Made by a program: the position numbers and the translations under genes
Notes under the pieces: generated by a model
Database searches by the model: none
What the model saw: the letters and a program-made list of their open reading frames with translations, nothing else
Told to the model about the DNA's origin: nothing
In this document: positions 1 to 64,000 of the stretch, piece by piece
Layout: each line of letters starts with the position of its first letter
How positions within the stretch are numbered: position 1 is the stretch's first letter
NCBI GenBank assembly: GCA_902620455.1
Contig: CACNIG010000007.1
Span: forward strand, 1 to 64,000
From: an uncultured Bacteroidota bacterium
Lineage (GTDB): Bacteria; Bacteroidota; Bacteroidia; Flavobacteriales; Flavobacteriaceae
Length of the DNA: 64,000 nucleotides
Direction: 5' to 3'

Positions 1-590
1 AGAAAACTGAATGTTCTTGCAGATGAAATTTCATTTTTAAATTCAGAAATATCATTTAAGATTGCTGTTTGAGTCCCCAAAACTTTAGTATCATAATCAA
101 CTTTTGTATCTACAGAATAACTCTCATGTGGAATTATAGAAATTTTACTTCCACTTTCCTTACACTCGTATGAAATTTCTTCATTAGGAAAAAATTCTTC
201 TCTTAAAGCATTCTGTTCCACTATCTTAGCTTCTTCAATTGCTTGAATAAAAAACTTTGAAGATCCATCCATTATTGGTACTTCAGCTCCATTTAGACAG
301 ATATAACAATTATCTATATCTAAACCAGTTAAAGCGGCTAAAACATGTTCTGAAGTATGAATTCTAAATGAACCATTGTCTAGGTTTGTTCCTCTATCTG
401 TATTTGATATATGTTTTATGTGAGCTTCAATGAAATTATCTCCATCAATATCTTCTCTAATAAAAACAAGCCCAGTATTTGAAGGAGCTGGTTTGAATGT
501 AAGCCTAACATGCTCTCCAGTGTGAAGGCCTACCCCATTAAGTGAGGATTCCTTAGAAATTGTTTTTTGTGGAACAGTTCTTCTTATCAT
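1..590 (-). CDS. lpxC: UDP-3-O-acyl-N-acetylglucosamine deacetylase LpxC (3' end outside window)
   Basis: Committed step of lipid A synthesis: zinc-dependent deacetylation of UDP-3-O-acyl-GlcNAc. The visible 196 residues start [15 protein letters not shown] and contain the LpxC landmarks GVGLHTGEHV and a HTSEHVLAALTGLDIDN segment that holds the first zinc-ligand histidine. The ATG at 590 overlaps the lpxD stop (TAATG on the minus strand), so translation is probably coupled. In Bacteroidota LpxC is usually fused to FabZ; that part would lie beyond base 1 and cannot be checked here. Confidence 0.93.
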   Translation of the reverse strand, partial: MIRRTVPQKTISKESSLNGVGLHTGEHVRLTFKPAPSNTGLVFIREDIDGDNFIEAHIKHISNTDRGTNLDNGSFRIHTSEHVLAALTGLDIDNCYICLNGAEVPIMDGSSKFFIQAIEEAKIVEQNALREEFFPNEEISYECKESGSKISIIPHESYSVDTKVDYDTKVLGTQTAILNDISEFKNEISSARTFSF

Positions 591-1597
591 TACTCCTTCT
601 TATCAATTTTTTTTACTATTTCAGGTAAATTTTTAAAATGAATGTATGACTTATTATAGTTCATGTAAGAAATAGCAGGTGTACCAGTAACTCTTGAATC
701 GCTTTTGATATCAGAGGTAACTCCTGCTTGAGCCTGTATCTTAACATTATCTCCAATTTTAAGATGCCCAATAATTCCAACTTGTCCTCCAATCATGCAG
801 TTTCTTCCAATTTTTGTAGAACCAGCTATACCTGATTGAGCTGCTATTGCAGTGTTTTCTCCTATTTCAACATTATGTGCAATTTGAATCTGATTATCAA
901 GTTTAACACCTTTATGAATGATAGTAGATCCTAATGTTGCTCTGTCAATAGTTGAGTTAGATCCAATTTCAACATTATCCCCTATTATAACATTTCCTGT
1001 TTGAGGTATCTTTTTATAACTACCATCATCATTTTGTGCAAAACCAAAACCATCTGATCCAATTGAGCACGAACTATGTATGATGCAATTTTTTCCAATT
1101 TTTGTATCATCTAAAATTTTAACTCCAGGATATATTCTTGTTCCTTCACCAATCTCAACATTATTTCCAATACAAACTTGATTTTCAATTATACAATTAT
1201 CTGAAATCTTAGAATCTTTGCCTATTGTCGTGAATGAACCAATATATGACGAATCAGAAATTATAGCATTTTTATCAATCACAGTAAATTCACTTATACC
1301 TTTCTTTGAGGTAATTTCTTTATTAAAAAGTTCTAGGATTGTTGTAAATGATGAATATGGGTCTTTAACCTTAATTAGAGTTGTGTTTATTTTCTCAGTA
1401 GGTTCAAAGTCCTCTGCGACAATAGCAGCTGAAGCATTTGTGGAATATATGAACTCTGTATATTTTGGATTTGCTAGGAATGTAAGTGAACCTTTAGTGC
1501 CTTCTTCAATTTTAGATATGTTAAAAATATCAACATCTCGGTCACCCACAATTGTTCCATTAATTTGATCAGCAATCTGTCCAGCTGTAAAATTCAT
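590..1597 (-). CDS. lpxD: UDP-3-O-(3-hydroxyacyl)glucosamine N-acyltransferase LpxD
   Basis: Third step of lipid A synthesis, N-acylation by acyl-ACP. The 335-residue protein has the family's N-terminal uridine-binding domain (about 1-100) followed by a left-handed beta-helix of hexapeptide repeats (about 105-310). The segment [20 protein letters not shown] carries the catalytic histidine (H241). The family length is about 340. It lies directly upstream of lpxC with overlapping stop and start codons. A TAATTTTG box sits just before the ATG, so the mRNA may have almost no leader. Confidence 0.96.
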
Positions 1598-1602
1598 ATC
1601 TG

Positions 1603-1610
1603 CAAAATTA
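1603..1610 (-). promoter_or_regulatory. candidate -7 box for lpxD
   Basis: TAATTTTG read on the minus strand matches the Bacteroidota TAnnTTTG element. It lies about 6 bases before the lpxD start codon. No clear -33 TTTG at the expected spacing was seen, so the call rests on the -7 motif alone. Confidence 0.35.
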
Positions 1611-1648
1611 AAAAATTATGTCAAATGCTTATATTTAGACTGATTAAT

Positions 1649-2056
1649 ATGGAGATAAACTTTGGCTTAAAACAACTAAAAAAAGCATCTAAGGAACTTA
1701 AATCGCATATAAACCAAAATGTTGTATTAATATGTGGTGAAATGGGTGTTGGGAAGACAACATTAATTAAAGAGTTATTATTACTTGATGGTGTAGTCGG
1801 TAATGTATCTAGTCCAACTTTCTCAATAATAAATGAGTATTTAATAGATAGCGGTGAGGTAATATATCATATGGATTTATACAGGATAAAAGACATAAAT
1901 GAGTTAGAAAATATCGGTTTTTTTGAGTATTTAGAATCTGGAAGAACGTGCTTAATTGAATGGGGAGAAATGATTGAGGAATTAATTGATTCTGAATATA
2001 ATAAGTTTACCATAATTAAGGACAATAACTTAAGAATACTAAAAAAAAATATATGA
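1649..2056 (+). CDS. tsaE: tRNA threonylcarbamoyladenosine biosynthesis ATPase TsaE
   Basis: ATPase partner of TsaB/TsaD in t6A37 tRNA modification. The start chosen is ATG 1649 (MEINFGLKQL), giving 135 residues, the usual family size. An in-frame ATG at 1565 would add 28 unrelated residues and run into lpxD. The Walker A motif GEMGVGKTT is at residues 30-38, followed by the family signature SSPTFSIINEY and the segment YHMDLYRI, and later LIEWGE. The stop overlaps the next start (ATGA at 2053). Confidence 0.95.
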   Translation: MEINFGLKQLKKASKELKSHINQNVVLICGEMGVGKTTLIKELLLLDGVVGNVSSPTFSIINEYLIDSGEVIYHMDLYRIKDINELENIGFFEYLESGRTCLIEWGEMIEELIDSEYNKFTIIKDNNLRILKKNI

Positions 2057-2385
2057 GTTTTTTAAAGAGGTTATATTATTTTTCAACAGGTTTAATAATT
2101 GGGATTGTTTTCCTATTTTTTATACTCAATGGAAAGAGAACTTCTTGCAATTATGGTCCAAGTGCTAGAGTAATAGATAACATAATCTCTAAAGAGCTTG
2201 TACTAAAATATCAAACTGATTCAATTGTAGATGATAAACTCTATAATTTGATTTCTGAAGGAAGAGTTAGATTTAATAAAAGTGAAATAAGCAATGAACC
2301 ATGTCCTTTATACTTTGTTGAGTCTGGTGATTCAAGTCTATTAATTGAGAATTGTGACGAACAAGCATTTGTTGAATTTAAATAA
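2053..2385 (+). CDS. small membrane-anchored DUF4258-like protein
   Basis: 110 residues with one N-terminal membrane segment (about 8-26) and a short soluble domain. From memory this resembles flavobacterial DUF4258 proteins, which share a KxSCxYxPxARVxxNI stretch; here it reads KRTSCNYGPSARVIDNI. Function is unknown. It is translationally coupled to tsaE (ATGA overlap), and its last codons overlap the 3' end of the convergent proline dehydrogenase gene by 8 bases. Confidence 0.75.
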   Translation: MSFLKRLYYFSTGLIIGIVFLFFILNGKRTSCNYGPSARVIDNIISKELVLKYQTDSIVDDKLYNLISEGRVRFNKSEISNEPCPLYFVESGDSSLLIENCDEQAFVEFK

Positions 2386-3541
2386 CACTTCTTCTTTTTA
2401 ACTCAGTTCTTATTAGATCAAGCTCTCTTGACGTCTGCCCCTTTACTGAAGTATTTTCATCAGCCCTTCTTATCAAATACGGAATCACTTCTTTAATAGG
2501 TCCGTAGGGTAAATATTTTATCACGTTAAAACCTTCACTCGCTAAATTGAAAGTAATATTATCACTCATTCCATATAACTGACCAAACCAAATGTTTGCA
2601 TCATCTTTATTAATCCTATTACTCTCCATAATATTAATTATTTTATATATGCTCTCTTCATTATGAGTTCCAGAGAAAAGTGAAAACTTATTTAGATTTG
2701 ATAATATGTAGCTTGCTCCATTATTAAAATTTTGATCAGTTAGTTCTTTTGATCTACATATTGGTGATAAATAATTGTTTCTTTTTGCACGTTTATTCTC
2801 CTTCTCAATATATGCTCCTCTAACCAATTTAATGCCAAGAAAAAAATTATTTCTTAATGCTATATCATGAAGAGTTTTAAGGTAATTTAGCCTATCATGT
2901 CTATACATTTGGGATGTATTATAGACAATTGCCTTTTCCTTGTTATATTTCATCATCATACTTAATACTATTTCATCTATGGCATCCTGAATCCATGATT
3001 CTTCTGCATCAACGAGAACCCTTACATCTTTTTTAAATGCAAGATGACATATTTTATCAAATCTATCTAATGACTTATCATAAAGAAGTTTTTCTTTCTC
3101 ATTTAAGGATTCGCTGGAAGAAACTTTTTTTAAGATTTGGGTATTGGCAATCGCTGTAGGCTTAAAAACTGTGAAGTCAAGTATCGATTTTTCAGCAACA
3201 AATGTTATAGAGGACAGCACTTCATTTAATGATAAATCATATGAAGATTCATTTTCAAGACCTTCTACAGAATAGTGAAGATAGCTTTTAACATTTTTAT
3301 TATTTAGTTTTTTTACAGTATCAAATGATTCATCTAACGTCTCGCCAGAACAAAACTGTTCGAAAACTGTACCCCTAACAATAAATAATATTGGAAGTCT
3401 TAACTTTAATGCAACTTCAAGCAAAGTTTTACCAAGATTTGTTAGTGTTTTATTTGAAATAATTTTAAATAGAAAATATGCTTTTTTTAACTCAAAGTCT
3501 GACTTAAGGATAAATCCATTTTTAGTATTGTCTAAAAGCAT
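2378..3541 (-). CDS. proline dehydrogenase (stand-alone PRODH)
   Basis: FAD enzyme that oxidises proline to pyrroline-5-carboxylate, the first step of proline catabolism. The (beta-alpha)8 domain shows the hallmark LVRGAYIEKE and the C-terminal substrate region YLPYGPIKEV...RRADEN. The start used is ATG 3541 (MLLDNTKNGF), giving 387 residues; an upstream in-frame ATG at 3577 adds 12 poorly fitting residues and would sit near the aroB start. The protein is monofunctional: no P5C dehydrogenase domain is fused and none is found nearby. Confidence 0.93.
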   Translation of the reverse strand: MLLDNTKNGFILKSDFELKKAYFLFKIISNKTLTNLGKTLLEVALKLRLPILFIVRGTVFEQFCSGETLDESFDTVKKLNNKNVKSYLHYSVEGLENESSYDLSLNEVLSSITFVAEKSILDFTVFKPTAIANTQILKKVSSSESLNEKEKLLYDKSLDRFDKICHLAFKKDVRVLVDAEESWIQDAIDEIVLSMMMKYNKEKAIVYNTSQMYRHDRLNYLKTLHDIALRNNFFLGIKLVRGAYIEKENKRAKRNNYLSPICRSKELTDQNFNNGASYILSNLNKFSLFSGTHNEESIYKIINIMESNRINKDDANIWFGQLYGMSDNITFNLASEGFNVIKYLPYGPIKEVIPYLIRRADENTSVKGQTSRELDLIRTELKRRSVI

Positions 3542-3553
3542 AAAATAAATACC

Positions 3554-3561
3554 TAATTTTG
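3554..3561 (+). promoter_or_regulatory. candidate -7 box for aroB
   Basis: TAATTTTG matches TAnnTTTG and lies 25 bases before the aroB ATG, in the 45-base gap between the divergent proline dehydrogenase and aroB genes. A TTG at 3528-3530 is slightly too far upstream to be a convincing -33 element. Confidence 0.4.
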
Positions 3562-3586
3562 CAGTAAATCTAATCAAAGTTAATAA

Positions 3587-4615
3587 ATGAAAACTGATCT
3601 TTATTTATCAATAGCTGAAAAAATTAGTTCAGATAAATTTTCATCAATATTTATACTAGTAGATGAAAATACAGAGCAGTTTTGCTTGGAGGTTTTCATT
3701 AAAAAAAGTGGTATTAAATCATTTAATAAAATTGTTATTGCCTCAGGTGAAGAAAATAAAAATATTGATACATGTGTATCCATTTGGGGTCAACTTAATT
3801 CCTACAAAGCTGACAGAAAATCCTTGTTAATTAACCTTGGTGGTGGAGTTCTTACTGATATAGGTGGTTTTGCAGCATCAACCTATTTAAGAGGAATAGA
3901 ATTTATTAATGTACCAACTACCCTTTTGGGAATGGTTGATGCTGCGCATGGGGGAAAGACAGGGATTGATTTTAAATTATTAAAGAACCAAATAGGTGTT
4001 TTTAATGAGCCGCTAGAAGTATTATTAGATAGTGAATATTTAAAAACTTTATCAAAAGAAGAGTTTATTAATGGTTATGCGGAAGTTGTTAAACACAGTC
4101 TATTAACTGATAAACCTGACTTAACTTTTAATAGCCTTGTAAAACTTGATTTATTTAAAGATTCAGATTATATAATTAATAGTTACTCATTAGTAAAGAA
4201 TGAAATTGTAAAATCTGACAAATATGAGTCGAGTATAAGAAAAGTTCTTAATCTAGGTCACACAATTGGACACGCTGTAGAGTCTTATTCTCATATTTCT
4301 GATAAAGTAGATGATTTGAAGCATGGTCAGGCTATCGTCATAGGTATAATAACTGAACTTTACATCTCACACAAAAAATTTAAATTTCCTTTAAAAGATG
4401 TTTTAGCTGTTAAAGAGCATCTAAAAAAATATTTCAATTTAATTCAATTACAAGAAGATGACATAATTAATATATATGATCTCATGGTCTATGACAAGAA
4501 AAATGAAGGGAGTAAAATTAACTTTGTATTATTAAAAGAAATTGGAAAGCCAGTGATTGATCAAATTGTAAATAAAGACCTCTTCAAAGAGTCTTTTGAA
4601 TTTTACAACGAGTAA
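3587..4615 (+). CDS. aroB: 3-dehydroquinate synthase AroB
   Basis: Second shikimate-pathway step: NAD- and metal-dependent cyclisation of DAHP. The 342-residue protein has the nucleotide/metal core GGGVLTDIGGFAAST, VPTTLLGMVDAAHGGKTGID, the metal-site segment NGYAEVVKHSLL, and NLGHTIGHAVES. VDAAHGGKTG replaces the commoner VDASVGGKTG, but the GGKTG part is intact. It ends one base before the convergent Lrp gene. Confidence 0.95.
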   Translation: MKTDLYLSIAEKISSDKFSSIFILVDENTEQFCLEVFIKKSGIKSFNKIVIASGEENKNIDTCVSIWGQLNSYKADRKSLLINLGGGVLTDIGGFAASTYLRGIEFINVPTTLLGMVDAAHGGKTGIDFKLLKNQIGVFNEPLEVLLDSEYLKTLSKEEFINGYAEVVKHSLLTDKPDLTFNSLVKLDLFKDSDYIINSYSLVKNEIVKSDKYESSIRKVLNLGHTIGHAVESYSHISDKVDDLKHGQAIVIGIITELYISHKKFKFPLKDVLAVKEHLKKYFNLIQLQEDDIINIYDLMVYDKKNEGSKINFVLLKEIGKPVIDQIVNKDLFKESFEFYNE

Positions 4616-4616
4616 G

Positions 4617-5090
4617 TTATAGTTCTTGAAAAATATTTTTCATTAGTCTCTTTTTATCATTTATACTTTCTTCCAAAGAGATCATAGTTTCTGTTCTTAA
4701 AACACCATCCACATCATCAATAGAAAATATTATTTCTCTAGCATGTTCAGTACCTTTAGCTCTTATTTTACAAAATATATTATACTTTCCTGTAGTTATA
4801 TGTGCAACTGTAACATAGGGTTTTTTTTCTAGCTCTTGAATAATTTCATATGTTCTTCTTGATCTGTCTATAAGTATACCAACATATGCAATAAAGTTAT
4901 AACCTAGCATCTTATAGTCAAGTGTTAAGGATGAACCCTTAATTATCCCTAAATCTTCCATTTTTTTTACTCTAACATGAACTGTACCAGGAGAGATAAG
5001 TAATCTTTTAGCTATATCGGTAAAAGGGGTTCTAGTGTTATCTATTAAAATATCAAGGATTTTTCTGTCTACGTCGTCTAATTTTTGCAT
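4617..5090 (-). CDS. Lrp/AsnC family transcriptional regulator
   Basis: 157 residues: an N-terminal winged helix-turn-helix (DDVDRKILDILIDNTRTPFTDIAKRLLISPGTVHVRVKKMEDLGII, shown here in part) and a C-terminal RAM ligand-sensing domain (about 70-150) that forms the octamer interface. The family senses amino acids and controls their metabolism; the ligand here is unknown. It is divergent from the XRE gene. A TTGAAT-TTC-ATTCAA palindrome about 57 bases upstream could be an autoregulatory site. Confidence 0.93.
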   Translation of the reverse strand: MQKLDDVDRKILDILIDNTRTPFTDIAKRLLISPGTVHVRVKKMEDLGIIKGSSLTLDYKMLGYNFIAYVGILIDRSRRTYEIIQELEKKPYVTVAHITTGKYNIFCKIRAKGTEHAREIIFSIDDVDGVLRTETMISLEESINDKKRLMKNIFQEL

Positions 5091-5146
5091 TTTGTTTGGT
5101 GTTTATGTTAATTTATTAAATTTTTTTCAATCTTTTATACTTTTTA

Positions 5147-5161
5147 TTGAATTTCATTCAA
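5147..5161. promoter_or_regulatory. 6-3-6 palindrome upstream of the lrp-like gene
   Basis: TTGAATTTCATTCAA is a perfect inverted repeat (arms TTGAAT/ATTCAA, 3-base centre) in the 208-base divergent promoter region. It is placed as an operator for the Lrp-type gene would be. Regulator identity is inference. Confidence 0.4.
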
Positions 5162-5199
5162 CTATTTATTTTTTGTATCATGTTTCATTATCATTCCTA

Positions 5200-5241
5200 T
5201 TGTAAAATTTACAAATGTTCCTTATGTTTACAATTGTAAAC
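5200..5241. promoter_or_regulatory. pair of perfect palindromes sharing the half-site TTGTAAA
   Basis: Two dyads lie between the divergent lrp-like and xre genes: TTGTAAAATTTACAA at 5200-5214 and GTTTACAATTGTAAAC at 5226-5241. Together they give four copies of the half-site TTGTAAA/TTTACAA. The second ends 57 bases before the XRE start. Spacing and repetition are typical of cooperative operators. The likely binder is the adjacent XRE protein (autoregulation), with the Lrp-type protein as the alternative. Confidence 0.6.
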
Positions 5242-5298
5242 TTATAATAACAATATTACTGTTAATCAATAAGTTATAAAATATAATAAAAGTATAGG

Positions 5299-5664
5299 AT
5301 GAATAAAGACACAGTATTAAATAGAATAAAAAAGATTATCGATGATAGTAATTTAACAAACTCTGAGTTTGCAGAAAAAATAGGAGTTCCAAAATCATCA
5401 ATATCTCACCTGCTCTCTGAAAGAAATAAACCAAGTTTAGATTTAATAACTAAGATTTCTGAAAATTTTGAGGAAATTACACTGGATTACCTAATATTTG
5501 GGGTATCTGAATTAAAAAAAGATAAAATAAATGCCTCTAATGATCTTTTTTCATATAAAGAGACAGATAATACCAAAGATTCTGTTAAAGAATCTAATAA
5601 TAGAGTTAAATCGATAATTATTATCTATGAAAACAATAAATTTGAACAAATTGATAGATTGTAG
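5299..5664 (+). CDS. XRE-family helix-turn-helix regulator
   Basis: 121 residues with an N-terminal lambda-repressor-like HTH (about 5-65; NSEFAEKIGVPKSSISHLL is the DNA-reading part). The tail of about 55 residues is polar and shows no recognisable ligand domain. The family binds palindromic operators as dimers. The two palindromes at 5200-5241 immediately upstream are probable targets. The stop codon overlaps the GTG start of the next gene (TAGTG). Confidence 0.9.
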   Translation: MNKDTVLNRIKKIIDDSNLTNSEFAEKIGVPKSSISHLLSERNKPSLDLITKISENFEEITLDYLIFGVSELKKDKINASNDLFSYKETDNTKDSVKESNNRVKSIIIIYENNKFEQIDRL

Positions 5665-6035
5665 TGAAAAAAATATTAATTATTGTTGTTCTATTTACCT
5701 CTTGTTACAGTGTAGAAAGAAATTGTATTGATTTTAAAACAGGAGAATTTGAATTTTCATCTATCATTGATGACTCCTTAGTAACATCTCAATTTACCAG
5801 AACGGATAAATTTGAAATAGAATTATTTAATGGAATTGAAGACTCCTCATCAATTAAGTGGGTAAATGATTGTGAGTTTCTGTTGACTAAATTAAATCCT
5901 AGAACAAACCAGGAAAAGCGACCTGTGAGAATTAAAATCTTAAGAACCTTTGGTAACTCATATGATTTCGAATATTCACAAGTAAATAATCCACAGAGTA
6001 TAAACAGAGGAACTGTAAATAAAATATCTAACTAA
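5664..6035 (+). CDS. small lipoprotein of the parC neighbourhood, function unknown
   Basis: 123 residues starting with GTG overlapping the upstream stop. The N-terminus MKKILIIVVLFTSC is a lipoprotein signal with Cys14 as the acylated residue. The mature part contains NCIDFKTGEFEF and WVNDCEFLLTKLNP. I recall homologues of this kind next to parC in flavobacteria, sometimes mislabelled DNA topoisomerase IV by neighbourhood. It is an exported lipoprotein, not a topoisomerase part. Confidence 0.75.
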   Translation: MKKILIIVVLFTSCYSVERNCIDFKTGEFEFSSIIDDSLVTSQFTRTDKFEIELFNGIEDSSSIKWVNDCEFLLTKLNPRTNQEKRPVRIKILRTFGNSYDFEYSQVNNPQSINRGTVNKISN

Positions 6036-6048
6036 AAAAACTTAGTTA
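6029..6048. terminator. small hairpin between convergent genes
   Basis: TAACTAA and TTAGTTA form a 7-base inverted repeat with a 6-base A-rich loop spanning the stop codons of the convergent lipoprotein and parC genes. There is no T tract on the plus side, so terminator function is only possible. Confidence 0.3.
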
Positions 6049-8121
6049 AAATTCTAATTTAGTTTGTGATTCATCTTTTTCATCAGATACTTGCTGCTCA
6101 TCTTGTACCTCTATATCATCAATTTTTTTATTTTTTTCTGTAATAGATGCTTTAGATTTATAAGAAACCTTTCTAATTGAATCTTTAGTTACTATATTAC
6201 CTTTTGAGTCTCTACCCTTAATAATTAAATCACCAAAATCTTGCTCAAACTTATCTTTTCTTAATGAAGCTTTTTTTCTTAGGTAAACAGTTACAACATC
6301 AGCTTCATCAAAATTATTTACACTAAAGTAAAGAACCTTGGATAAATCTTTACCCTGAGTCAGGTCATACTCCTTATCACGTATAACTCCCGATACTTTA
6401 AATCTTTTCATAAAAGAGGTACCATTTTTACCATCTCTGTAGATTAGATTATAAATTTTGTTTTTGCTATCTGAATTAAATAATGAAATATGTTTTATAT
6501 TTTTTCCAACAAAAACTTTAGAATCAACCTTAATTACTTTCATGATACCATCCTCAGTAAAAATAATTATATCATCAAGGTCAGAACAATCGCAAACTAG
6601 CTCATCTTTTCTCATTGAAGTTCCGACGAACCCCTCTTCTCTGTTAACATAAAGTTTTTGATTCTTAATTGATATTTTCTTTTTATCTAGATCATCAAAT
6701 TCCTCAATAAGAGTCTTTCTCTTTTTATCTTTGCCATATTGTTTTTTTAAATGAGTGAAATATTGAATTGTATACTCTACAATATGTTCAAGATTATTTT
6801 TCACCTCTTCTATGTTAGCTTCTATGTTAACTAATTTTTCTTTTACCTTGTCTAGGTCAAACTTTGATATCTTCCTAATTGGAATTTCAGTAAGTTTTTT
6901 GATGTCATCAATAGTTATATCTCTCTTAAGTCTATTTTTAAATGGCTCAAGTCCATTATTAATTGTTGAAATAACATCATCCCATGTAGACTTTTCCTCA
7001 ATATCTCTATATATCCTATTTTCAATAAATATTCTTTCAAGTGAAATAGTATGCCATTGATTTTCAAGTTCAGTAAGTTGAATTTCTAGCTCTCTTTTTA
7101 AAAGATCTTTTGTATTATCAGTAGAAATTTTGAGTATTTCTCTAACTCCAAGAAAATGAGGTTTATTATCTGAAATAATACAACATAATGGAGATATAGA
7201 AACTTCACATTGTGTGAATGCATATAGTGAATCTATGCTTTTTTGAATTGATGATCCAGAAGGTAGATACACAAGTACCTCTACTTCTGAGGAAGTATTA
7301 TCCTCAATTTTTTTAATTTTTAATTTTCCTTTCTCAGAAGCTTTAATAATAGATTCAATTAAAGAAGCAGTTGTTGTTCCATAGGGTATCTCCTTAATTA
7401 TAATTATATTCTTTTCATATTTCTCAACTTTTGCTCTTACCTTAACTCTTCCACCTCTATTTCCATCATTATAATTCTTTATATCTATACTTCCTCCAGT
7501 TTGGAAATCTGGATAGAGCTTAAAACTTCTTCCCTTAAGATATTTTATACTTCCATCAATTAACTCATTAAAATTATGGGGTAAAATTTTAGTTGATAGA
7601 CCAACTGCTATACCCTCTGCTCCTTGAGCTAATAATAATGGGAATTTTACAGGAAGATGAATAGGCTCTTTTTTACGTCCATCATAAGATAGTTGCCAAT
7701 TGGTAGTTTTAGGATTAAATACAACCTCAAGTGCAAATTTTGATAATCTTGCTTCAATGTATCTTGAAGCAGCAGCTTTATCCCCAGTATAAATGTTACC
7801 CCAGTTACCCTGCATATCAATTAACAGTTCTTTTTGACCTATTTGTACCATGGCATCAGATATACTTGCATCTCCATGAGGGTGGTATTGCATAGTATGG
7901 CCAACAATATTCGCAACTTTATTGTATCTTCCATCTTCCAGGTCAAACATTGAATGTAATATCCTTCTCTGCACTGGTTTTAAACCATCCATTATATCTG
8001 GGACAGCCCTCTCAAGGATAACATATGAGGCATAGTCCAAAAACCATTCTTTATACATTCCGCCAACTCTAGTGAGAGTATTTGGGTACTCAGAATCTAT
8101 GTTTTCTTCATTTTCAATCAT
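6046..8121 (-). CDS. parC: DNA topoisomerase IV subunit A ParC
   Basis: Cleavage subunit of the type IIA decatenase. The N-terminal breakage-reunion domain shows the QRR-type motif ([11 protein letters not shown]), HPHGDAS and [12 protein letters not shown] with the active-site tyrosine Y121. A long coiled-coil/tower region and a C-terminal domain follow. At 691 residues it is shorter than the roughly 750-900 I expect for ParC/GyrA, mainly in the C-terminal DNA-wrapping part, and it ends in an acidic tail. Its start overlaps the parE stop by 8 bases. Confidence 0.95.
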
Positions 8122-9976
8122 TCAGATTTTCATTTATGAGATCTAGTTCAACTTTAAGATTATCTATTATAAATTGCTGTCTGTCAGGAGTATTCTTACC
8201 CATATAGAATGTTAGTAACTCCTCGACTGTTGTAGACTTATCTATGATTACTGGGTCTAACTTAATATCGTCACCTATAAAGTTTTTAAATTCATTGGGA
8301 GAGATTTCACCTAGACCTTTAAATCTAGTAATTTCAAATTTAGCATTAGAGTTATTAATTATATCATTTTTTTCTGACTCACTATAACAATAATGTGTTT
8401 TATCTTTATTTCTAACCCTAAAAATAGGAGTCTGTAAAATGTATAAGTGTCCATTTTTAATTAACTCAGGATAGAATTGAAGAAAAAAGGTTATGATAAG
8501 AAGTCTAATATGCATGCCATCAACATCAGCATCAGTTGCTATTACAATATTATTATATCTTAAATCTTCCATGCTGTTTTCTATATTCAGTGCAGCTTGG
8601 AGTAAATTAAATTCTTCATTTTCATAAACTATTTTCTTAGTCATTCCAAAAGAATTCAACGGTTTTCCTCTTAAACTAAATACTGCTTGAGTGTTAACAT
8701 CTCTTGATTTAGTAATGGATCCACTAGCAGAGTCACCCTCTGTAATAAAAATTGTTGAATCCAATCTATTATCTTTTTTTAATTCATTCAAGTGAACCCT
8801 ACAGTCTCTTAATTTTTTATTGTGGAGGCTTGCCTTTTTTGCTCTTTCTCTAGCTAATTTTCTTATACCAGATAATTCTTTTCTCTCTCTTTCAGCTTGA
8901 ATAATTTTATTTTGAATTGATTTAGCAACTTCTGGGTTTTTATGAAGATAGTTGTCCAGTTCTTTTTTTATAAAGTCATTTATGAAAACTCTAACTGATT
9001 TCATTCCTTTCCCCATTTCAGTCGAGCCTAGTTTAGTTTTGGTTTGAGATTCAAAAACAGGTTCCATAACTTTAATACTTATTGCCGAGATAATTGATTT
9101 TCTTATGTCTGATGTTTCATAATTTTTACCAAAGAATTCTCTTATTGTTTTCACAAATGCTTCTCTAAATGCCAATTGATGAGTACCTCCCTGAACAGTA
9201 TATTGACCATTTACAAATGAGTAATACTCTTCACTATATTGTGTTCTAGAATGAGTTATTGCTATTTCAATATCATTACCAACTAAATGAATTATTGGAT
9301 AAAGAAAATCTTGAACATTAGATTGATCTTCAATTAAATCTTTGAGACCGAATTCAGATTTAAACTTATTACCATTTAATTTAATTGTTAAACCTGGGTT
9401 AAGATACACATAGAACTTAATCATTTTTTCAACATACTCAATTCTGTATCTATAGTTTTTAAAAATTGATTGGTCAGGTTTGAACTTTACAAATGTTCCA
9501 TTTTTTTCTTCAGTATCATCAAGCTTTTCATCAGAGAGAACTCCGAGCTTAAATTCAGCTGATTTTGTTTTTCCATCTCTAGTAGATGCAACAATAAAAT
9601 TAGAAGATAATGCATTAACAGCTTTAGTTCCAACTCCATTTAGTCCAACTGACTTTTTAAAAGCTCTTGTATCATATTTACCGCCTGTATTCATTTTAGA
9701 TACCACATCAACAACTTTTCCAATTGGTATCCCTCTACCAAAGTCTCTTACAGATACAGAGTCCTCATTTATAACAATATCTATAATTTTCCCCTCACCC
9801 ATTACAAACTCATCAACACAATTATCAATCACTTCTTTAAGCAGAACATAAATTCCATCATCTGGTGATGAACCATCTCCTGATTTACCAATATACATAC
9901 CAGGCCTTAACCTAATATGCTCTCTCCAATCAAGAGATTTAATATTTTCTTCGGTATAATTAGATGTATTTGCCAT
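8114..9976 (-). CDS. parE: DNA topoisomerase IV subunit B ParE
   Basis: ATPase subunit of topoisomerase IV. The 620-residue protein has a GHKL ATP site ([10 protein letters not shown] about 46-55, then DFGRGIP and [14 protein letters not shown]), the transducer domain, and a TOPRIM domain with [12 protein letters not shown] and the metal motif [11 protein letters not shown]. The length is normal. It is the third gene of the minus-strand series ferredoxin-ychF-parE-parC and starts 13 bases after ychF. Confidence 0.96.
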
Positions 9977-9989
9977 TTTTATAAATATA

Positions 9990-11081
9990 CTAAATGTTAA
10001 ATCTAAAGTGCATTATATCTCCATCAGAGACAACATAATCTTTTCCTTCAAGTCTCATTTTACCTGCTTCTTTTACTTTTATTTCAGATCCATACTCAAT
10101 ATAATCTTTATAACTAATTACTTCTGCACAAATAAAACCTTTTTGAAAATCAGAGTGAATTTGTCCAGCTGCATCATAAGCTGAGTCACCAATTTTTATA
10201 GTCCAACCTCTAACTTCTTTTTCTCCTGCGGTGAAATAGCTATGGAGGTTTAAAAGTTTATATGAGGCTCTAATCAATTTATTTGATCCTGATTCCTTAA
10301 GCCCTAAATCTTCAAGAAATATTTTTTTTTCTTCTACAGAATCCAATTCATTTATCTCAGACTCTATCTTAGCTGAAATAATTATAATTTCAGAATCTTT
10401 ATTTTCAATTTCTCGTCTAACATCTTCAACATAACTATTTCCGTCTGTTACGTCATCCTCACCAACATTGCAAACGTAAAGTATAGGCTTAAATGATATT
10501 AATTCTAACGGTTTAATAAAATCCTCAAATTGATCATCTGAAAAATCGAATCTATTTACACTCATGTTTTGAAGTTGATCTAATACTTTTTCCAGAATAT
10601 CAATTTCTTTTTTTGATTCATTACTTCCAGATCTTACTGTTTTTTTAATCTTGTCCAGTCTTTTTTCAATGATTTCGATATCCTTAAGAATTAACTCATA
10701 TTCGACTACTTCCTTATCTGATAATGGATTAATTCTGCCATCTACATGTACAATATTTGGATCATCAAAACATCTTAAAACATGAATTATAGCATCAGTT
10801 TCTCTAATATTCGAGAGGAATTTATTACCCAAGCCCTCTCCCTTACTAGCTCCTTTGACAAGACCAGCTATATCTACAATTTTGACCGTGGTTGGTATTA
10901 ATTTTTGTGGGTTAATTAGAGAACTTAATTTATCAAGTCTTAAGTCTGGAACATTGACAATACTAACATTTGGATCAATTGTACAAAAAGGATAATTTTC
11001 ACTCTGAGCCTTACTTTGAGAAAGACAATTAAAAAGAGTTGATTTACCAACATTTGGCAATCCTACAATACCTACTTTCAT
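9990..11081 (-). CDS. ychF: redox-regulated ATPase YchF (OLA1 family)
   Basis: 363-residue TRAFAC P-loop protein that binds ribosomes and prefers ATP. It has [12 protein letters not shown] (Walker A), [16 protein letters not shown] (G3 region), VCNVGED in place of the NKxD guanine motif (explaining ATP use in this family), and a C-terminal TGS-type domain with [21 protein letters not shown] and FICAEVISY. It begins 3 bases after the ferredoxin gene. Confidence 0.97.
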
Positions 11082-11084
11082 TTA

Positions 11085-11432
11085 CTAATCATGCATAAAT
11101 TTTTGCTTTGACAAAAGCTCATTTTCTGTCTCAACATTATCTTCATCAGGAACACAACAATCAACTGGACATACGGCTGCACATTGAGGTTCCTCATGAA
11201 ACCCCATACACTCTGTACACTTATCTGGTACAATAAAAAAGAATTCATCAGAAATAGGATTGTTTTCTTTATCTGAGTTAACCTTATTACCATTAGGTAA
11301 TACAACATCACCCTTAAGCTTTGTTCCTTTACTGTAATTCCATTTCTCTTGACCTTCATAAATAGCATTGTTTGGACACTCTGGTTCACAAGCTCCACAA
11401 TTTATGCATTCGTCTGTAATGATTATTGCCAT
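11085..11432 (-). CDS. 4Fe-4S dicluster ferredoxin
   Basis: 115 residues carrying two cysteine clusters: [12 protein letters not shown] (Cys9, 12, 15, 19) and [21 protein letters not shown] with the extended spacing of bacterial 7/8-Fe ferredoxins. A small electron carrier, probably cytosolic since no signal peptide is seen. It is the first gene of the series with ychF, parE and parC, and divergent from serC. The redox partner is unknown. Confidence 0.95.
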
Positions 11433-11544
11433 AATATTTTGTGCTAAAATAATATGTATTGTTTAATCTTTGTTAACAATTTTTACATATTTTAAATTAC
11501 ATTGATTGAATATTACTGTTAAGTTTAGATATTTGCAAAGATTT

Positions 11545-12615
11545 ATGAATAATAAAGTACATAATTTCAGTGCTGGCCCCTCCATACTTCCAGATAAGGT
11601 TTTCGAACAAGCTTCCTCTTCAATAAATAATTTTAACGGTAAAAATTTGTCAATTTTAGAGATATCGCACAGGAGTAAAGACTTTATGGATGTTCTTGAA
11701 GAAGCAAGATCTTTAGCTATAGAAATTTCAGAGCTAGATGTGAACAAATATACCTGCCTTTTTCTTCAAGGTGGTGCAAGTATGCAATTTTTAATGACTG
11801 CATATAATTTCTTAAACAAAAATGCTGCTTATATTAATACAGGTAGTTGGTCCACTAAGGCAATTAAAGAGGCTAAGTTATTTGGAAATGTTACTGAAAT
11901 TGCATCATCATCTGATAAAAATTTTAATTATATACCGAAAAATTTAAGTATAAATGAAGATTATGATTACTTACACATAACATCAAATAATACAATTTTT
12001 GGAACACAATTTCATTCTTTTCCAGAATCTAATTGTCCTCTAATTGCTGATATGAGTTCAGATATTTTTTCTAGAAAGATTGATTTTTCCAAGTTTGATC
12101 TCATATACGCAGGAGCACAAAAAAATCTTGGTCCTGCAGGTGCAACCATGGTAATGATTAATAAAGAATTATTAGATAAAGTTCAAAGAAATGTTCCATC
12201 AATGCTGAGCTATAAGGTACACATTGAAAAAGATAGTTCTTTCAACACTCCACCTGTCTTTCCAATATACTGTATTCTATTAAACCTAAGACTTATAAAA
12301 CAAGAAGGTATAGATAGTATTAGCAAGAAAAATAAAATTAAGTCTGAGCTAATTTACAGTGAAATTGATAGAAACAAATGTTTTTCTGGCTTCTCTGAGG
12401 TTTCAGATAGAAGTCAAATGAATGCCACATTTAATATGAAAGAAGGTTTTGACAGTGAATTGTTTAACAAAATATGTTCAAAAAATAATATATCTGGAAT
12501 TAATGGACATAGATCAGTTGGAGGATATAGAGCCTCAATATATAATGCTCTTTCACTAGATAGTTTAAATGTATTAGTTGACTCAATGAAAGAGTTTGAA
12601 TTAAGTCAAGAATAA
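11545..12615 (+). CDS. serC: phosphoserine aminotransferase SerC
   Basis: PLP enzyme making O-phosphoserine from 3-phosphohydroxypyruvate; also serves pyridoxal synthesis in many bacteria. ATG 11545 (MNNKVHNFSAGPSILP) is chosen because FSAGPxxLP is the conserved N-terminus; an in-frame ATG at 11506 would add 13 residues lying in promoter DNA. The result is 356 residues. IYAGAQKNLGPAG holds the PLP lysine, and the C-terminus has NGHRSVGGYRASIYNA. First gene of a serine operon. Confidence 0.96.
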   Translation: MNNKVHNFSAGPSILPDKVFEQASSSINNFNGKNLSILEISHRSKDFMDVLEEARSLAIEISELDVNKYTCLFLQGGASMQFLMTAYNFLNKNAAYINTGSWSTKAIKEAKLFGNVTEIASSSDKNFNYIPKNLSINEDYDYLHITSNNTIFGTQFHSFPESNCPLIADMSSDIFSRKIDFSKFDLIYAGAQKNLGPAGATMVMINKELLDKVQRNVPSMLSYKVHIEKDSSFNTPPVFPIYCILLNLRLIKQEGIDSISKKNKIKSELIYSEIDRNKCFSGFSEVSDRSQMNATFNMKEGFDSELFNKICSKNNISGINGHRSVGGYRASIYNALSLDSLNVLVDSMKEFELSQE

Positions 12616-13071
12616 ATGAAAAGTATAAAACTGTTTTTTTTAATGTGGTTTATTTTGATTTCTTGTAATGGAAATAATGAAAAATCTCCTAATACGATTG
12701 ATCATGATATTTATGAAATGAGAGTTTATTATACTTACGATGGGAAATTTAATGATATAATTTCACGATTTGAAAATCATACAACTAAATTATTTGAGAA
12801 GCATGGTTTTAATAATGTTGGTTATTGGACAACTTTAAAAAAAGATTCTACATCATTTGCAGATAAATTTATCTTTCAAAACGATGGGAAAGAAGCATTA
12901 GTATATATTGTATCATTTAAGGATATGGAAACAAGGGATGAATCATGGGATAACTTTATCAATGATCCTGAATGGACTAAAGTTTTCGAAGAGAGTAGAA
13001 AAGATGGTCCAATTGTAAGTGAAATTGAACAAGTATTTTTATCTCCTACTATTTTTTCAAATTTAAATTAA
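12616..13071 (+). CDS. NIPSNAP-family lipoprotein
   Basis: 151 residues with a lipoprotein signal (MKSIKLFFLMWFILISC, Cys17). A NIPSNAP-type dimeric alpha/beta-barrel domain follows: YEMRVYYTYDGKFNDIISRFENHT, then a GYWTTLKK strand and ALVYIVSFKDMETRDESW. It begins on the base after the serC stop and sits 4 bases before serA. The family has no settled bacterial function; its place inside a serine operon is unexplained. Confidence 0.85.
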   Translation: MKSIKLFFLMWFILISCNGNNEKSPNTIDHDIYEMRVYYTYDGKFNDIISRFENHTTKLFEKHGFNNVGYWTTLKKDSTSFADKFIFQNDGKEALVYIVSFKDMETRDESWDNFINDPEWTKVFEESRKDGPIVSEIEQVFLSPTIFSNLN

Positions 13072-13075
13072 TTGT

Positions 13076-14026
13076 ATGAAAATTCTAGCAAATGATGGTA
13101 TATCTAAATCTGGAAAAAATAAACTCGAAGAATATGGCTTTGAAGTAGATCTTACAAAGGTTTCTCAAGAACAACTAATAAATTACATTAATGATAATGA
13201 AATAGCTGTAATACTAGTTAGAAGTGCTACTCAGGTTAGGACTGATATAATTGACAATTGCCCTTCAATAAAAATTATTGGACGAGGTGGTGTTGGTATG
13301 GATAATATTGATGTAGAATATGCAAAGTCCAAAGGCATTAATGTTATTAATACTCCTGCTGCATCCTCAAAATCAGTGGCGGAATTAGCTTTTTCACACC
13401 TTTTTGGTTGTGTCCGGTTTCTTCATGAATCAAACCGATCTATGCCATTAGATGGTGACTCTAAATTTAAAGATTTAAAGAAGTCTTATGCAAAAGGAAC
13501 TGAGTTAGCCGGAAAGACAATAGGTATAATTGGATTTGGAAGAATTGGACAAGAAGTCGCAAAAATTGCTATTGGGGTGGGAATGAATGTAATTTTTTAT
13601 GATAAGTTCAGTCAACAGGCAGATGTTAAGTTAGATTTCTTTGATGGTCAAAATCTTACTTTTAAATTAAATTCATCATCCTTTGAAGAAGTTTTATCCA
13701 ATTCTGACTTTATAACAATTCATATCCCAGCATCTGATAAATATATAATTGATTCCGATGAGTTTAAAAAGATGAAGGATGGTTCAGGTATTTTGAACCT
13801 TTCAAGGGGTGGGATCATTAATGAAGAAGAATTAATTAATAATATCGAGTCAGGAAAAATATCTTTCGCAGCTATAGACACTTTTGAAGGTGAACCTAAT
13901 CCCAGTATCAAAGTTTTAATGAATTCTAGTATTTCATTAACACCTCATATAGGAGCAGCAACAAATGAAGCTCAAGATAGAATTGGCGTTGAATTAGCAG
14001 AAAAAATTAATGAAATTTTAGGATGA
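13076..14026 (+). CDS. serA: D-3-phosphoglycerate dehydrogenase (short, no ACT domain)
   Basis: NAD-dependent oxidation of 3-phosphoglycerate, the first step of serine synthesis. The 316 residues form the D-2-hydroxyacid dehydrogenase fold: substrate segment IKIIGRGGVGMDNID, Rossmann motif GKTIGIIGFGRIGQEVA, active-site Arg in NLSRGGIINEEEL, and the His in TPHIGAAT. There is no C-terminal ACT domain, so no serine feedback through that domain. The neighbour serC makes this substrate assignment strong. serB is not in the window. Confidence 0.93.
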   Translation: MKILANDGISKSGKNKLEEYGFEVDLTKVSQEQLINYINDNEIAVILVRSATQVRTDIIDNCPSIKIIGRGGVGMDNIDVEYAKSKGINVINTPAASSKSVAELAFSHLFGCVRFLHESNRSMPLDGDSKFKDLKKSYAKGTELAGKTIGIIGFGRIGQEVAKIAIGVGMNVIFYDKFSQQADVKLDFFDGQNLTFKLNSSSFEEVLSNSDFITIHIPASDKYIIDSDEFKKMKDGSGILNLSRGGIINEEELINNIESGKISFAAIDTFEGEPNPSIKVLMNSSISLTPHIGAATNEAQDRIGVELAEKINEILG

Positions 14027-14331
14027 TGATGAAAAAACTGAAGGAAAGGTGGGGAATTACTTCCAACTTTCAAATAGTTATTATTTTTATCGTATTTGGG
14101 ATAACTGGTTCAGTAAGTGCATATATTTCTGGTCCCTTAACAAATATAATAATAGGTGAAAGTGAACTTCACTGGTTAATAAAATTATTGATTAGAATCA
14201 TAGTCTTAACTCCAATATATCAAGTATTACTTCTGTTCTTTGGATATATATTTTTCCAATATAAATTCTTTTACAACTTTGTAAAGAAATTTATGAGCAT
14301 ACTTGGATGTGGTTTTCTATTCAGAAATTAA
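14023..14331 (+). CDS. DUF6787-like small membrane protein
   Basis: 102 residues with two predicted membrane helices (about 18-37 and 55-80) and a basic C-terminus ending in FKFFYNFVKKFMSILG. I recall this as DUF6787, sometimes mislabelled diacylglyceryl transferase. Its start overlaps the serA stop (ATGA), and the gene ends inside the 3' end of convergent msrA (15-base overlap). Function unknown. Confidence 0.7.
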   Translation: MMMKKLKERWGITSNFQIVIIFIVFGITGSVSAYISGPLTNIIIGESELHWLIKLLIRIIVLTPIYQVLLLFFGYIFFQYKFFYNFVKKFMSILGCGFLFRN

Positions 14332-14844
14332 TTCACTAAAATTTAATCTTAGTTTTCTAAGTTTTGGGTTTATAACTGCCAGACAATAGGCGTTTTGAGG
14401 GTTTTTTGTAAAATAGTCATGATGATAATCTTCGGCTTCATAGAACGGTACAGTATTATTAACCTCAGTTACAATTTTATCTTTGAAGATATCTTTATCC
14501 TCAAGATTCTTAACAAAATCAATAACCTCCTGTCTTTCATCTTGATTACAGAATATAGCTGATCTATATTGAGTACCAACATCTGCCCCTTGTCTATTTA
14601 TGGATGTTGGATCATGAGTAGAAAAGAATATTGAAAGAATTTGATGCAAACTTAAACTATGATCATATTCAACTTTTATTACCTCAACATGATTAGTATA
14701 TCCTTCACATACCTCTTCATATGTAGGATTAGAATTATCTCCACCCATATAACCTGGAGTTACGGATATTACTCCATTAATATTTTTAAAAACAGATTCG
14801 GTACACCAAAAACAACCTCCACCTAAATATATGATACTATTCAT
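14317..14844 (-). CDS. msrA: peptide methionine-(S)-S-oxide reductase MsrA
   Basis: Repairs oxidised methionine in proteins. The 175-residue protein has the catalytic GGCFWCTE motif (Cys12), with GYMGGDNSNPTYEEVCEG, YDHSLSLHQILSIFF and HDPTSINRQGADVGTQYRSAIF, all typical. No signal peptide, so cytosolic. It lies back-to-back with lolD, with 37 bases between start codons. Confidence 0.97.
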   Translation of the reverse strand: MNSIIYLGGGCFWCTESVFKNINGVISVTPGYMGGDNSNPTYEEVCEGYTNHVEVIKVEYDHSLSLHQILSIFFSTHDPTSINRQGADVGTQYRSAIFCNQDERQEVIDFVKNLEDKDIFKDKIVTEVNNTVPFYEAEDYHHDYFTKNPQNAYCLAVINPKLRKLRLNFSELISE

Positions 14845-14881
14845 TTTTAGAATTTAAACTAAAGATTTATATTGTAAAAGT

Positions 14882-15547
14882 ATGGAAATCTTACTTTCAG
14901 CTAAAAATATTTCAAAAACTTTTCAGGGAAAAAAAGTTCTTGATAACATTAATATTAATGTAAAAGAAGCAGAAATTGTCGCAATATCTGGAGCTTCTGG
15001 AGCTGGTAAGACAACTTTACTAAATATTTTAAGTACTCTTGACAGACCAGACGAGAATAATTCCTCATCCTTATTTATCGATAATCATGAGGTTTTTAAT
15101 TTAAAAGAAAAAGAACTAGCTAATTTAAGAAACCAAAAAATTGGCTTTGTTTTTCAATTTCATGAGTTAATTCCTGAATTAAATGTACTAGAGAATATAT
15201 GTCTACCTGGTTGGATTAAAAAAGATGTTGATGTTAAAAAAAAGGCTAAAAAATTATTGAATTATTTCGGCTTACAAGAATTTGCAAATAAAAAGCCATT
15301 AACTCTCTCAGGTGGAGAAAAACAGAGAGTTGCAATCGCCAGGTCTCTTATCAACAACCCTAAAATTATTTTTGCTGATGAACCTACTGGTAATTTAGAC
15401 TCAAAAAATTCAAAAATTCTTTTTGATTTATTTTTTAAGTTAAGAGATGATTATAATTGTTCTGTTGTTATTGTTACACATGATGAAAAAAGTGCAAATA
15501 TCTGTGATAGAAAACTACTAATTGTTGATGGAAAAATTAAAAATTAG
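14882..15547 (+). CDS. lolD: lipoprotein-releasing ABC transporter ATPase LolD
   Basis: 221-residue ABC ATPase of the LolCDE type that extracts lipoproteins from the inner membrane. Walker A is GASGAGKTT, the signature LSGGEKQRVAIAR, Walker B IIFADEPTGNLD, and the switch region VIVTHDE. The MacB/LolD-type sequence and the many lipoproteins in this genome fit, but no LolC/E permease is adjacent, so a MacB-like role cannot be excluded. Its 3' end overlaps the next gene by 20 bases. Confidence 0.85.
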   Translation: MEILLSAKNISKTFQGKKVLDNININVKEAEIVAISGASGAGKTTLLNILSTLDRPDENNSSSLFIDNHEVFNLKEKELANLRNQKIGFVFQFHELIPELNVLENICLPGWIKKDVDVKKKAKKLLNYFGLQEFANKKPLTLSGGEKQRVAIARSLINNPKIIFADEPTGNLDSKNSKILFDLFFKLRDDYNCSVVIVTHDEKSANICDRKLLIVDGKIKN

Positions 15548-16307
15548 AATTCCGGAACTAAAAGAATTTCTAGATGAAAAAGCGTTAAAATATGAATCAC
15601 CATCATTTATTAAGGATGATCCAATTATAATCCCACATCAATTCTCAAACAACAGAGACATTGAAATTTCAGCATTTATAACTTCAGTTATTTCTTGGGG
15701 AAATAGAAAGTCAATAATTAAAAGCAGCAAAAATATTATGTCATATATGGACAACTCACCATATGACTTTATAATGAATCACAGTAAAGAGGATCTTAAT
15801 AATACAAACAAATCAATTCATAGAACCTTTAACATGACTGATTTAAATTACTTTATTGTCTCCTTGAAAAATATATATGAAAACTATGGAGGAATTGAGA
15901 ATATAATTTCTGATAAAAACAATGGCTCGAACATCCAAGAACGAATTTCAACATTTAAAAAAATATTTTTTAGCTTAAACCATCCAGATAGATCAAAGAA
16001 ACATCTTCCCTCTCCTATATATGGATCAAGTGCCAAAAGATTTAATATGTATTTAAGATGGATGGTTAGAAGCAATAAAAAGGGTGTTGATTTTGGCATA
16101 TGGAAAAAAATAAATAAATCTGAATTATCAATTCCACTTGATGTACACACAGGAAGAATAGCAAGAGATTTAGGATTATTATCAAGGAATCAAAATGATT
16201 CAAAATCAGTTCAGGAAATTGATCTAAGGCTAAGAGAAATGGATCCAGTTGATCCAGTCAAATATGATTATGCTTTATTTGGTCTTGGTGTTTATGAAAA
16301 ATTTTAA
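15528..16307 (+). CDS. TIGR02757 (DUF2400) family protein
   Basis: 259 residues from ATG 15528; a TTG 6 bases earlier is a weaker start. Family features: ISAFITSVISWGNRKSIIKS, HRTFNMTDLNYFIVSL, a basic RFNMYLRWMVR segment, IPLDVHTGRIARDLGLL and DPVKYDYALFGLGVYE. The helical architecture resembles helix-hairpin-helix DNA glycosylases in general layout (my inference); no function is established. It overlaps lolD by 20 bases in another frame. Confidence 0.88.
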   Translation: MEKLKIRIPELKEFLDEKALKYESPSFIKDDPIIIPHQFSNNRDIEISAFITSVISWGNRKSIIKSSKNIMSYMDNSPYDFIMNHSKEDLNNTNKSIHRTFNMTDLNYFIVSLKNIYENYGGIENIISDKNNGSNIQERISTFKKIFFSLNHPDRSKKHLPSPIYGSSAKRFNMYLRWMVRSNKKGVDFGIWKKINKSELSIPLDVHTGRIARDLGLLSRNQNDSKSVQEIDLRLREMDPVDPVKYDYALFGLGVYEKF

Positions 16308-16341
16308 TTTAATTATCATATAGGAATTAAATAAGTTTAGT

Positions 16342-16349
16342 TAATTTTG
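16342..16349 (+). promoter_or_regulatory. candidate -7 box for the dihydroorotase-like gene
   Basis: TAATTTTG (TAnnTTTG) ends 16 bases before ATG 16366, in a 58-base intergenic stretch. The -33 region is unclear. Confidence 0.4.
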
Positions 16350-16365
16350 TTAAATTCTTTTCTAA

Positions 16366-17628
16366 ATGAGTATACTCATAAAGTCCGCAATTATAGTAGA
16401 TAGTAAGAGTAATTTCAATTTCAAAAAAAAAGATATTTTAATTAAAAATGGGGTCATAGTTGATATAGCGAACTCTATTAATAGTAAATCAGAGAATAAG
16501 ATTGAACTTGAAAATCTTCATGTATCTAGAGGTTGGATGGACACCTCTGTAAGTTTTGGAGAGCCAGGTTATGAAGAAAGAGAAAATATTTCAAATGGAT
16601 TATTAACTGCTGCTTCATCTGGATTTACATCAATAATTTTAAATCCTGATTGTTATCCACTTGTTGATAATCATTCCTCTGTTGAATTTTTAAGAAAAAA
16701 ATCGTTAAACACTACAACCAATATTTATCCAATTGCTAATCTTACTAATAATTCAAACGGTTCGGATTTAGCTTCTTTATATGACATGAAACTTGCCGGA
16801 GCAGTTGGATTTGGAGATTATAAAAAATCTGTAGTAGATTCTTCAATTTTAAAAATTGCTTTAGAGTATACAAAGACTTTTGGTGGTAGAGTAATTTCTT
16901 TTTGTCAAGATGAATTCTTGTCAAAAAAAGGAGTACTTAATGAGAGTATTGTTAGTACTGAATTAGGGTTAAAAGGAATACCAAATATATCTGAATCTAT
17001 AAATCTGTATAGGGATATTGAAATACTTGCCTATGCAGGTGGTAAAATTCATATCCCATATGTTACTACTTCTAAGGGTGTTAATTTAATAAGAGAGGCA
17101 AAAAAAAATAACCTTGACATTACTGCCAGTGTTAGCTTAGCTCATATTACTTTCTCTGAAAAAGATATCCCTGAGTTTGATACAAATTTTAAATTAATTC
17201 CTCCTTTAAGATCAGAGTCTGATTTAAATTCCTTAAAAGAAGGATTAATTGATGGAACTATAGATTATTTAACCAGTATGCATGAGCCTTTTGATATTGA
17301 TAACAAAAAAAATGTTTTTGATAATGCATCATCAGGTTCAATAGGTTTGGAATCAATGTTTGGTTTAATGAGTAATCAATTTACACTTGAAAAGACAATT
17401 GATATCTTAACAAGGAAAAAAATAATTTTTGGGGTAGATGATCATCCAATAGAGATTGGATCATTAGCTGATATATCTTTATTTAATCCAGATAAAAATT
17501 ATGATTTTTCAGAAGATCATATACTGTCAACGTCTAAAAACTGTGCATTTGTAGATACTAAGCATAAAGGTATAGTTTACGGCTCGATCAATGGAAAAAA
17601 TTTTACTCTTAATAAGTTATGGACTTAG
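16366..17628 (+). CDS. dihydroorotase-like amidohydrolase lacking metal ligands (PyrC'-type)
   Basis: 420 residues aligning by motif with class I dihydroorotases: VSRGWMDTSVSFGEPGYEERE, LIPPLRSESDLNSL and the GSIGLESMFG element are in register. The metal-binding DxHxH is DTSVS (S61, S63), the substrate Arg before EPG is Gly65, HAED is CQDE, and the catalytic Asp of the TDHAPH motif is Met305. It should not catalyse the zinc reaction. Bacterial pseudo-dihydroorotases (PyrC') support aspartate transcarbamoylase assembly; that role is possible here. It overlaps the esterase by 10 bases. Confidence 0.85.
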   Translation: MSILIKSAIIVDSKSNFNFKKKDILIKNGVIVDIANSINSKSENKIELENLHVSRGWMDTSVSFGEPGYEERENISNGLLTAASSGFTSIILNPDCYPLVDNHSSVEFLRKKSLNTTTNIYPIANLTNNSNGSDLASLYDMKLAGAVGFGDYKKSVVDSSILKIALEYTKTFGGRVISFCQDEFLSKKGVLNESIVSTELGLKGIPNISESINLYRDIEILAYAGGKIHIPYVTTSKGVNLIREAKKNNLDITASVSLAHITFSEKDIPEFDTNFKLIPPLRSESDLNSLKEGLIDGTIDYLTSMHEPFDIDNKKNVFDNASSGSIGLESMFGLMSNQFTLEKTIDILTRKKIIFGVDDHPIEIGSLADISLFNPDKNYDFSEDHILSTSKNCAFVDTKHKGIVYGSINGKNFTLNKLWT

Positions 17629-18263
17629 ACTTCCTAATTAGAAAATCAAATAATACAAATGAAAAATCCGGAAGTATTTTTATGTTTCATGGATATGGAA
17701 GTAATAAAGAGGACTTATTTTCTTTAGAACAATATTTACCTCAATCTCATACTATTATTTCACTTGAGGCTCCAATTAAATTACCTTTTGGGGGGTTTTC
17801 ATGGTTTGATATTGATTACTCTGATGTTATTGAAAATAACTTAGACAAAAGATATAAAGAAATTAATGAAAGTATTGATGGTCTTCTAAATAACATAGAT
17901 AAACATATTGAAACTGAAAACTTAAATGAGAATGATGTTACTATACTAGGATTTAGCCAAGGAGGAAGCATATGCTGGAAACTAGGACTTGACTTTAGTA
18001 ATAAATTCAGAAGAGTAATACCTTTGAGCTCGTTTATCCATCCATCATATTTAAATGAAGATTTAAATGACTACAAGGGCCTTGAAATATATAGCTCACA
18101 TGGAACCCTCGATGAAGTTATCCCGATAAGTCTTGTTGAAAAATATATTGAGTCGTTAGCAAAAAATAATAACCTAGTATTTGATAGATTTGAAGCTGGT
18201 CATACTATTTCACAGATGAATCTTCTTAGCCTTATCAAGTGGATCGATACGACTAATCTTTAA
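17619..18263 (+). CDS. alpha/beta hydrolase of the phospholipase/carboxylesterase type
   Basis: 214 residues of the YpfH/acyl-protein-thioesterase family. The oxyanion region is FMFHGYGSNKEDL, the nucleophile Ser sits in ILGFSQGGSI, the acid in SSHGTLDEVIPI and the His in EAGHTIS. No signal peptide. The substrate is unknown. The start overlaps the dihydroorotase-like gene; the stop shares bases with the convergent metallo-hydrolase stop. Confidence 0.88.
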   Translation: MDLDFLIRKSNNTNEKSGSIFMFHGYGSNKEDLFSLEQYLPQSHTIISLEAPIKLPFGGFSWFDIDYSDVIENNLDKRYKEINESIDGLLNNIDKHIETENLNENDVTILGFSQGGSICWKLGLDFSNKFRRVIPLSSFIHPSYLNEDLNDYKGLEIYSSHGTLDEVIPISLVEKYIESLAKNNNLVFDRFEAGHTISQMNLLSLIKWIDTTNL

Positions 18264-19030
18264 TTAATCTTTAGAACTAAACCATCATAGGCTAAGGTTA
18301 CATTTTTAGGGAGTTTTTTACATACTTCTTCATGAAAACCCATATTGTGACTAATATGAGTAAAATAAGTCTTCTTAGGCTTTAATAACTCAATGATTTC
18401 AATAGCTTCATCAACATTTAGATGAGATGGATGTGGTTCAAATCTTAATGCATTAATTACTAGAGTATTAAGTCCTGTTAATTTTTTAAGTTCTACATCT
18501 GAAATGGTTTTAACATCTGTTAAATAAGCAAAATCCTTAATTCTATATCCAAAAACAGGTAATTTTAGATGCATTGATTCAATTGGAGTAATTTCAAGAT
18601 CAGATATTTTAAAGTTTTCATTGTTTTTTATAATATTTACTTCAAAATCTGGAGCTCCAGGATATTTTTGATTTGTGTCAAATATATATGGAAACCTATT
18701 TTTTAGAGATTCTAAAACTCTTTCGTTCAAAAAAATTGGAATTCTGCCTTGTCTAAAGAAGAAAGGTCTAACATCATCTATCCCAGTTGTATGATCAGCA
18801 TGTTCATGAGTAAAAACTATACCATCTAACTTTTTACAATTGGCTCTTAACATTTGTTGTCTAAAATCAGGTCCACAATCAATTGTAAAATGAAGATTTT
18901 CATTTTCAATAAGTATTGATGATCTAAGTCTTTTGTCTTTAAGATCTTTGCTAAAAGAAACAGGGTGGTCACTTCCAATTACAGGTATTCCTTGCGAAGT
19001 TCCAGTACCTAAGAATGTAATTTTAATCAC
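18260..19030 (-). CDS. PhnP-like MBL-fold metal-dependent hydrolase
   Basis: 256-residue metallo-beta-lactamase-fold protein. FLGTGTSQGIPVIG opens the fold, the metal motif is FTHEHADHTTGIDD, and further ligands are in LTDVKTIS and FTHISHNMG. The family is PhnP-like phosphodiesterases; in Bacteroidota such genes are stand-alone and not tied to phosphonate lyase, and no phn genes are present. Exact substrate unknown. Confidence 0.88.
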   Translation of the reverse strand: MIKITFLGTGTSQGIPVIGSDHPVSFSKDLKDKRLRSSILIENENLHFTIDCGPDFRQQMLRANCKKLDGIVFTHEHADHTTGIDDVRPFFFRQGRIPIFLNERVLESLKNRFPYIFDTNQKYPGAPDFEVNIIKNNENFKISDLEITPIESMHLKLPVFGYRIKDFAYLTDVKTISDVELKKLTGLNTLVINALRFEPHPSHLNVDEAIEIIELLKPKKTYFTHISHNMGFHEEVCKKLPKNVTLAYDGLVLKIN

Positions 19031-19096
19031 GCATAAATCTATGATAAATTATTCTTATTTGTTAAACAATCTTTGTAATTTTAAAAAAAAAATTCG

Positions 19097-20524
19097 ATGA
19101 ACATAATTCTTCCTGGAGATAAAGATTATGAATCAAGACCTTCAGTACAGAGAAAATCATTAAGGATTAACCTCAACGAGAATATTTACGGGACTTTTGT
19201 TGAAATTGGAGCTGGTCAAGAAGTTGCTAGAAACTTTTACAGAGTAGGTGCTGCATCTGGAACAATAGCTAAATCGATGAGTGCTTACGATAAGAGTTTT
19301 AGTGACAGTATTTATGGTAAAGAAGAAAATGGAAGATATGTAACTCAAAATCGTTTAGATAAGATGCTTGATCATGAAATGGATCTACTCGAAAAAAGGA
19401 TTTCAAGAGATAAAAACCCTGATAAATTTTTCTTTGTATATGCAAACACTGTTGCCACAATAGATTTTGTGAAAAAATTTAAAGGCCATGGGTGGATGGG
19501 TATTAGATTTCAGACTAATCCAAATGATGAATATTCAGAGATTAAACTCCATCTTAGATTCCATCAAAATGAGGCTAAGCTTCAACAGGAAAGTTTAGGA
19601 ATAATGGGAGTAAATTTAATATATGGAGCTTTCTACAAACATAATGAACCTCTTAAGTTGATGAAGTATTTAAATGATCATATTGATGATCAATCAATTG
19701 AGATAGATACCATTAATTTCAGTGGTCCATTATTTAAGGATGTTGATAATAGATTAATTAGTCTTGAGCTTGTTAGACTTGGAATGACTGATGCTGTTAT
19801 ATTCGATGAAAATGGAATAAATGTTCTTCCTGCTCAAGTACTTTATAAAAAGAACATTTTAACTCTTAGAGGGAGTTATAGGCCTATGACCAAGGTAAAT
19901 GAAGAAATGTTCAAAAAGTCATTAGAGGCATTTCTTAAAGAGAAAAAAGTAAAGGAAGAAAATACTCTAGTTGTTTTTGAAATTACCTTATCTAATTTGA
20001 GATCTACTGGTGATATAGAGGACAGTGATTATTTAGATAGAGCAAAATTATTGTGTTCAATGGGACATATGGTAATGATTTCAAATTTTTCAGAATACTT
20101 TAAATTAGTTCAATATCTGACCAGTTATACTAAAAAACAGCTTGGACTTACTATGGGAGTTAGAAACTTTATTGAAATTTTTGATGAACAATACTATGAT
20201 AATTTAAAGGGAGGTATTTTAGAAGCTTTTGGAAATATATTTAAAAATAATATGAAAATATATCTTTATCCATTATTAGATAAAGAGAACGGTGGTATTA
20301 TAAACTCTAATAATCTAAAACTTGAAGATAATATGAAAGAGTTTTACAAGTATTTCAAAGTAAATAATAAAATACGTGATTTAGATTATAATGAAGATTA
20401 TTTAAAAATACTATCAAAAGATATCCTCAAACAAATAAAGAAAAATGAAGCCGGATGGGAAGATAAAGTTCCAAAAGCGGTCTCGGATATGATTATTAAA
20501 AATAAAATGTTTGGATTCAAATAG
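19097..20524 (+). CDS. large conserved cytosolic protein of unknown function
   Basis: 475 residues without signal peptide or membrane segments. It contains EIGAGQEVARNFYRVGAASGTIAKSMSAYD (shown in part), DSIYGKEENGRYVTQNRL and GHGWMGIRFQTNP. I recall this protein type across bacteria under misleading names such as TonB-dependent receptor or nicotinate-nucleotide adenylyltransferase; neither fits, because there is no barrel, signal or HxGH motif. It is transcribed alone. Confidence 0.75.
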   Translation: MNIILPGDKDYESRPSVQRKSLRINLNENIYGTFVEIGAGQEVARNFYRVGAASGTIAKSMSAYDKSFSDSIYGKEENGRYVTQNRLDKMLDHEMDLLEKRISRDKNPDKFFFVYANTVATIDFVKKFKGHGWMGIRFQTNPNDEYSEIKLHLRFHQNEAKLQQESLGIMGVNLIYGAFYKHNEPLKLMKYLNDHIDDQSIEIDTINFSGPLFKDVDNRLISLELVRLGMTDAVIFDENGINVLPAQVLYKKNILTLRGSYRPMTKVNEEMFKKSLEAFLKEKKVKEENTLVVFEITLSNLRSTGDIEDSDYLDRAKLLCSMGHMVMISNFSEYFKLVQYLTSYTKKQLGLTMGVRNFIEIFDEQYYDNLKGGILEAFGNIFKNNMKIYLYPLLDKENGGIINSNNLKLEDNMKEFYKYFKVNNKIRDLDYNEDYLKILSKDILKQIKKNEAGWEDKVPKAVSDMIIKNKMFGFK

Positions 20525-20971
20525 TTAATCAATTATTTGATCTGTATGCTCCTTAGTTTTTACCTTATCAATAACCCTGTCAATAATCCCTTCCTCATTA
20601 ATCAAGAAAGTTGTTCTTAAAACACCGTCATATTCATTTCCTCTAAATTTCTTCTTACCCCAAACTCCAAAAGCTTTAATAATTTCTTTAGAATCATCAG
20701 CTAAGAGATTATATTTAAAGCCAAACTTCTCTGCAAATTTATTTTGTTTATCAACTGTATCAGGACTTACGCCTATTACCTCATACCCTTGAGCAGCTAA
20801 TCTAGAATAGTTATCGTTTAGGTTGCAACTTTGAGCTGTACATCCTGGTGTATTAGCTCGTGGATAAAAAAACAAAACAATTTTTTTACCTTTTAAATCT
20901 CCAAGATTTAGAGTTTCACCTTTATGTGTTGTTACATTTATATTTGGTATCTTATCTCCTACTTTTAACAT
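20525..20971 (-). CDS. bcp: thioredoxin-dependent peroxiredoxin Bcp/PrxQ
   Basis: Reduces hydroperoxides. 148 residues from ATG 20971 (MLKVGDKIPNINV); the longer reading would need a TTG in an A-run. The peroxidatic site is YPRANTPGCTAQSCNL, with the peroxidatic Cys in PGCT and the resolving Cys five residues on, as in the PrxQ subtype. It is divergent from nth, with the TACTTTTG promoter box in the short gap. Confidence 0.96.
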   Translation of the reverse strand: MLKVGDKIPNINVTTHKGETLNLGDLKGKKIVLFFYPRANTPGCTAQSCNLNDNYSRLAAQGYEVIGVSPDTVDKQNKFAEKFGFKYNLLADDSKEIIKAFGVWGKKKFRGNEYDGVLRTTFLINEEGIIDRVIDKVKTKEHTDQIID

Positions 20972-20983
20972 AATTTTTTTTTT

Positions 20984-20991
20984 CAAAAGTA
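20984..20991 (-). promoter_or_regulatory. candidate -7 box for bcp
   Basis: TACTTTTG on the minus strand matches TAnnTTTG, 12 bases before the bcp ATG. Its position supports ATG 20971 as the real start, since the longer TTG start at 20986 would overlap the box. Confidence 0.45.
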
Positions 20992-20996
20992 AGTAA

Positions 20997-21644
20997 ATGA
21001 AAGTAAAAGAAAAAGTTGATTATATAATTAATAAACTAGAAGAAATTTATCCAGTTTTAAATATCCCTTTAGATCATAAAGACCCATACACATTACTTAT
21101 TGCTGTTCTTATGTCAGCACAAAGTACCGATAAAAAAGTTAATGAGATTACTCCAATTCTCTTTAGTAAAGCTGATAATCCTTTTGATATGATTAAACTT
21201 TCTATTGATGAGATTAGAAATATAATTAAACCAGTTGGATTATCTCCTACAAAATCAAAAGGTATTTGGAACTTATCAAAAATCTTAATTGATAAATATG
21301 ATGGTAAAGTTCCAAATGATATTCAAAAGTTGGAAGAACTACCATCAGTTGGTCATAAAACTGCTAGCGTGGTTGTTTCTCAAGGTTTTGGTCAACCTGC
21401 CTTCCCTGTTGATACTCATATTCATAGACTTATGTACAGGTGGGGATTATCAACCGGAAAAAATGTAATTAAAACAGAGTTAGATGCAAAAAGATTATTT
21501 CCTAAATCAAAATGGAATGAGTTACACTTAAGAATAATTTTTTACGGAAGAGAATACTGTCCAGCTAGAGGTTGGGATATTAACAATGACATTATAACAA
21601 AAACTATTGGCAGGAAGTCTGTAATTAATAAACTTATTAAGTAA
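20997..21644 (+). CDS. nth: endonuclease III (Nth) without the iron-sulfur cluster
   Basis: DNA glycosylase/AP lyase for oxidised pyrimidines. The 215-residue protein has LMSAQSTDKKVNEITP, the helix-hairpin-helix with catalytic Lys (LPSVGHKTASVV) and the catalytic Asp (FPVDTHIHRL). The C-terminal Cx6Cx2Cx5C cluster site is absent: after YGREYCPARGWD only one Cys remains. From memory, flavobacterial Nth proteins commonly end this way, so this is likely lineage-wide and not a mutation. uvrA follows 21 bases downstream. Confidence 0.93.
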   Translation: MKVKEKVDYIINKLEEIYPVLNIPLDHKDPYTLLIAVLMSAQSTDKKVNEITPILFSKADNPFDMIKLSIDEIRNIIKPVGLSPTKSKGIWNLSKILIDKYDGKVPNDIQKLEELPSVGHKTASVVVSQGFGQPAFPVDTHIHRLMYRWGLSTGKNVIKTELDAKRLFPKSKWNELHLRIIFYGREYCPARGWDINNDIITKTIGRKSVINKLIK

Positions 21645-21649
21645 TTTTG
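21642..21649 (+). promoter_or_regulatory. candidate -7 box for uvrA
   Basis: TAATTTTG begins in the nth stop codon and ends 16 bases before the uvrA ATG, which suggests uvrA can be transcribed separately from nth. Confidence 0.35.
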
Positions 21650-21665
21650 CATTTTTACGGCTTTA

Positions 21666-24440
21666 ATGAAAGATATTTCTAAAATTGACCCCAAACATAA
21701 CATCATTATTAAAGGTGCAAAACTTCATAACCTAAAAAATGTTGACGTTGTTATCCCTAGGAATAACTTTACTGTTATAACTGGTCTATCAGGGTCCGGT
21801 AAATCTTCCTTAGCCTATGATACCCTTTATGCTGAGGGTCAGAGAAGATATGTGGAAAGCTTATCCTCTTATGCAAGACAGTTTATGGGTAAATTAAATA
21901 AACCAAAAGTTGATTACATAAAAGGTATATCACCAGCAATTGCTGTAGAGCAAAAAATTAATACTTCAAATCCAAGATCTACAGTTGGAACAAAAACAGA
22001 AATTTATGATTATCTAAAACTTTTATTCGCAAGAATTGGAACTACATACTCACCTAAATCAAATAAGATTGTAAAAAAAGATTCTACATCAGATGTAGTA
22101 GATTTAGTTCTTAAAAATAAACCAAAGTCAAAGCTTTTGTTGTTATGTCCAATAGAATCATCAACAAAAAAAATATCATTAGAGAAAATAGAAATTCTAA
22201 AAAAACAAGGTTTTGTTAGAATATTCAAAAATGGTGAAATCATTAACATTAATGATATAGATAAAAATGGAATACTTGACTTTAAATTAGTTATTGACAG
22301 ATTAGTTGTAAATGATAATAAAGAGTTTAGATCTAGAGTTGCTGATTCTGCGGAACTGGCATTTTATGAAGGAAAAGGCATTTGCTCTATTGTCAATATG
22401 GAAACCAATAAAGAAATTATCCTATCGAATAAGTTTGAGGCGGATGGAATTAAGTTTATAGAGCCATCGGTTCACTTATTTAGTTTTAACAATCCATTTG
22501 GAGCATGTAAAAATTGTGATGGATTTGGAGAGACAATAGGAATCGATGAAGAACTTGTAATACCAAATAAAGCATTGTCAGTATACGACGATGCAATTGC
22601 CCCCTGGAGAGGTACTGGGCTTAGAAAATACTATGTTAAGCTAATAGATAATGCTGATAAGTTTAATTTTCCATTGTACAAACCATATAACAAACTAACA
22701 AAAGATGAGATAAATACTCTTTGGGATGGAAATGAACACTTTACTGGAATTAATAAATTCTTTAAATACTTAGAGAAAAAAAATTATAAAATTCAGAATA
22801 GAGTTCTTTTATCAAGGTATCGAGGTAAAACACTTTGTAATCAGTGTAATGGAAGTAGACTTAGACAAGAGTCATATTATGTTAAAATAAATGATAAAAA
22901 TCTTCCTGAAATATTATCGATGCCAATTGATAAATTAAGTGACTTTTTTAAAAAAATTAAATTAAGTAAGACTGAAAAAGAAGTTTCTGAAAGGATTTTA
23001 AAAGAAATCAATAATAGAGTTGATTATTTAATGAATGTAGGACTTAGCTACTTGACATTAAATAGGAAAGCTAATACACTTTCAGGTGGCGAGACTCAGA
23101 GAATCAACTTAGCCTCTTCACTTGGAAGTAGTTTAGTTGGATCAACTTATATACTTGATGAACCATCAATTGGACTTCACTCTCGAGATAATGATAATCT
23201 GATTAAAATTTTAAAGAATTTAAAAGATATAGGAAACACTGTGATAGTTGTCGAACATGATGAAGAGATCATATTATCAGCAGATCATATTATAGACATA
23301 GGCCCAATGGCTGGAACTTTAGGAGGCGAAATTGTTGGTCAAGGTAATGTTGAACAACTATTAAATATTGATACACTCACTTCAAAATATTTGAGAAGAG
23401 TTGAAAAAATTGAGCCACTTGGGTCAAGAAGAAAATCCAAATATCATATTAATATAAACGGTGCACAAGAGAATAATTTAAAAAATATTACAGTAAAGAT
23501 TCCTCTTGAATGTTTAACAATGATAACTGGAGTATCTGGAAGTGGAAAATCTACATTAGTTAAAAAGATTATATACCCTGCCCTTCTAAATTATTTTAGA
23601 GATTACTCTCAAAAACCAGGAAAATTCTCCGATATATCTGGTAATTTAAGTAGAATTAAATCTGTTCAATTTATTGATCAAAATCCAATCGGTAGATCAT
23701 CCAGATCAAACCCTGTAACATATCTTAAAGTTTATGATGATATACGTAATTTGTATTCAAAGATTCCACAGTCGATTTCAAAAGGATTTAAATCAAAGTT
23801 CTTTTCATTTAATACAGATGGTGGAAGATGTGATGAGTGTAAAGGTGAGGGGGTTGTAAGAATAGAGATGCAGTTTATGGCTGATGTTGAATTAGAGTGT
23901 GAGATTTGCAAAGGGAAGAGATTTAAGGATGAGATAACTGCCATTAAATATAATGGTGTTAGTATTGATATGCTATTAAATATGACTGTAGATGATTCAA
24001 TTAAATTTTTTAGAAAGTATAATCAAACTAAAATTGTAAATAAACTTTTGCCACTTCAGTCAGTTGGATTAGGGTACGTTTCATTGGGTCAATCATCAAA
24101 TACACTATCTGGAGGAGAAGCTCAAAGGATCAAATTAGCTTCATTTATTGGTAAAGGTGATCAAATTGATAAAACATTCTTCATTTTTGATGAGCCCACT
24201 ACAGGTCTTCATTTTCATGATGTAAAAAAATTATTAAATACGTTCGATAAATTAATTAGAATGGGACATTCAATATTGGTTATTGAACATAATCTTGACA
24301 TGATCTCTTGTGCTGATCATATTATTGACCTTGGCCCCGAAGGAGGTGATAAAGGAGGTAATATAATAGCCGAAGGCAGCCCTGAAGACATTATCAAGAA
24401 CAAAAGATCTTACACTGGTCAATACCTCAAAAAAAAATAG
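21666..24440 (+). CDS. uvrA: excinuclease ABC subunit A UvrA
   Basis: Damage-recognition ATPase of nucleotide excision repair, 924 residues (family about 940). There are two ABC modules: Walker A GLSGSGKSSLAYDTLYAEGQ and GVSGSGKSTLV; signatures LSGGETQRINLASSLGS and LSGGEAQRIKLASFIGK; Walker B regions YILDEPSIGLH and FIFDEPTTGLH. Zinc modules are visible as CKNCDGFGE/CNQCNGSR and CDECKGEGV/CEICKGKRF. It is followed by the convergent flippase gene with 5 bases between. Confidence 0.98.
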   Translation: MKDISKIDPKHNIIIKGAKLHNLKNVDVVIPRNNFTVITGLSGSGKSSLAYDTLYAEGQRRYVESLSSYARQFMGKLNKPKVDYIKGISPAIAVEQKINTSNPRSTVGTKTEIYDYLKLLFARIGTTYSPKSNKIVKKDSTSDVVDLVLKNKPKSKLLLLCPIESSTKKISLEKIEILKKQGFVRIFKNGEIININDIDKNGILDFKLVIDRLVVNDNKEFRSRVADSAELAFYEGKGICSIVNMETNKEIILSNKFEADGIKFIEPSVHLFSFNNPFGACKNCDGFGETIGIDEELVIPNKALSVYDDAIAPWRGTGLRKYYVKLIDNADKFNFPLYKPYNKLTKDEINTLWDGNEHFTGINKFFKYLEKKNYKIQNRVLLSRYRGKTLCNQCNGSRLRQESYYVKINDKNLPEILSMPIDKLSDFFKKIKLSKTEKEVSERILKEINNRVDYLMNVGLSYLTLNRKANTLSGGETQRINLASSLGSSLVGSTYILDEPSIGLHSRDNDNLIKILKNLKDIGNTVIVVEHDEEIILSADHIIDIGPMAGTLGGEIVGQGNVEQLLNIDTLTSKYLRRVEKIEPLGSRRKSKYHININGAQENNLKNITVKIPLECLTMITGVSGSGKSTLVKKIIYPALLNYFRDYSQKPGKFSDISGNLSRIKSVQFIDQNPIGRSSRSNPVTYLKVYDDIRNLYSKIPQSISKGFKSKFFSFNTDGGRCDECKGEGVVRIEMQFMADVELECEICKGKRFKDEITAIKYNGVSIDMLLNMTVDDSIKFFRKYNQTKIVNKLLPLQSVGLGYVSLGQSSNTLSGGEAQRIKLASFIGKGDQIDKTFFIFDEPTTGLHFHDVKKLLNTFDKLIRMGHSILVIEHNLDMISCADHIIDLGPEGGDKGGNIIAEGSPEDIIKNKRSYTGQYLKKK

Positions 24441-24445
24441 TTTAA

Positions 24446-25906
24446 TTACCAGTTTTTATTGAATTTATCAATAAATATATTTACATCATCACTCAGTTTA
24501 AATATATAAGCTGATAATGTGTAGAGAATTAATACTAAGCTTGACTTTATAATTATATTAATTACAGGTTGAAACCCTAATTGAAGATTCGAAAAAACAA
24601 AATAAGTAAGGACACTAAGTATTATGATCTTTATTGTATCTCTACTGTAAGGATGAATATTAAATTTAACTTTTACCAGATATATCTTTAAAGAGTTCAT
24701 AATAGCTAAAACAATAAGTGTTGCGTAAGCAGCACCAATAATACCAAATTCGCTTATAAGGTATATGTTTAATACAACAGCCAATACTGATGAGAACAAT
24801 GAGAACCAAAAAGTATAATAATAATATTTAGAATTAGAGATAATGTTATTAATACAGCCTATAGACATAGAATATAGTTTTCCAAAAGAAACAATTATGA
24901 CTATTGGTATACCAATAGAATAACCGTCTTGATTTAGCATATTATAAAAATCATCAATATTTAGATTTATTAATAAGAAAAACAAACTTGCGACTAAGAC
25001 CAGATTAGTAGAACTTTTTTTTAATAAATCCTCTAGCTTTTTCATTTGGTTTTTGTTTATAGCACTTGCTACTACCGGACTCAATATTTGAAACATTGCT
25101 CTACCTGGAATCTCAATTACTGCTGCAATAAATACAGCAACAGAATAATAAGCTACATTTTCAACAGTTAGGATTGATGATAGCATTGATTTATCGATAT
25201 CTAGGATAATACTTGAAGCTGCTCCAGATAAAAAAATCAACAGGCAGTATTTAAATATTTCATTGAAATCAGTTTTAAATTTTAAATTAAGTCTAGGCTT
25301 ATTGACATAAAAAGAATAAACTATTACTATAAGTAATCTTAAATAATATCCATAGATTAAGAACAAAACAAAACTTTCAAAATTTAAAAGTCCTATCGAA
25401 TAAAAAATTAATAAAAAAGCAATAAGAAGCCTAGGATATAATTCTTTTAGAAAGTTTCCAAACACAGATTTAAGCTTTACCCTTAACCAGGAATAAAAAA
25501 CTTCAAAAAAAGATGTAGAAATCGCAATAAAAAGTATTACGTAAGCATATTTAGAGAGACTTTGATCGCTCTGAAACAGGTATTGTCTTATATCATCATA
25601 ATAGGTATAAAAAACAGGGACAAAAATTAACACTATAACTAATGGTATTAATATTGATAATGTAAGTAATCCGTCTTTATCATTCTTTCTGGTATATTTT
25701 GAATAATATCTAATAACAGCATGTTGAGTACCAAATGAAATAAATGGTTGAATTAAGTTAGAAATTGCAAGCAAAGCAATTACAAGTCCTTGAAATTTAC
25801 TTCCTAGAAAAGTTGGATATAGGTATAAAGTATTAACAGCTCCAATAAGAAATGCAACACCTATACTTATTAAGTTTAAGAAGGATTGTCTAACTACTAA
25901 ACCCAT
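24446..25906 (-). CDS. polysaccharide flippase (MATE/Wzx-like)
   Basis: 486-residue integral membrane protein with about 12-14 hydrophobic helices over its whole length, opening with MGLVVRQSFLNLISIGVAFLIG. This is the layout of Wzx-type lipid-linked oligosaccharide exporters. It overlaps the end of the upstream YfhO gene by 10 bases, so the two are co-transcribed and probably work on the same surface glycan. The exported unit is unknown. Confidence 0.85.
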   Translation of the reverse strand: MGLVVRQSFLNLISIGVAFLIGAVNTLYLYPTFLGSKFQGLVIALLAISNLIQPFISFGTQHAVIRYYSKYTRKNDKDGLLTLSILIPLVIVLIFVPVFYTYYDDIRQYLFQSDQSLSKYAYVILFIAISTSFFEVFYSWLRVKLKSVFGNFLKELYPRLLIAFLLIFYSIGLLNFESFVLFLIYGYYLRLLIVIVYSFYVNKPRLNLKFKTDFNEIFKYCLLIFLSGAASSIILDIDKSMLSSILTVENVAYYSVAVFIAAVIEIPGRAMFQILSPVVASAINKNQMKKLEDLLKKSSTNLVLVASLFFLLINLNIDDFYNMLNQDGYSIGIPIVIIVSFGKLYSMSIGCINNIISNSKYYYYTFWFSLFSSVLAVVLNIYLISEFGIIGAAYATLIVLAIMNSLKIYLVKVKFNIHPYSRDTIKIIILSVLTYFVFSNLQLGFQPVINIIIKSSLVLILYTLSAYIFKLSDDVNIFIDKFNKNW

Positions 25907-28302
25907 TTATTTTTTCTATAAAGCATAAGAGCTATAATACTAAAGGTAATTATTATTGTAATTATTCTAATGTTAATTCCCGTTTTTACAATCTTAGGTA
26001 AAAAATGAAATTCAATTAAATGATTTCCCTTTGGAACAACCATTCCTCTAAGCAAATAATTTATGTCAAAATAATTAGTTTTTTCTCCATTTAAATAAAC
26101 CTGCCAACCTGAGGGATAATATATCTCTGAAAAGACTATAAGCTGCTCTGATAAAGACTCTATATTATAAGATATATGTGATGAAGAATTTTTGATTTTC
26201 TCTATTTTAATTAAATCTGATGAATTATAGTTTCTTGAAGTTTCAATGGGCAATGATTTATCTAAAACAAATCCGATCTCCCTTAAATTAGCATCTTTCA
26301 TCTGATTCAAAAGGTTATCATAATTATCAATTAATGCTAATGAATCAACGGCCCATGCATTTCCATAAGCATCAGGATTTTGATATAATTGATCTTGATT
26401 ATTTTCATCCTTACCAATTAGGTATCTGACATTCAAAGTGTTAAAAAGTTTTTGATTATCATGAAAAGATAAAAAATCATAATATTCTTCAAATCTTTTA
26501 AGTTTTGCAGCATGATAGCCATTAATTGAATTATGAAAATATGATGTATTGGCATTTGACAGTCCAGCTGAGATATTAAATACTCTAAATTCTAAGGTAT
26601 CTAATAGTATATCATTATCTATTTCTGATTTCTGATATGTATTAATAGTTTTATCTATGAATAAGTCTTTATCAATATATCTATTATTAATATTAAATAA
26701 ATCAAAAAACACTATGGCAAATACAATTGCGTAGGTAAAGTTTCTTCCCAAGAGCTTTGAGAATCTGAGTGTTAAAAAAACTAATAAACCAATAACTAAT
26801 GCCCTTATCACATCAGAATTAAATATATTCTTCCTTTCTTCTATAATTTGATTAAAAATTTCTTGACCGTATCCATTAGAGTAATAATCATCATACAAAC
26901 CAGAGTAACTTAAAGATCCTCCGAAAACTAATAGTATTATTAGCGGAACTGAGTAAACAGCAAATGATCTTCTGATATTTTTAAGGTTAGCATCAGCTAA
27001 AAATTTATGAAGGCCAATTACTGATAAAAGTGGTACAGCAAACTCAAGTATTATCTGAATTGAGGATACTGCACGAAATTTATTATAGAAAGGAAAATAA
27101 TCAATAAATAGATTAGTCAAAAGTGGAAAGTTTTTTCCCCATGATAATGTAATTGACAGTATAAAAGAAATTAATATCCACCACTTAAATGGTCCTTTTA
27201 CAACAAAAAGTGCAAGAATAAATAAAAACATTATTGATGCACCAACATACGCAGGTGCTTCCAAGATTGGTTGACTTCCCCAATAAGTAGGAACTGAACT
27301 AATAAATGAATCTGCTTGCTTTCTGGGTATGTTATTATCAATCAAAAATTTGTAAAGATCACTATTCTTCCCTAGTTCTTCAGATGAAGCTCCACCCTGT
27401 ACTCTTGGTGCTACAAGATTAAGGCTTTCAAAAATTCCATAACTGTATTGAGTAATATAATCATAGTTAAGACCAGTTGTTTTTTCTTTCTCACTTCCGT
27501 CAGGATTAATAGTTAATTCACTCTGAGATCTTGTAGAATACTTTGAATAATCATATGTTGTTAGAATGTTAGGTGCATTTAGTCCTAGAGATAGAATACC
27601 AGCAAGAGTAAAAATACCTACATATTTTAAGTAGTCTTTTAGGTCATTCTTTCTGTATGAGTCAATTAGGTATACAATAAAGTAAATTAGCAGCAGAATT
27701 AGCAAATAATATGTCATTTGATAGTGATTAGCTCTAATTTGAAGTGAAATAGCTATCAGGCTTACTAAAAACCCTGGAAGTAATTTATGTTGCCTTAAAA
27801 GAACTAATCCTGCAACTACTAGTGGTATGTATGAAATTGCAAGAGCCTTCGTATTATGTCCTACCTGAAGTATAATAAGTAAGTATGTTGAAAAAGCAAA
27901 AGCAATTGATCCAAGTATTGCAATTCTCCATGGTATTTTCAAAACCATCAGTAAAATATACATAGTTAGTAGGTATAGAAAAAGAGTATGAGCAGGCCTT
28001 GGAATAAAACGGAATAACATATGAAAAGGTGAAAGTATGTCATAGGCAAACTTTGCCCCTAGTTGAAAAGTTGGCATTCCACCAAATGCATTATCAATCC
28101 AATATATTTCGTCTGGAAAATTCTCTCTATTTTCTAATATTTCCCTGGACATTCCTTCATATTGGTTTATATCTGATTGATATAACTTTTTTCCATCTAG
28201 TAATGGACTATAAAATACTAATGAGATAACTGCAAAACCAATTGCCGTATATAAGTGAATTAGTGATTTCCTTATCTTAACTTTGTTAATCGATATCTTC
28301 AT
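25897..28302 (-). CDS. YfhO-family membrane protein
   Basis: 801 residues: about a dozen membrane helices up to residue 540, then a soluble domain to about 770 and one last C-terminal helix. YfhO proteins are GT-C-like membrane enzymes linked to glycosylation of lipids or teichoic acids in other phyla. The features DSLALIDNYDNLL and YPSGWQVYLNGEKT are typical of the C-terminal part. It overlaps the flippase downstream and the DUF4834 gene upstream (17 bases). Confidence 0.87.
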   Translation of the reverse strand: MKISINKVKIRKSLIHLYTAIGFAVISLVFYSPLLDGKKLYQSDINQYEGMSREILENRENFPDEIYWIDNAFGGMPTFQLGAKFAYDILSPFHMLFRFIPRPAHTLFLYLLTMYILLMVLKIPWRIAILGSIAFAFSTYLLIILQVGHNTKALAISYIPLVVAGLVLLRQHKLLPGFLVSLIAISLQIRANHYQMTYYLLILLLIYFIVYLIDSYRKNDLKDYLKYVGIFTLAGILSLGLNAPNILTTYDYSKYSTRSQSELTINPDGSEKEKTTGLNYDYITQYSYGIFESLNLVAPRVQGGASSEELGKNSDLYKFLIDNNIPRKQADSFISSVPTYWGSQPILEAPAYVGASIMFLFILALFVVKGPFKWWILISFILSITLSWGKNFPLLTNLFIDYFPFYNKFRAVSSIQIILEFAVPLLSVIGLHKFLADANLKNIRRSFAVYSVPLIILLVFGGSLSYSGLYDDYYSNGYGQEIFNQIIEERKNIFNSDVIRALVIGLLVFLTLRFSKLLGRNFTYAIVFAIVFFDLFNINNRYIDKDLFIDKTINTYQKSEIDNDILLDTLEFRVFNISAGLSNANTSYFHNSINGYHAAKLKRFEEYYDFLSFHDNQKLFNTLNVRYLIGKDENNQDQLYQNPDAYGNAWAVDSLALIDNYDNLLNQMKDANLREIGFVLDKSLPIETSRNYNSSDLIKIEKIKNSSSHISYNIESLSEQLIVFSEIYYPSGWQVYLNGEKTNYFDINYLLRGMVVPKGNHLIEFHFLPKIVKTGINIRIITIIITFSIIALMLYRKNKWV

Positions 28303-28480
28303 AGTCTATATATTCACCATATTTTTCATTGGTTTTAGATTCTTTTTTCTTTGATGAATTATCAAAATTTGATTTTTTGTTATGACTATTGAAAGTATTT
28401 AAAAAAAGCATTCTAAGTAGTGAAGGAATAAAATACCTTACAAAGAGATAAATGGCAAGAAATATTAATAGAACCTTCAT
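28286..28480 (-). CDS. DUF4834-like small membrane protein
   Basis: 64 residues from ATG 28480 (MKVLLIFLAIYLF); a GTG 18 bases earlier is less likely. One N-terminal membrane helix, then a charged polar tail (NKKSNFDNSSKKKESKT) ending in an acidic GEYIDYEDID. I recall DUF4834 proteins beside yfhO in flavobacteria. It overlaps the YfhO start and is presumably translationally coupled. Function unknown. Confidence 0.75.
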   Translation of the reverse strand: MKVLLIFLAIYLFVRYFIPSLLRMLFLNTFNSHNKKSNFDNSSKKKESKTNEKYGEYIDYEDID

Positions 28481-28549
28481 ATTATGTGGCTTCACCAAAT
28501 TTAGTGAAATCTTGAAAAATAACTATTTATTGGTAACTTGTATTTTCAA

Positions 28550-29689
28550 ATGAAAATCAACTCAAATATTACTGTAAGAGAAGTAAAAAATGATGATGAA
28601 TTAAAAGAATTTGTCATGTTTCCACACAAACTCTATAAAGATTCAAAGTATTGGGTAGCACCTATTATTAAGGAAGAATTAGAGGTTCTGAATAAGAAAA
28701 TTAACCCTGTTTTTAAGAATGCAGATGCACATTATTTCCTGGCTCTTATAAATGGAGAGATAGTAGGTAGAATTGCTGCTCTTATCAACTGGGTTGAAGT
28801 CAAAGATCTTAAAAAGAAAAAAGTAAGATTTGGGTGGTTTGATTTCGTTGATAATAAAGAAGTATCCAAGTCTCTACTTAATGAAGTAATCAAGATAGGA
28901 AATGTTAATAATCTAGAATTTATTGAAGGACCTGTTGGATTCTCTAATATGGACAAGGCTGGTATGTTAATCAAAGGATTTGAGAAAAAGAATACAATGA
29001 TTACTCTTTATAATCACTCTTATTATCAAGATCATATGATTGCACATGGATACAAAAAACTTGCTGAGTGGGTAGAATATGAACTTAAAATTGCTAATTA
29101 TGAGGATTCTCCTGAAAAAGTCAAGAAATTCTCTGATCTTATTTTAAAAAGATATAAACTCAAAAAATTAAACTTTACAAAGACAGAACAGATTGTACCT
29201 TATGTTGATCAAATGTTTTATTTACTTGGAAAAACTTATGATAAGCTTCAAACATTTGTTCCGATTCAAGAATACCAAATAGATTATTATAAAAATAAAT
29301 TTCTAAAATATATTAATCCAGGTTTTATTAAGTGCGTAACAGATGAGAATGATGAATTGGTTGCATTTGCTATCACAATGCCATCTTTTTCCAATGCACT
29401 AAAAAAGATTAATGGAAAGGTTGATTTTTTTGGAAAGTTAAGACTCTTACATGCTAAAAATTTTAATCACAAAGGATCTCTATACCTTATTGGTGTTAGA
29501 CCTGACTTTCAAAACAAGGGTGTGATTGCCATATTATTTAACGAACTACAGAAATTCTATAATAAGTTTGGTATTACAGAAGTTGAAACAAACCCTGAAC
29601 TAATTGAAAACACTGCTATTCAGCAACTTTGGAAGAACTACGAGAACAATCAGCATAAAAATAGAGCAACCTTTACAAAACAGATTTAA
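28550..29689 (+). CDS. GNAT-like N-acyltransferase family protein
   Basis: 379 residues from ATG 28550; the longer TTG start adds only MYFQ. The C-terminal part LYLIGVRPDFQNKGVIAILFNELQKFYNKFGITEVETNPELIEN has the GNAT acetyl-CoA binding pattern (R/Q-x-x-G-x in RPDFQNKGV). The N-terminal half (HYFLALINGEIVGRIAALINW) looks like another GNAT half. Databases often call this family GTP cyclohydrolase, which the sequence does not support. It precedes mnmE by 2 bases. Confidence 0.75.
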   Translation: MKINSNITVREVKNDDELKEFVMFPHKLYKDSKYWVAPIIKEELEVLNKKINPVFKNADAHYFLALINGEIVGRIAALINWVEVKDLKKKKVRFGWFDFVDNKEVSKSLLNEVIKIGNVNNLEFIEGPVGFSNMDKAGMLIKGFEKKNTMITLYNHSYYQDHMIAHGYKKLAEWVEYELKIANYEDSPEKVKKFSDLILKRYKLKKLNFTKTEQIVPYVDQMFYLLGKTYDKLQTFVPIQEYQIDYYKNKFLKYINPGFIKCVTDENDELVAFAITMPSFSNALKKINGKVDFFGKLRLLHAKNFNHKGSLYLIGVRPDFQNKGVIAILFNELQKFYNKFGITEVETNPELIENTAIQQLWKNYENNQHKNRATFTKQI

Positions 29690-29691
29690 TC

Positions 29692-31089
29692 ATGTATAAT
29701 GAAGGAACTATAATTGCTCTATCCTCCCCTCCTGGTTCTGGTGCAATTTCTATTATCCGATTATCAGGAAAAGATTCTATATCCAAAACTGATAAATTTT
29801 TTAAATCTAAATCTGGAAAGAAATTAAAGGATTGTAACGGTTACTCTATAAGCTATGGGAATTTTTTGGCAGGTGAAGAAGTTCTTGATGAAGTATTAAT
29901 ATCACTATATAAAGGACCTCACTCATATACTGGGGAAGATGTTGTCGAGATATCTTGTCACGGTTCAAATTATATACAACAAGAGATTATCTCATCGTTT
30001 ACAAGTTCAGGAGTTAGATTAGCATCTCCAGGTGAATTTACACTAAGGGCATACCTAAATAACAAAAAAGATCTATCTCAGGCAGAAGCAGTAAGTGATT
30101 TGATTGCCTCTGAGTCAAAAGAAGCTCATAGAGTAGCAATGCATCAGATGAGAGGTGGTTATTCTAATGAGATTGAAGAATTAAGAGAGAAATTGATTGA
30201 TTTTAAGTCATTAATTGAATTAGAACTTGATTTCTCGGAGGAAGATGTTGAATTTGCAGATAGAAAAGACTTAAAAGATCTTTTAAATACCCTTGAGAGC
30301 AAGTTATCCGGTCTAATTGAATCATTTACTTATGGAAATGTTATTAAAGAAGGTGTTGCAGTCACAATTGCTGGTAAGCCTAATGCCGGAAAGTCTTCAC
30401 TTCTAAATGCATTAGTAAATGAAGATAAAGCTATAGTATCAGATATTCCAGGAACTACAAGGGATGCTATAGAAGATGTAACAGTTATTAATGGAATAAA
30501 GTTCAGATTTATTGATACTGCAGGCATAAGAGAGACATCAGATAAGATAGAATCTATTGGTGTTGAAAGAGCAAAAGGAAAAATTGGTAAATCTAGGGTA
30601 CTTATATACCTGTTTGATAGGTCAGATATTAGTGAAAATGAGTTAATAAATGAGGTGGAAAGCTATCAAAGAGATGATTTAAATATTTTTATAGTTGAAA
30701 ATAAAATTGATTTATTAAATAATTTAAAAACAGATAGTTACAAAGACAATATAAATCAATTAATTAAGTCAAAAAATATAAAATTTCTTCAAATTTCAGC
30801 TCTAAATCAAACAAATATTGAAGATCTTAGGAATGCTATTACAGAAGATCTGAATCTATCTTCTGAAAATAGTATCGTAATTACTAATTCAAGACACCTT
30901 GAAGCATTAAAAAACTCTCTTAATGCTATCGAGTCTGTAAAAAAAGGACTAAAAGATGGTGTTTCTGGAGATTTACTGAGTATAGATCTAAATGATGCTA
31001 TTATTAATATTTCTATAATTACTGGTAAAATAGATATTGATCATGACATATTAGGTTCAATATTCTCAAAGTTCTGTATCGGCAAATAA
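29692..31089 (+). CDS. mnmE: tRNA modification GTPase MnmE, disrupted neighbourhood at its 3' end
   Basis: With MnmG it installs cmnm5 on U34 of tRNAs. The 465 residues comprise an N-terminal tetrahydrofolate-binding domain (IIALSSPPGSGAISIIRLSG), helical domain, G domain (AGKPNAGKSSLLNAL, DIPGTTRDAIED, DTAGIRETSD, ENKIDL) and the conserved C-terminal FCIGK with the catalytic Cys. The last 18 bases (31072-31089) are repeated at 32927-32944, marking a probable island insertion that preserved the reading frame end. Confidence 0.98.
   Translation: MYNEGTIIALSSPPGSGAISIIRLSGKDSISKTDKFFKSKSGKKLKDCNGYSISYGNFLAGEEVLDEVLISLYKGPHSYTGEDVVEISCHGSNYIQQEIISSFTSSGVRLASPGEFTLRAYLNNKKDLSQAEAVSDLIASESKEAHRVAMHQMRGGYSNEIEELREKLIDFKSLIELELDFSEEDVEFADRKDLKDLLNTLESKLSGLIESFTYGNVIKEGVAVTIAGKPNAGKSSLLNALVNEDKAIVSDIPGTTRDAIEDVTVINGIKFRFIDTAGIRETSDKIESIGVERAKGKIGKSRVLIYLFDRSDISENELINEVESYQRDDLNIFIVENKIDLLNNLKTDSYKDNINQLIKSKNIKFLQISALNQTNIEDLRNAITEDLNLSSENSIVITNSRHLEALKNSLNAIESVKKGLKDGVSGDLLSIDLNDAIINISIITGKIDIDHDILGSIFSKFCIGK
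31072..31089 (+). repeat. attL: 18-base 3' end of mnmE
   Basis: TTCTGTATCGGCAAATAA encodes FCIGK and stop. It matches 32927-32944 in 15 of 18 positions, same orientation. The mnmE/trmE 3' end is, from established work on SGI1-type islands, an integrase attachment site. I call this the left junction of the element. Confidence 0.75.
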
Positions 31090-31322
31090 TTCTGACTTAT
31101 AAATATTACTCAATCCTTTATATATATTACTAAACAGTAGTATTTTCAATACTTTACAATTATTGTTTATTTATAAGGAATTATAAGGTTTTAGACATTT
31201 GTAGTAGCGTATAGTAGCGCGTTCGTGTAGCGCGTAGTAGCGTTTAGATAAAAAAGATGTTTTTCCAATACAATACATTATCATATTGCCATTTAGAATA
31301 TATTTTTTATAAATTGTAATAC
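31090..31322. other. 233-base left-end region of the element
   Basis: No gene seen on either strand. It holds an AT-rich stretch, a short tandem ATTATAAGG-like pair near 31172-31189, then the TAGTAGCG repeat block at 31202-31242 and an AT-rich leader before the nuclease ATG at 31323. It may contain integrase arm sites and the cargo promoter. Confidence 0.5.
31202..31242 (+). repeat. TAGTAGCG repeat cluster, left
   Basis: Three exact TAGTAGCG copies (31202-31209, 31212-31219, 31235-31242) and a variant GTGTAGCG (31225-31232) within 41 bases, much richer in GC than the surroundings. A related pair lies near the other end of the element at 32851-32868. The arrangement resembles arm-type recombinase binding sites; that reading is inference. 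Confidence 0.7.
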
Positions 31323-32288
31323 ATGGAACTCTTTAATTTTAAGAATAATAATATAAAAGAAGTAAAAGTTAAACCTTTTAAACTTGAAAAGGAGATACAA
31401 TCACTTATTGAAAAAAATACTGAAACCTTCTTTGACCTTGAATTTATTGCTACCGAGCTGACAATAGGTAATTATAGAGTTGACACACTTTGTTACGATA
31501 AAGAAAATAATTCATTTACAATTATAGAGTATAAAAAAGGTAAAAGCTACTCTGTTATTGACCAAGGATATACTTATCTACAACTTATGCTTAACAATAA
31601 GTCAGATTTTGTGCTATCACTTTCTAAACATTTAAATAAAGTAATTGATGTTAATTATATTGATTGGAGTCAATCAAAAATAATTTTCATATCACAATCT
31701 TTTAATTCCTATCAAAAAGACAGCGTGAATTTTAAAGATTTACCTTTTGAATTATATGAGATAAAGAGATTTGAAAATGATATTATATCATTAAATCTAC
31801 ATGAGTCTTCATCGAATGTTAGTATAGATTCTCTTTCAAGTTCAAATGGAAAGGGAGTGATTAAATCAATAACAAAAGAAGTCAAGGTCTTTGATGAAGA
31901 TGAAGTACTCTCAAAACTTAATGATGAAATAATACAAAAATATACAGAATTAAAAGAAAGTTTATTTTCTGAACTTGATGACTTAAAATTAATTGTAAAA
32001 GCTGGATATGTATCATTTTCTGTTGGTGGAAGAAAAGGTGTTGCATATTTAAATGTGCAGAAAAATGGATTTAAAATGCACATAAGAAGAGGACACATAA
32101 TGAATGACGGAACCAAATCAAAAGGATATTTCACAATAGATGATCCAAAAAAAATATCTAAAACAAAATCATGGACCTGGAAATCTGGTGCAAAAGGAGT
32201 GGTTTATGAGATTAGACTTGATAAAAATTTTGATATTGATTACATCAAATTCCTGATCAAGCAGAAATACAATAGTATTATAAATTAG
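31323..32288 (+). CDS. DUF91/NucS-like nuclease domain with C-terminal DUF5655
   Basis: 321 residues. Residues about 20-130 look like a PD-(D/E)xK nuclease of the DUF91/NucS type: D54 (in YRVDTL), E69-Y70-K71 (IIEYKKG) and Q81 (DQGYTYL) fit the D-ExK-Q pattern. Residues about 205-320 resemble DUF5655 (YVSFSVGGRKGVAYLNV, KGYFTIDDP, YEIRLD). No signal peptide; cytosolic. Likely a DNA-acting enzyme. It is the first gene of the element inserted at mnmE, and islands often carry defence genes, but no methyltransferase or helicase partner is adjacent. Function unproven. Confidence 0.75.
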   Translation: MELFNFKNNNIKEVKVKPFKLEKEIQSLIEKNTETFFDLEFIATELTIGNYRVDTLCYDKENNSFTIIEYKKGKSYSVIDQGYTYLQLMLNNKSDFVLSLSKHLNKVIDVNYIDWSQSKIIFISQSFNSYQKDSVNFKDLPFELYEIKRFENDIISLNLHESSSNVSIDSLSSSNGKGVIKSITKEVKVFDEDEVLSKLNDEIIQKYTELKESLFSELDDLKLIVKAGYVSFSVGGRKGVAYLNVQKNGFKMHIRRGHIMNDGTKSKGYFTIDDPKKISKTKSWTWKSGAKGVVYEIRLDKNFDIDYIKFLIKQKYNSIIN

Positions 32289-32292
32289 AGAT

Positions 32293-32802
32293 ATGAAAAA
32301 GCTACTATTACTTTCTTTATTGGTTTTATTTGGATGTAGTAAAGATGATAATAAAGGAAAACTATTTGAAAGATTAGAGGATAAGGTTTTTATACCCGAA
32401 AATTCTTCATTAGAAAATGCAAATCAAATCACTGAATTCGCAGAATACTTTCCAAATATGCCTGAGTCAAGAAATGCTCTTATCCAAAAATTTATATTTG
32501 AAGGTTTTACTGGACCTAAGTGTTTTGTAACCCCTGGATTTAACGCTCTTGATGCAAGTTATGAAATTGAAGTTCACAGCTCAGATTATATGAGAATGAG
32601 AATTAATGATGATGGTTCAATTTCAGTTGCTATTCTTGGAGAAAATCCACTGCGAGTTTCAGTTAAAGTTGAGGAAAACTTTGAAAGTAGTTATTTAAGT
32701 AGAACTGGAATGCCTAACCCAAATCAAACATTTAAAGAGATAAGTAGAGATGATGTTAGAACAATAACTGAAAGATGGGGTTGTTTACAATACTATTTTT
32801 AA
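32293..32802 (+). CDS. lipoprotein of unknown function, element cargo
   Basis: 169 residues with a clear lipoprotein signal (MKKLLLLSLLVLFGC, Cys15) followed by SKDDNKGK. I recognise no domain. The mature part has three Cys (in GPKCFVTPG, WGCLQYYF and the lipid Cys) and a VEVHSSDYMRM-like beta-rich middle (EIEVHSSDYMRMRI). It starts 4 bases after the nuclease-like gene and so is probably co-transcribed with it. A link between an envelope lipoprotein and a cytosolic nuclease is unusual. Confidence 0.7.
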   Translation: MKKLLLLSLLVLFGCSKDDNKGKLFERLEDKVFIPENSSLENANQITEFAEYFPNMPESRNALIQKFIFEGFTGPKCFVTPGFNALDASYEIEVHSSDYMRMRINDDGSISVAILGENPLRVSVKVEENFESSYLSRTGMPNPNQTFKEISRDDVRTITERWGCLQYYF

Positions 32803-32850
32803 AAAAGTTTAAATTATTTTCAACGAAAGAGGTTCCTTTATACTAACTTA

Positions 32851-32868
32851 TAGTCGCGTATAGTAGCG
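32851..32868 (+). repeat. TAGTAGCG-type repeat pair, right
   Basis: TAGTCGCGTATAGTAGCG matches 31202-31219 (TAGTAGCGTATAGTAGCG) in 17 of 18 positions, in direct orientation, 1649 bases away. It lies 58 bases inside the right att copy. Confidence 0.75.
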
Positions 32869-32883
32869 GAGTATCTATGATAG

Positions 32884-32906
32884 CTTGTTAAGTCAATGAT
32901 AACAAG
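32884..32906. promoter_or_regulatory. perfect 7-9-7 inverted repeat near attR
   Basis: CTTGTTA and TAACAAG flank a 9-base spacer just inside the right junction. This could be a recombinase or excisionase binding site, or an operator. No sequence-level proof of either. Confidence 0.4.
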
Positions 32907-32926
32907 GGTTTACAAAAAGAAAGATA

Positions 32927-32944
32927 TTCTGTATTGGGAAATAG
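32927..32944 (+). repeat. attR: second copy of the mnmE 3' end
   Basis: TTCTGTATTGGGAAATAG, read in the mnmE register, again gives FCIGK and stop. There is no mnmE similarity upstream of it, so this is a duplicated attachment core and not a duplicated gene. Confidence 0.75.
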
Positions 32945-33015
32945 AAAAAACCCTGTTATATTCAGTAAAATCAATACTTAAGAGATGACTACTTGTGTGA
33001 CGACTTTAAAAATGA

Positions 33016-33555
33016 CTAAATAAGTGGCTCAATTAGGCTTTTATCGTCATTTTTTGAATAATTGACTTGAGTTGATACAGGATAAAAATCAATTTCAATG
33101 TCGTTTATTTCTTTATTGAATGAACTCCAGTCTATTTCAGAATCCATTAAGGGCATACGATTATGAATATGGGTAATATTATCATTTGCTTTAGTTGTTA
33201 TTAATACAGCGCAATCGTCCTTTATTAGTGTTTTGATGAATAGAGTATCATATTTCTTAGAAAAAAAATAATATGGCTGTTTCTTGTTTCCATCACGTTT
33301 CCATTCATACCATCCATTAATTAGAGTATATGCTTTTGTATGATGTCTGAATGTAGGCTTGGACTTTAAAGTTTCTCTTTTAGCGTTGATAATCATTCCG
33401 CTTTTCATCCATGCCGGAGAATAACCCCAGTTAAGCACTTGAGGCTTATTATCTTCATTAACTACCAATATGTTAGTCCCTGGGGCAACGTTATACCTTG
33501 GTGGTAAATCGCCCTCTAATCGTTTAGTATTTGAGTAATTGAATCTCCCGCACAT
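33016..33555 (-). CDS. SOS response-associated peptidase (SRAP, YedK/HMCES-like)
   Basis: Forms a thiazolidine DNA-protein crosslink at abasic sites in single-stranded DNA. The hallmarks are present: Cys2 after Met (MCGRFN), RYNVAPG, NAKRET, E84 in GWYEW and H131 in HIHNRMPLM. At 179 residues it is shorter than YedK (about 220), mainly because the FAGLWE segment between the Glu and His motifs is missing or replaced. It lies just outside the right junction of the mnmE element. Confidence 0.92.
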   Translation of the reverse strand: MCGRFNYSNTKRLEGDLPPRYNVAPGTNILVVNEDNKPQVLNWGYSPAWMKSGMIINAKRETLKSKPTFRHHTKAYTLINGWYEWKRDGNKKQPYYFFSKKYDTLFIKTLIKDDCAVLITTKANDNITHIHNRMPLMDSEIDWSSFNKEINDIEIDFYPVSTQVNYSKNDDKSLIEPLI

Positions 33556-34011
33556 TTATCTTCTTACATACCCGCCTATTGATTCTCTATATTCAATAAC
33601 GAATCCATTTTCCATAGCAAATTCTTTAAACTCATCAGAAGCATTTCCAATTGTTATAAAAGACTCAATCTCGAACATTTCAAAAAACTTATCAAAGTTT
33701 GGACCATTAATAAAGTCAATACCGTGCTGGATACCGTCCTCACTGTTATTATACCTTTCAATTAAAGTCACTTTATTACCATCTTCGGATATGTAATATC
33801 CATAAACTGTTGAAGGCTCCCTTTGAACTATGAAATCAGATAGATATTGTGTAAACTCTTCCACGTCAGCTTTTGAGTTTCCTTTCGTGTTAAGCTCAAT
33901 GATAAATGTTATTTCTTCAGAAACTGAATTATCAAGAACAGTCAATTCCTTTGTTTGTTGTTCACAACTTAAAATAGAAAAAACAACAAAGAGTGTAAAT
34001 ATTTTTTTCAT
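33556..34011 (-). CDS. lipoprotein with monooxygenase-like (ABM/DABB) domain
   Basis: 151 residues, lipoprotein signal MKKIFTLFVVFSILSC (Cys16). The mature part is a ferredoxin-like alpha/beta domain: EITFIIELNTKGNSKADVEEFTQYL, then TVYGYYISEDGNKVTLIERYNNS and FEMFEIESFITIGNAS. The second half closely parallels the protein at 47027-47410 (GNKVTLIERYNNS versus DNTATLIEVFKNS; FEIESFITIGNASDEFKE versus FEIEKLTVLGDINDTFKE). Its stop directly abuts the SRAP start. Function unknown; no cofactor residues are conserved in this fold. Confidence 0.7.
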   Translation of the reverse strand: MKKIFTLFVVFSILSCEQQTKELTVLDNSVSEEITFIIELNTKGNSKADVEEFTQYLSDFIVQREPSTVYGYYISEDGNKVTLIERYNNSEDGIQHGIDFINGPNFDKFFEMFEIESFITIGNASDEFKEFAMENGFVIEYRESIGGYVRR

Positions 34012-34015
34012 ATCT

Positions 34016-34240
34016 CTAATTTAGAAAAAAATCAAAATAACCATTTACCCATAAATAATAACCCATAAATAATCCAATAATAGTTCCAATTATAGAGCCA
34101 ATTATTTTTCCTCTTTTAATGTTAATCTCCTTACTCTCCATCATCAAATCTTTTGGAATTAAGGGATGTATTATTGATACCAATATTGCAAAAACGCCAA
34201 ATATACCGAATAATATAAAAATGTAGTCAATGGTTTCCAT
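34016..34240 (-). CDS. small two-helix membrane protein
   Basis: 74 residues, two hydrophobic segments (about 7-26 and 47-66) separated by a charged loop (MMESKEINIKRGK). Not recognised. It lies 4 bases upstream of the monooxygenase-like lipoprotein gene and just after the terminator at 34254-34280, so it likely heads a separate small operon. Confidence 0.6.
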   Translation of the reverse strand: METIDYIFILFGIFGVFAILVSIIHPLIPKDLMMESKEINIKRGKIIGSIIGTIIGLFMGYYLWVNGYFDFFLN

Positions 34241-34253
34241 AATCCAAATTTAA

Positions 34254-34280
34254 AAAAGCCCCATAATTAAATGAGGCTTT
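34254..34280. terminator. rho-independent terminator
   Basis: AAAAGCC...GGCTTTT inverted repeat with a loop around AATTAAAT, A tract on one side and T tract on the other, so it can work in both directions. It terminates the minus-strand gene ending at 34329. Confidence 0.7.
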
Positions 34281-34328
34281 TGTAAAATTTATTTAAACAG
34301 AGTTAAATCATTATTTGATTTATTGAAA

Positions 34329-35114
34329 TTATCTTTTCATTAAATTTCCTTCTGAGTCAGTCCAAAGGACTCTTTCCCACATAACTGTTTTATGCCAACC
34401 ATTGGGCATTGTAGAATTAATTTCCTCAAAGTTAATAGAACTCATGTCAGGATAATCCTCTCCGCCGTTTGCTAACATATCTTTTAATGACTTGAATGCA
34501 TCTACTGTTAATACATTCCAATTATATCCGTTTCCTTGAGGGATAATCCTTACAGAAGCAGCCCATAATTCCTGATTAACTTTTCCATTATTCATGTTTT
34601 TATCTATAAACTTACCCCAGTTTTCTGTTTGAGCATTCATCCAGGCCCCAGTATCAGGCACTTTTGCATAATTATGTCTAATGTATTTCCAACCATCTGA
34701 TTTATTATTAGTTGCTAAACCTCCCCTAAAGTAGGTACCAATAAAGGTTTGATATTTTGAATGGTCATTAAGTGCTCTTGATATTAAAGAAGATGCACCT
34801 GATTTTTGGCTTACCTGATTAATAATTTCTCCAAAGTCGTTATTAAAATCATTAAGCTTATCGATGTCACCTATACCGACATACCAATAAAAGTTTGGTT
34901 CACTATCTAAACCTTGATATCGGCTTAGTATAGCCCAACCCTCAATTACTCCTTGCTCTATTGCAATTTTAGCAGCTTGACTAAAGTATTCTTCTTCATT
35001 TTCAATGTACTCCTGAATTTTATCTTCTGGAACTTGAACATATCCATATATATAAAATTGTGCAGAAACTGATGAAGTTAACGCTATCATCATAGCGGTT
35101 ATAAAGTATTTCAT
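34329..35114 (-). CDS. exported protein with two dimeric-barrel-like halves
   Basis: 261 residues with a cleavable signal peptide (MKYFITAMMIALTSSVSAQ). The mature protein seems to hold two related halves: about 20-110 (YIYGYVQVPEDKIQEYIENE ... GWAILSRYQ ... YWYVGIGDIDKLNDF) and about 140-235 (YIRHNYAKVP ... ELWAASVRIIPQG ... NVLTVDAFKSLKDML). The strand-helix pattern is like NIPSNAP/DABB domains. Not a family I can name. Flanked by a -7 box upstream and a terminator downstream: a single-gene unit. Confidence 0.7.
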   Translation of the reverse strand: MKYFITAMMIALTSSVSAQFYIYGYVQVPEDKIQEYIENEEEYFSQAAKIAIEQGVIEGWAILSRYQGLDSEPNFYWYVGIGDIDKLNDFNNDFGEIINQVSQKSGASSLISRALNDHSKYQTFIGTYFRGGLATNNKSDGWKYIRHNYAKVPDTGAWMNAQTENWGKFIDKNMNNGKVNQELWAASVRIIPQGNGYNWNVLTVDAFKSLKDMLANGGEDYPDMSSINFEEINSTMPNGWHKTVMWERVLWTDSEGNLMKR

Positions 35115-35139
35115 TTTTTTTGATTTAGTGTTAATTAAA

Positions 35140-35147
35140 CAAATCTA
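35140..35147 (-). promoter_or_regulatory. candidate -7 box for the exported protein gene
   Basis: TAGATTTG on the minus strand matches TAnnTTTG and ends 25 bases before ATG 35114. Confidence 0.4.
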
Positions 35148-35156
35148 AAAAAAAGT

Positions 35157-36020
35157 TTATTTTGAACCTCCAAATCGCCACATAAGAATTCCCCCAGTTA
35201 TAAACATCCATATTGAATAGGCACCTGTTGGAAGACCCATCTCGACATTATTAAGTATAGTGGTGGCAATAACAAAAGCTAACGTTCCATTTTGAATTCC
35301 ACTTTCAATTGTAATTGAAATTTGACTTTTCCCTTTTATACCAAAAACTTTAGCAGTTAGGTATCCGAGAGCCATCGTTGACAAATTTAAAAGTAATGTA
35401 GCTAATCCAACTTCTTTCATTGCCTGGACGATCAAATCTTTATTAGCAAACATGACAAGTAAAAAAATGATAATAAACAACACCGTGGAGGCGATACGCA
35501 TAGGTCTTTCCATTCTTGCAGCAAAAGCTTCATTTTTTTTTCGAATCAACATACCTATTGATACAGGAATTACTGTAATTACTAAAATTTGAATCATAGT
35601 TTGAAGTATTGGAAGTTCTATGACAATATCTGTCTCACCTGTAAAATATGTAATTGCCTTTGATAAAATAATCGGAATCGTAAAAACAGTGATTAAACTT
35701 GCTAAAGCTGTTAAAGTAACAGAAAGTCCAATATTTCCTCTAACAACTTGTGTAATTAGGTTGCTGGTAGGTCCTCCAGGACAAAGAGAGAGTATCATAA
35801 TTCCAATAGCCATTGATGAGTTCAGATCAAACAAAAGGATAATTAAAAAACCAATTAATGGGAGAAAAACTAACTGATTACATAGACCAATAATAACCTC
35901 CTTTGGATAAGTAAAAAGTCTTGTAAAATCATTGACTACAAGTGTTAAACCCATACCAAACATAATAATTGCTAAAGAGAACGGTAAAAAGATTTGTGTG
36001 ATAATCGTTGTTGCGTCCAT
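35157..36020 (-). CDS. bile acid:sodium symporter family (BASS/SBF) transporter
   Basis: 287-residue membrane protein with about nine helices. Family signatures are MFGMGLTLVVNDFTRL near the N-terminus, the sodium-site-like LSLCPGGPTSNLITQVVRGN in the middle and GIQNGTLAFVIAT near the end. Bacterial members carry organic anions with sodium; the substrate cannot be told. Divergent from the VOC gene. Confidence 0.9.
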   Translation of the reverse strand: MDATTIITQIFLPFSLAIIMFGMGLTLVVNDFTRLFTYPKEVIIGLCNQLVFLPLIGFLIILLFDLNSSMAIGIMILSLCPGGPTSNLITQVVRGNIGLSVTLTALASLITVFTIPIILSKAITYFTGETDIVIELPILQTMIQILVITVIPVSIGMLIRKKNEAFAARMERPMRIASTVLFIIIFLLVMFANKDLIVQAMKEVGLATLLLNLSTMALGYLTAKVFGIKGKSQISITIESGIQNGTLAFVIATTILNNVEMGLPTGAYSIWMFITGGILMWRFGGSK

Positions 36021-36088
36021 ATTAATTACAGCTTATTTTGTTTTTTTTCATATTCTAATTTAGAAATTAATTTAACTAAATTTATAAA

Positions 36089-36550
36089 ATGAAAAACTTA
36101 GTTATAATAACTATTCTTTTAATAAATATGAAGTCTATGTCACAAGAGAATAATCTTTATTTCGATCATCAAGCATTAATAGTAAATAATTTACAAGAGT
36201 CAGGCGACTTTTATATAGATATTCTAGGATTGGAAGAAATACCTGTAGGTGCTGGTCAAGATCCACCAAAACGATGGTTTAAAACCAATAATGGTAAGGA
36301 AATACATTTAATCCAATCAGCTTCTGAAATTAATGAATTACCAAAGTCGATACACATGGCATTTAGTCCTAAAAATTTTGAATTATTTATTGATAATCTT
36401 AAAAAAAATGAAATTGATTATTCTAATTGGAAAGGAGATTTAAATACAATACAGGAAAGAGTTGATGGTAAGAGACAAATATGGATTCAAGATCCTCAAG
36501 GATATTGGATAGAGATTAATGATATACATTCTAAACCAAACTTACAGTGA
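36089..36550 (+). CDS. exported VOC-family (glyoxalase-like) protein
   Basis: 153 residues; an N-terminal signal peptide (MKNLVIITILLINMKSMSQ) and a single vicinal-oxygen-chelate domain: FDHQALIVNNLQESGDFYIDILGLEEIP, KEIHLIQSAS, HMAFSPKNFELF, IQDPQGYWIEIND. H residues and E of the usual metal site are present at the expected strands. Exported VOC proteins like this recur in marine flavobacteria. First of four small genes packed to 37322. Confidence 0.85.
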   Translation: MKNLVIITILLINMKSMSQENNLYFDHQALIVNNLQESGDFYIDILGLEEIPVGAGQDPPKRWFKTNNGKEIHLIQSASEINELPKSIHMAFSPKNFELFIDNLKKNEIDYSNWKGDLNTIQERVDGKRQIWIQDPQGYWIEINDIHSKPNLQ

Positions 36551-36557
36551 TACAATT

Positions 36558-36941
36558 ATGAGATATGTTATTCTAGCAATAGCTGTTGTTTTATCCCTCA
36601 GTTCATATTCTCAAGAGGAAGAATTACCTGCACTAAGACTCAGTGATGGTTTTTCAAAACCATACAGAGTTTTAAATACAACAATATCTGATAAATCTTT
36701 ATTTGATCAATATTATAATGATTCTAAATTGACACTCGATTTCGTTATTAGGTATCATTTTTACACATCAATTAATTTAAATTCAGATCAAAATGAACTA
36801 ATTAGTATGGATGGTACTAAGTTTAATCTTTCATCTAAAAATGCTAAAGATTTGACAGATGAATTTATCTCGTTAGTAAGTAAAATGTATGTTGGCAGAA
36901 AAGAGTTTATAGAGTTTAAAAAGCTAAATAAAAACAAATGA
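36558..36941 (+). CDS. small exported protein, unknown
   Basis: 127 residues from ATG 36558; an in-frame ATG at 36519 would overlap the VOC gene and hide the signal peptide. Signal MRYVILAIAVVLSLSSYS, cleaved before QEEELPALRL. No domain recognised. It starts 7 bases after the VOC stop and its stop overlaps the next start (ATGA). Confidence 0.65.
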   Translation: MRYVILAIAVVLSLSSYSQEEELPALRLSDGFSKPYRVLNTTISDKSLFDQYYNDSKLTLDFVIRYHFYTSINLNSDQNELISMDGTKFNLSSKNAKDLTDEFISLVSKMYVGRKEFIEFKKLNKNK

Positions 36942-37117
36942 GAACATTTACAATTATTTGGTTCATACTATATATTGGTGTTTGGGTTTGGACAATAGAT
37001 AAGTTTTATACAGGAAGTATGGATTGGTGGGAATATTTGTTTCCAGTATTGGCAATGTCAATAGCTATTCCCGATATGATTAAGGAAGTCTTGAAATTTA
37101 CAAAACAAAAAAAATAA
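36938..37117 (+). CDS. 59-residue membrane protein
   Basis: Reads MRTFTIIWFILYIGVWVWTI then DKFYTGSMDWWEYLFPVLAM and a basic end. Two hydrophobic segments, tryptophan-rich. The start overlaps the upstream stop (ATGA) and the next gene begins 4 bases after its stop, so it fits a coupled operon despite its size. Function unknown. Confidence 0.7.
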   Translation: MRTFTIIWFILYIGVWVWTIDKFYTGSMDWWEYLFPVLAMSIAIPDMIKEVLKFTKQKK

Positions 37118-37121
37118 GAAT

Positions 37122-37322
37122 ATGGATTTATTTTGGAAAATAATTGGGATATTAAGCATTTTGCTTGTCTTTTTTGGCAGCATGTATAATTTATTTGCAG
37201 CTGAAGAATATGCTAAAAAGAAACTTAATTACATTCCTTCAATAATAAGATATATTGCCTATGGTATAGGAATTTTTTGTTCTGGATACGTAATAAATGT
37301 AATTGTGAATAACTTTATGTAG
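37122..37322 (+). CDS. 66-residue membrane protein
   Basis: Two hydrophobic helices (about 5-27 and 41-64) joined by a polar loop AAEEYAKKKLNYIPS. Not recognised. Last of the tightly packed small-gene series that begins with the VOC gene. Confidence 0.65.
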   Translation: MDLFWKIIGILSILLVFFGSMYNLFAAEEYAKKKLNYIPSIIRYIAYGIGIFCSGYVINVIVNNFM

Positions 37323-37347
37323 TTATATGCAATACAATTTTTAAATC

Positions 37348-38661
37348 TTAATCTAAAAAGTTCTTTAAATCAAGACTGTTAATTCCAGTTTCAGATAATA
37401 ATATTAAGAGTGCTAGTTGTATGGATTTATATCCATCTTTATTAAGCCACCATTCATCCAACGAGTGTGCGCCTGCTCCATCTCCTCCCCTACCAATTGT
37501 AACAGAAGGTACACCTAAAGAAATCGGTATATTTGAATTTGTGGAACCAATTGTTAAGCGAGGTTCAACACCCATATGTTGAGTAGCAGCAATCGTTCTT
37601 TGAATCAGTGGAACTGATTCATCTACTTTCCCTGAGGGTCTATTACCAATTTTATTAATGGTTAGCTTAAGATCAGGACCACTCCTTTTCATTTCATTTT
37701 GATCTTTTAAAGCAGATTGCATTGAATTAAAAAGTATTTCCTCCATATCATCAAGCCTATAGGGCTCAACTGATCTAATATCAATTTGCATTGATGATTT
37801 AAAAGGTATTGAATTGATTGATGTTCCTCCACTAATGATTCCTACATTATAAGAGGTCCTTGGTCCAGTGGAGGTATATTTATCTGCTTTTTCAATAAAG
37901 TCCTTAATTCCATAGCCTAAAGCGTGGTGTGGGTTAACAAGTCCAAAAGCACCCCATGAATGACCACCAGGACCATCAAAAACTACTTCATACCTATATG
38001 AACCAAGTGCTTGATTATTTACTCTACCTATAGAACCACCGTCAATAGCAATCCATGAATCTATTTTTGGATTATTATTTTCAAATAAATACCTAACACC
38101 TCTTAGATTCCCAAGCCCTTCTTCACCTACGGTACCAATAAATAAAATGTTATTTATTGGTTGAATACCATTCTTCTTGATTGTTTCAGCTATAGTAAGA
38201 ATCATTGCAAGACCTCTTGTATCATCACCAACCCCTGGAGCATAAAGAGTATCATTTTTTATTTTGACTTTAACATCAGTACCTTCAGGGAAAACAGTAT
38301 CCATATGTGCATCAATTGCAATATTTTTATTTCCAACTGTCCCCTTTAGCAAACCTATGACATTACCAATTGAATCAATCCATACATTTTCTATTCCTGC
38401 TAATTTTAGCCTTTCTGCAAACTCCTTTGCTCTTTTTTCCTCCTTGAATGGTGGAGCCTCAATTTCAGTCAGCTCAATTAGGTTCTTCATTGTTTTTTCT
38501 TCAATATCTATTATGTATTCAAATGCTTTTTTAACTTTTGAATTAGCACTAAGCTTTTCAATACTTTCAGAATAAATTTTATCAATAATTACATCATTAT
38601 TCTGCGAATAGGAGAGATTTGACATAACTAAAATTGTAACTAATACTAATTTTTTTTTCAT
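37348..38661 (-). CDS. exported M20-family metallopeptidase
   Basis: 437 residues with signal peptide MKKKLVLVTILVMSNLSYSQ. Two-zinc site motifs: AIDAHMDTVFPEG, PGVGDDTRGLAM, GTVGEEGLGNLRG, and late AGAHSLDEWW. The dimerisation domain is between (GGHSWGAFGLVNPHHALG). Such M20 enzymes hydrolyse di- or tripeptides or acyl amino acids; being periplasmic, it fits the peptide-scavenging theme of the window. Confidence 0.92.
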   Translation of the reverse strand: MKKKLVLVTILVMSNLSYSQNNDVIIDKIYSESIEKLSANSKVKKAFEYIIDIEEKTMKNLIELTEIEAPPFKEEKRAKEFAERLKLAGIENVWIDSIGNVIGLLKGTVGNKNIAIDAHMDTVFPEGTDVKVKIKNDTLYAPGVGDDTRGLAMILTIAETIKKNGIQPINNILFIGTVGEEGLGNLRGVRYLFENNNPKIDSWIAIDGGSIGRVNNQALGSYRYEVVFDGPGGHSWGAFGLVNPHHALGYGIKDFIEKADKYTSTGPRTSYNVGIISGGTSINSIPFKSSMQIDIRSVEPYRLDDMEEILFNSMQSALKDQNEMKRSGPDLKLTINKIGNRPSGKVDESVPLIQRTIAATQHMGVEPRLTIGSTNSNIPISLGVPSVTIGRGGDGAGAHSLDEWWLNKDGYKSIQLALLILLSETGINSLDLKNFLD

Positions 38662-38696
38662 AACTCTAATTTAAGATTTTATACCCTTGCTATCCA

Positions 38697-39326
38697 TCAT
38701 TTCTTATCCTTAATTTTAACTGAATTAGGGGTTACAACACCTGCAGAAATTACAAGCTTAAATGCATCTTCAACACTAATATCTAGTTCAAATGCATCTT
38801 TTTTTGGGATCAAAACAAAAAAACCTGAGGTTGGATTAGGTGTAGTAGGTACAAATAGGTTTATAGTTTCTTCACCTATAATTGATTCTGCTTCACCTCT
38901 ATAATCTCCAGATTGAAATGCAATTACCCAAATTCCCTTACTTGGATATTGGATTAAAAATGCCTTTTTAAAACTCTGAGAGGATGTGTTTAATACAGTA
39001 TCAGAGACTTTTTTTAATATGTTGTATATGTTTCGAAAACCTGGAATTCTGTTGAGCAACTTCTCCCATAGAGCTACTAATCTTCTTCCTAAAATATTAG
39101 TAACTAATATACCTGTGATAAGTATAATTAAAAATAGCAGGATTATTCCAGACCCTGGTATAGAGGTATCTAAATTAAATATAGCTTCAGGAAGATATTC
39201 TTGCGGAACAAGACTATTAATAAATTCTAAAAAGAACTTAATGACGATAATAGTTAGAATCAAAGGTATCCAAAAAAGAAGACCTGAAATAAGATAATTT
39301 CTTAATCGTGTCAATAATTTTATCAT
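38697..39326 (-). CDS. DUF502 membrane protein
   Basis: 209 residues, two N-terminal membrane helices (about 10-33 and 55-78) and a conserved cytosolic domain with RIPGFRNIYNILKKVSDTVL and VPTTPNPTSGFFVLIPKKD, both hallmarks of DUF502. Function unknown. It is 35 bases upstream of the M20 peptidase gene on the same strand. Confidence 0.93.
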   Translation of the reverse strand: MIKLLTRLRNYLISGLLFWIPLILTIIVIKFFLEFINSLVPQEYLPEAIFNLDTSIPGSGIILLFLIILITGILVTNILGRRLVALWEKLLNRIPGFRNIYNILKKVSDTVLNTSSQSFKKAFLIQYPSKGIWVIAFQSGDYRGEAESIIGEETINLFVPTTPNPTSGFFVLIPKKDAFELDISVEDAFKLVISAGVVTPNSVKIKDKK

Positions 39327-39349
39327 ATTCTATTTTTCATTTTTGATGT

Positions 39350-40978
39350 TTAATTATATTTTTTTGGGGCAACTCTTCTCTTTGATTGATTTTCATATCT
39401 ATAAGCTATATTATATAATAATTGTTCATTTTTTGATTTAGCTATAAATGTAATGTTTGAGGGCTGACCATCACTTCTATACCCCATCGGTATTGTTAAA
39501 GCTGGGAAATGAGCAGCTGCAGCAATTCCAGCCATACTATTATCGACTGATATAAAAATATCAAAATCATTTTTGGTCATAATCTTATTTAAATAATTAG
39601 TTGCTTGGGATTTTGTATTTATTTTCATTTGTTCCAATTCTGAGTCAGAAACTTTGTCTTCTTTGATTTCATTAAATATATACTGACCATAGGGTGCATG
39701 TGTCAATGTATCTTTATTATTAAATTCTACTATATCTGTTACATTGTAAACTTGAATATCCTTATTGGCGTAATCAGAGATATACTTTGGCAAGTCTCTT
39801 TTCATATCTGACGTTAGAATAGATCTAAACGATGGCAATGAATACTTTTCGGGATTATAAATAGCATTTGAGATACCACTAATCTTCAAATCATCTAAAG
39901 CAATTGCAATTAATGAATCTTTTACAACATTTGATGATATGCCTACAACAATATTACTAGGATCAAAACTTTTCATTTCTTCTAAATCAATCTTGTCAGC
40001 TTTATAGCTTAACTCATCTTTATCATCGAAACCAATCATAGAATTGTAAAGTATTGCATTATCATAAACATTTGTAGTCATTGGTCCTGAAGTATCAAAG
40101 AAACTCGATATTGGCACAATACCTGACCTGCTAATACTACCAATAGTTGGTTTTAATCCCACTAATGAATTTTTAGATGAAGGCGATAATATCGAACCTG
40201 AAGTTTCTGAACCAATTGAAGCAGCTGCAAAGCTAGCTGCAATTGAGACTCCACTACCAGAGCTAGACCCTCCAGATTCAAAAACCTTACGGCCATATGG
40301 ATTGAGGGTTTGCCCCCCAAGAGAGCTATATCCAACAGGGCATGGTCTACAGAAATAATAAGCCCATTCACTCATGTTTAATTTCCCAAGGATTAGAGCA
40401 TTATTAATTTTTAAATTTTTTATAACTATGGCATTATCATCAATTAAGTTGTCTTTAAATACACTTGCACCTGCTGATGTAACCATACCTTCAACATTAA
40501 TATTATCTTTTACTAAAATAGGAATACCATAAAGTAGATTATCTGGATTATTATTTCTATCAAGCTCTTTAGCCTCGTTAATTATTTCTGGATTTAATGA
40601 TATGATAGAGTTGAGATATAGATCTTTATCCATCTCAAATTTGTAAATTCTATATAAGTAAAACTTCACTAAATCCTCATAATTAAATTTACCTTTTGAT
40701 ATATGAGACTGAATTGATGTAATATCCTGATTTATAATTAAATCTTTTATTGAATTATGGTATGATACATCGTAGGATTTTAAAAAGTCATGAAAAGGCT
40801 TAAAAATTTCATTTCTATCTTTTGTTAAAGACTGAAGTCTTTTATATCTCATCCTACTTATTTCATGATTAGAATTTTCCTCTATTTCATTACTCTCGTC
40901 ATAGTTTTCCCATACAATTATTGAAGAATCAGAGCACGATAATATTAAAATAAAAAAAGATAAAGCAAAGTTTCTCAT
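39350..40978 (-). CDS. amidase-signature lipoprotein
   Basis: 542 residues. Lipoprotein signal MRNFALSFFILILSC (Cys15). The amidase-signature core shows the catalytic Lys (GIPILVKDNI), the cis-Ser stretch GGSSSGSGVSIAA and the nucleophile-bearing GSETSGSILSPSS, then GLKPTIGSISRSGIVPIS and DTSGPMT. Amidase and not GatA, because it is exported and has no gatB/C neighbours. It would release carboxylate from amides in the periplasm; substrate unknown. Confidence 0.92.
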   Translation of the reverse strand: MRNFALSFFILILSCSDSSIIVWENYDESNEIEENSNHEISRMRYKRLQSLTKDRNEIFKPFHDFLKSYDVSYHNSIKDLIINQDITSIQSHISKGKFNYEDLVKFYLYRIYKFEMDKDLYLNSIISLNPEIINEAKELDRNNNPDNLLYGIPILVKDNINVEGMVTSAGASVFKDNLIDDNAIVIKNLKINNALILGKLNMSEWAYYFCRPCPVGYSSLGGQTLNPYGRKVFESGGSSSGSGVSIAASFAAASIGSETSGSILSPSSKNSLVGLKPTIGSISRSGIVPISSFFDTSGPMTTNVYDNAILYNSMIGFDDKDELSYKADKIDLEEMKSFDPSNIVVGISSNVVKDSLIAIALDDLKISGISNAIYNPEKYSLPSFRSILTSDMKRDLPKYISDYANKDIQVYNVTDIVEFNNKDTLTHAPYGQYIFNEIKEDKVSDSELEQMKINTKSQATNYLNKIMTKNDFDIFISVDNSMAGIAAAAHFPALTIPMGYRSDGQPSNITFIAKSKNEQLLYNIAYRYENQSKRRVAPKKYN

Positions 40979-40999
40979 ATGTCTAATTTAAATAATAAA

Positions 41000-41776
41000 T
41001 CAAAATTTTAAGGTAAAATCATCTTTGTCATTTAGAAAATTTAAAGAATTTCTAATATCAATAATTTTTGTTTTGTTTAATTGATAATAAATAATTGTCT
41101 CATCTTCTGTCATTTCCACACAGTGTTCACCATAAGGGTCAATTATAGAGGAGTACCCATTATATTGATTCTCTGGGTCAGATCCAACAATATTTACACC
41201 TATACAATAAGACATGTTTTCTATTGCTCTTGAAACAAGAAGGTTTTTCCAATGCGATATTCTTTGGGTTGGCCAATTAGCTAAATAAAAAACAACATCA
41301 TAGTCCGAATCATTCCTCGACCATACAGGAAATCTCAAATCATAACATATTTGAGGAAGAAATTTCCAACCTTTATATTCTATTATTCTTTTTGCCTTTC
41401 CTTTTGTATAAACTTTACTCTCACCTGCTAAAGTAAATGTATGTCTTTTATCATAAAATGTAATTTCCCCATTAGAAAAAACCCATACCAATCTATTATA
41501 GAAATTTTTATTCTCTTCTATTGCTAGACTAGCTACAACTGATACATTTCTTGTCAAAGCTACTTGACGAAGCCATGAAACACTATTTCCATCCATTGTC
41601 TCAGAAATTTTCGTAACATTCATGCTAAAACCGGTATTAAACATCTCAGGAAAAAAAATAATATCAACTTCTGGATTTATTGAATTAATTATATTATCGT
41701 ACTTATCTAAATTTCTCTGAGCATCTTCCCAATTAATGCTTGTCTGTACAATTGCTATGTTTATTTTCTTTGACAT
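41000..41776 (-). CDS. nitrilase-superfamily amidohydrolase (YafV/omega-amidase type)
   Basis: 258 residues with the Glu-Lys-Cys triad: FFPEMFNTGFSM (Glu), DKRHTFTLAGE (Lys) and ICYDLRFPVWSR (Cys). The sequence around these points to the omega-amidase/YafV branch, which clears alpha-ketoglutaramate and similar amides. No signal peptide. It begins 3 bases downstream of the DUF2461 gene. Confidence 0.92.
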   Translation of the reverse strand: MSKKINIAIVQTSINWEDAQRNLDKYDNIINSINPEVDIIFFPEMFNTGFSMNVTKISETMDGNSVSWLRQVALTRNVSVVASLAIEENKNFYNRLVWVFSNGEITFYDKRHTFTLAGESKVYTKGKAKRIIEYKGWKFLPQICYDLRFPVWSRNDSDYDVVFYLANWPTQRISHWKNLLVSRAIENMSYCIGVNIVGSDPENQYNGYSSIIDPYGEHCVEMTEDETIIYYQLNKTKIIDIRNSLNFLNDKDDFTLKF

Positions 41777-41779
41777 TAA

Positions 41780-42451
41780 CTAAATTATTGACTCTCCATC
41801 TAAGTTTGTTGTAAGAATTTCAGACATGTAATCAAAAAAAGGTCTAATTGAAAGGAAAAAACCAATAAGTTCTTTATGAAAGTTTTCATCTAAAATATCT
41901 TCTTCATTTAACTTTCTAACAAATATGAACTGCTTCTTTTTAATCATATCTATATGTTCATGATCTCGATCAAAACCTTTTGGTGATGTTTTCACCTCTT
42001 CTCCTTTAATCTCTCCCCATATATCTTTAATTTTCTTTTGATTTATTATGCTCTTGAATTCTTGACCATCTATTTCAATTTCTTTTCTTATTCTTAGCAA
42101 ATCCTCTTTATTTGGATTCCAAAAACCGACCGCTACAAAACTCTCATCTGCTGATATTTCAAGATAATAGCCTCCTCTAAGCTCAGGTTTTGCTCTATGA
42201 AATGCCATCCCAATATTTTTTTTAAATGGTGTTTTATCTTTAGAAAACCTTAAATCTCTATATATCCTAAAAATTTTTAATTTTTCAATATCATCTGAGA
42301 GGCTTAAAGAGTCTTTAACCTCATGGGCAAACTTTTTTATATCTGCTTGAATAGACTTAAACTGATCTTTATTCTTGTTAAACCAGTCCCTATTATTATT
42401 TAACTTAAGTTCTTTTAAAAAACTAATAGTGTTTTTTGGAATTGCTTGCAT
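41780..42451 (-). CDS. DUF2461 (TIGR02453) protein
   Basis: 223 residues with the family features FLKELKLNNNRDWFNKNKD, FRIYRDLRFSKDKTPFKKNIG, YYLEISADESFVAVGFWNP and RGFDRDHEH-like FDRDHEHIDMIK. Widespread, function unknown. It forms a tight pair with the downstream amidohydrolase gene. Confidence 0.92.
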   Translation of the reverse strand: MQAIPKNTISFLKELKLNNNRDWFNKNKDQFKSIQADIKKFAHEVKDSLSLSDDIEKLKIFRIYRDLRFSKDKTPFKKNIGMAFHRAKPELRGGYYLEISADESFVAVGFWNPNKEDLLRIRKEIEIDGQEFKSIINQKKIKDIWGEIKGEEVKTSPKGFDRDHEHIDMIKKKQFIFVRKLNEEDILDENFHKELIGFFLSIRPFFDYMSEILTTNLDGESII

Positions 42452-42474
42452 TTAATTAATTTACGACTTAATTA

Positions 42475-43152
42475 TTATTTTAAATATGGTAATTTGTTGA
42501 TTTCCCAAATGCATAACGACTTATCAGTGTATATACCATCCATTTCGTTACATTTTTCATTATAAGTCATTAAAGGTTTAGGAAAATTAAATGGATCTTT
42601 TTCAAGATTGATTGGCCTCCAATCTGCTGAATATATATCCATATTTTTATCTACATTAACAAAAGAAGTAGTCATAAGATATTTTGATCTAGATTGTTTA
42701 ATTCTAAATATTGATTTTTTTATGTCTTCAAAAGAAAAATGGACAAGGCAATCCCTAACTAACATCAAATCAGCCTTACCTAATTTTGAATTTGTAATGT
42801 CAGAGTGAAAAAAGCTGATATTAGAATTTTTAAATTTTTTCTTGTTCTCTGTAATAAGTTGCTTAACAATATCATGACCTTGATATTTTAGATTTCTCAT
42901 ATCCATTGATGACATCCAGTTATAGTCACCGCATGGTATGTCTATAATTGATTTTATTTTAAATTCTTTAATAAAATGTTCTAAAGCTTTTAAAACCTCT
43001 TTAGTATTTTCAATCTCTGAACCTATGCCTGACCTGCTTTCCTCACTCTCCCAAAAATTTTCATTATATATAAGTTCAAACCTTTCTTGTAAAGAAAGAT
43101 TTAAAAATTTTGATTTTGAAAAGTTGTCGTAGTAAGATATTTTTTTACCCAT
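42475..43152 (-). CDS. class I SAM-dependent methyltransferase
   Basis: 225 residues. SAM-binding motif I is IIDIPCGDYNWM, followed by YQGHDIVKQLI and the motif IV-like ADLMLVRDCLVHFSF. The sequence resembles methyltransferases acting on small molecules or glycans and lacks the NPPY/DPPY motif of amino-DNA methylases. Substrate unknown. Confidence 0.85.
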   Translation of the reverse strand: MGKKISYYDNFSKSKFLNLSLQERFELIYNENFWESEESRSGIGSEIENTKEVLKALEHFIKEFKIKSIIDIPCGDYNWMSSMDMRNLKYQGHDIVKQLITENKKKFKNSNISFFHSDITNSKLGKADLMLVRDCLVHFSFEDIKKSIFRIKQSRSKYLMTTSFVNVDKNMDIYSADWRPINLEKDPFNFPKPLMTYNEKCNEMDGIYTDKSLCIWEINKLPYLK

Positions 43153-43172
43153 GAAAATTGATTATAAATAAA

Positions 43173-43436
43173 TTAGAGAAAGGGGTCTCCTTTTTTTCTT
43201 TCCTTATTGGGATAAAAAATATCTTTAATTTTTTTGAAAATATTAGTTTGTGAATTTCCAGAAAAGTATTTAAAAAATTGATCAATTAATAACTCAATTA
43301 ATCCAGCTACAATTAATACCGAGAAAACTTTAGTGACTCCATCAAGATCAATATTAAGAAAGTCTTCTATGAAGCCATTGGCAAATGCCAACAGGAACGT
43401 GTATAAAAAAAACCTAAGACATCCTTTTCCTTTCAT
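43173..43436 (-). CDS. 87-residue membrane protein
   Basis: Two hydrophobic segments (about 6-22 and 33-55) and a basic C-terminus (KKIKDIFYPNKERKKG). Not recognised. Lies between two small same-strand genes with gaps of 3 and 20 bases. Confidence 0.65.
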   Translation of the reverse strand: MKGKGCLRFFLYTFLLAFANGFIEDFLNIDLDGVTKVFSVLIVAGLIELLIDQFFKYFSGNSQTNIFKKIKDIFYPNKERKKGDPFL

Positions 43437-43439
43437 TAA

Positions 43440-43661
43440 TTAAATACCAAATATGAACCAATCTAGCTGAGATATCATAATTAAAATTACAGTTGAATAT
43501 AAAATCCAAATTATTGTCCCTTTTCGATTAAGTCCAATTGGACCAAGCCAGTCTGAGGCTTTTAAATGCCAATAAGACCTTAGAAAGTATCTCATTCCTA
43601 TTATACTAAAGATTAATGCTGTAAGTTTTACAAGGAACCAAACATAAAAAAGGAATTCCAT
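43440..43661 (-). CDS. 73-residue membrane protein
   Basis: Two hydrophobic helices (about 4-24 and 49-70) with a middle loop SYWHLKASDWLGPIGLNRKG. Not recognised. First gene of a long minus-strand run that continues to 37348. Confidence 0.65.
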   Translation of the reverse strand: MEFLFYVWFLVKLTALIFSIIGMRYFLRSYWHLKASDWLGPIGLNRKGTIIWILYSTVILIMISQLDWFIFGI

Positions 43662-43672
43662 AATTTAACCTC

Positions 43673-43680
43673 TATATTTG
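43673..43680 (+). promoter_or_regulatory. candidate -7 box for the gene at 43738
   Basis: TATATTTG matches TAnnTTTG, 57 bases before ATG 43738 in the divergent gap. Confidence 0.3.
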
Positions 43681-43737
43681 TAACTTAAATATTAACTTAA
43701 TTAAAGTAGTAAATTTTTAACCCAAATCTTAAAAAAA

Positions 43738-44145
43738 ATGCAAATACTAAAGTTTTTTCCACTAGTCTTATCAGGATTTATATCAGGAATTATTATTTAT
43801 CAGTCTCTTTTCATTGCTCCATCGATAAACAAGTTACTCAGTAGTCAAGATGCAAGTTTATATTTAAGATACATCTGGCCTAAATTTTTTATAATTATTG
43901 GGATTTTATCACTTTTGTGCTTTATCTGTATTTCATTATTTAATTCAAACCAGAATACAGCTAAAATCTTTTCAATATTATCTGCGGTCTTAATGATAAT
44001 CTGTTATTTAGCTATTCCTTTCATGAATCAAGCCAAAGATTCTCTTAATGAAAGTCTTTTTATGATCCTTCATTTAGGAAGTATAATATTGACAATAATA
44101 ACCTTGCTTATGAATTTCTCTATTTTTATTTTTTGGAAATATTAA
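43738..44145 (+). CDS. four-helix membrane protein (DUF4149-like)
   Basis: 135 residues with four evenly spaced hydrophobic helices, a common layout of DUF4149-type proteins; FIAPSINKLLSSQDASLYLRYIWPKF between helices 1 and 2 matches the family's FxxPxxF...AG style only loosely. Function unknown. Possible assignment only. Confidence 0.6.
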   Translation: MQILKFFPLVLSGFISGIIIYQSLFIAPSINKLLSSQDASLYLRYIWPKFFIIIGILSLLCFICISLFNSNQNTAKIFSILSAVLMIICYLAIPFMNQAKDSLNESLFMILHLGSIILTIITLLMNFSIFIFWKY

Positions 44146-44170
44146 AGTTTAATAATTACATTTCTACAAT

Positions 44171-44545
44171 ATGGATAAAAAAAAGGTTATTCTAAATAAG
44201 GGAGAATATGTATTCTGTTCTATCATAGACATTAATAAAATTAGTATGAACAATATTATTTGTTCTTTTAAAGAGTCTGAAGGATATTCAATTATAATCT
44301 CAAAAGAAGAAGCAAAAAAAAATAATTTACAGTTTTATTTTGTTTCTGCTTGGATAACCTTAGAGATAGATTCAACTCTAGAATCAGTTGGTATAACTTC
44401 GGCGTTTTCAAAAAAACTAACAAAAGCTGGAATTAGTTGCAATGTTATTGCAGCATATCATCATGATCATATTTTTGTTCCTTATTTAGATAAACATAAG
44501 GCAATGAAAATACTTTCTGATATGTATGAGTCTCGAAATAATTAG
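44171..44545 (+). CDS. ACT-domain protein (DUF2241-like)
   Basis: 124 residues. The C-terminal part WITLEIDSTLESVGITSAFSKKLTKAGISCNVIAAYHHDHIFVPYLDKHKAMKIL (given here in part) is an ACT fold with the ITSAFSKKL and CNVIAAYHHDHIFVP features of this family. Probably binds an amino acid or other small ligand; role unknown. Its last 4 bases overlap the convergent ThuA gene. Confidence 0.85.
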   Translation: MDKKKVILNKGEYVFCSIIDINKISMNNIICSFKESEGYSIIISKEEAKKNNLQFYFVSAWITLEIDSTLESVGITSAFSKKLTKAGISCNVIAAYHHDHIFVPYLDKHKAMKILSDMYESRNN

Positions 44546-45276
44546 TAATCCTCATAAGAGGCGTATAGAATACCTTTCTCAAGTAATTTAATAAATCTTT
44601 CATCTTCGTATACTTCCTTGGTGTGTCCTAGACCTGTATAGAATGACCTTCCACCGTCATACTCATGATACCATGTTATTGGATGATAGTCAGGATGTTC
44701 ACCACCTATGTAGGAGTCTTCGTCAAGATTTAATAAAATATTTACATCATAATTTACATAGTCAAAATTATACCACTCATCTTCAATTTCCCATTCAGAA
44801 TCTAAATGATTAGTAATTTTATGGTTTATTGTTAAAATTTTACCATTCATGACTTCTGGATGGTTTCTATAGTAAGCACCTACCAACTTTCCATACCATT
44901 GCCAGTTATACTCTGTGTCAGCTGCTGCATGAACTCCAACAAATCCTTTACCACTCTTAATGAAAGATTCCATAACTTTTTGTTCAACATCATTTAAAAT
45001 TTCCTCTGTTGTGTTAAGAAAAATAATTGTTTTAATCTCTTTTAAATTTTTATAAGTAATTACGCTAGAATTATCCGAGTGATATACGTTAAAATTATTC
45101 TTATTACCAATGTTTTGTATTAGTTTAAGGCCTGATTCAATCGAATCATGAACCCAACCTTTAGTTTCTGTAATTACAAGTACGGAATATGAGTTATTGC
45201 CAGAACAGTTAAGACAATTTATGTCTGTATCAAATGGAAATAAAAAGAAATTAATGAATAATAACACAATCCTCAT
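44542..45276 (-). CDS. exported ThuA-domain protein
   Basis: 244 residues with signal peptide. ThuA (class I glutamine amidotransferase-like) fold: VLVITETKGWVHDSIESGLKLI, GKGFVGVHAAADTEYNW, DEWYNFDY, PITWYHEYDGGRSFYTGLGHTKEVYEDERF. All of these are conserved in ThuA proteins, which are linked to trehalose or other sugar use. The neighbourhood gives no sugar pathway. Confidence 0.92.
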   Translation of the reverse strand: MRIVLLFINFFLFPFDTDINCLNCSGNNSYSVLVITETKGWVHDSIESGLKLIQNIGNKNNFNVYHSDNSSVITYKNLKEIKTIIFLNTTEEILNDVEQKVMESFIKSGKGFVGVHAAADTEYNWQWYGKLVGAYYRNHPEVMNGKILTINHKITNHLDSEWEIEDEWYNFDYVNYDVNILLNLDEDSYIGGEHPDYHPITWYHEYDGGRSFYTGLGHTKEVYEDERFIKLLEKGILYASYEDY

Positions 45277-45298
45277 AATTAGGAGCTGTCGATGTTAA

Positions 45299-45751
45299 TC
45301 ATTTTCCAAAAACCTTCTTTAATTGACCTTTAGAGAGCCAAGTCCATTTAACTTCATTAGAACCAGCAGCAGTATAAAGTATTTTTACTTGTCCCGAAGT
45401 TAATCTTGAAACACCTAATTTTCCTCTGTCTAACTCTATATACCTTATTGGATCATTCCTTTTCATTTTGGAACCCATTAATATTGTGTTATAAATGTTA
45501 TCTAACTCCTCATCAGTGGCCTTAAACATGACATTAGTCATGTCATTCATGTCAGGAAATTCTAAATTTTGATATTTTAAATTATATATGTTTTCCTCGT
45601 TTATAACCTGTTTTGACAATTCAATATATTTATATAAAGATGAAACTTTACCAACTGTTTCTACTGAATAACCAGTGGAATGTTGATCAGTTTGAGCATA
45701 AGAAAAAGTACATGCAATAATAGCGATTAATGCAATTAGTGGTTTTTTCAT
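45299..45751 (-). CDS. small exported protein, unknown
   Basis: 150 residues with signal MKKPLIALIAIIACTFSYAQ. Mature sequence has YIELDRGKLGVSRLTSGQVKILYTAAG and ends VKWTWLSKGQLKKVFGK. No family recognised. Upstream of the ThuA gene by 22 bases on the same strand. Confidence 0.65.
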   Translation of the reverse strand: MKKPLIALIAIIACTFSYAQTDQHSTGYSVETVGKVSSLYKYIELSKQVINEENIYNLKYQNLEFPDMNDMTNVMFKATDEELDNIYNTILMGSKMKRNDPIRYIELDRGKLGVSRLTSGQVKILYTAAGSNEVKWTWLSKGQLKKVFGK

Positions 45752-45764
45752 ACATCAAAATTAA

Positions 45765-46361
45765 TTATTTTTTATTAATGAGAATTTTCTTTTTTAAGTA
45801 GTTTAACAATACCCCATAAACAGGGAGAAAAAGGATAAGTCCAATAATAATTTTTATAATAAGTTGATTTGTAGCAATTTCAAACCAATTATTTGCCATA
45901 TATATGTCTTCTGAATTGTAAAAAGCACTAAAAAAGAACGAATATGTATCAATAATATTCGATACAAAAGTTGAAAGAGAGGGTGCAACCCACCAATAAG
46001 AGTATTTATCTCTAAAATATTGAAAGGCATTTATGTCAATAAGAATACTTAACGCATATGCAATAGAGCTTGCAAGACTAATTCTCAATGCAATTGAAAT
46101 TGGATTCTGTTCATAGTATATAATAAAAAAAGAAGAAATTATTGCAAATGGAAAAGCAAATGAAATAGTTTTGGTTGCTATTGACTTACCGACTAGTCTT
46201 ACTGTCAAATCTGTAGCTACAACAACTAATGGAAAGCTAAAGGCTGCCCATGTTAACTTTATTCCAAAAATTTCAATAGGTATAGATACAAGGAAATTAG
46301 ATATCGTTATTATTACTATGTGAAGTAAAACTAGAAACTTTAATAATTTTCTATTTTTCAT
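45765..46361 (-). CDS. queuosine-precursor transporter of the YhhQ (VUT) family
   Basis: 198 residues with about six membrane helices. Family pattern: VSIPIEIFGIKLTWAAFSFPLVVVATDLTVRLVGK, the QN/DxxAF-type segment DINAFQYFRDK, and FVSNIIDTYSFFFSAF. YhhQ proteins import the queuosine precursors preQ0/preQ1. The start overlaps the upstream phosphoribosyltransferase gene by 11 bases. No que biosynthesis gene is visible, so salvage is plausible. Confidence 0.85.
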   Translation of the reverse strand: MKNRKLLKFLVLLHIVIITISNFLVSIPIEIFGIKLTWAAFSFPLVVVATDLTVRLVGKSIATKTISFAFPFAIISSFFIIYYEQNPISIALRISLASSIAYALSILIDINAFQYFRDKYSYWWVAPSLSTFVSNIIDTYSFFFSAFYNSEDIYMANNWFEIATNQLIIKIIIGLILFLPVYGVLLNYLKKKILINKK

Positions 46362-46815
46362 CTATTTTCCACCAATTTTCCCAAGGAAAAACATACCAAT
46401 AATCATGAGGTTTTGTGTTAACTGTTTTACCATAATATTCAACTTTTGAATTACTCTCTGATTTATTAATCAATACAGCAAAATGTATTTTTGTAGCCAG
46501 ATGTTTACTTAAATCTTTGATTATGCCAATAGTATTGCCTGAATCATTTATATCATCAATTATTAGCACTGAATTAAACTGTTTAATTTTTTCTTTAATA
46601 CTTGTTAAATCAGGCTCTATATTAGAGTCTCTCAATTCAATATTAATTACTTCGTGTGGTTTATTGAGATAGTGTGAAAGATAAATACCTGGAGTACATC
46701 CTCCTCTATTAATACTAATTATTACTTCAGGATCATAATTTGAGTCGACCAATTGTGCAGAAATTTTCTTGATGGAATCAATCATTTCCTCAATTGTAAA
46801 ATAAATTTTTTCCAT
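46351..46815 (-). CDS. purine-type phosphoribosyltransferase
   Basis: 154 residues of the type I PRTase fold. The PRPP loop is SVLIIDDINDSGNT, the early loop VIISINRGGCTPGIYLSHYL, and the C-terminal KPHDYWYVFPWEN resembles hypoxanthine/xanthine-guanine PRTases of the short bacterial-archaeal type. Overlap with yhhQ suggests salvage of purine-like bases, possibly coupled to precursor import. Confidence 0.85.
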   Translation of the reverse strand: MEKIYFTIEEMIDSIKKISAQLVDSNYDPEVIISINRGGCTPGIYLSHYLNKPHEVINIELRDSNIEPDLTSIKEKIKQFNSVLIIDDINDSGNTIGIIKDLSKHLATKIHFAVLINKSESNSKVEYYGKTVNTKPHDYWYVFPWENWWKIDEK

Positions 46816-46989
46816 CTACTTCTTCTTGTTCCTCTCAATGTTCCATAGTCCAACTACTCCCCATAACCCTAATGCAGAAAAACCAATATCTAAATAATCT
46901 ACCTCAAAGTATAACAGAAACCCCATTATGCCAATTGCTAGAATTGCAGGGCTTGCATAAATAAGAAAAGGTTCTTTATCTTTTTTCAT
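46816..46989 (-). CDS. 57-residue membrane protein
   Basis: MKKDKEPFLIYASPAILAIG start, two hydrophobic segments, and a basic end (NIERNKKK). The stop codon abuts the phosphoribosyltransferase ATG with no gap, which supports a real coupled gene despite its small size. Function unknown. Confidence 0.65.
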   Translation of the reverse strand: MKKDKEPFLIYASPAILAIGIMGFLLYFEVDYLDIGFSALGLWGVVGLWNIERNKKK

Positions 46990-47026
46990 GTTTTCAATAT
47001 AGAAAATTATACTTTAAATTAGGAGT

Positions 47027-47410
47027 ATGAAAAAAGAATTAAATAAAAAAAGTGATGTTGTAACTGTTGTTATCGATGTTTCATTCAAAGATGATATTGA
47101 AAATGTGAAACACTACATAAGAGAAGAACAATGCCCTCTCTTTTATAGTTTTAATCATGATGGTATAATCAAATTTGAGTGGTTCTTAAACGAAGAGGAT
47201 AACACAGCTACTCTTATTGAAGTATTTAAAAACTCTGATGTATGGGAAGAATTAGGAAATAAAGTTATTGGATCTCCTATTAACATAAGATTTAGAGAGT
47301 TATTTGAAATAGAAAAACTTACTGTTCTTGGTGATATTAATGATACATTCAAAGAGAAGATACAACCTATGAATCCTATAATTAAAACCTATGTTGGGGG
47401 TATAAGCTAA
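47027..47410 (+). CDS. monooxygenase-like (ABM/DABB) cytosolic protein
   Basis: 127 residues without signal peptide. The single alpha/beta domain contains FSFNHDGIIKFEWFLNEEDNTATLIEVFKNS-type strands (shown in part) and FEIEKLTVLGDINDTFKE. It is a paralogue of the lipoprotein at 33556-34011 but lacks that protein's signal. Small putative quinol monooxygenases and DABB proteins share this fold. Function unknown. Confidence 0.7.
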   Translation: MKKELNKKSDVVTVVIDVSFKDDIENVKHYIREEQCPLFYSFNHDGIIKFEWFLNEEDNTATLIEVFKNSDVWEELGNKVIGSPINIRFRELFEIEKLTVLGDINDTFKEKIQPMNPIIKTYVGGIS

Positions 47411-47435
47411 AGCTAGATAGAAAGGCCTGTAAAGT

Positions 47436-47591
47436 TTATTTAACAAGAAACTTCTTTGCAAATTTAATAAGCCAACCAAATTTGTAATACATAATTTTCA
47501 TTGTGTAAAACATATATGTTTTGGAATATGAAAGTTTTTGAATTAATTTATTACGCCCTAATATGTAGTTAATGCGTTTTAACAGACTCAT
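47436..47591 (-). CDS. possible 51-residue basic protein
   Basis: Starts MSLLKRINYILGRNKLIQKL and ends LIKFAKKFLVK; very basic, amphipathic, rich in Tyr and Met. It fills most of a 248-base gap between 47410 and 47659, which otherwise shows nothing. No family known, no overlap-type coupling, so it could be chance. Confidence 0.35.
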   Translation of the reverse strand: MSLLKRINYILGRNKLIQKLSYSKTYMFYTMKIMYYKFGWLIKFAKKFLVK

Positions 47592-47658
47592 AATATAAAA
47601 CTAAAGTAAAGAGTTTTAAAATATTAGTTTTGAGAGAAATTTAAAAAATTATTAACTT

Positions 47659-48078
47659 TTAAATAAGAGACGGTTTTAATACTATCTCACAATTAAGTGC
47701 TCCTGAAATAGGGCAGTTCTTCTTTGCATCCTCAGCTAATTCCTTAAATTCTTCTATTGACACTCCTGGCACCTTCGCACTAAGGTTAAGCTCTATGGAA
47801 ATGATTTTTCCATCTACAAACGTTAATACTGCATCTGTATTTAGTTCCTCTGGATTGTAGCCTGCCTCATTTAGGACAAAACTTAATTTCATATTAAAAC
47901 ATCCTGCATGAGCTGCAGCAATAAGTTCCTCCGGATTTGTTCCTAGCTTTCCTTCATCATTCTCAAATCTTGTTTTAAAACTATAAGGCATTTTATCAAA
48001 AGCTCCACTTTGAGCTGATAGAAAACCTTTTCCATCTGCACCATCCCCTTTCCAAATTGCATTTACTTTTCTTTTCAT
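47659..48078 (-). CDS. OsmC-family hydroperoxide reductase
   Basis: 139 residues from ATG 48078 (MKRKVNAIWKGDGADGKG); the longer in-frame start at 48147 overlaps the next gene and adds no family sequence. The two catalytic cysteines are in AAHAGCFNMKLSF and NCPISGAL. Thiol peroxidase acting on organic hydroperoxides, OsmC subgroup by the GKGFLSAQSGAF start. Confidence 0.93.
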   Translation of the reverse strand: MKRKVNAIWKGDGADGKGFLSAQSGAFDKMPYSFKTRFENDEGKLGTNPEELIAAAHAGCFNMKLSFVLNEAGYNPEELNTDAVLTFVDGKIISIELNLSAKVPGVSIEEFKELAEDAKKNCPISGALNCEIVLKPSLI

Positions 48079-48103
48079 AATATTTATTTTAGTTAAAACT
48101 GGG

Positions 48104-48301
48104 TTATTTCTTTTTCTTTCTAAAAAACTGAAATATTGCAAGTTCAATGAACATTAAAGCAAGAAAAATCCAAAAGAATAGATCATTATCATCATAAAAA
48201 AAGTATAAACCAGCAAAAACTAACGCAGGTATTAAAATGGCTATTTTTATTAAATTATCTTTAAATTCACCTGGGTATTCTTCCTTTTCTTCATTATCCA
48301 T
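48104..48301 (-). CDS. 65-residue membrane protein
   Basis: Acidic N-terminus MDNEEKEEYPGEFKDN, two hydrophobic helices (about 18-36 and 40-58), basic end FFRKKKK. Not recognised. Divergent from the nuclease/phosphatase-like lipoprotein gene. Confidence 0.65.
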   Translation of the reverse strand: MDNEEKEEYPGEFKDNLIKIAILIPALVFAGLYFFYDDNDLFFWIFLALMFIELAIFQFFRKKKK

Positions 48302-48334
48302 ATTTTAAAGATAAGAAACCGGGGTTAATTAATT

Positions 48335-49171
48335 ATGAAAAAACAATTATTACTCATATTACTAGGTTTATTTATTGTATTTAACTCTTGTACAGATTAC
48401 AATAAAAAGATCAATTTGATGACATATAATATTAGATTAAATACAGAAACCGATAGTATTAACAAGTGGGATAATAGAAAAGTGGGAATTGTTAATCTAA
48501 TTAAAGAAGAGAATGTAGATATTCTTGGAATTCAAGAAGCACTTCCCGATCAAATTGAGTATCTATCTAATCAATTAAAAGATTATGATTATGTAGGTGA
48601 AGGAAGGGATGGTGGAAATAGTGGAGAGTATTCTGCAATCTATTATAAAAGAGAAAGGATGAATCTAATAGAGACTGAAACTTTTTGGTTATCTGAAACA
48701 CCAGAAATACCCTCTGTGGGATGGGATGCAGTAATAAACAGGATTGTAACACTTGGAGTTTTTAAAATAAAAAATTTGGGTAAAGAATTAATAATTTATA
48801 ATACTCATTTTGATCATATTGGTAAAGTTGCTCGAGAAAAATCAGCTAGTATAATTCTTAATCATATAAGTAAAAATAATTACCAAGATAAACCAACTGT
48901 AGTTATGGGTGATTTAAATGCAAATCCTGACGAGTCACCAATAAAATTATTATCAGAACAACTTGAGGATTCATTTAAGAAACTCCCAATAAAAGATCCT
49001 ATTGGAACATTCAGTGGTTTTGATCCAAGAAGTAAACTATCAAATAGGATAGACTATATATTTACCAAGGAAATAAAGATTATTGATTATAAGCACATCG
49101 ACAAAAAATTACCAAGTGGACTTTGGCCATCTGATCACTTGCCTATTTTTATCTCAATAGTTTTTGAATAA
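48335..49171 (+). CDS. endonuclease/exonuclease/phosphatase-family lipoprotein
   Basis: 278 residues. Lipoprotein signal with Cys19 (FIVFNSC). EEP fold motifs: LMTYNIRLNT, ILGIQEALPDQI (catalytic Glu), YNTHFDHIG, VVMGDLNANP and PSDHLPIFI (catalytic Asp-His). The exported position suggests phosphodiesterase action on extracellular nucleotides, DNA or phospholipid. Substrate unknown. Confidence 0.92.
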   Translation: MKKQLLLILLGLFIVFNSCTDYNKKINLMTYNIRLNTETDSINKWDNRKVGIVNLIKEENVDILGIQEALPDQIEYLSNQLKDYDYVGEGRDGGNSGEYSAIYYKRERMNLIETETFWLSETPEIPSVGWDAVINRIVTLGVFKIKNLGKELIIYNTHFDHIGKVAREKSASIILNHISKNNYQDKPTVVMGDLNANPDESPIKLLSEQLEDSFKKLPIKDPIGTFSGFDPRSKLSNRIDYIFTKEIKIIDYKHIDKKLPSGLWPSDHLPIFISIVFE

Positions 49172-49185
49172 TTACAATGGATTGA

Positions 49186-51291
49186 TTATTTGGTAATACT
49201 AAATACTACATACTTATCACCAGATTTAGTTCCAAGTTTACCACCACCTGATGCAATTGCAATATATGGGTTACCTTCTATCTCAAAATAACTTGGGGTA
49301 GCAAAACCTGAAAAAGGGAGTATTTCTTCCCATAGCAACTCTCCATTTTTACTATTAAAAGCTCTTATCTTATTATCAGCTGTAGCTGCAATAATAATTA
49401 TACCAGATTTAGTTACAATTGGACCACCATAATTTTCTGTGCCAGTTATAATATTATTCTCAATACCTATATCTGTTTGACCTAGTGGAATTTTCCAATC
49501 TAGTTTACCTGTATTTAAATTTATAGAATTAAGAGTCCCCCAAGGTGGATTAATAGCAGGATATCCATCATTTGTAATAAACTTATTATATCCTGTTGAT
49601 GTATAAAAAACTTCTTCATTAATTGCAAGAATATTTGTTTTGTCTCCATCTTTTAGATTCATAATATAATCAACTATCTTTTCAATTTTTTGATCATCTA
49701 AAAATTTAAATCCAGGCATTAGGCCTTTGCCATTTATTACAAGTGATCTCAACTCATCAAAATTATACTTACTACTGAGATCAAGTATTGATGGATTCTC
49801 TCCGGAACCTTTATAGTCAATCCCATGACACATTAAACATTGTTTATTATATATATTCATTCCTTGAGAATCTGTATTAGAAACTTTTTTCATCGTCAGT
49901 ATCCAAGGCATTTCATTTGAATTAATAAACAGCTTGTTATTTATAGGGTCTAGAGCAGGACCTCCCCACTCAGCACCACCATCAAATCCAGGAAAAATTA
50001 ATGTACCTTCTTCAGAAGGAGGAGAAAATATGTCATCTTTTAAGAGTGAAGTAAAAATTTTAATAAGACTATCCCTTTCTCTTTCAATTACAAAAGAGTT
50101 AATATCATTTTTAGTTAATGATTGTCTAGAGAATGGGTCAGGAAAAGTCGGAATTGGTTGAGTCTTTGATAAAACCTCTCCTTCTAAATTAGATTTGGAA
50201 GGAACAGGTCTTTCAATAATTTCATATAAAGGTTTTCCAGTAATTCTATTTAATAAATATATGTACCCTGATTTTGTCACTTGGGCAAGAGAAGGTATAA
50301 TTGAATCATTCATTGAATAGTCAAATAATATAGGAGGAGCAGGAAGATCCCTGTCCCAAACATCATGATGAACTGTTTGAAAATGCCATATTTTATTACC
50401 TGTTTCGGCACTTAATGCAATTATGGAGTTTGCAAAGAGGTTATCTCCCACCCTGTCACCGCCATAAAAATCATAACTTACCGATCCTGTTGGTGCATAT
50501 AGAATTCCTCTTTCTTCATCTAATGTTAATCCTGACCATGCATTAGCTCCACCCAGCCTTTTATATGCATCAGGATCAGAGTAAGTTTCATGTCCATCCT
50601 CACCTATTTCAGGTATAGTATTAAAACTCCATTTTAAATCACCAGTATTTGCATCAAATGCCCTAATATTTCCTTTTGCAGCAGGATTACCCTCACTAAC
50701 ACTAGACCCAACTATTATTAGATTTTTATAAATAACTCCCGGGGAAGTCATGGTTACAAATAAAGAACTGGAATTAGTGCCTAAACCTGTATGTAAGTCC
50801 ACGAATCCATTATTACCAAAACTTGAATCTGCAATACCATTTTTAATATTTACCTTAAATAATTTAGACCCTACCGCATAAAAAATAAAAGACTGTTTAG
50901 AATTATCTTTAAAATATGTAATTCCCCTACAGACATTTACTCTTGAATCATCATTGTCAAAAAAATTATAATCACTATTAAAAGGATCAAATACCCATAT
51001 TTCTGAACCTGATTTAGCTTCTAGAGAAAATAATTTGAGCTTTGGAGAGACACCATAAAACTTGTCATTTATAATTAGTGGATTAGTTTGAATCTGTGAA
51101 AAATTATAATTGTCAGCTGAGCTATATTCCCAAACTTTCTTGAGATTTGAGATATTATTTAGGTTCAGCTTTTCTGAATTGACGAACTGCGTCCTTTTGT
51201 ATGAGCCACCGTAAACATTCCAATCAATATTTTTTTCGCACGAAAATAAAAGAACGAAACAAAGAAAAAGAAATATCCTGATTCTATTCAT
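49186..51291 (-). CDS. PQQ-dependent dehydrogenase with inserted c-type haem domain (lipoprotein)
   Basis: 701 residues. Lipoprotein signal MNRIRIFLFLCFVLLFSC (Cys18). An eight-bladed quinoprotein propeller runs from about 25 to 430 (WSFNTIPEIGEDGHETY, GGANAWSGLTLDEERGILYAPTGS, FQTVHHDVWDRDLPAPPILF), a cytochrome c module is inserted near 485 (CLMCHGIDYKG) with its Met ligand probably in GLMPGF, and the propeller closes to 701. Resembles membrane alcohol/glucose-type dehydrogenases; oxidises a sugar or alcohol and passes electrons to the chain. PQQ synthesis genes are not in the window. Confidence 0.92.
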   Translation of the reverse strand: MNRIRIFLFLCFVLLFSCEKNIDWNVYGGSYKRTQFVNSEKLNLNNISNLKKVWEYSSADNYNFSQIQTNPLIINDKFYGVSPKLKLFSLEAKSGSEIWVFDPFNSDYNFFDNDDSRVNVCRGITYFKDNSKQSFIFYAVGSKLFKVNIKNGIADSSFGNNGFVDLHTGLGTNSSSLFVTMTSPGVIYKNLIIVGSSVSEGNPAAKGNIRAFDANTGDLKWSFNTIPEIGEDGHETYSDPDAYKRLGGANAWSGLTLDEERGILYAPTGSVSYDFYGGDRVGDNLFANSIIALSAETGNKIWHFQTVHHDVWDRDLPAPPILFDYSMNDSIIPSLAQVTKSGYIYLLNRITGKPLYEIIERPVPSKSNLEGEVLSKTQPIPTFPDPFSRQSLTKNDINSFVIERERDSLIKIFTSLLKDDIFSPPSEEGTLIFPGFDGGAEWGGPALDPINNKLFINSNEMPWILTMKKVSNTDSQGMNIYNKQCLMCHGIDYKGSGENPSILDLSSKYNFDELRSLVINGKGLMPGFKFLDDQKIEKIVDYIMNLKDGDKTNILAINEEVFYTSTGYNKFITNDGYPAINPPWGTLNSINLNTGKLDWKIPLGQTDIGIENNIITGTENYGGPIVTKSGIIIIAATADNKIRAFNSKNGELLWEEILPFSGFATPSYFEIEGNPYIAIASGGGKLGTKSGDKYVVFSITK

Positions 51292-51416
51292 TTAATAAGC
51301 TTTTTTATATTGTCAATAGTTATTTTAAGTACAATTTTATGAACAGAATCTTTAGGGTTTTGAATCTCTTCGTCTAACCTTTCTAGTAATTCAGCAATTG
51401 TACTATCTTTTCTCAC
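51288..51416 (-). CDS. possible 42-residue protein upstream of the quinoprotein
   Basis: GTG start at 51416; reads MRKDSTIAELLERLDEEIQN, charged and helical. The stop overlaps the quinoprotein ATG (ATGA), a coupling sign. No family known. Confidence 0.45.
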   Translation of the reverse strand: MRKDSTIAELLERLDEEIQNPKDSVHKIVLKITIDNIKKLIK

Positions 51417-51473
51417 ATTTCGAATATAATAAAAAACCTAGTTGAATTAAATGAGGATTTTTAATTTTATAAC

Positions 51474-51599
51474 ATGAAAAATGAAAAAGACATATTGGAC
51501 CATTTTTTAAATAATTGTCCTGTTGAGGCTAAAAATTATTTTGAAAATATTTTAAGTAGACTAGAAAGGATTGAAAAGAAATTAGATTCTATAAAATAG
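51474..51599 (+). CDS. possible 41-residue coiled-coil protein
   Basis: ATG 51474; reads MKNEKDILDHFLNNCPVEAK then YFENILSRLERIEKKLDSIK, a heptad-like amphipathic helix. It is divergent from the GTG-start small gene and fills the otherwise empty 51417-51614 gap. No family known. Confidence 0.45.
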   Translation: MKNEKDILDHFLNNCPVEAKNYFENILSRLERIEKKLDSIK

Positions 51600-51614
51600 T
51601 TATAACTATTAATC

Positions 51615-51980
51615 TCAAGGTTTTATAAATGCATGTTTAACTAAAACATCTAAAGAAGTATATTCCAGAGTTTTTTCATGAGTAGCTTCAAGGATAAGCT
51701 TTGGAGCCTTATTAGCCTTTTCTGCCTCAATCCATCTTGATACACATAAACACCACTTATCACCTGCTTTTAATCCAGGAAATTGATAGTGAGGAGCTGG
51801 TGTGATTAAGTCATTACCTCTGGATGCAGAAAAACTTAGAAATTCATCAGTCATTATAGCACAAACAGTGTGTGTGCCAATATCCTCGTCTATAGTTCTG
51901 CATGATCCATCTCTAAAATATCCAGTCATCGGACTAGTGCAACATATATGCAGTTTCTCTCCAAACACATTTTTTTCCAT
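51615..51980 (-). CDS. DUF2237 protein
   Basis: 121 residues with the family sequence CCTSPMTGYFRDGSC, GTHTVCAIMTDEFLSFSASRGNDL, GDKWCLCVSRWIEA and APKLILEATHEKTL. Conserved cysteines (CC, C in GSC, C in TVC, WCLC). Unknown function. Last gene of the seven-gene minus-strand peptidase operon, 11 bases after the M28 gene. Confidence 0.93.
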   Translation of the reverse strand: MEKNVFGEKLHICCTSPMTGYFRDGSCRTIDEDIGTHTVCAIMTDEFLSFSASRGNDLITPAPHYQFPGLKAGDKWCLCVSRWIEAEKANKAPKLILEATHEKTLEYTSLDVLVKHAFIKP

Positions 51981-51991
51981 AAAAATGTTTA

Positions 51992-54088
51992 CTAATTAAT
52001 TTCTTGAATTAGATTTTTCATTTTTGATTCTAATGAATTAATTGCATTAGAATATCTTGAATCCCATTCATTTAGTCTTTCAGATGATTTTAATGCTATT
52101 TCATACTCTAATCCAGGAAGTATCCATGCTCCATATCCACTAAATGGATCAGAGGAAGCATAAATCGACTTATACCAAGCTCCAAAATACATTCCTTTAT
52201 CTGATATAAAACTTTTCTCTAATGCAATTAATTGTTCATTAAGCTTTTTTATATTCTTTTTAGAAATATCATCTTCCTCTAGGTAGGACTTAATTTTTGA
52301 GGTAAGAATTTTAGAAGTTTCTTCTAGTGACTTTATTGCATCATTAGTATCAAGAAAACCCTCAAAATTATTATCATAACTATTTATTTTATTAGTTGCA
52401 TTTTTAAAATGCATTTTTAAATCTTGTGAGTATCTATTTAGGTTGTAGGGTATTAATTCTGCATTTGCCATTCTGAGTGTCATTAATCCAGCCATATGCT
52501 CTACCATTGGTCCCATTTGAAATTCAGGATCTACAAATTTTTCATAAAATCTAAAACTATCATAATTTGAATGATAAAGGTTAGGACCACCAGCACCTCC
52601 GCTCAAAGACGGTACTCCAACATGCATGTAGAAAGCGATATGATCAGATCCTCCACCCAGATTTCCAATTGGTGGTTCTTCACTTTGGCCATTATTATTC
52701 CAAAACTCAAATAAAGTCTGATCTGTATAGGGATATTTTACATTCTTTGATGTTTCGACCAGCAGTTTCTTTAGAGTAGGTGCTGAAGATGCACCAAAAC
52801 CCTTACCAGATACAGCCCCATCAAAATTCATATAAACAACCCCTTTGGCGTTTAACTCATCTCTCATCTGCTCAACCCATTCAGTTGAACCAATAACTCC
52901 ATGCTCTTCTGCATCCCAGTGAGCAATCAAAATAGATCTTTTAGGAGAATGTCCAATTTCTTTGAGTTTACCTAAAGTTTCACTAAGGCTTAGTAGCATT
53001 GCTGTACCACTACTAGGATCTGTTGCCCCATAACCCCATGAATCAAGATGGCATCCTAAAATAATCCATTCATTAGGATTCTCACTTCCTTTCAACATTC
53101 CAACAACATTTGTAGCACGGACAAAATCTATCTTTTGTTCTACTTTTAATCTTACAGACAAAGATGAACCGCCTTCTATTCTGTATGTAAATGGAAGACC
53201 TCCTTGCCATGATTGAGGAACAGGTTGACCTTTCATTTGACTTAGTATTTTTTCAGCTTCACCATAAGATATTGGTGTAACTGGAATTGTATGTAATTGA
53301 GCATCCTTTGGGTCTAAACGTTTAATTTTCTTATTTCCATCTAATGGCAAAGCAGGCTCAAAGGGGGTCAACGGATCACCTGTAAAATCTGTTGTTAATA
53401 ATGAACCTCTTTGTATAGTAGATGAATTATAGTATGGACCTTCTGGATAGACAAGACCCTTAGTATAACCACTATCTTTTGGATCAGTATATATAATTAA
53501 TCCGGCTGCACCATTTGCTTCAGCAAACTTAGCTTTATAACCTCTAAAGTTTCCTCCATACCTTGCTATTACAATTTTTCCTTTAATATCAATTCCCAAT
53601 GACTTTAAAGTCTCAAAGTCTTCCTTCAGACCATAATTAGCATAAACAATTTCTGCTGTAACATCTCCACTACCTGAGAATGCATTCCATCCTTTCCATA
53701 GCTCAGAGTTTTGAGTAAAGGGATCATCATAGATAATATCTTCTTTTTGGTTAAGAACTTTTCTTGAGGGAGTCACAATCTCAACCAATGAGCTACCAGG
53801 TTTATTAGGAAGGTATACATCATATGGATAGTTAGTGATCTTAAGGCCAGCTTCTTTCATCACTTTACCAATGTATCTGATAACTTCCTCATTACCCTCA
53901 CTTCCAACTACATGTGGACGTTCAGTAAGTTTAATTAAATGCTTCTTAAAGGAAGTTTTATCAATTAAACCTTTAAATGACTCTTCAATTTCAAGTTGCT
54001 TTTCCCATCCAAGCTGAGAAAATCCTTCATATTGAGGATAAGAACAATAAAATATTAGACTAAAAATTATTAAATAAAGATTTTTCAT
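51992..54088 (-). CDS. exported M28 metallopeptidase (glutamate carboxypeptidase II-like)
   Basis: 698 residues with signal MKNLYLIIFSLIFYCSYPQ. Protease-associated domain (about 110-300), then the M28 zinc core: GCHLDSWGYGATDPSSGTAM, DAEEHGVIGSTEW and GSDHIAFYMHVG, and a C-terminal transferrin-receptor-like dimerisation region (about 570-690). Family enzymes trim acidic or other residues from peptides. Operon partner of the S9 and TAP-type peptidases. Confidence 0.95.
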   Translation of the reverse strand: MKNLYLIIFSLIFYCSYPQYEGFSQLGWEKQLEIEESFKGLIDKTSFKKHLIKLTERPHVVGSEGNEEVIRYIGKVMKEAGLKITNYPYDVYLPNKPGSSLVEIVTPSRKVLNQKEDIIYDDPFTQNSELWKGWNAFSGSGDVTAEIVYANYGLKEDFETLKSLGIDIKGKIVIARYGGNFRGYKAKFAEANGAAGLIIYTDPKDSGYTKGLVYPEGPYYNSSTIQRGSLLTTDFTGDPLTPFEPALPLDGNKKIKRLDPKDAQLHTIPVTPISYGEAEKILSQMKGQPVPQSWQGGLPFTYRIEGGSSLSVRLKVEQKIDFVRATNVVGMLKGSENPNEWIILGCHLDSWGYGATDPSSGTAMLLSLSETLGKLKEIGHSPKRSILIAHWDAEEHGVIGSTEWVEQMRDELNAKGVVYMNFDGAVSGKGFGASSAPTLKKLLVETSKNVKYPYTDQTLFEFWNNNGQSEEPPIGNLGGGSDHIAFYMHVGVPSLSGGAGGPNLYHSNYDSFRFYEKFVDPEFQMGPMVEHMAGLMTLRMANAELIPYNLNRYSQDLKMHFKNATNKINSYDNNFEGFLDTNDAIKSLEETSKILTSKIKSYLEEDDISKKNIKKLNEQLIALEKSFISDKGMYFGAWYKSIYASSDPFSGYGAWILPGLEYEIALKSSERLNEWDSRYSNAINSLESKMKNLIQEIN

Positions 54089-54098
54089 AAAAAAGGAT

Positions 54099-55499
54099 TT
54101 AGTTAATTATGTCAAGGCAACTTACATCTATATCTGCATTAGGTGTTACAAGAAATTGATCCATTACATTGTTTCTACAGCTTTGGTTTCCACCACCATG
54201 ACCAGCTTCATTTAACACATAAAGCTTAAAGTTATTTAAAGTTTGAACCATTTTATATGCATCCTCTGGGGGAGTTACTGGGTCATATTTATTTACAGTT
54301 ACTAATGTAGGCACGTTTGACTTTTTAAGCTTTTTTTTATTAGGCTTTAAAGTTTCATTATGAAAGTAATTTAGATTTACGTAAACAGAAGTAAAAAAAC
54401 CAAGTTTAACTGGAAAAATATCATATTCTTTATAAATTTCATTAATATCTTCCTCAGAAATATTTTCGTTAAACATCTCATATCTCTCAACTGCAAACCA
54501 CATTGCGTAATTATATGAGTCTCTAAATTCGTTATTTATTAGGTTTGTTATAAATCTATTTCCATTACCTCCAAGTTCGTCAATTAAGACTGGTACATCA
54601 TTTAAGGCAGAATTCCTGTATAACAATCTTCTTATAAAATAAACACCTTCCTCAGCATTTACATAGTAAGGATTATTATTTATATTAAGCTCAAGTGGAT
54701 TGTCAATAAGTTTATTGATTGTTTCGAGATACTGATTTTCAAGTTCTGGATATGAAGATGAGCATTCAGAATTATTTTCACAATATTCAAATAATCGATT
54801 TAAAGATCTTGAATATGCGTCGAGTCTTCCCAAAAGCATATCACCTCCATCCAATGGATTCGGTGAATTAAGAATAACCGCATTTAATCTTTCTGGGAAA
54901 AGCTCTTGAATTACCCTGCCTAACCTTGTCCCATATGAGGAACCGTATAAATTATATTTATTAATATTTAAATTTTGCATTATTAAATCTAAGTCAACTG
55001 CTGATTGGAATGTGTTGTATAGGCTCAAATCAATACCACTATCATTAGCATCATCAACATAGCGTGAAAGTAATTTTTTGACTTCAATCTTTTCCATACT
55101 AAAATTTAAATTTTTACTAAAAATGGAGAAAAATTCTTTGTTAATATTTTTTAATGGGGATGAAAAACCGATACCTCTTTGGTCAAAAATTATTACGTTA
55201 CGATTATCAGACAGAGGACTACTTAACCAATAATTCACCCTTGATTGTGTTATTGCACTTCCTCCAGGTCCACCAGTAAGTATAGCTAAAGGGAATTCTT
55301 TAGAATTATTTTTATCAATTAATACAAATGAAATATTAATAGTACTTTGACTTTCTTGAAAATGATCATACGGTACATCAATAGATCCACATTTGTAATT
55401 AATATTCTCTAATAGGTTGTAATTATCGCAAGATAAATTATTAACCTGTGCACTCAAAAAACTGTGAATCAAGAAAATAAAACATAATTTTTTTTTCAT
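54099..55499 (-). CDS. exported alpha/beta hydrolase, tripeptidyl aminopeptidase (TAP) type
   Basis: 466 residues from ATG 55499 (MKKKLCFIFLIHSFLSAQ, signal peptide); ATG 55505 adds two residues. The nucleophile is in GSSYGTRLGR, the acid in VNKYDPVTPPEDA and the His in EAGHGG, with the oxyanion segment TGGPGGSA. The insert between, and NPLDGGDMLLGRLDA, fit the TAP/proline iminopeptidase S33 layout. Confidence 0.9.
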   Translation of the reverse strand: MKKKLCFIFLIHSFLSAQVNNLSCDNYNLLENINYKCGSIDVPYDHFQESQSTINISFVLIDKNNSKEFPLAILTGGPGGSAITQSRVNYWLSSPLSDNRNVIIFDQRGIGFSSPLKNINKEFFSIFSKNLNFSMEKIEVKKLLSRYVDDANDSGIDLSLYNTFQSAVDLDLIMQNLNINKYNLYGSSYGTRLGRVIQELFPERLNAVILNSPNPLDGGDMLLGRLDAYSRSLNRLFEYCENNSECSSSYPELENQYLETINKLIDNPLELNINNNPYYVNAEEGVYFIRRLLYRNSALNDVPVLIDELGGNGNRFITNLINNEFRDSYNYAMWFAVERYEMFNENISEEDINEIYKEYDIFPVKLGFFTSVYVNLNYFHNETLKPNKKKLKKSNVPTLVTVNKYDPVTPPEDAYKMVQTLNNFKLYVLNEAGHGGGNQSCRNNVMDQFLVTPNADIDVSCLDIIN

Positions 55500-55513
55500 A
55501 AGCATTATAATTT

Positions 55514-57637
55514 TTATTTTGTTATACCCTCAAGCATAAACAAAAACGCATACTCCATTGCAACTTCTTTGAGCGCTTCAAATCTACCGGATGAACCACT
55601 ATGACCTGTATCCATATTTGTATGTAATAAAATTAAGTTGTCCCCTTTATGATATTGTCTCAGTTTAGCAACCCACTTAGCAGGTTCCCAATATTGTACC
55701 TGAGAATCGTGCAAACCAGTTGTTACAAGTGTATTTGGATACTCCGTCTCTAAAAGATTATCATAAGGTGAATATGATTTAATGTATTCATAATATTCTT
55801 TATCTTTTGGATTACCCCACTCATCCCATTCACCTGATGTCAAGGGGATAGTATCATCTAGCATTGTGGTAATAACATCAACAAATGGAACTGCAGCAAT
55901 TACTCCATTATAGAGATCGGGCGCCATATTCATTATTGCACCCATAAGCAGTCCACCAGCTGAACCTCCTTCAGCGTAAAGATGATCACTTGAGGTATAC
56001 CCATTTTCAATTAAGAATTTTGAAGAGCTGATAAAGTCTTTAAATGTATTTTTTTTACTAAGCATTCTACCATTTTCATACCATGGTCTACCAAGATACT
56101 CCCCTCCTCTTACATGAGCTATTGCAAACACAAAGCCTCTATCTAATAGACTAAGCCTAGTTGATGAAAATGAGGGGTCTCTTGTATAACCATATGAACC
56201 ATAACCATACTGAAGTAATGGTGTATCTGAGTTTAATTCAGTATCAATATGTTTAACAATAGAAATTGGAATTTGAACTCCATCATGAGCAGTAGCAAAA
56301 ACTCTCTCAGAAGTATAATTTTTAGAATTAAAAGAGCCACCTAATACTTCTTGTTGTTTCTGTACCTCTTCATCTTTGGTAATTAAATTATAATCAATGA
56401 CACTGTAAGGTGTTGTAAGAGATGTATAACTATATCTTAAAAAGTTTGTTTGAAAATTAGGGTTATATCCTATTGAGGCAGAATATGCCTCATTCTCAAA
56501 ATCAAATTGACTACTTAAATCTAGATAGTAGTCTTCTTTTCCGTCCCAACTTTTAATTCTAATTTTTAGTAATCCATCAGACCTTTCACCAATTACCATA
56601 AAATCATTAAAAAAGTCAGTGTCTTCAATTAATACGTCTTCTCTATGAGGAATTACATCTTTCCAGTTTGATTTTTCAGTTGATGTTATAGGAGTTTTTA
56701 CTAATTTAAAGTTTGTGCTTTCATCTATATTGGTTGATATGTAAAACATATCACCTACATGAGAGGGACTATACTCAAGTCCTCTTTCTCTCTTTTGAAT
56801 AACTTTAAAGGAATCCAAAGGGCTTTTACTCGATAAAAATCTATATTCAGTAGCCATAGTGCTAGTTGAACTAATCATTATATACTCTCTCGACTTTGAT
56901 GGGTAAACATATGTTGAAAAGGTTTCATCTTTTTCCTCATATACAAGAGTATCGTCATCTTGACTTTCACCAAGAGTATGTCTAAAAATTTTATCTGATC
57001 TTAATGTCTGTTCATCCTTACCTGTGTAAAACATCGTCTTACTGTCTGATGCCCATGTTGTATATGAATTTACTCCATGAATTTTATCTGGATACATCTT
57101 GCCGGTACCTATATCTTTTACCTTAATAGTATATATTCTTCTAGATAGAGTATCGACTCCAAAGGCCATTTTTTTGTTATCAGGACTTATACTTATACCA
57201 GAAACTTGATAATATTCGTAATCTTTTGCCAATTCGTTTACATCTAGCAGTATTTCCTCTTCAGCCTCAAGGTTCATGTATTTTCTTGTATATATTGGAT
57301 ACTCTTTATTTTTTTCATATTTAGTTATATACCAATAATCATTTAAAAAGTATGGAACTGAGTTATCATCTTCTTTTATCCTACTCTTCATTTCTTTGAA
57401 TAATTTCTTTTGAAGTTTTTTAGTTGACTTAAGTTTTGACTCTTTATATTTATTTTCCTGATCTAAGTAAGAAATAACCTCAGGGTTTTCTCTTTGATTT
57501 AGCCAATAGTAGTTATCAATTCTTACATCGTTATGGATCTCTAGTCTCTTTTCAACTTTCTTTGCAATTGGGGGGGTTACATTCATATTATTACAGCTAT
57601 AAAGGGAAATTATACTTAGTATTATTATTTTTTTCAT
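55514..57637 (-). CDS. S9 oligopeptidase B-like peptidase, lipoprotein
   Basis: 707 residues from ATG 57637 (MKKIIILSIISLYSC, Cys15 lipoprotein); an earlier start adds seven residues and buries the signal. N-terminal beta-propeller (about 30-420) and catalytic domain with EGGSAGGLLMGA (Ser), TGLHDSQVQYWEPAKW (Asp) and DTGHSGSSGR (His). Oligopeptidase B-like: cuts small peptides, classically after basic residues. It starts one base after the next S9 gene ends, so the two are coupled. Confidence 0.94.
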   Translation of the reverse strand: MKKIIILSIISLYSCNNMNVTPPIAKKVEKRLEIHNDVRIDNYYWLNQRENPEVISYLDQENKYKESKLKSTKKLQKKLFKEMKSRIKEDDNSVPYFLNDYWYITKYEKNKEYPIYTRKYMNLEAEEEILLDVNELAKDYEYYQVSGISISPDNKKMAFGVDTLSRRIYTIKVKDIGTGKMYPDKIHGVNSYTTWASDSKTMFYTGKDEQTLRSDKIFRHTLGESQDDDTLVYEEKDETFSTYVYPSKSREYIMISSTSTMATEYRFLSSKSPLDSFKVIQKRERGLEYSPSHVGDMFYISTNIDESTNFKLVKTPITSTEKSNWKDVIPHREDVLIEDTDFFNDFMVIGERSDGLLKIRIKSWDGKEDYYLDLSSQFDFENEAYSASIGYNPNFQTNFLRYSYTSLTTPYSVIDYNLITKDEEVQKQQEVLGGSFNSKNYTSERVFATAHDGVQIPISIVKHIDTELNSDTPLLQYGYGSYGYTRDPSFSSTRLSLLDRGFVFAIAHVRGGEYLGRPWYENGRMLSKKNTFKDFISSSKFLIENGYTSSDHLYAEGGSAGGLLMGAIMNMAPDLYNGVIAAVPFVDVITTMLDDTIPLTSGEWDEWGNPKDKEYYEYIKSYSPYDNLLETEYPNTLVTTGLHDSQVQYWEPAKWVAKLRQYHKGDNLILLHTNMDTGHSGSSGRFEALKEVAMEYAFLFMLEGITK

Positions 57638-57638
57638 A

Positions 57639-60047
57639 TTATTTTTTATTCTTGACATATTTTTCTAGCCACTGGTCTTGTTCCCATAAAACATGGTATA
57701 TGCTTTCTTTAGATGAGTATCCATGACTTTCTTTAGGAAGCATAACAAGCCTGACAACAGCACCTAAACCTTTTAATGCATTAAAATATCTTTGGCTCTG
57801 CATTGGATAAGTTCCTGAATTATTATCATCCTCACCATGAATTAAAAGAAGAGGAGTTTTCATTTTATCTGCATGCATAAAAGGGGACATTGAATAATAA
57901 ACCTGAGGAGCTTGCCAATAACTTCTTTCTTCACTTTGAAATCCAAATGGTGTTAAGGTTCTATTATATGCTCCACTTCTTGCAATCCCTGCAGCAAATA
58001 AATTACTATGCGATAAAAGATTTGCTACCATAAATGCACCATAACTGTGTCCTCCTACTGCTACTCTATTTCTATCTATATAACCAAGCTCATCCACAGC
58101 ATCTATTGCTGCCCTTGCATTCTCAACTAATTGACTTCTAAAATCATCATTTGGTTCATTCATATCTTCTCCAATAATTGGAAAAGATGCGTCATCTAGA
58201 ACTACATAGCCTTTTGCAGCCCAGTAAACCATTGATCCATAATATGGATATGTAAATTCATTAGGATTATTTAAATTTTGACTAGCGCTACTCTTATCCT
58301 TAAATTCTCTTGGATATGCCCATAATATCATTGGCATTTTTTCTTTACTGGCCTTATTATATCCAATTGGTAAATATAAAACTCCTGATAGTTCGACACC
58401 ATCATTTCTTTTATATGAAATTACCTGTTTATCTACTTGATTGAGTTTTTCAAATGGATTTTTAAAATCAGTAATTTTGTTTACTCTTCTGCCATTTAAA
58501 TTTTTAAAATAGTAATTTGGATAATTACTCTTAGATTCAATCCTTACAAGCATTTGATTTTTTTTAATGTCAAAATCTAATATATCTTCAAGCTTGTCAG
58601 TATAACTTGATTCATAAATTCTCTTACTTGAAAAATTATTAAGGCTTAGTCTATCGATAAATGGAAATTGTCCATTTTCAGAGTAACCATCACCCATTAA
58701 AATCAGACTGTTAGATACAATCTTTAAAACATTTTTATTGTAGATATTTCTTTCTGTTAAAAAGGATCCAGGATCACTATAACGATCCTGATAATTTCTA
58801 TCGTAAATAATTCTTGGTTCTTGATTTGCATTTGATGGGTTAAATAAATATGTTTTCTCATTTCTATTTTTAACCCAATAGTCAATTGCTATTGCATTAG
58901 TTTGGTCTCCCCAAATTATGCCAGATAATCTATTAATACTTTTAAATATTGCGTTACCATCTCCTTTAAATGGAGCATCTAATTCATACAACTCATCTCT
59001 AAAATCAGACTCCCTTGATGGATCACCATTATCTAAAGCTAGCATATATGTTATAGTTGATGGTTTATCCATTCTCCAAGAAAAATTTCTTTTTCCATTA
59101 AAAACAGCATTAAATCCCTGAGGCAGTTCCTCTATAAGTGGAGTGTTAGCAAGATTCGAAATTATTTTTCCTTCATAATTATATATGTTAGTTGTCCTTG
59201 GAAATCTTCCATAAGTGACTATGTAGGAAAAAGGCTTTTTTATATTGCTTACCATTATAAAATTACCATCTGGAGATGGACTGATACTTGTATACATATC
59301 TGCATCAAGCCACTTCTGTGTTTTTCCATTTAAGTTGATCAAATATAGATCGGATGTTACTAATTGTTCAAAATTAAATTCATCAGTTTTATTTTTTAGA
59401 AGATCCTGATATGTTCTGTTTTGGGCATTTTCACCTTCATTCGATGAAATTGTTGGACCCATAGGTACAATACCATCTTGGTCAATTAAATTTTGTTTAT
59501 TCTCAGGTATTACTTTGACAATTATTTCATTATCATTTACCCAATTAATTACATCCCCTATGTTAGAATTTAGTTTTAAGTCTGTTAGTTTGGTAAGCGA
59601 TCTTGACTCAAGGTTTAAGACCCATAATCTTACACCATCTGATGAAGTGTTAGTAAAAGCAATATTTTTTTGATTAGGAGACCAATTTATATTGGCGATT
59701 AGAGGATTATTGGGAATACCAATTATATCATTAATTTCAGGATTTTTACTTTTCAGATTTTTAATTTTAATATTGTTATAGTATGTTATTCTGCTACCTA
59801 TATTTTTCTTAGGATTTATTCTGAGACCAGCTAATCTTAATTCTTTCTGAGATAAATCTTCAATAGATTTATAGTTATCTCTGTAAAGGAATAACATAAA
59901 ATTTTTATCGCGATCATATGTAACCGATGGGGGTCTATCATACTCAACTAATTCTAAAATTTCACTAGATGGTGTTTGATAATTAATACTTTCTTGAGAA
60001 AAAGCAAAACTTATTGAAAATAGTAATAATAGTAATATTTTTTTCAT
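57639..60047 (-). CDS. exported S9 prolyl oligopeptidase-family peptidase
   Basis: 802 residues with signal MKKILLLLLFSISFAFSQ. N-terminal propeller-type repeat (up to about 500) and a C-terminal alpha/beta hydrolase: GGHSYGAFMVANLL (Ser), IHGEDDNNSGTYPMQS (Asp) and ESHGYSS (His). Resembles glutamyl/acyl-peptide S9 peptidases of Bacteroidota. Neighbour of the oligopeptidase B-like gene, giving two different S9 specificities in one operon. Confidence 0.94.
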   Translation of the reverse strand: MKKILLLLLFSISFAFSQESINYQTPSSEILELVEYDRPPSVTYDRDKNFMLFLYRDNYKSIEDLSQKELRLAGLRINPKKNIGSRITYYNNIKIKNLKSKNPEINDIIGIPNNPLIANINWSPNQKNIAFTNTSSDGVRLWVLNLESRSLTKLTDLKLNSNIGDVINWVNDNEIIVKVIPENKQNLIDQDGIVPMGPTISSNEGENAQNRTYQDLLKNKTDEFNFEQLVTSDLYLINLNGKTQKWLDADMYTSISPSPDGNFIMVSNIKKPFSYIVTYGRFPRTTNIYNYEGKIISNLANTPLIEELPQGFNAVFNGKRNFSWRMDKPSTITYMLALDNGDPSRESDFRDELYELDAPFKGDGNAIFKSINRLSGIIWGDQTNAIAIDYWVKNRNEKTYLFNPSNANQEPRIIYDRNYQDRYSDPGSFLTERNIYNKNVLKIVSNSLILMGDGYSENGQFPFIDRLSLNNFSSKRIYESSYTDKLEDILDFDIKKNQMLVRIESKSNYPNYYFKNLNGRRVNKITDFKNPFEKLNQVDKQVISYKRNDGVELSGVLYLPIGYNKASKEKMPMILWAYPREFKDKSSASQNLNNPNEFTYPYYGSMVYWAAKGYVVLDDASFPIIGEDMNEPNDDFRSQLVENARAAIDAVDELGYIDRNRVAVGGHSYGAFMVANLLSHSNLFAAGIARSGAYNRTLTPFGFQSEERSYWQAPQVYYSMSPFMHADKMKTPLLLIHGEDDNNSGTYPMQSQRYFNALKGLGAVVRLVMLPKESHGYSSKESIYHVLWEQDQWLEKYVKNKK

Positions 60048-60059
60048 ATCAATGTTTTA

Positions 60060-60464
60060 TCAGTATTCTAATTTAAAGATCTTATTGACAAAGTCATTTA
60101 TAACTGGATAATCAATCATTATTAGAGAATCAACAAATCTAGTTAACTCTTTACTGTCTTTATAATTTTTCTGGTATTTATTTAATAATTCAGCATAATC
60201 TTTTTGATATTCTGACATATCAGACCAAGTAAGTTTAGCAAATTCTATTTTATTTTCTTCTTCTTCAAAAAAGTCTTTTTTAACGAAATTTTCGAAGTAT
60301 CTTCTTACCTGATATACTTTAGCATATTGAGAATCTATTTCAATCCACTTATTTAACTCTTTATTATCTGGATATTCGAGTATAGAGAGAGCACCAACAT
60401 CTTTTGGATGATAATTGCCTTTACAGGCTACAAAAAAGAAAAATATAACTAAAAGTTTTTTCAT
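60060..60464 (-). CDS. small lipoprotein, unknown
   Basis: 134 residues. Lipoprotein signal MKKLLVIFFFFVAC (Cys14). The mature part is helical and rich in Lys/Glu/Asp (FVKKDFFEEEENKIEFAKL). Not recognised. Sits between the LOG-type and S9 genes with gaps of 10 and 12 bases, so it belongs to the operon. Confidence 0.7.
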   Translation of the reverse strand: MKKLLVIFFFFVACKGNYHPKDVGALSILEYPDNKELNKWIEIDSQYAKVYQVRRYFENFVKKDFFEEEENKIEFAKLTWSDMSEYQKDYAELLNKYQKNYKDSKELTRFVDSLIMIDYPVINDFVNKIFKLEY

Positions 60465-60474
60465 TAGTTAAAGT

Positions 60475-61161
60475 TTAGAAGTTTGGACTAAATGCATAAT
60501 TGTTATGAAATTCTTCAAGAATATTTAATACATCTTCCTTAGTGTCGGCAAGTTTGATCAAATCAAGATCTTTACTACTTATATTTTTATTTTCTTTTAA
60601 AAGAATTTTCTTAATCCAGTCAAGCATACCTTCCCAAAATTCTGAGCATACAAGTATGATAGGGAACTTTTCTGCTTTGTTAGTTTGGATTAAAGTAATA
60701 GCCTCAAAAACTTCATCCAGTGTTCCAAACCCTCCAGGCATTACAACAAACCCTTGTGCATACTTTACAAACATAACTTTTCTTACAAAGAAGTAATCAA
60801 AATTCAACTCTTTATCTTTATCTATAAACTTATTATTTATTTCCTCAAGCGGAAGTTTTATACACAAACCAACAGATTTTCCATTATTCCTATTAGCACC
60901 CTTATTGGCAGCTTCCATAATCCCAGGGCCACCCCCAGTAATTACTCCATAGCCTCTATTTACTATTTCAGCAGCTATTTCTTCAGCAAGTTTATAATAT
61001 TTATCTTCTGGTTTTGTTCTTGCAGAACCAAAAATTGATATACAAGGACCGATTGCACTTAATTTCTCATATCCTTCAACGAATTCACCCATTATTTTAA
61101 ATATTGACCATGAGTCACTTGTTTTTATTTCATTCCATTTCTTGTTCTTAGATACTTTCAT
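60475..61161 (-). CDS. LOG-family (TIGR00730) nucleotide 5'-monophosphate phosphoribohydrolase-like protein
   Basis: 228 residues with ISIFGSARTKPEDKYY, GYGVITGGGPGIMEAANKG and the signature VVMPGGFGTLDEVFE. Rossmann-like lysine-decarboxylase-like fold; characterised members release ribose 5-phosphate from nucleotides, including cytokinin-type substrates. First gene of the minus-strand operon that ends at 51615. Confidence 0.94.
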   Translation of the reverse strand: MKVSKNKKWNEIKTSDSWSIFKIMGEFVEGYEKLSAIGPCISIFGSARTKPEDKYYKLAEEIAAEIVNRGYGVITGGGPGIMEAANKGANRNNGKSVGLCIKLPLEEINNKFIDKDKELNFDYFFVRKVMFVKYAQGFVVMPGGFGTLDEVFEAITLIQTNKAEKFPIILVCSEFWEGMLDWIKKILLKENKNISSKDLDLIKLADTKEDVLNILEEFHNNYAFSPNF

Positions 61162-61256
61162 AAATAATAATTGATAATCATTTAAATTTACTATAATTTA
61201 TTTTCTTAAATTGAACTAAACTATAAACTATTAATATGAGAAAATCAGACTTACAT

Positions 61257-61766
61257 ATGACGTTTAAGAATATTTTTAACATTGCATTGATTACTTTAAT
61301 CTTTGTTGGATGTACAAATGTTCCTGAAAAATATATAAACTTGGAAAATGAGAGTTCTAAACTTTCACAAAATTCATCAACATACGAAATGGTATGGGAT
61401 AAGTTTTTCAAAGGAGATATGGATATTATAAACAGTGATTACTTTACAGAAGATGTTAAAGTTGTTTTACCAGGTGATGATTTGGTTGGTATAGAAGCAC
61501 TAAAGAACTATTATGGTAATTATGTAAATGGATTCTCTGATGCTGAGTTTACATTTGTTGATCTCTTTGGTGAGGGTGACAAATTGGTAAAGCATTGGAA
61601 TTTTAAGGGGACTCATGATGGTGATTTTTTTGGAATACCTGCAACAGGAAGCAAAGTTGATCTGTCAGGAACTACTCTTATTCTAATGGAGGATGGAAAG
61701 ATTAAGCAAGAACAAGACTTTTTTGACAATCTTGATTTCTATAGACAGCTCGGACTAATGGAGTAA
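61257..61766 (+). CDS. NTF2-like (SnoaL-type) lipoprotein
   Basis: 169 residues from ATG 61257 (MTFKNIFNIALITLIFVGC, Cys19); an ATG at 61236 would add seven residues. The domain KFFKGDMDIINSDYFTEDVKVVLPGD ... GIEALKNYYGNYVNGFSDAEFTFVD ... KLVKHWNFKGTHDGDFFGIPATG is a cone-shaped NTF2/polyketide-cyclase-like fold. Function unknown. A strong terminator follows at 61771. Confidence 0.9.
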   Translation: MTFKNIFNIALITLIFVGCTNVPEKYINLENESSKLSQNSSTYEMVWDKFFKGDMDIINSDYFTEDVKVVLPGDDLVGIEALKNYYGNYVNGFSDAEFTFVDLFGEGDKLVKHWNFKGTHDGDFFGIPATGSKVDLSGTTLILMEDGKIKQEQDFFDNLDFYRQLGLME

Positions 61767-61770
61767 ATAT

Positions 61771-61798
61771 AAAGCCCTTTAATTAGGGCTTTTTTTAT
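61771..61798. terminator. rho-independent bidirectional terminator
   Basis: AAAGCCCT and AGGGCTTT form a perfect 8-base stem around loop TTAATT, followed by a T run. It separates the convergent lipoprotein and nitroreductase genes; the minus-strand nitroreductase stop overlaps its edge. Confidence 0.85.
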
Positions 61799-62349
61799 AC
61801 CCATTCTACTTTACTATCTAGTCCCTCTCTTACTTTAGGAGTTTCAAGATGCTTATAACTTCCCATAAAGAAAAACCCTAGTGATTTCTGATTACTATTT
61901 AAGCCTGAGTGTTTTGCATAATCATCTTTAAGAGCAGGTGTGCTCCAATATGATCCAATATCATTTACATAACATGATAACCACATATTTTGAACTGCCA
62001 TAGAAACAGCAGCAATCTCCTCCCACTCTGGTACACGATTACTTTCATCCTTGGTCATACAAACTGAAATAATCGTATCTGATGATTTAACTTTATCAAT
62101 AAACTTATTAATCTTAACAGCTGAGTATTTCTCTTTATCTATTTTCTGAATAATTTCACACAAAACATCTTTTGATTTCCCTTTATAAATTTTGAAAAAC
62201 CATGGTTGAGTCATTCTGTGTGTAGGAGCATGAATAGCATTTTCTAATATTTCATTTATTACGCTCTCAGGAATCTCTTTGTCTGAAAACTGCGTAGGAT
62301 AAATTGTTTTTCTATTTCTAATTATTTTATTTAGGGTTTCTCTGTTCAT
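61795..62349 (-). CDS. nitroreductase-family flavoprotein
   Basis: 184 residues. Features: RNRKTIYPTQFSDKEIPESVINEILENAIHAPTHRMTQPWFF (in part) with the FMN-binding N-terminal RxR and APT segments, VAVSM-like AAVSMAVQNMWLSC, and SYWSTPAL. Uses FMN and NAD(P)H. Substrate unknown; this short BluB/NfsB-like subgroup is common. Confidence 0.9.
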   Translation of the reverse strand: MNRETLNKIIRNRKTIYPTQFSDKEIPESVINEILENAIHAPTHRMTQPWFFKIYKGKSKDVLCEIIQKIDKEKYSAVKINKFIDKVKSSDTIISVCMTKDESNRVPEWEEIAAVSMAVQNMWLSCYVNDIGSYWSTPALKDDYAKHSGLNSNQKSLGFFFMGSYKHLETPKVREGLDSKVEWV

Positions 62350-62364
62350 GGTAAAGGTTTAGAT

Positions 62365-62529
62365 TTATTTCATTTTTCTTAACTCAGATAATAATAAATT
62401 TGCTTTCTGGTTATATGTTAAAGGTGAATTTGGTTCAAAAATTCTATCATATAAATTCCAATATTCCTCAATTTCCTTTGATCTTAATTCTAATTTATCA
62501 AGATATTCTTGAAATTCTCTTCTTATCAT
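62365..62529 (-). CDS. small hypothetical protein upstream of the nitroreductase
   Basis: 54 residues from ATG 62529 (MIRREFQEYLDKLELRSKEI); a longer in-frame start at 62568 lies beyond. Helical, charged, ends LTYNQKANLLLSELRKMK. Co-directional with the nitroreductase, 15 bases upstream. Not recognised. Confidence 0.5.
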   Translation of the reverse strand: MIRREFQEYLDKLELRSKEIEEYWNLYDRIFEPNSPLTYNQKANLLLSELRKMK

Positions 62530-62581
62530 TATGTAATAGTATGTTTTGAACCTATCTAATATAAGCATTTATAAAGCATAA

Positions 62582-62589
62582 TAATTTTG
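62582..62589 (+). promoter_or_regulatory. candidate -7 box for the kdgK operon
   Basis: TAATTTTG matches TAnnTTTG, 29 bases before ATG 62619. It heads the sugar-kinase operon. Confidence 0.4.
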
Positions 62590-62618
62590 TAGTTATATTA
62601 GAGTATTATATAGAATGT

Positions 62619-63671
62619 ATGTCAAAGGAAATAAACAAAGTTGTTACATTTGGTGAAATCATGCTAAGGCTCTCATCGCCTGACTCTCTTCGTATTTCCC
62701 AAACAAATAGCTTTGATGTTTTTTATGGAGGTGGAGAAGCTAATGTTGCTGTATCTCTAGCAAATTATGGAGTTACTGTTGAATTCGTTTCAAGAGTACC
62801 TAACAACGATATTGGAAACTCTGCTATAATGGAACTTAAAAAAAGAGGTGTTGGAACTTCTCATATTTTATATGGCGGAGAACGTTTAGGAATTTATTTC
62901 CTTGAAACAGGTATAGCAAGTAGAGGAAGTAAAGTGACATACGACAGAGAAAATTCAGCTATGGCCCAGATTAAAACAGGGATGATTGATTGGGATAAGG
63001 TGTTTCAAAATGTATCATGGTTTCATTGGACAGGAATTACCCCAGCAATATCTATAAATGCAGCTGAAGTTTGTTTAGAAGCGATAAAAGCTGCCAGTAA
63101 TCTTGGTATAAAAATATCAACGGACCTCAACTACAGGTCAAAACTCTGGAAATATGATGGAAATCGTCATGAGATAATGAAAAATCTTACATCATATAGC
63201 GATATTATCTTGTGTAATGAAGAAGATGCTGAAATGCATTTTGGAATTAAACCAGAGGGATTAGATGTAAGAACTAATGGTGAAGACGTAAATCCTGATG
63301 CTTTTTTATCAGTTTGTAAAGAAATGATGAAAAAATTTCCAAAAGCCAAAAAGATAGCAATTACATTGAGAGGGTCTATTTCTGCATCACATAATTCATG
63401 GTCTGGAATATTATATGATGGTAAAAAAATGTTCAAAAGTAAAAATTATCAAATAACAAACATTGTTGATCGTGTTGGAGCTGGAGACTCTTTCATGGGT
63501 GCACTTATATATGGTATTTTAAATTATACTAATGATGATCAAACCTCACTTGACTTTGCTGTTGCGGCATCGTGTCTTAAACACTCGATAAAAGGGGATG
63601 CTAATCTTGTATCAATAGAAGAGGTTGAAAGACTAATGAATGGTGATAGTTCTGGACGTATAAATCGATAA
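62619..63671 (+). CDS. kdgK: 2-keto-3-deoxygluconate kinase (PfkB family)
   Basis: 350 residues with the PfkB signatures YGGGEANVAVSLANYG and the ATP/catalytic motif DRVGAGDSFMGAL. Phosphorylates KDG to KDPG, as the next gene encodes KDPG aldolase. The substrate call depends on that neighbour; the sequence alone gives PfkB kinase. Probably feeds uronate (alginate or pectin) breakdown into pyruvate and glyceraldehyde 3-phosphate. Confidence 0.88.
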   Translation: MSKEINKVVTFGEIMLRLSSPDSLRISQTNSFDVFYGGGEANVAVSLANYGVTVEFVSRVPNNDIGNSAIMELKKRGVGTSHILYGGERLGIYFLETGIASRGSKVTYDRENSAMAQIKTGMIDWDKVFQNVSWFHWTGITPAISINAAEVCLEAIKAASNLGIKISTDLNYRSKLWKYDGNRHEIMKNLTSYSDIILCNEEDAEMHFGIKPEGLDVRTNGEDVNPDAFLSVCKEMMKKFPKAKKIAITLRGSISASHNSWSGILYDGKKMFKSKNYQITNIVDRVGAGDSFMGALIYGILNYTNDDQTSLDFAVAASCLKHSIKGDANLVSIEEVERLMNGDSSGRINR

Positions 63672-63675
63672 ACTT

Positions 63676-64000
63676 ATGGCGCAATATTCTAGAGTAGAGG
63701 TAATAAATCAAATAGAAGAGTTAGGGATGATTCCTCTTTTTTATCATAATGATATTAGTGTATCTAAATCTATTGTTAAAGCATGTTATGATGGTGGTGC
63801 TAGAGTTATAGAATTTACAAATAGAGGAGATTTTGCATTAGAGATTTTTACAGAGATAGTTAAATATTCAATCAGTGAATTACCTGGAATGATATTAGGT
63901 GTAGGATCAATAACAGATGCAAAGGCAGCTTCTCACTTCATGTTAGCAGGAGCAAACTTTGTTGTAACTCCAGTATTTAGGGAAGATATAGCTCGTATAT
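63676..64000 (+). CDS. eda: KDPG/KHG aldolase (Entner-Doudoroff), 5' part
   Basis: The visible 108 residues begin MAQYSRVEVINQIEELGMIP and contain YDGGARVIEFTNRGDFALE (catalytic Glu in IEFTNR), LPGMILGVGSITDAKAA and AGANFVVTPVF. Cleaves KDPG to pyruvate and glyceraldehyde 3-phosphate. Starts 4 bases after kdgK, so it is the same operon. The 3' end, including the Schiff-base lysine, lies beyond the window. Confidence 0.9.
   Translation, partial: MAQYSRVEVINQIEELGMIPLFYHNDISVSKSIVKACYDGGARVIEFTNRGDFALEIFTEIVKYSISELPGMILGVGSITDAKAASHFMLAGANFVVTPVFREDIARI

What the first reader, a model, noticed from the sequence alone, without database searches (positions are those of the whole stretch)
31072..32944. 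Probable mini integrative element at the mnmE 3' end
The 18 bases ending mnmE recur 1855 bases downstream in the same orientation with three differences, all synonymous or in the stop codon, so both copies encode FCIGK and stop. No other mnmE similarity precedes the second copy. The mnmE (trmE/thdF) 3' end is the documented attachment site of SGI1-type islands. A unit of only about 1.87 kb with no integrase, in a flavobacterium, would be an undescribed satellite-like or decayed element.
Basis: partly seen in the sequence, partly recalled or inferred. Interest (0 to 1): 0.85.

Follow-up and report, generated by a model that had tools for sequence, protein, structure and literature searches.

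The report
Tiny mobile defence-gene cassette behind mnmE
A 1.9-kb piece of DNA carrying a candidate anti-phage gene sits between two copies of the end of the mnmE gene; related ocean bacteria carry similar small inserts, often several in a row, at the same spot, so it looks like one of a family of small genetic cassettes moved by an enzyme that this genome does not itself encode.

Summary
The mnmE 3' end (31072-31089) recurs at 32927-32944 (15/18 identical). The 1855-bp unit has no integrase, and the genome (95% complete) has only XerC and XerD. It is one of a family: among 14 same-genus genomes with readable DNA after mnmE, 9 carry a second mnmE end, often in tandem, delimiting units of 0.4-3.5 kb with different cargo. 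Two of these are single-cell genomes. Right ends share a fixed geometry: two GT(A/C)G arm-type sites about 74 and 64 bp before the core in 11 of 15 ends (null 0.26%). This unit's two ends share arm repeats, and its ends recur in three other genomes, in two of them around other genes. One empty/filled pair is exact (G022/G016); none was found for this unit. One relative (G008) carries an integrase, excisionase-like gene and restriction-modification genes at the same spot, and mnmE-adjacent integrases are widespread in Bacteroidota. Cargo: a full-length PADLOC PDC-S18 defence candidate plus a lipoprotein. Most likely a minimal integrase-less, helper-mobilized element in an additive island. Close precedents exist (Dehalococcoides ssrA islands, Methylopumilus tRNA-Lys island, CIMEs): a new variant of a known kind. 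Mobility itself is inferred.

The parts
29692..31089 (+). mnmE, target gene; its reading frame stays intact at the insertion
   Evidence: Pfam MnmE_helical, TrmE_N, MMR_HSR1
31072..31089 (+). mnmE-proximal core (attL side), TTCTGTATCGGCAAATAA
31090..31259 (+). left arm; four GTAGCG arm-type repeats starting at 31204, 31214, 31227, 31237
   Evidence: 79-84% identical to left ends in G006 and G013; GTAGCG occurs on the + strand of the 64-kb window only in the two ends of this unit
31260..31287 (-). degenerate inverted core at the inner edge of the left arm; the place where cargo is found flipped in G006 and G013
   Evidence: second-best hit of right-end model R1 in the window, 8.4 bits, E 0.2, so weak by itself; comparison with G006 and G013
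31323..32288 (+). cargo gene 1, 321 aa, PDC-S18 candidate defence protein / DUF5655-type with a nuclease-like D...EYK motif
   Evidence: PADLOC PDC-S18 E 5.2e-95 over residues 1-316; weak NucS_C, HSDR_N_2, DUF5655 matches; 38-40% identical to DUF5655 proteins on Acinetobacter plasmids; motif; absent from the 24 other genomes of the genus
32293..32802 (+). cargo gene 2, 169-aa predicted lipoprotein, no family match
   Evidence: lipobox-type N-terminus; no Pfam, NCBIfam or PADLOC hit
32846..32926 (+). right end (class A) with arm-type sites GTCG at 32853 and GTAG at 32863, i.e. 74 and 64 bp before the core
   Evidence: homologous ends in G006, G013 (twice) and G005:C5
32927..32944 (+). distal core (attR side), TTCTGTATTGGGAAATAG, probably the displaced earlier mnmE end

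Best explanation
31090-32944 is a minimal integrase-less integrative element inserted at the 3' end of mnmE. An mnmE-specific tyrosine recombinase supplied by a helper element (the G008 island is the model) is proposed to bind the arm-type sites at both ends and to recombine the 18-bp mnmE-end cores, excising and inserting the unit as a circle. Insertion at a resident core keeps an intact mnmE end and stacks cassettes in tandem (accretion), so the region after mnmE is an additive island of exchangeable, often defence-related genes. In one end class an inverted core at the inner edge of the left arm also lets the cargo segment flip. Shown: the repeat, both arms, shared ends with different cargo, tandem arrays, one exact empty/filled pair, an integrase at the same site in a sister genome, defence-like cargo. 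Inferred: that a helper integrase acts on these ends, circular intermediates, present mobility, and defence activity.
For: Repeat and unit. Second mnmE ends in 9 of 14 readable same-genus genomes, some in tandem, two of them single-cell genomes. Fixed arm-site geometry in 11 of 15 right ends against 0.26% at random. Left and right ends of this unit share a 13-mer, and all five + strand GTAGCG copies in 64 kb lie in them. The right end is found in G006, G013 and G005, in G013 with other cargo. Exact empty/filled pair G022/G016. No integrase in the own genome beyond XerC/XerD. Integrase-bearing island at the same site in G008, with a left arm 75% identical to that of an integrase-free unit in G005. 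19 of the 30 best relatives of that integrase lie just after mnmE; 25 of 74 named Bacteroidota loci have one there.
Against: No empty site for this unit. No integrase with class A (GTAGCG) arms was found, and only one of 25 genus genomes has the mnmE-linked integrase. A core-free profile of the other end classes does not find this right end. No circular junction could be looked for. The 3-mismatch repeat alone is only p about 0.005. The G008 integrase is distant from the other mnmE-linked ones (long branch).
Confidence: 0.75

Rival explanations
1. A fixed remnant: a larger mnmE island inserted long ago and decayed by internal deletion, leaving attL, attR and two genes that no longer move (a dead CIME).
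For: No integrase in the unit or elsewhere in the genome; no empty site found for it; cores differ by 3 bases; CIMEs are usually seen as decayed islands (PMC5704250).
Against: Repeated integrase-free units of similar size with intact genes and conserved paired ends in several genomes; a right end 96% identical between lineages whose mnmE is 77% identical; no integrase remnants seen.
Confidence: 0.17
2. The array is spread mainly by homologous recombination between conserved flanks (mnmE and the core genes beyond), the short repeats being old scars.
For: Flanking genes are conserved and the interval varies greatly between genomes; some units are mosaics of pieces found in other genomes.
Against: The unit boundaries fall exactly at the cores (G016/G022); arm sites are kept at fixed distance from the cores; flipped cargo with joints at cores.
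Confidence: 0.06
3. Chance resemblance, or a local duplication of the last 18 bases of mnmE.
For: The single repeat alone has p about 0.005 in 5 kb, and one window holds many possible coincidences.
Against: Genus-wide recurrence, arm geometry and shared ends; only 3 of about 76 outgroup loci show a comparable copy.
Confidence: 0.02

Closest known systems
CIMEs (cis-mobilizable elements) and site-specific accretion (PMC5704250)
   Same: attL and attR kept, no integrase or transfer genes, tandem placement at a gene 3' end
   Different: CIMEs are described as decayed ICEs or IMEs; here the units are as small as 0.4-3.5 kb, have standard ends with different cargo, and the target is mnmE in Bacteroidota
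Dehalococcoides ssrA genomic islands (PMC3146451)
   Same: Tandem units bounded by about 20-bp repeats of one gene's 3' end; 15 of 31 lack the integration module and were proposed to be CIMEs
   Different: Target ssrA, serine recombinases (DsiB/DsiA), reductive dehalogenase cargo, other phylum
Additive flexible island fGI-2 of Ca. Methylopumilus (PMC10872708)
   Same: Recurring 20-bp repeats of a gene end in a small-genome aquatic bacterium; units from 330 bp upward
   Different: tRNA-Lys target; no arm-site analysis or helper integrase reported in the passages read
SGI1 and relatives at trmE/mnmE (PMC9035990, PMC5704250)
   Same: Same target gene end and an 18-bp att site; tandem arrays with other islands reported
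   Different: SGI1 is about 42 kb with its own integrase and IncC-dependent transfer, in Gammaproteobacteria; no SGI1 backbone here
Tycheposons and integron cassettes
   Same: Cargo units served by a tyrosine recombinase, in tandem or at one site
   Different: Tycheposons are given as 4-200 kb with a tRNA border and a recombinase (PMC10872708); integron cassettes use attC sites and IntI (own knowledge), for which nothing was seen here

Membership tests
CIME (cis-mobilizable element) | attL and attR sites retained | tested here: met
   Cores at 31072-31089 and 32927-32944 with matching arm repeats at both ends
CIME (cis-mobilizable element) | No integration or transfer genes of its own | tested here: met
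   Only two ORFs, neither integrase nor transfer gene
CIME (cis-mobilizable element) | Derived by decay of an ICE or IME | tested here: inconclusive
   No remnants of integrase or transfer genes seen; an integrase-bearing element with the same class of left arm as an integrase-free unit exists
CIME (cis-mobilizable element) | Moves together with an adjacent integrase-bearing element | not testable with these tools
   Needs excision and transfer assays
SGI1 family | Inserted at the 3' end of trmE/mnmE with an 18-bp att repeat | tested here: met
SGI1 family | SGI1 backbone with its own integrase and transfer-related genes | tested here: not met
   1855-bp unit with two genes, no integrase
Additive flexible genomic island | Repeated insertions at one integration site that lengthen the island, content differing between strains | tested here: met
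   mnmE-to-SBF interval from about 0.28 kb to about 14.5 kb; different cargo in each genome
Tycheposon | tRNA border and an encoded tyrosine recombinase | tested here: not met
   No tRNA in the window, no recombinase in the unit
Integron gene cassette | IntI-type integrase at the array | tested here: not met
   Only XerC/XerD in the genome
Integron gene cassette | attC recombination sites | not tested
   No attC-specific model was run; the boundaries found are mnmE-end cores with arm sites
PDC-S18 defence candidate (cargo) | Full-length profile match | tested here: met
   E 5.2e-95, residues 1-316 against 1-301 of 302
PDC-S18 defence candidate (cargo) | Anti-phage activity | not testable with these tools
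   Needs a plaque assay

The most novel reading that the evidence does not exclude
A trans-served cassette system: many small, integrase-free gene units with standard ends circulate among small-genome ocean Flavobacteriales, are inserted, stacked, swapped and flipped at mnmE by a few helper integrases, and act as an integron-like store of defence and surface genes built on double-stranded att sites.
Probability: 0.33. Interest if true: 0.75.

Novelty: new variant of a known kind. Interest (0 to 1): 0.57.

Why it matters
It points to an exact, sequence-defined route by which very small genomes could gain and lose phage-defence and other accessory genes without carrying mobility genes. It names the likely helper (mnmE-linked tyrosine integrases, common in Bacteroidota) and supplies att-site rules (18-bp core, arm sites at -74 and -64) that can be used to find such cassettes in metagenomes and to test trans-mobilization directly.

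Tried and rejected
Viral collection: the G008 integrase, cargo 1, the core and three right-end motifs gave no phage or helper; the two core matches there lie in unrelated DNA with no mnmE or integrase nearby. Empty site for this unit: the 3' flank (32945-33075) matched only in its distal part, at the end of the SRAP gene. A core-free profile from classes B-D does not find the window's right end, so I do not claim one common ancestor for the right ends of all classes. Model R2 also gives 19.5 bits at the native mnmE end of G038, which shows that the core contributes much to model scores. The G006:C35 integrase belongs to another family (DUF6538) on a contig without mnmE, in a genome with 4% contamination, and was set aside. 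Among other Bacteroidota no second core was found within 10 kb of mnmE even where an integrase is present, presumably because those islands are longer. Integrase tree: mnmE linkage clusters (3 changes against 9.3 in shuffles), but G008's integrase is too long a branch to place. PDB sequence search of cargo 1 gave only chance matches.

Full report
Observation. The repeat is exactly as described. On its own it has p about 0.005. The unit between the two cores holds two intact genes and no integrase; its G+C (27.7%) is close to that of the window (29.6%). The genome (1.24 Mb, 28 contigs, 95% complete) has two tyrosine recombinases of 297 and 295 aa, which I take for XerC and XerD from length and sequence. 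Two close relatives are marine single-cell genomes by their record names: AG-916-L03 and AG-894-I17 match G019 and G005 in contig length.

The family. I took the DNA after mnmE in same-genus genomes. Of 14 genomes with readable downstream DNA, nine have one or more further mnmE-end copies on the same strand. The units so delimited are: G016 442 bp, G017 1369, G005 1447, G011 1478 and 2508, G009 1586 and 2000 (with another copy about 10 kb further), G021 1777, G013 1846 (followed by a second unit of about 3 kb), G000 1855, G019 3551. G027, of another family in the order, has 632 and 988 bp. In about 76 other Bacteroidota loci only three such copies appear, so tandem mini-units look like a trait of this lineage. 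The interval from mnmE to the next widely shared gene (an SBF transporter) runs from about 0.28 kb in G010 through 4.07 kb in G000 to about 14.5 kb in G009.

The ends. The right ends fall into four sequence classes but share one geometry: two GT(A/C)G sites near -74 and -64 from the core in 11 of 15 ends, the other four having one of the two (one of these is truncated), against 0.26% of random places. Some ends are near-copies, so perhaps eight are independent. The window's unit belongs to class A with G013, G006 and a second locus in G005. Its right end is 96% identical to that of G006 over 79 bp and 76-84% to the others, while mnmE is 77% identical between G000 and G006. Its left end holds four GTAGCG sites and its right end one; these are all the + strand copies in 64 kb, and the two ends share a 13-mer (4 of 1000 shuffles do as well). 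In G013 both arms carry TTGTAG variants instead, so the two arms change together, as expected if one protein reads both. A genus-wide scan with the right-end model finds its strong hits at mnmE arrays or on contigs that end there, with one exception in G005. A model built without class A finds the window's right end as its only hit (E 3.8e-6), but the same model without the core does not, so that test is weak support.

Insertion. It is exact in one pair: G016 has the mnmE end, 442 bp, a second core and then a flank that in G022 follows the mnmE end directly, 91.5% alike over 400 bp from the first base. G016's mnmE is split over two contigs, the second of which starts 34 bases before the core. 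For the window's unit no such pair was found. In G013 and G006 the right end lies inverted just inside the left arm, joined at an inverted core; the window has a degenerate inverted core at the same place (31260-31287). I read this as site-specific inversion of the cargo segment. G006 is seen only up to its contig end.

The recombinase. G008 has, about 170 bp after mnmE, a 378-aa tyrosine integrase (Phage_int_SAM_5 and Phage_integrase), followed by two C5 cytosine methylases, a two-part type II restriction enzyme and an excisionase-type protein. Its right end was not reached before the contig end. The left arm of the integrase-free G005 unit is 75% identical to that of the G008 island over about 200 bp, so one enzyme plausibly serves both. 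In 398 genomes of the order, 19 of the 30 best relatives of this integrase sit just after mnmE, and 25 of 74 named Bacteroidota mnmE loci, chosen by mnmE similarity and so not a random sample, have an mnmE-type integrase there. The mnmE end is therefore a frequent integration site in the phylum. No integrase with class A arms was found.

Cargo. Gene 1 matches PADLOC PDC-S18 over its full length, is related to DUF5655 proteins on Acinetobacter plasmids and carries a D...EYK motif. It is absent from the 24 other genomes of the genus. Gene 2 is a small predicted lipoprotein. Other units carry a nuclease plus N6/N4 methylase (G009), an HSDR_N nuclease (G013), DUF418, SnoaL-like and lipoprotein genes. 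Defence-type genes recur but are not the only cargo.

Mechanism and class. The best account is a minimal integrase-less element inserted by an mnmE-specific tyrosine integrase supplied in trans or by a neighbouring element. Shown: the repeat, matched arms, recurring ends, arrays, one exact empty/filled pair, and a helper-type element at the same site. Inferred: enzyme-site pairing, circles, present mobility, defence activity. By definition it fits a CIME (PMC5704250), and the region fits an additive flexible island. Close precedents are the ssrA islands of Dehalococcoides, about half without integration modules (PMC3146451), and the tRNA-Lys island of Methylopumilus (PMC10872708). What differs here is the target in Bacteroidota, the very small standard units, the arm-site rule and the cargo inversion. 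I found no paper on insertion at mnmE in Bacteroidota in the held library, which lacks most subscription journals.

Noticed in passing
G001, G002, G003, G004, G007, G014, G018, G023 (whole genomes of the genus): Eight of 25 genus genomes show no mnmE by protein or by Pfam MnmE_helical. Some are incomplete (54-87%), but eight misses out of 25 suggest real loss of mnmE in part of the genus.
   Followed up: partly
L087:7208-7225, L088:7444-7461, L089:8277-8358, L090:131-148, L094:6324-6341; same locus in L260 (G005) and L263 (G008): An mnmE-end-like core, in several genomes preceded by the class B motif GTTACT, lies in one intergenic spot between a large beta-propeller-like gene and a ribosomal-protein cluster in seven genomes (five without mnmE) and not in most others: possibly a secondary attachment site or scar.
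   Followed up: partly
L091:2649-2778 (G005:C5): A class A right end with a degraded core lies away from mnmE in G005, possibly an insertion at another site.
   Followed up: partly
L083 (G006:C35) and L084:60-389 (G007:C1): Two further tyrosine-recombinase genes, one of a DUF6538 type and one a fragment at a contig start, of unknown element.
   Followed up: no
window 33016-33555 (-): The SRAP gene just after the unit appears in other genomes at other positions or orientation (G013, G005, G006:C92), so it may itself be variable island content.
   Followed up: no
L045 (G027), from 290357 to 291994 of G027:C5 region after mnmE: A genome of another family in the order has two small units (632 and 988 bp, one main ORF each) between three mnmE ends, without clear GT(A/C)G arms and without a related integrase in the 14 kb read.
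   Followed up: partly

Follow-up and report, generated by a model that had tools for sequence, protein, structure and literature searches.

The 64-kb stretch of DNA analysed here (the window) carries a 1.87-kb element at 31072-32944 that sits behind mnmE and is bounded by 18-bp direct repeats of the 3' end of that gene. The attachment core consists of the last 18 bp of mnmE, six codons reading FCIGK-stop, and on the + strand of the window, apart from the two att copies, nothing comes nearer than 5 mismatches to this 18-mer. The features of the locus are as follows, the arm-type assignments being putative.

29692-31089, + strand: mnmE (trmE/thdF), tRNA-modification GTPase (Pfam MnmE_helical, E 5.9e-52; TrmE_N, E 9.6e-39)
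31072-31089, + strand: left core (attL), TTCTGTATCGGCAAATAA, encoding FCIGK-stop; 18-mer direct repeat with 3 mismatches against 32927-32944
31090-31201, + strand: AT-rich leader from the left core to the left arm sites, 112 bp, G+C 0.20
31202-31209, + strand: left arm-type site 1, TAGTAGCG, exact copy
31212-31219, + strand: left arm-type site 2, TAGTAGCG, exact copy
31225-31232, + strand: left arm-type site 3, variant GTGTAGCG, with spacings (site 2, 13; site 4, 10) shared by the sister genomes G006 and G013
31235-31242, + strand: left arm-type site 4, TAGTAGCG, exact copy
31260-31275, - strand: inverted second core (core'), TATTGTATTGGAAAAA, the inversion crossover point in G006 and in unit 1 of G013
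31323-32288, + strand: cargo gene 1, 321 aa, candidate phage-defence protein (PADLOC PDC-S18, E 5.2e-95)
32293-32802, + strand: cargo gene 2, 169 aa, putative lipoprotein with N-terminus MKKLLLLSLLVLFGCS (lipobox by eye)
32851-32858, + strand: right arm-type site 1, variant TAGTCGCG, preceding right site 2 at a spacing of 10
32861-32868, + strand: right arm-type site 2, TAGTAGCG, exact copy
32883-32913, + strand: conserved right-arm block, GCTTGTTAAGTCAATGATAACAAGGGTTTAC, between the right arm pair and the core, a possible binding site of an accessory or excision factor
32927-32944, + strand: right core (attR), TTCTGTATTGGGAAATAG, reading FCIGK-stop in the 18-mer comparison with the left core

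Because both core copies read FCIGK and a stop codon, the right core at 32927-32944 is probably the displaced original 3' end of mnmE; the core motif seen at the end of mnmE in the window recurs at the end of mnmE in relatives. The element holds two ORFs only, neither of them an integrase, and no mobilisation genes. By eye, the N-terminal part of the 321-aa cargo protein is PD-(D/E)xK nuclease-like, while searches of Pfam, NCBIfam, PHROG and PDB sequences gave no match for it; its gene was not found in the other 24 genomes of the genus examined, and PDC-S18 is named in no paper found by literature search. For the 169-aa protein, Pfam, NCBIfam and PADLOC returned nothing and PHROGs a weak signal-peptide match only.

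The original prediction held that short direct repeats near both ends of the element could be recombinase binding sites, and its description of them proved accurate: three exact copies and one variant lie at 31202-31242, 113-170 bp inside the left att copy, and the right pair, which reads TAGTCGCGTATAGTAGCG and matches the leading left pair at 17 of 18 positions, lies 59-76 bp from the right core, with every copy on the + strand. The repeats had also been called GC-richer than their neighbourhood, and the G+C content of 31202-31242 is indeed 0.54, whereas the window as a whole has 0.30 and the leader 0.20; 0.27% of 41-bp windows are equally GC-rich. Exact copies of TAGTAGCG number four in the window as compared with a mean of 0.18 in dinucleotide shuffles, and none of 100 shuffles reaches four. 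The four left sites are spaced 10-13-10 bp and the two right sites 10 bp, so that direct repeats flank the core on both sides (P and P' arms), four on the left and two on the right.

Support for the predicted role as recombinase (arm-type) binding sites comes from comparison with sister genomes. Counted from the core, the window has GTAG at +132, +142, +155 and +165, and the same places are occupied in G006 and in units 1 and 2 of G013, with GTCG at some G006 sites and GTAA at some sites of G013 unit 1. The length of the leader is kept among these related left ends (132 bp from the start of the core to the first GTAG) at a leader identity of 65-87%; for the leader of the window against the related left ends the figure is 73-87%. 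From one left end to another the sites differ in sequence: the window has TAGTAGCG, G006 has TAGTAGCG/TAGTCGCG and G013 has TTGTAG. The right pair covaries with these sites, reading TAGTCGCG-TAGTAGCG in the window, CTTGTAGG-TTGTAGCG in G013 and TGTAGA-TGTAGA in G005. A direct pair 10-11 bp apart is found at -78 to -58 from the right core in seven of eight distinct right ends, and the summed score of the right pairs is matched by 0 of 5,000 shuffles, a p-value to be read as somewhat optimistic, the interval and the offsets of 10-11 having been chosen after the pattern was seen by eye. An earlier repeat statistic, run with a G+C filter over the whole 120 bp and at offset 10 alone, gave weak values for most of the elements. 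Helical phasing and distance from the core are conserved in four left ends and in seven of the eight right ends, and sites of a co-evolving protein would be expected to keep their layout in this way while changing in sequence at both ends. The four-site pattern of the window was found in no other of 400 family genomes and on no viral contig.

As to the protein itself, the source genome encodes only two tyrosine recombinases (304 and 301 aa), neither within the element; about two such genes are present in most genomes of the genus, and the two in the source genome are best explained as XerC and XerD. In the single-cell genome AG-912-I19 (G008, CACHVZ010000004.1), a 378-aa tyrosine integrase with Phage_integrase and Phage_int_SAM_5 domains starts directly after left arms that read TGTAGA at +129 and +140, TCTACA at +158 and +168, and TGTAGA at +179; its match to Arm-DNA-bind_5 is weak (E 0.012, below the Pfam cut-off). 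The element of G005 has the same left arms (TGTAGA at +129/+140, TCTACA at +158/+168-169) behind a leader 75% identical to that of G008, and it carries a right pair of the TGTAGA type and a 353-aa cargo protein with no integrase. This pair of genomes illustrates how the same arms can occur in an element with an integrase and in one without. A 41.6-kb mnmE island of another genus (G055) has a 380-aa integrase (Arm-DNA-bind_5, E 8e-8) beside repeats of its own, and its right end carries a similar sequence. Neither 400 family genomes nor viral contigs yielded an integrase with TAGTAGCG arms, and there was no relative of the G008 integrase on viral contigs; because the genomes compared are draft assemblies, the missing integrase could lie in a gap. 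In G007, the C-terminal part of a tyrosine integrase stands at a contig start (L093, G007:C1, 1-350); it is 41% identical to the G008 enzyme over 69 aa, and a stretch of its C-terminus, TNKNMRTFRGAE, is partly repeated near 840-900. An integrase on G006:C35 was set aside, by eye, as likely contamination, because a reductase-like gene, an iron-transport-like operon and a fasciclin-like gene follow it, unlike contigs of the genus.

Alternatively, one could envision a regulator or an RDF/Xis-like excision factor, encoded by a helper element, as the protein that binds the repeats, for example a repressor of a promoter between the left arm and the cargo. The left repeats do immediately precede the cargo gene, and in G008 the integrase ATG, and an autoregulator could act from there; moreover, the right arm holds the further conserved block at 32883-32913 (GCTTGTTAAGTCAATGATAACAAGGGTTTAC), well kept in G006 and both G013 units and partly in G005:C5. 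However, the right pair is not at a cargo promoter, and a motif shared by the two ends, with constant core distances and a spacing of one helical turn around differing cargo, suits a recombination complex better than an operator, so we regard this reading as improbable. Lower still do we rate the proposal that the repeats are iteron-like sites for replication or partition of a transient circular form: their shortness, direct orientation and helical spacing do recall iterons, and PMC7433901 describes replication after excision in SGI1-family elements, but this element is without a replication gene, and some of its repeats stand at one end and some at the other, at fixed core distances, with the right pair kept in nearly all elements whatever the cargo. 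That the repeats are generally dispersed or similar by chance is scarcely credible, for although TAGTAGCG pairs occur sporadically on 20 viral contigs, none of these adjoins an mnmE core, position is strictly conserved in relatives, and the scattered copies that would have told against the original prediction are absent, the pair TAGTAGCGTATAGTAGCG with up to 2 mismatches being found in two places only in the genome (1,244,282 bases, 95.4% complete), the two ends of the element, with 0 matches in the backwards control of this 18-mer search. An RNA element was rejected (no Rfam match, and a fold that is not unusual, z -0.27), as was a phage or plasmid origin, the DNA of the left end being unmatched in plasmid and phage records.

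We thus consider it highly probable that 31072-32944 is a small, non-autonomous integrative cassette at mnmE, integrase-less and of the cis-mobilizable type, with the TAGTAGCG repeats as the arm-type sites of attL and attR and the integrase supplied in trans; the element appears also to be invertible. What can be read directly in the DNA comprises the cores, the layout and conservation of the arms, their covariation at both ends, a sister integrase beside equivalent arms, and inverted sisters. From these we infer that a heterobivalent tyrosine integrase from a related element would act in trans, its N-terminal domain binding the arm sites and its catalytic domain the core. Recombination of attR with the mnmE core (31072-31089) would excise the cassette, and recombination of attR with the inverted core (31260-31275) would flip the cargo.

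The inverted core at 31260-31275 on the - strand was absent from the original description of the repeats. Such a core lies inside the left arms in the window, in G006 and in both units of G013, and a weaker one in G005; at the same position G008 has the start codon of its integrase, with a weaker match to the core. In unit 1 of G013 the segment between the inverted core and the next core is reversed, with the right arm brought up against the left ones; at the far junction stands, in reverse, the leader GTAAAATTATCATTTAGAATTTATTTTAATTAAATTTAAAT that in unit 2 comes after the inverted core. Both junctions of this inversion switch inside the core. For the inversion in G006 the first junction only is available, at a contig end. 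An amplification chimera could give one inverted junction, but G013 has two clean ones at cores, and chimeras can hardly be the source. The simplest account of these inverted states would be recombination between attR and the inverted core that flips the cargo rather than excising it, and the inverted core together with its inverted sister states constitutes the new part of the finding. We put forward with somewhat less than even confidence the broader proposal of a cassette family in which, by virtue of the inverted core, one integrase either excises (attR with the mnmE core) or flips (attR with the inverted core) a defence-type cargo. If true, the orientation of the cargo would be set by the balance between integrase and excision factor, and modules would be swappable between elements with matching arms.

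The end of mnmE is a hot spot in the genus. The genomes G005, G009, G011, G016, G017, G019 and G021 carry a second core at a distance of 0.4 to 3.6 kb downstream of the gene, and G013 has an internal one. The cargo in other genomes includes C5 methyltransferases and a type II restriction enzyme (G008) and an HSDR-type nuclease (G013). An array of cassettes in G009 (L052, G009:C1) has cores at 0, 1586, 3586 and 13509 from the mnmE core; each right end there has a core and an arm pair of its own class, and a DNA methyltransferase and long surface-type proteins are among the cargo. In some other genomes of the family (G038, G055), two cores lie 41 kb apart around a large island. In G038, each mnmE-type core (L126 and L127) is followed at +160 to +210 by four direct repeats some 11 bp long (CTATAACC type), and the DNA beyond both cores is nearly identical; this arrangement suggests tandem islands with a further arm-site sequence. 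A second location was seen in G005 (L008, G005:C5, 2658-3390), where a 715-bp insert separates the convergent genes GNAT and GDSL, which abut in five sister genomes (G000, G010, G013, G015 and G022). The insert carries a reversed right arm and a core-like site at its other end but no left arms; it also holds a 69-aa ORF and remains of a second class of right end. Its make-up suggests a composite left over from right-end modules at a secondary site.

The series of mnmE elements shares one target core and differs in its arms, which makes the arm specificity of the integrases readable by comparison. Small integrase-less defence cassettes may accumulate behind mnmE in streamlined marine flavobacteria, and the inverted core would offer a simple path from integration to inversion of cargo.

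In mechanism, the window element is related to the integrase systems of the CTnDOT/NBU1 and SGI1 types. SGI1 uses the last 18 bp of mnmE (thdF, trmE) as its attB (PMC2297512; PMC8409611), elements of its family form tandem arrays at this site (PMC2297512; PMC8409611), and its integrase falls in the IntCTnDOT subgroup alongside Bacteroidetes integrases (PMC8138268). The window element uses the same attB at the 3' end of mnmE, with cores at 31072 and 32927, but it measures 1.87 kb as opposed to approximately 42 kb and has subterminal TAGTAGCG sites and an internal inverted core; because the SGI1 integrase and mobilisation backbone genes are absent from it, it is not a member of the SGI1 family. 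The arm-type sites of CTnDOT were studied in a 2007 paper, as far as its citation in PMC8138268 tells. Sister integrases share their broad domain make-up (SAM_5 and Arm-DNA-bind_5, the latter weak in G008) with the CTnDOT/NBU1 type, whereas the site sequences differ and the arms described here vary by element around a constant mnmE core. Cis-mobilizable elements (CIMEs) have attL and attR without an integrase gene and accrete in tandem at one attB. The window element likewise has attL and attR flanks and no integrase, and tandem accretion is seen in G009 and G013; it differs from CIMEs in the inverted second core, which would make its cargo segment invertible. The pdif (xrs) modules of Acinetobacter plasmids hold gene cassettes between inverted recombination sites (PMC11705084). 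The window cassette is similarly bounded by recombination sites in inverted orientation but, when classed by type of core, differs from pdif and integron cassettes in that its sites are mnmE-type cores with arm repeats rather than XerC/XerD (dif-type) or attC sites.
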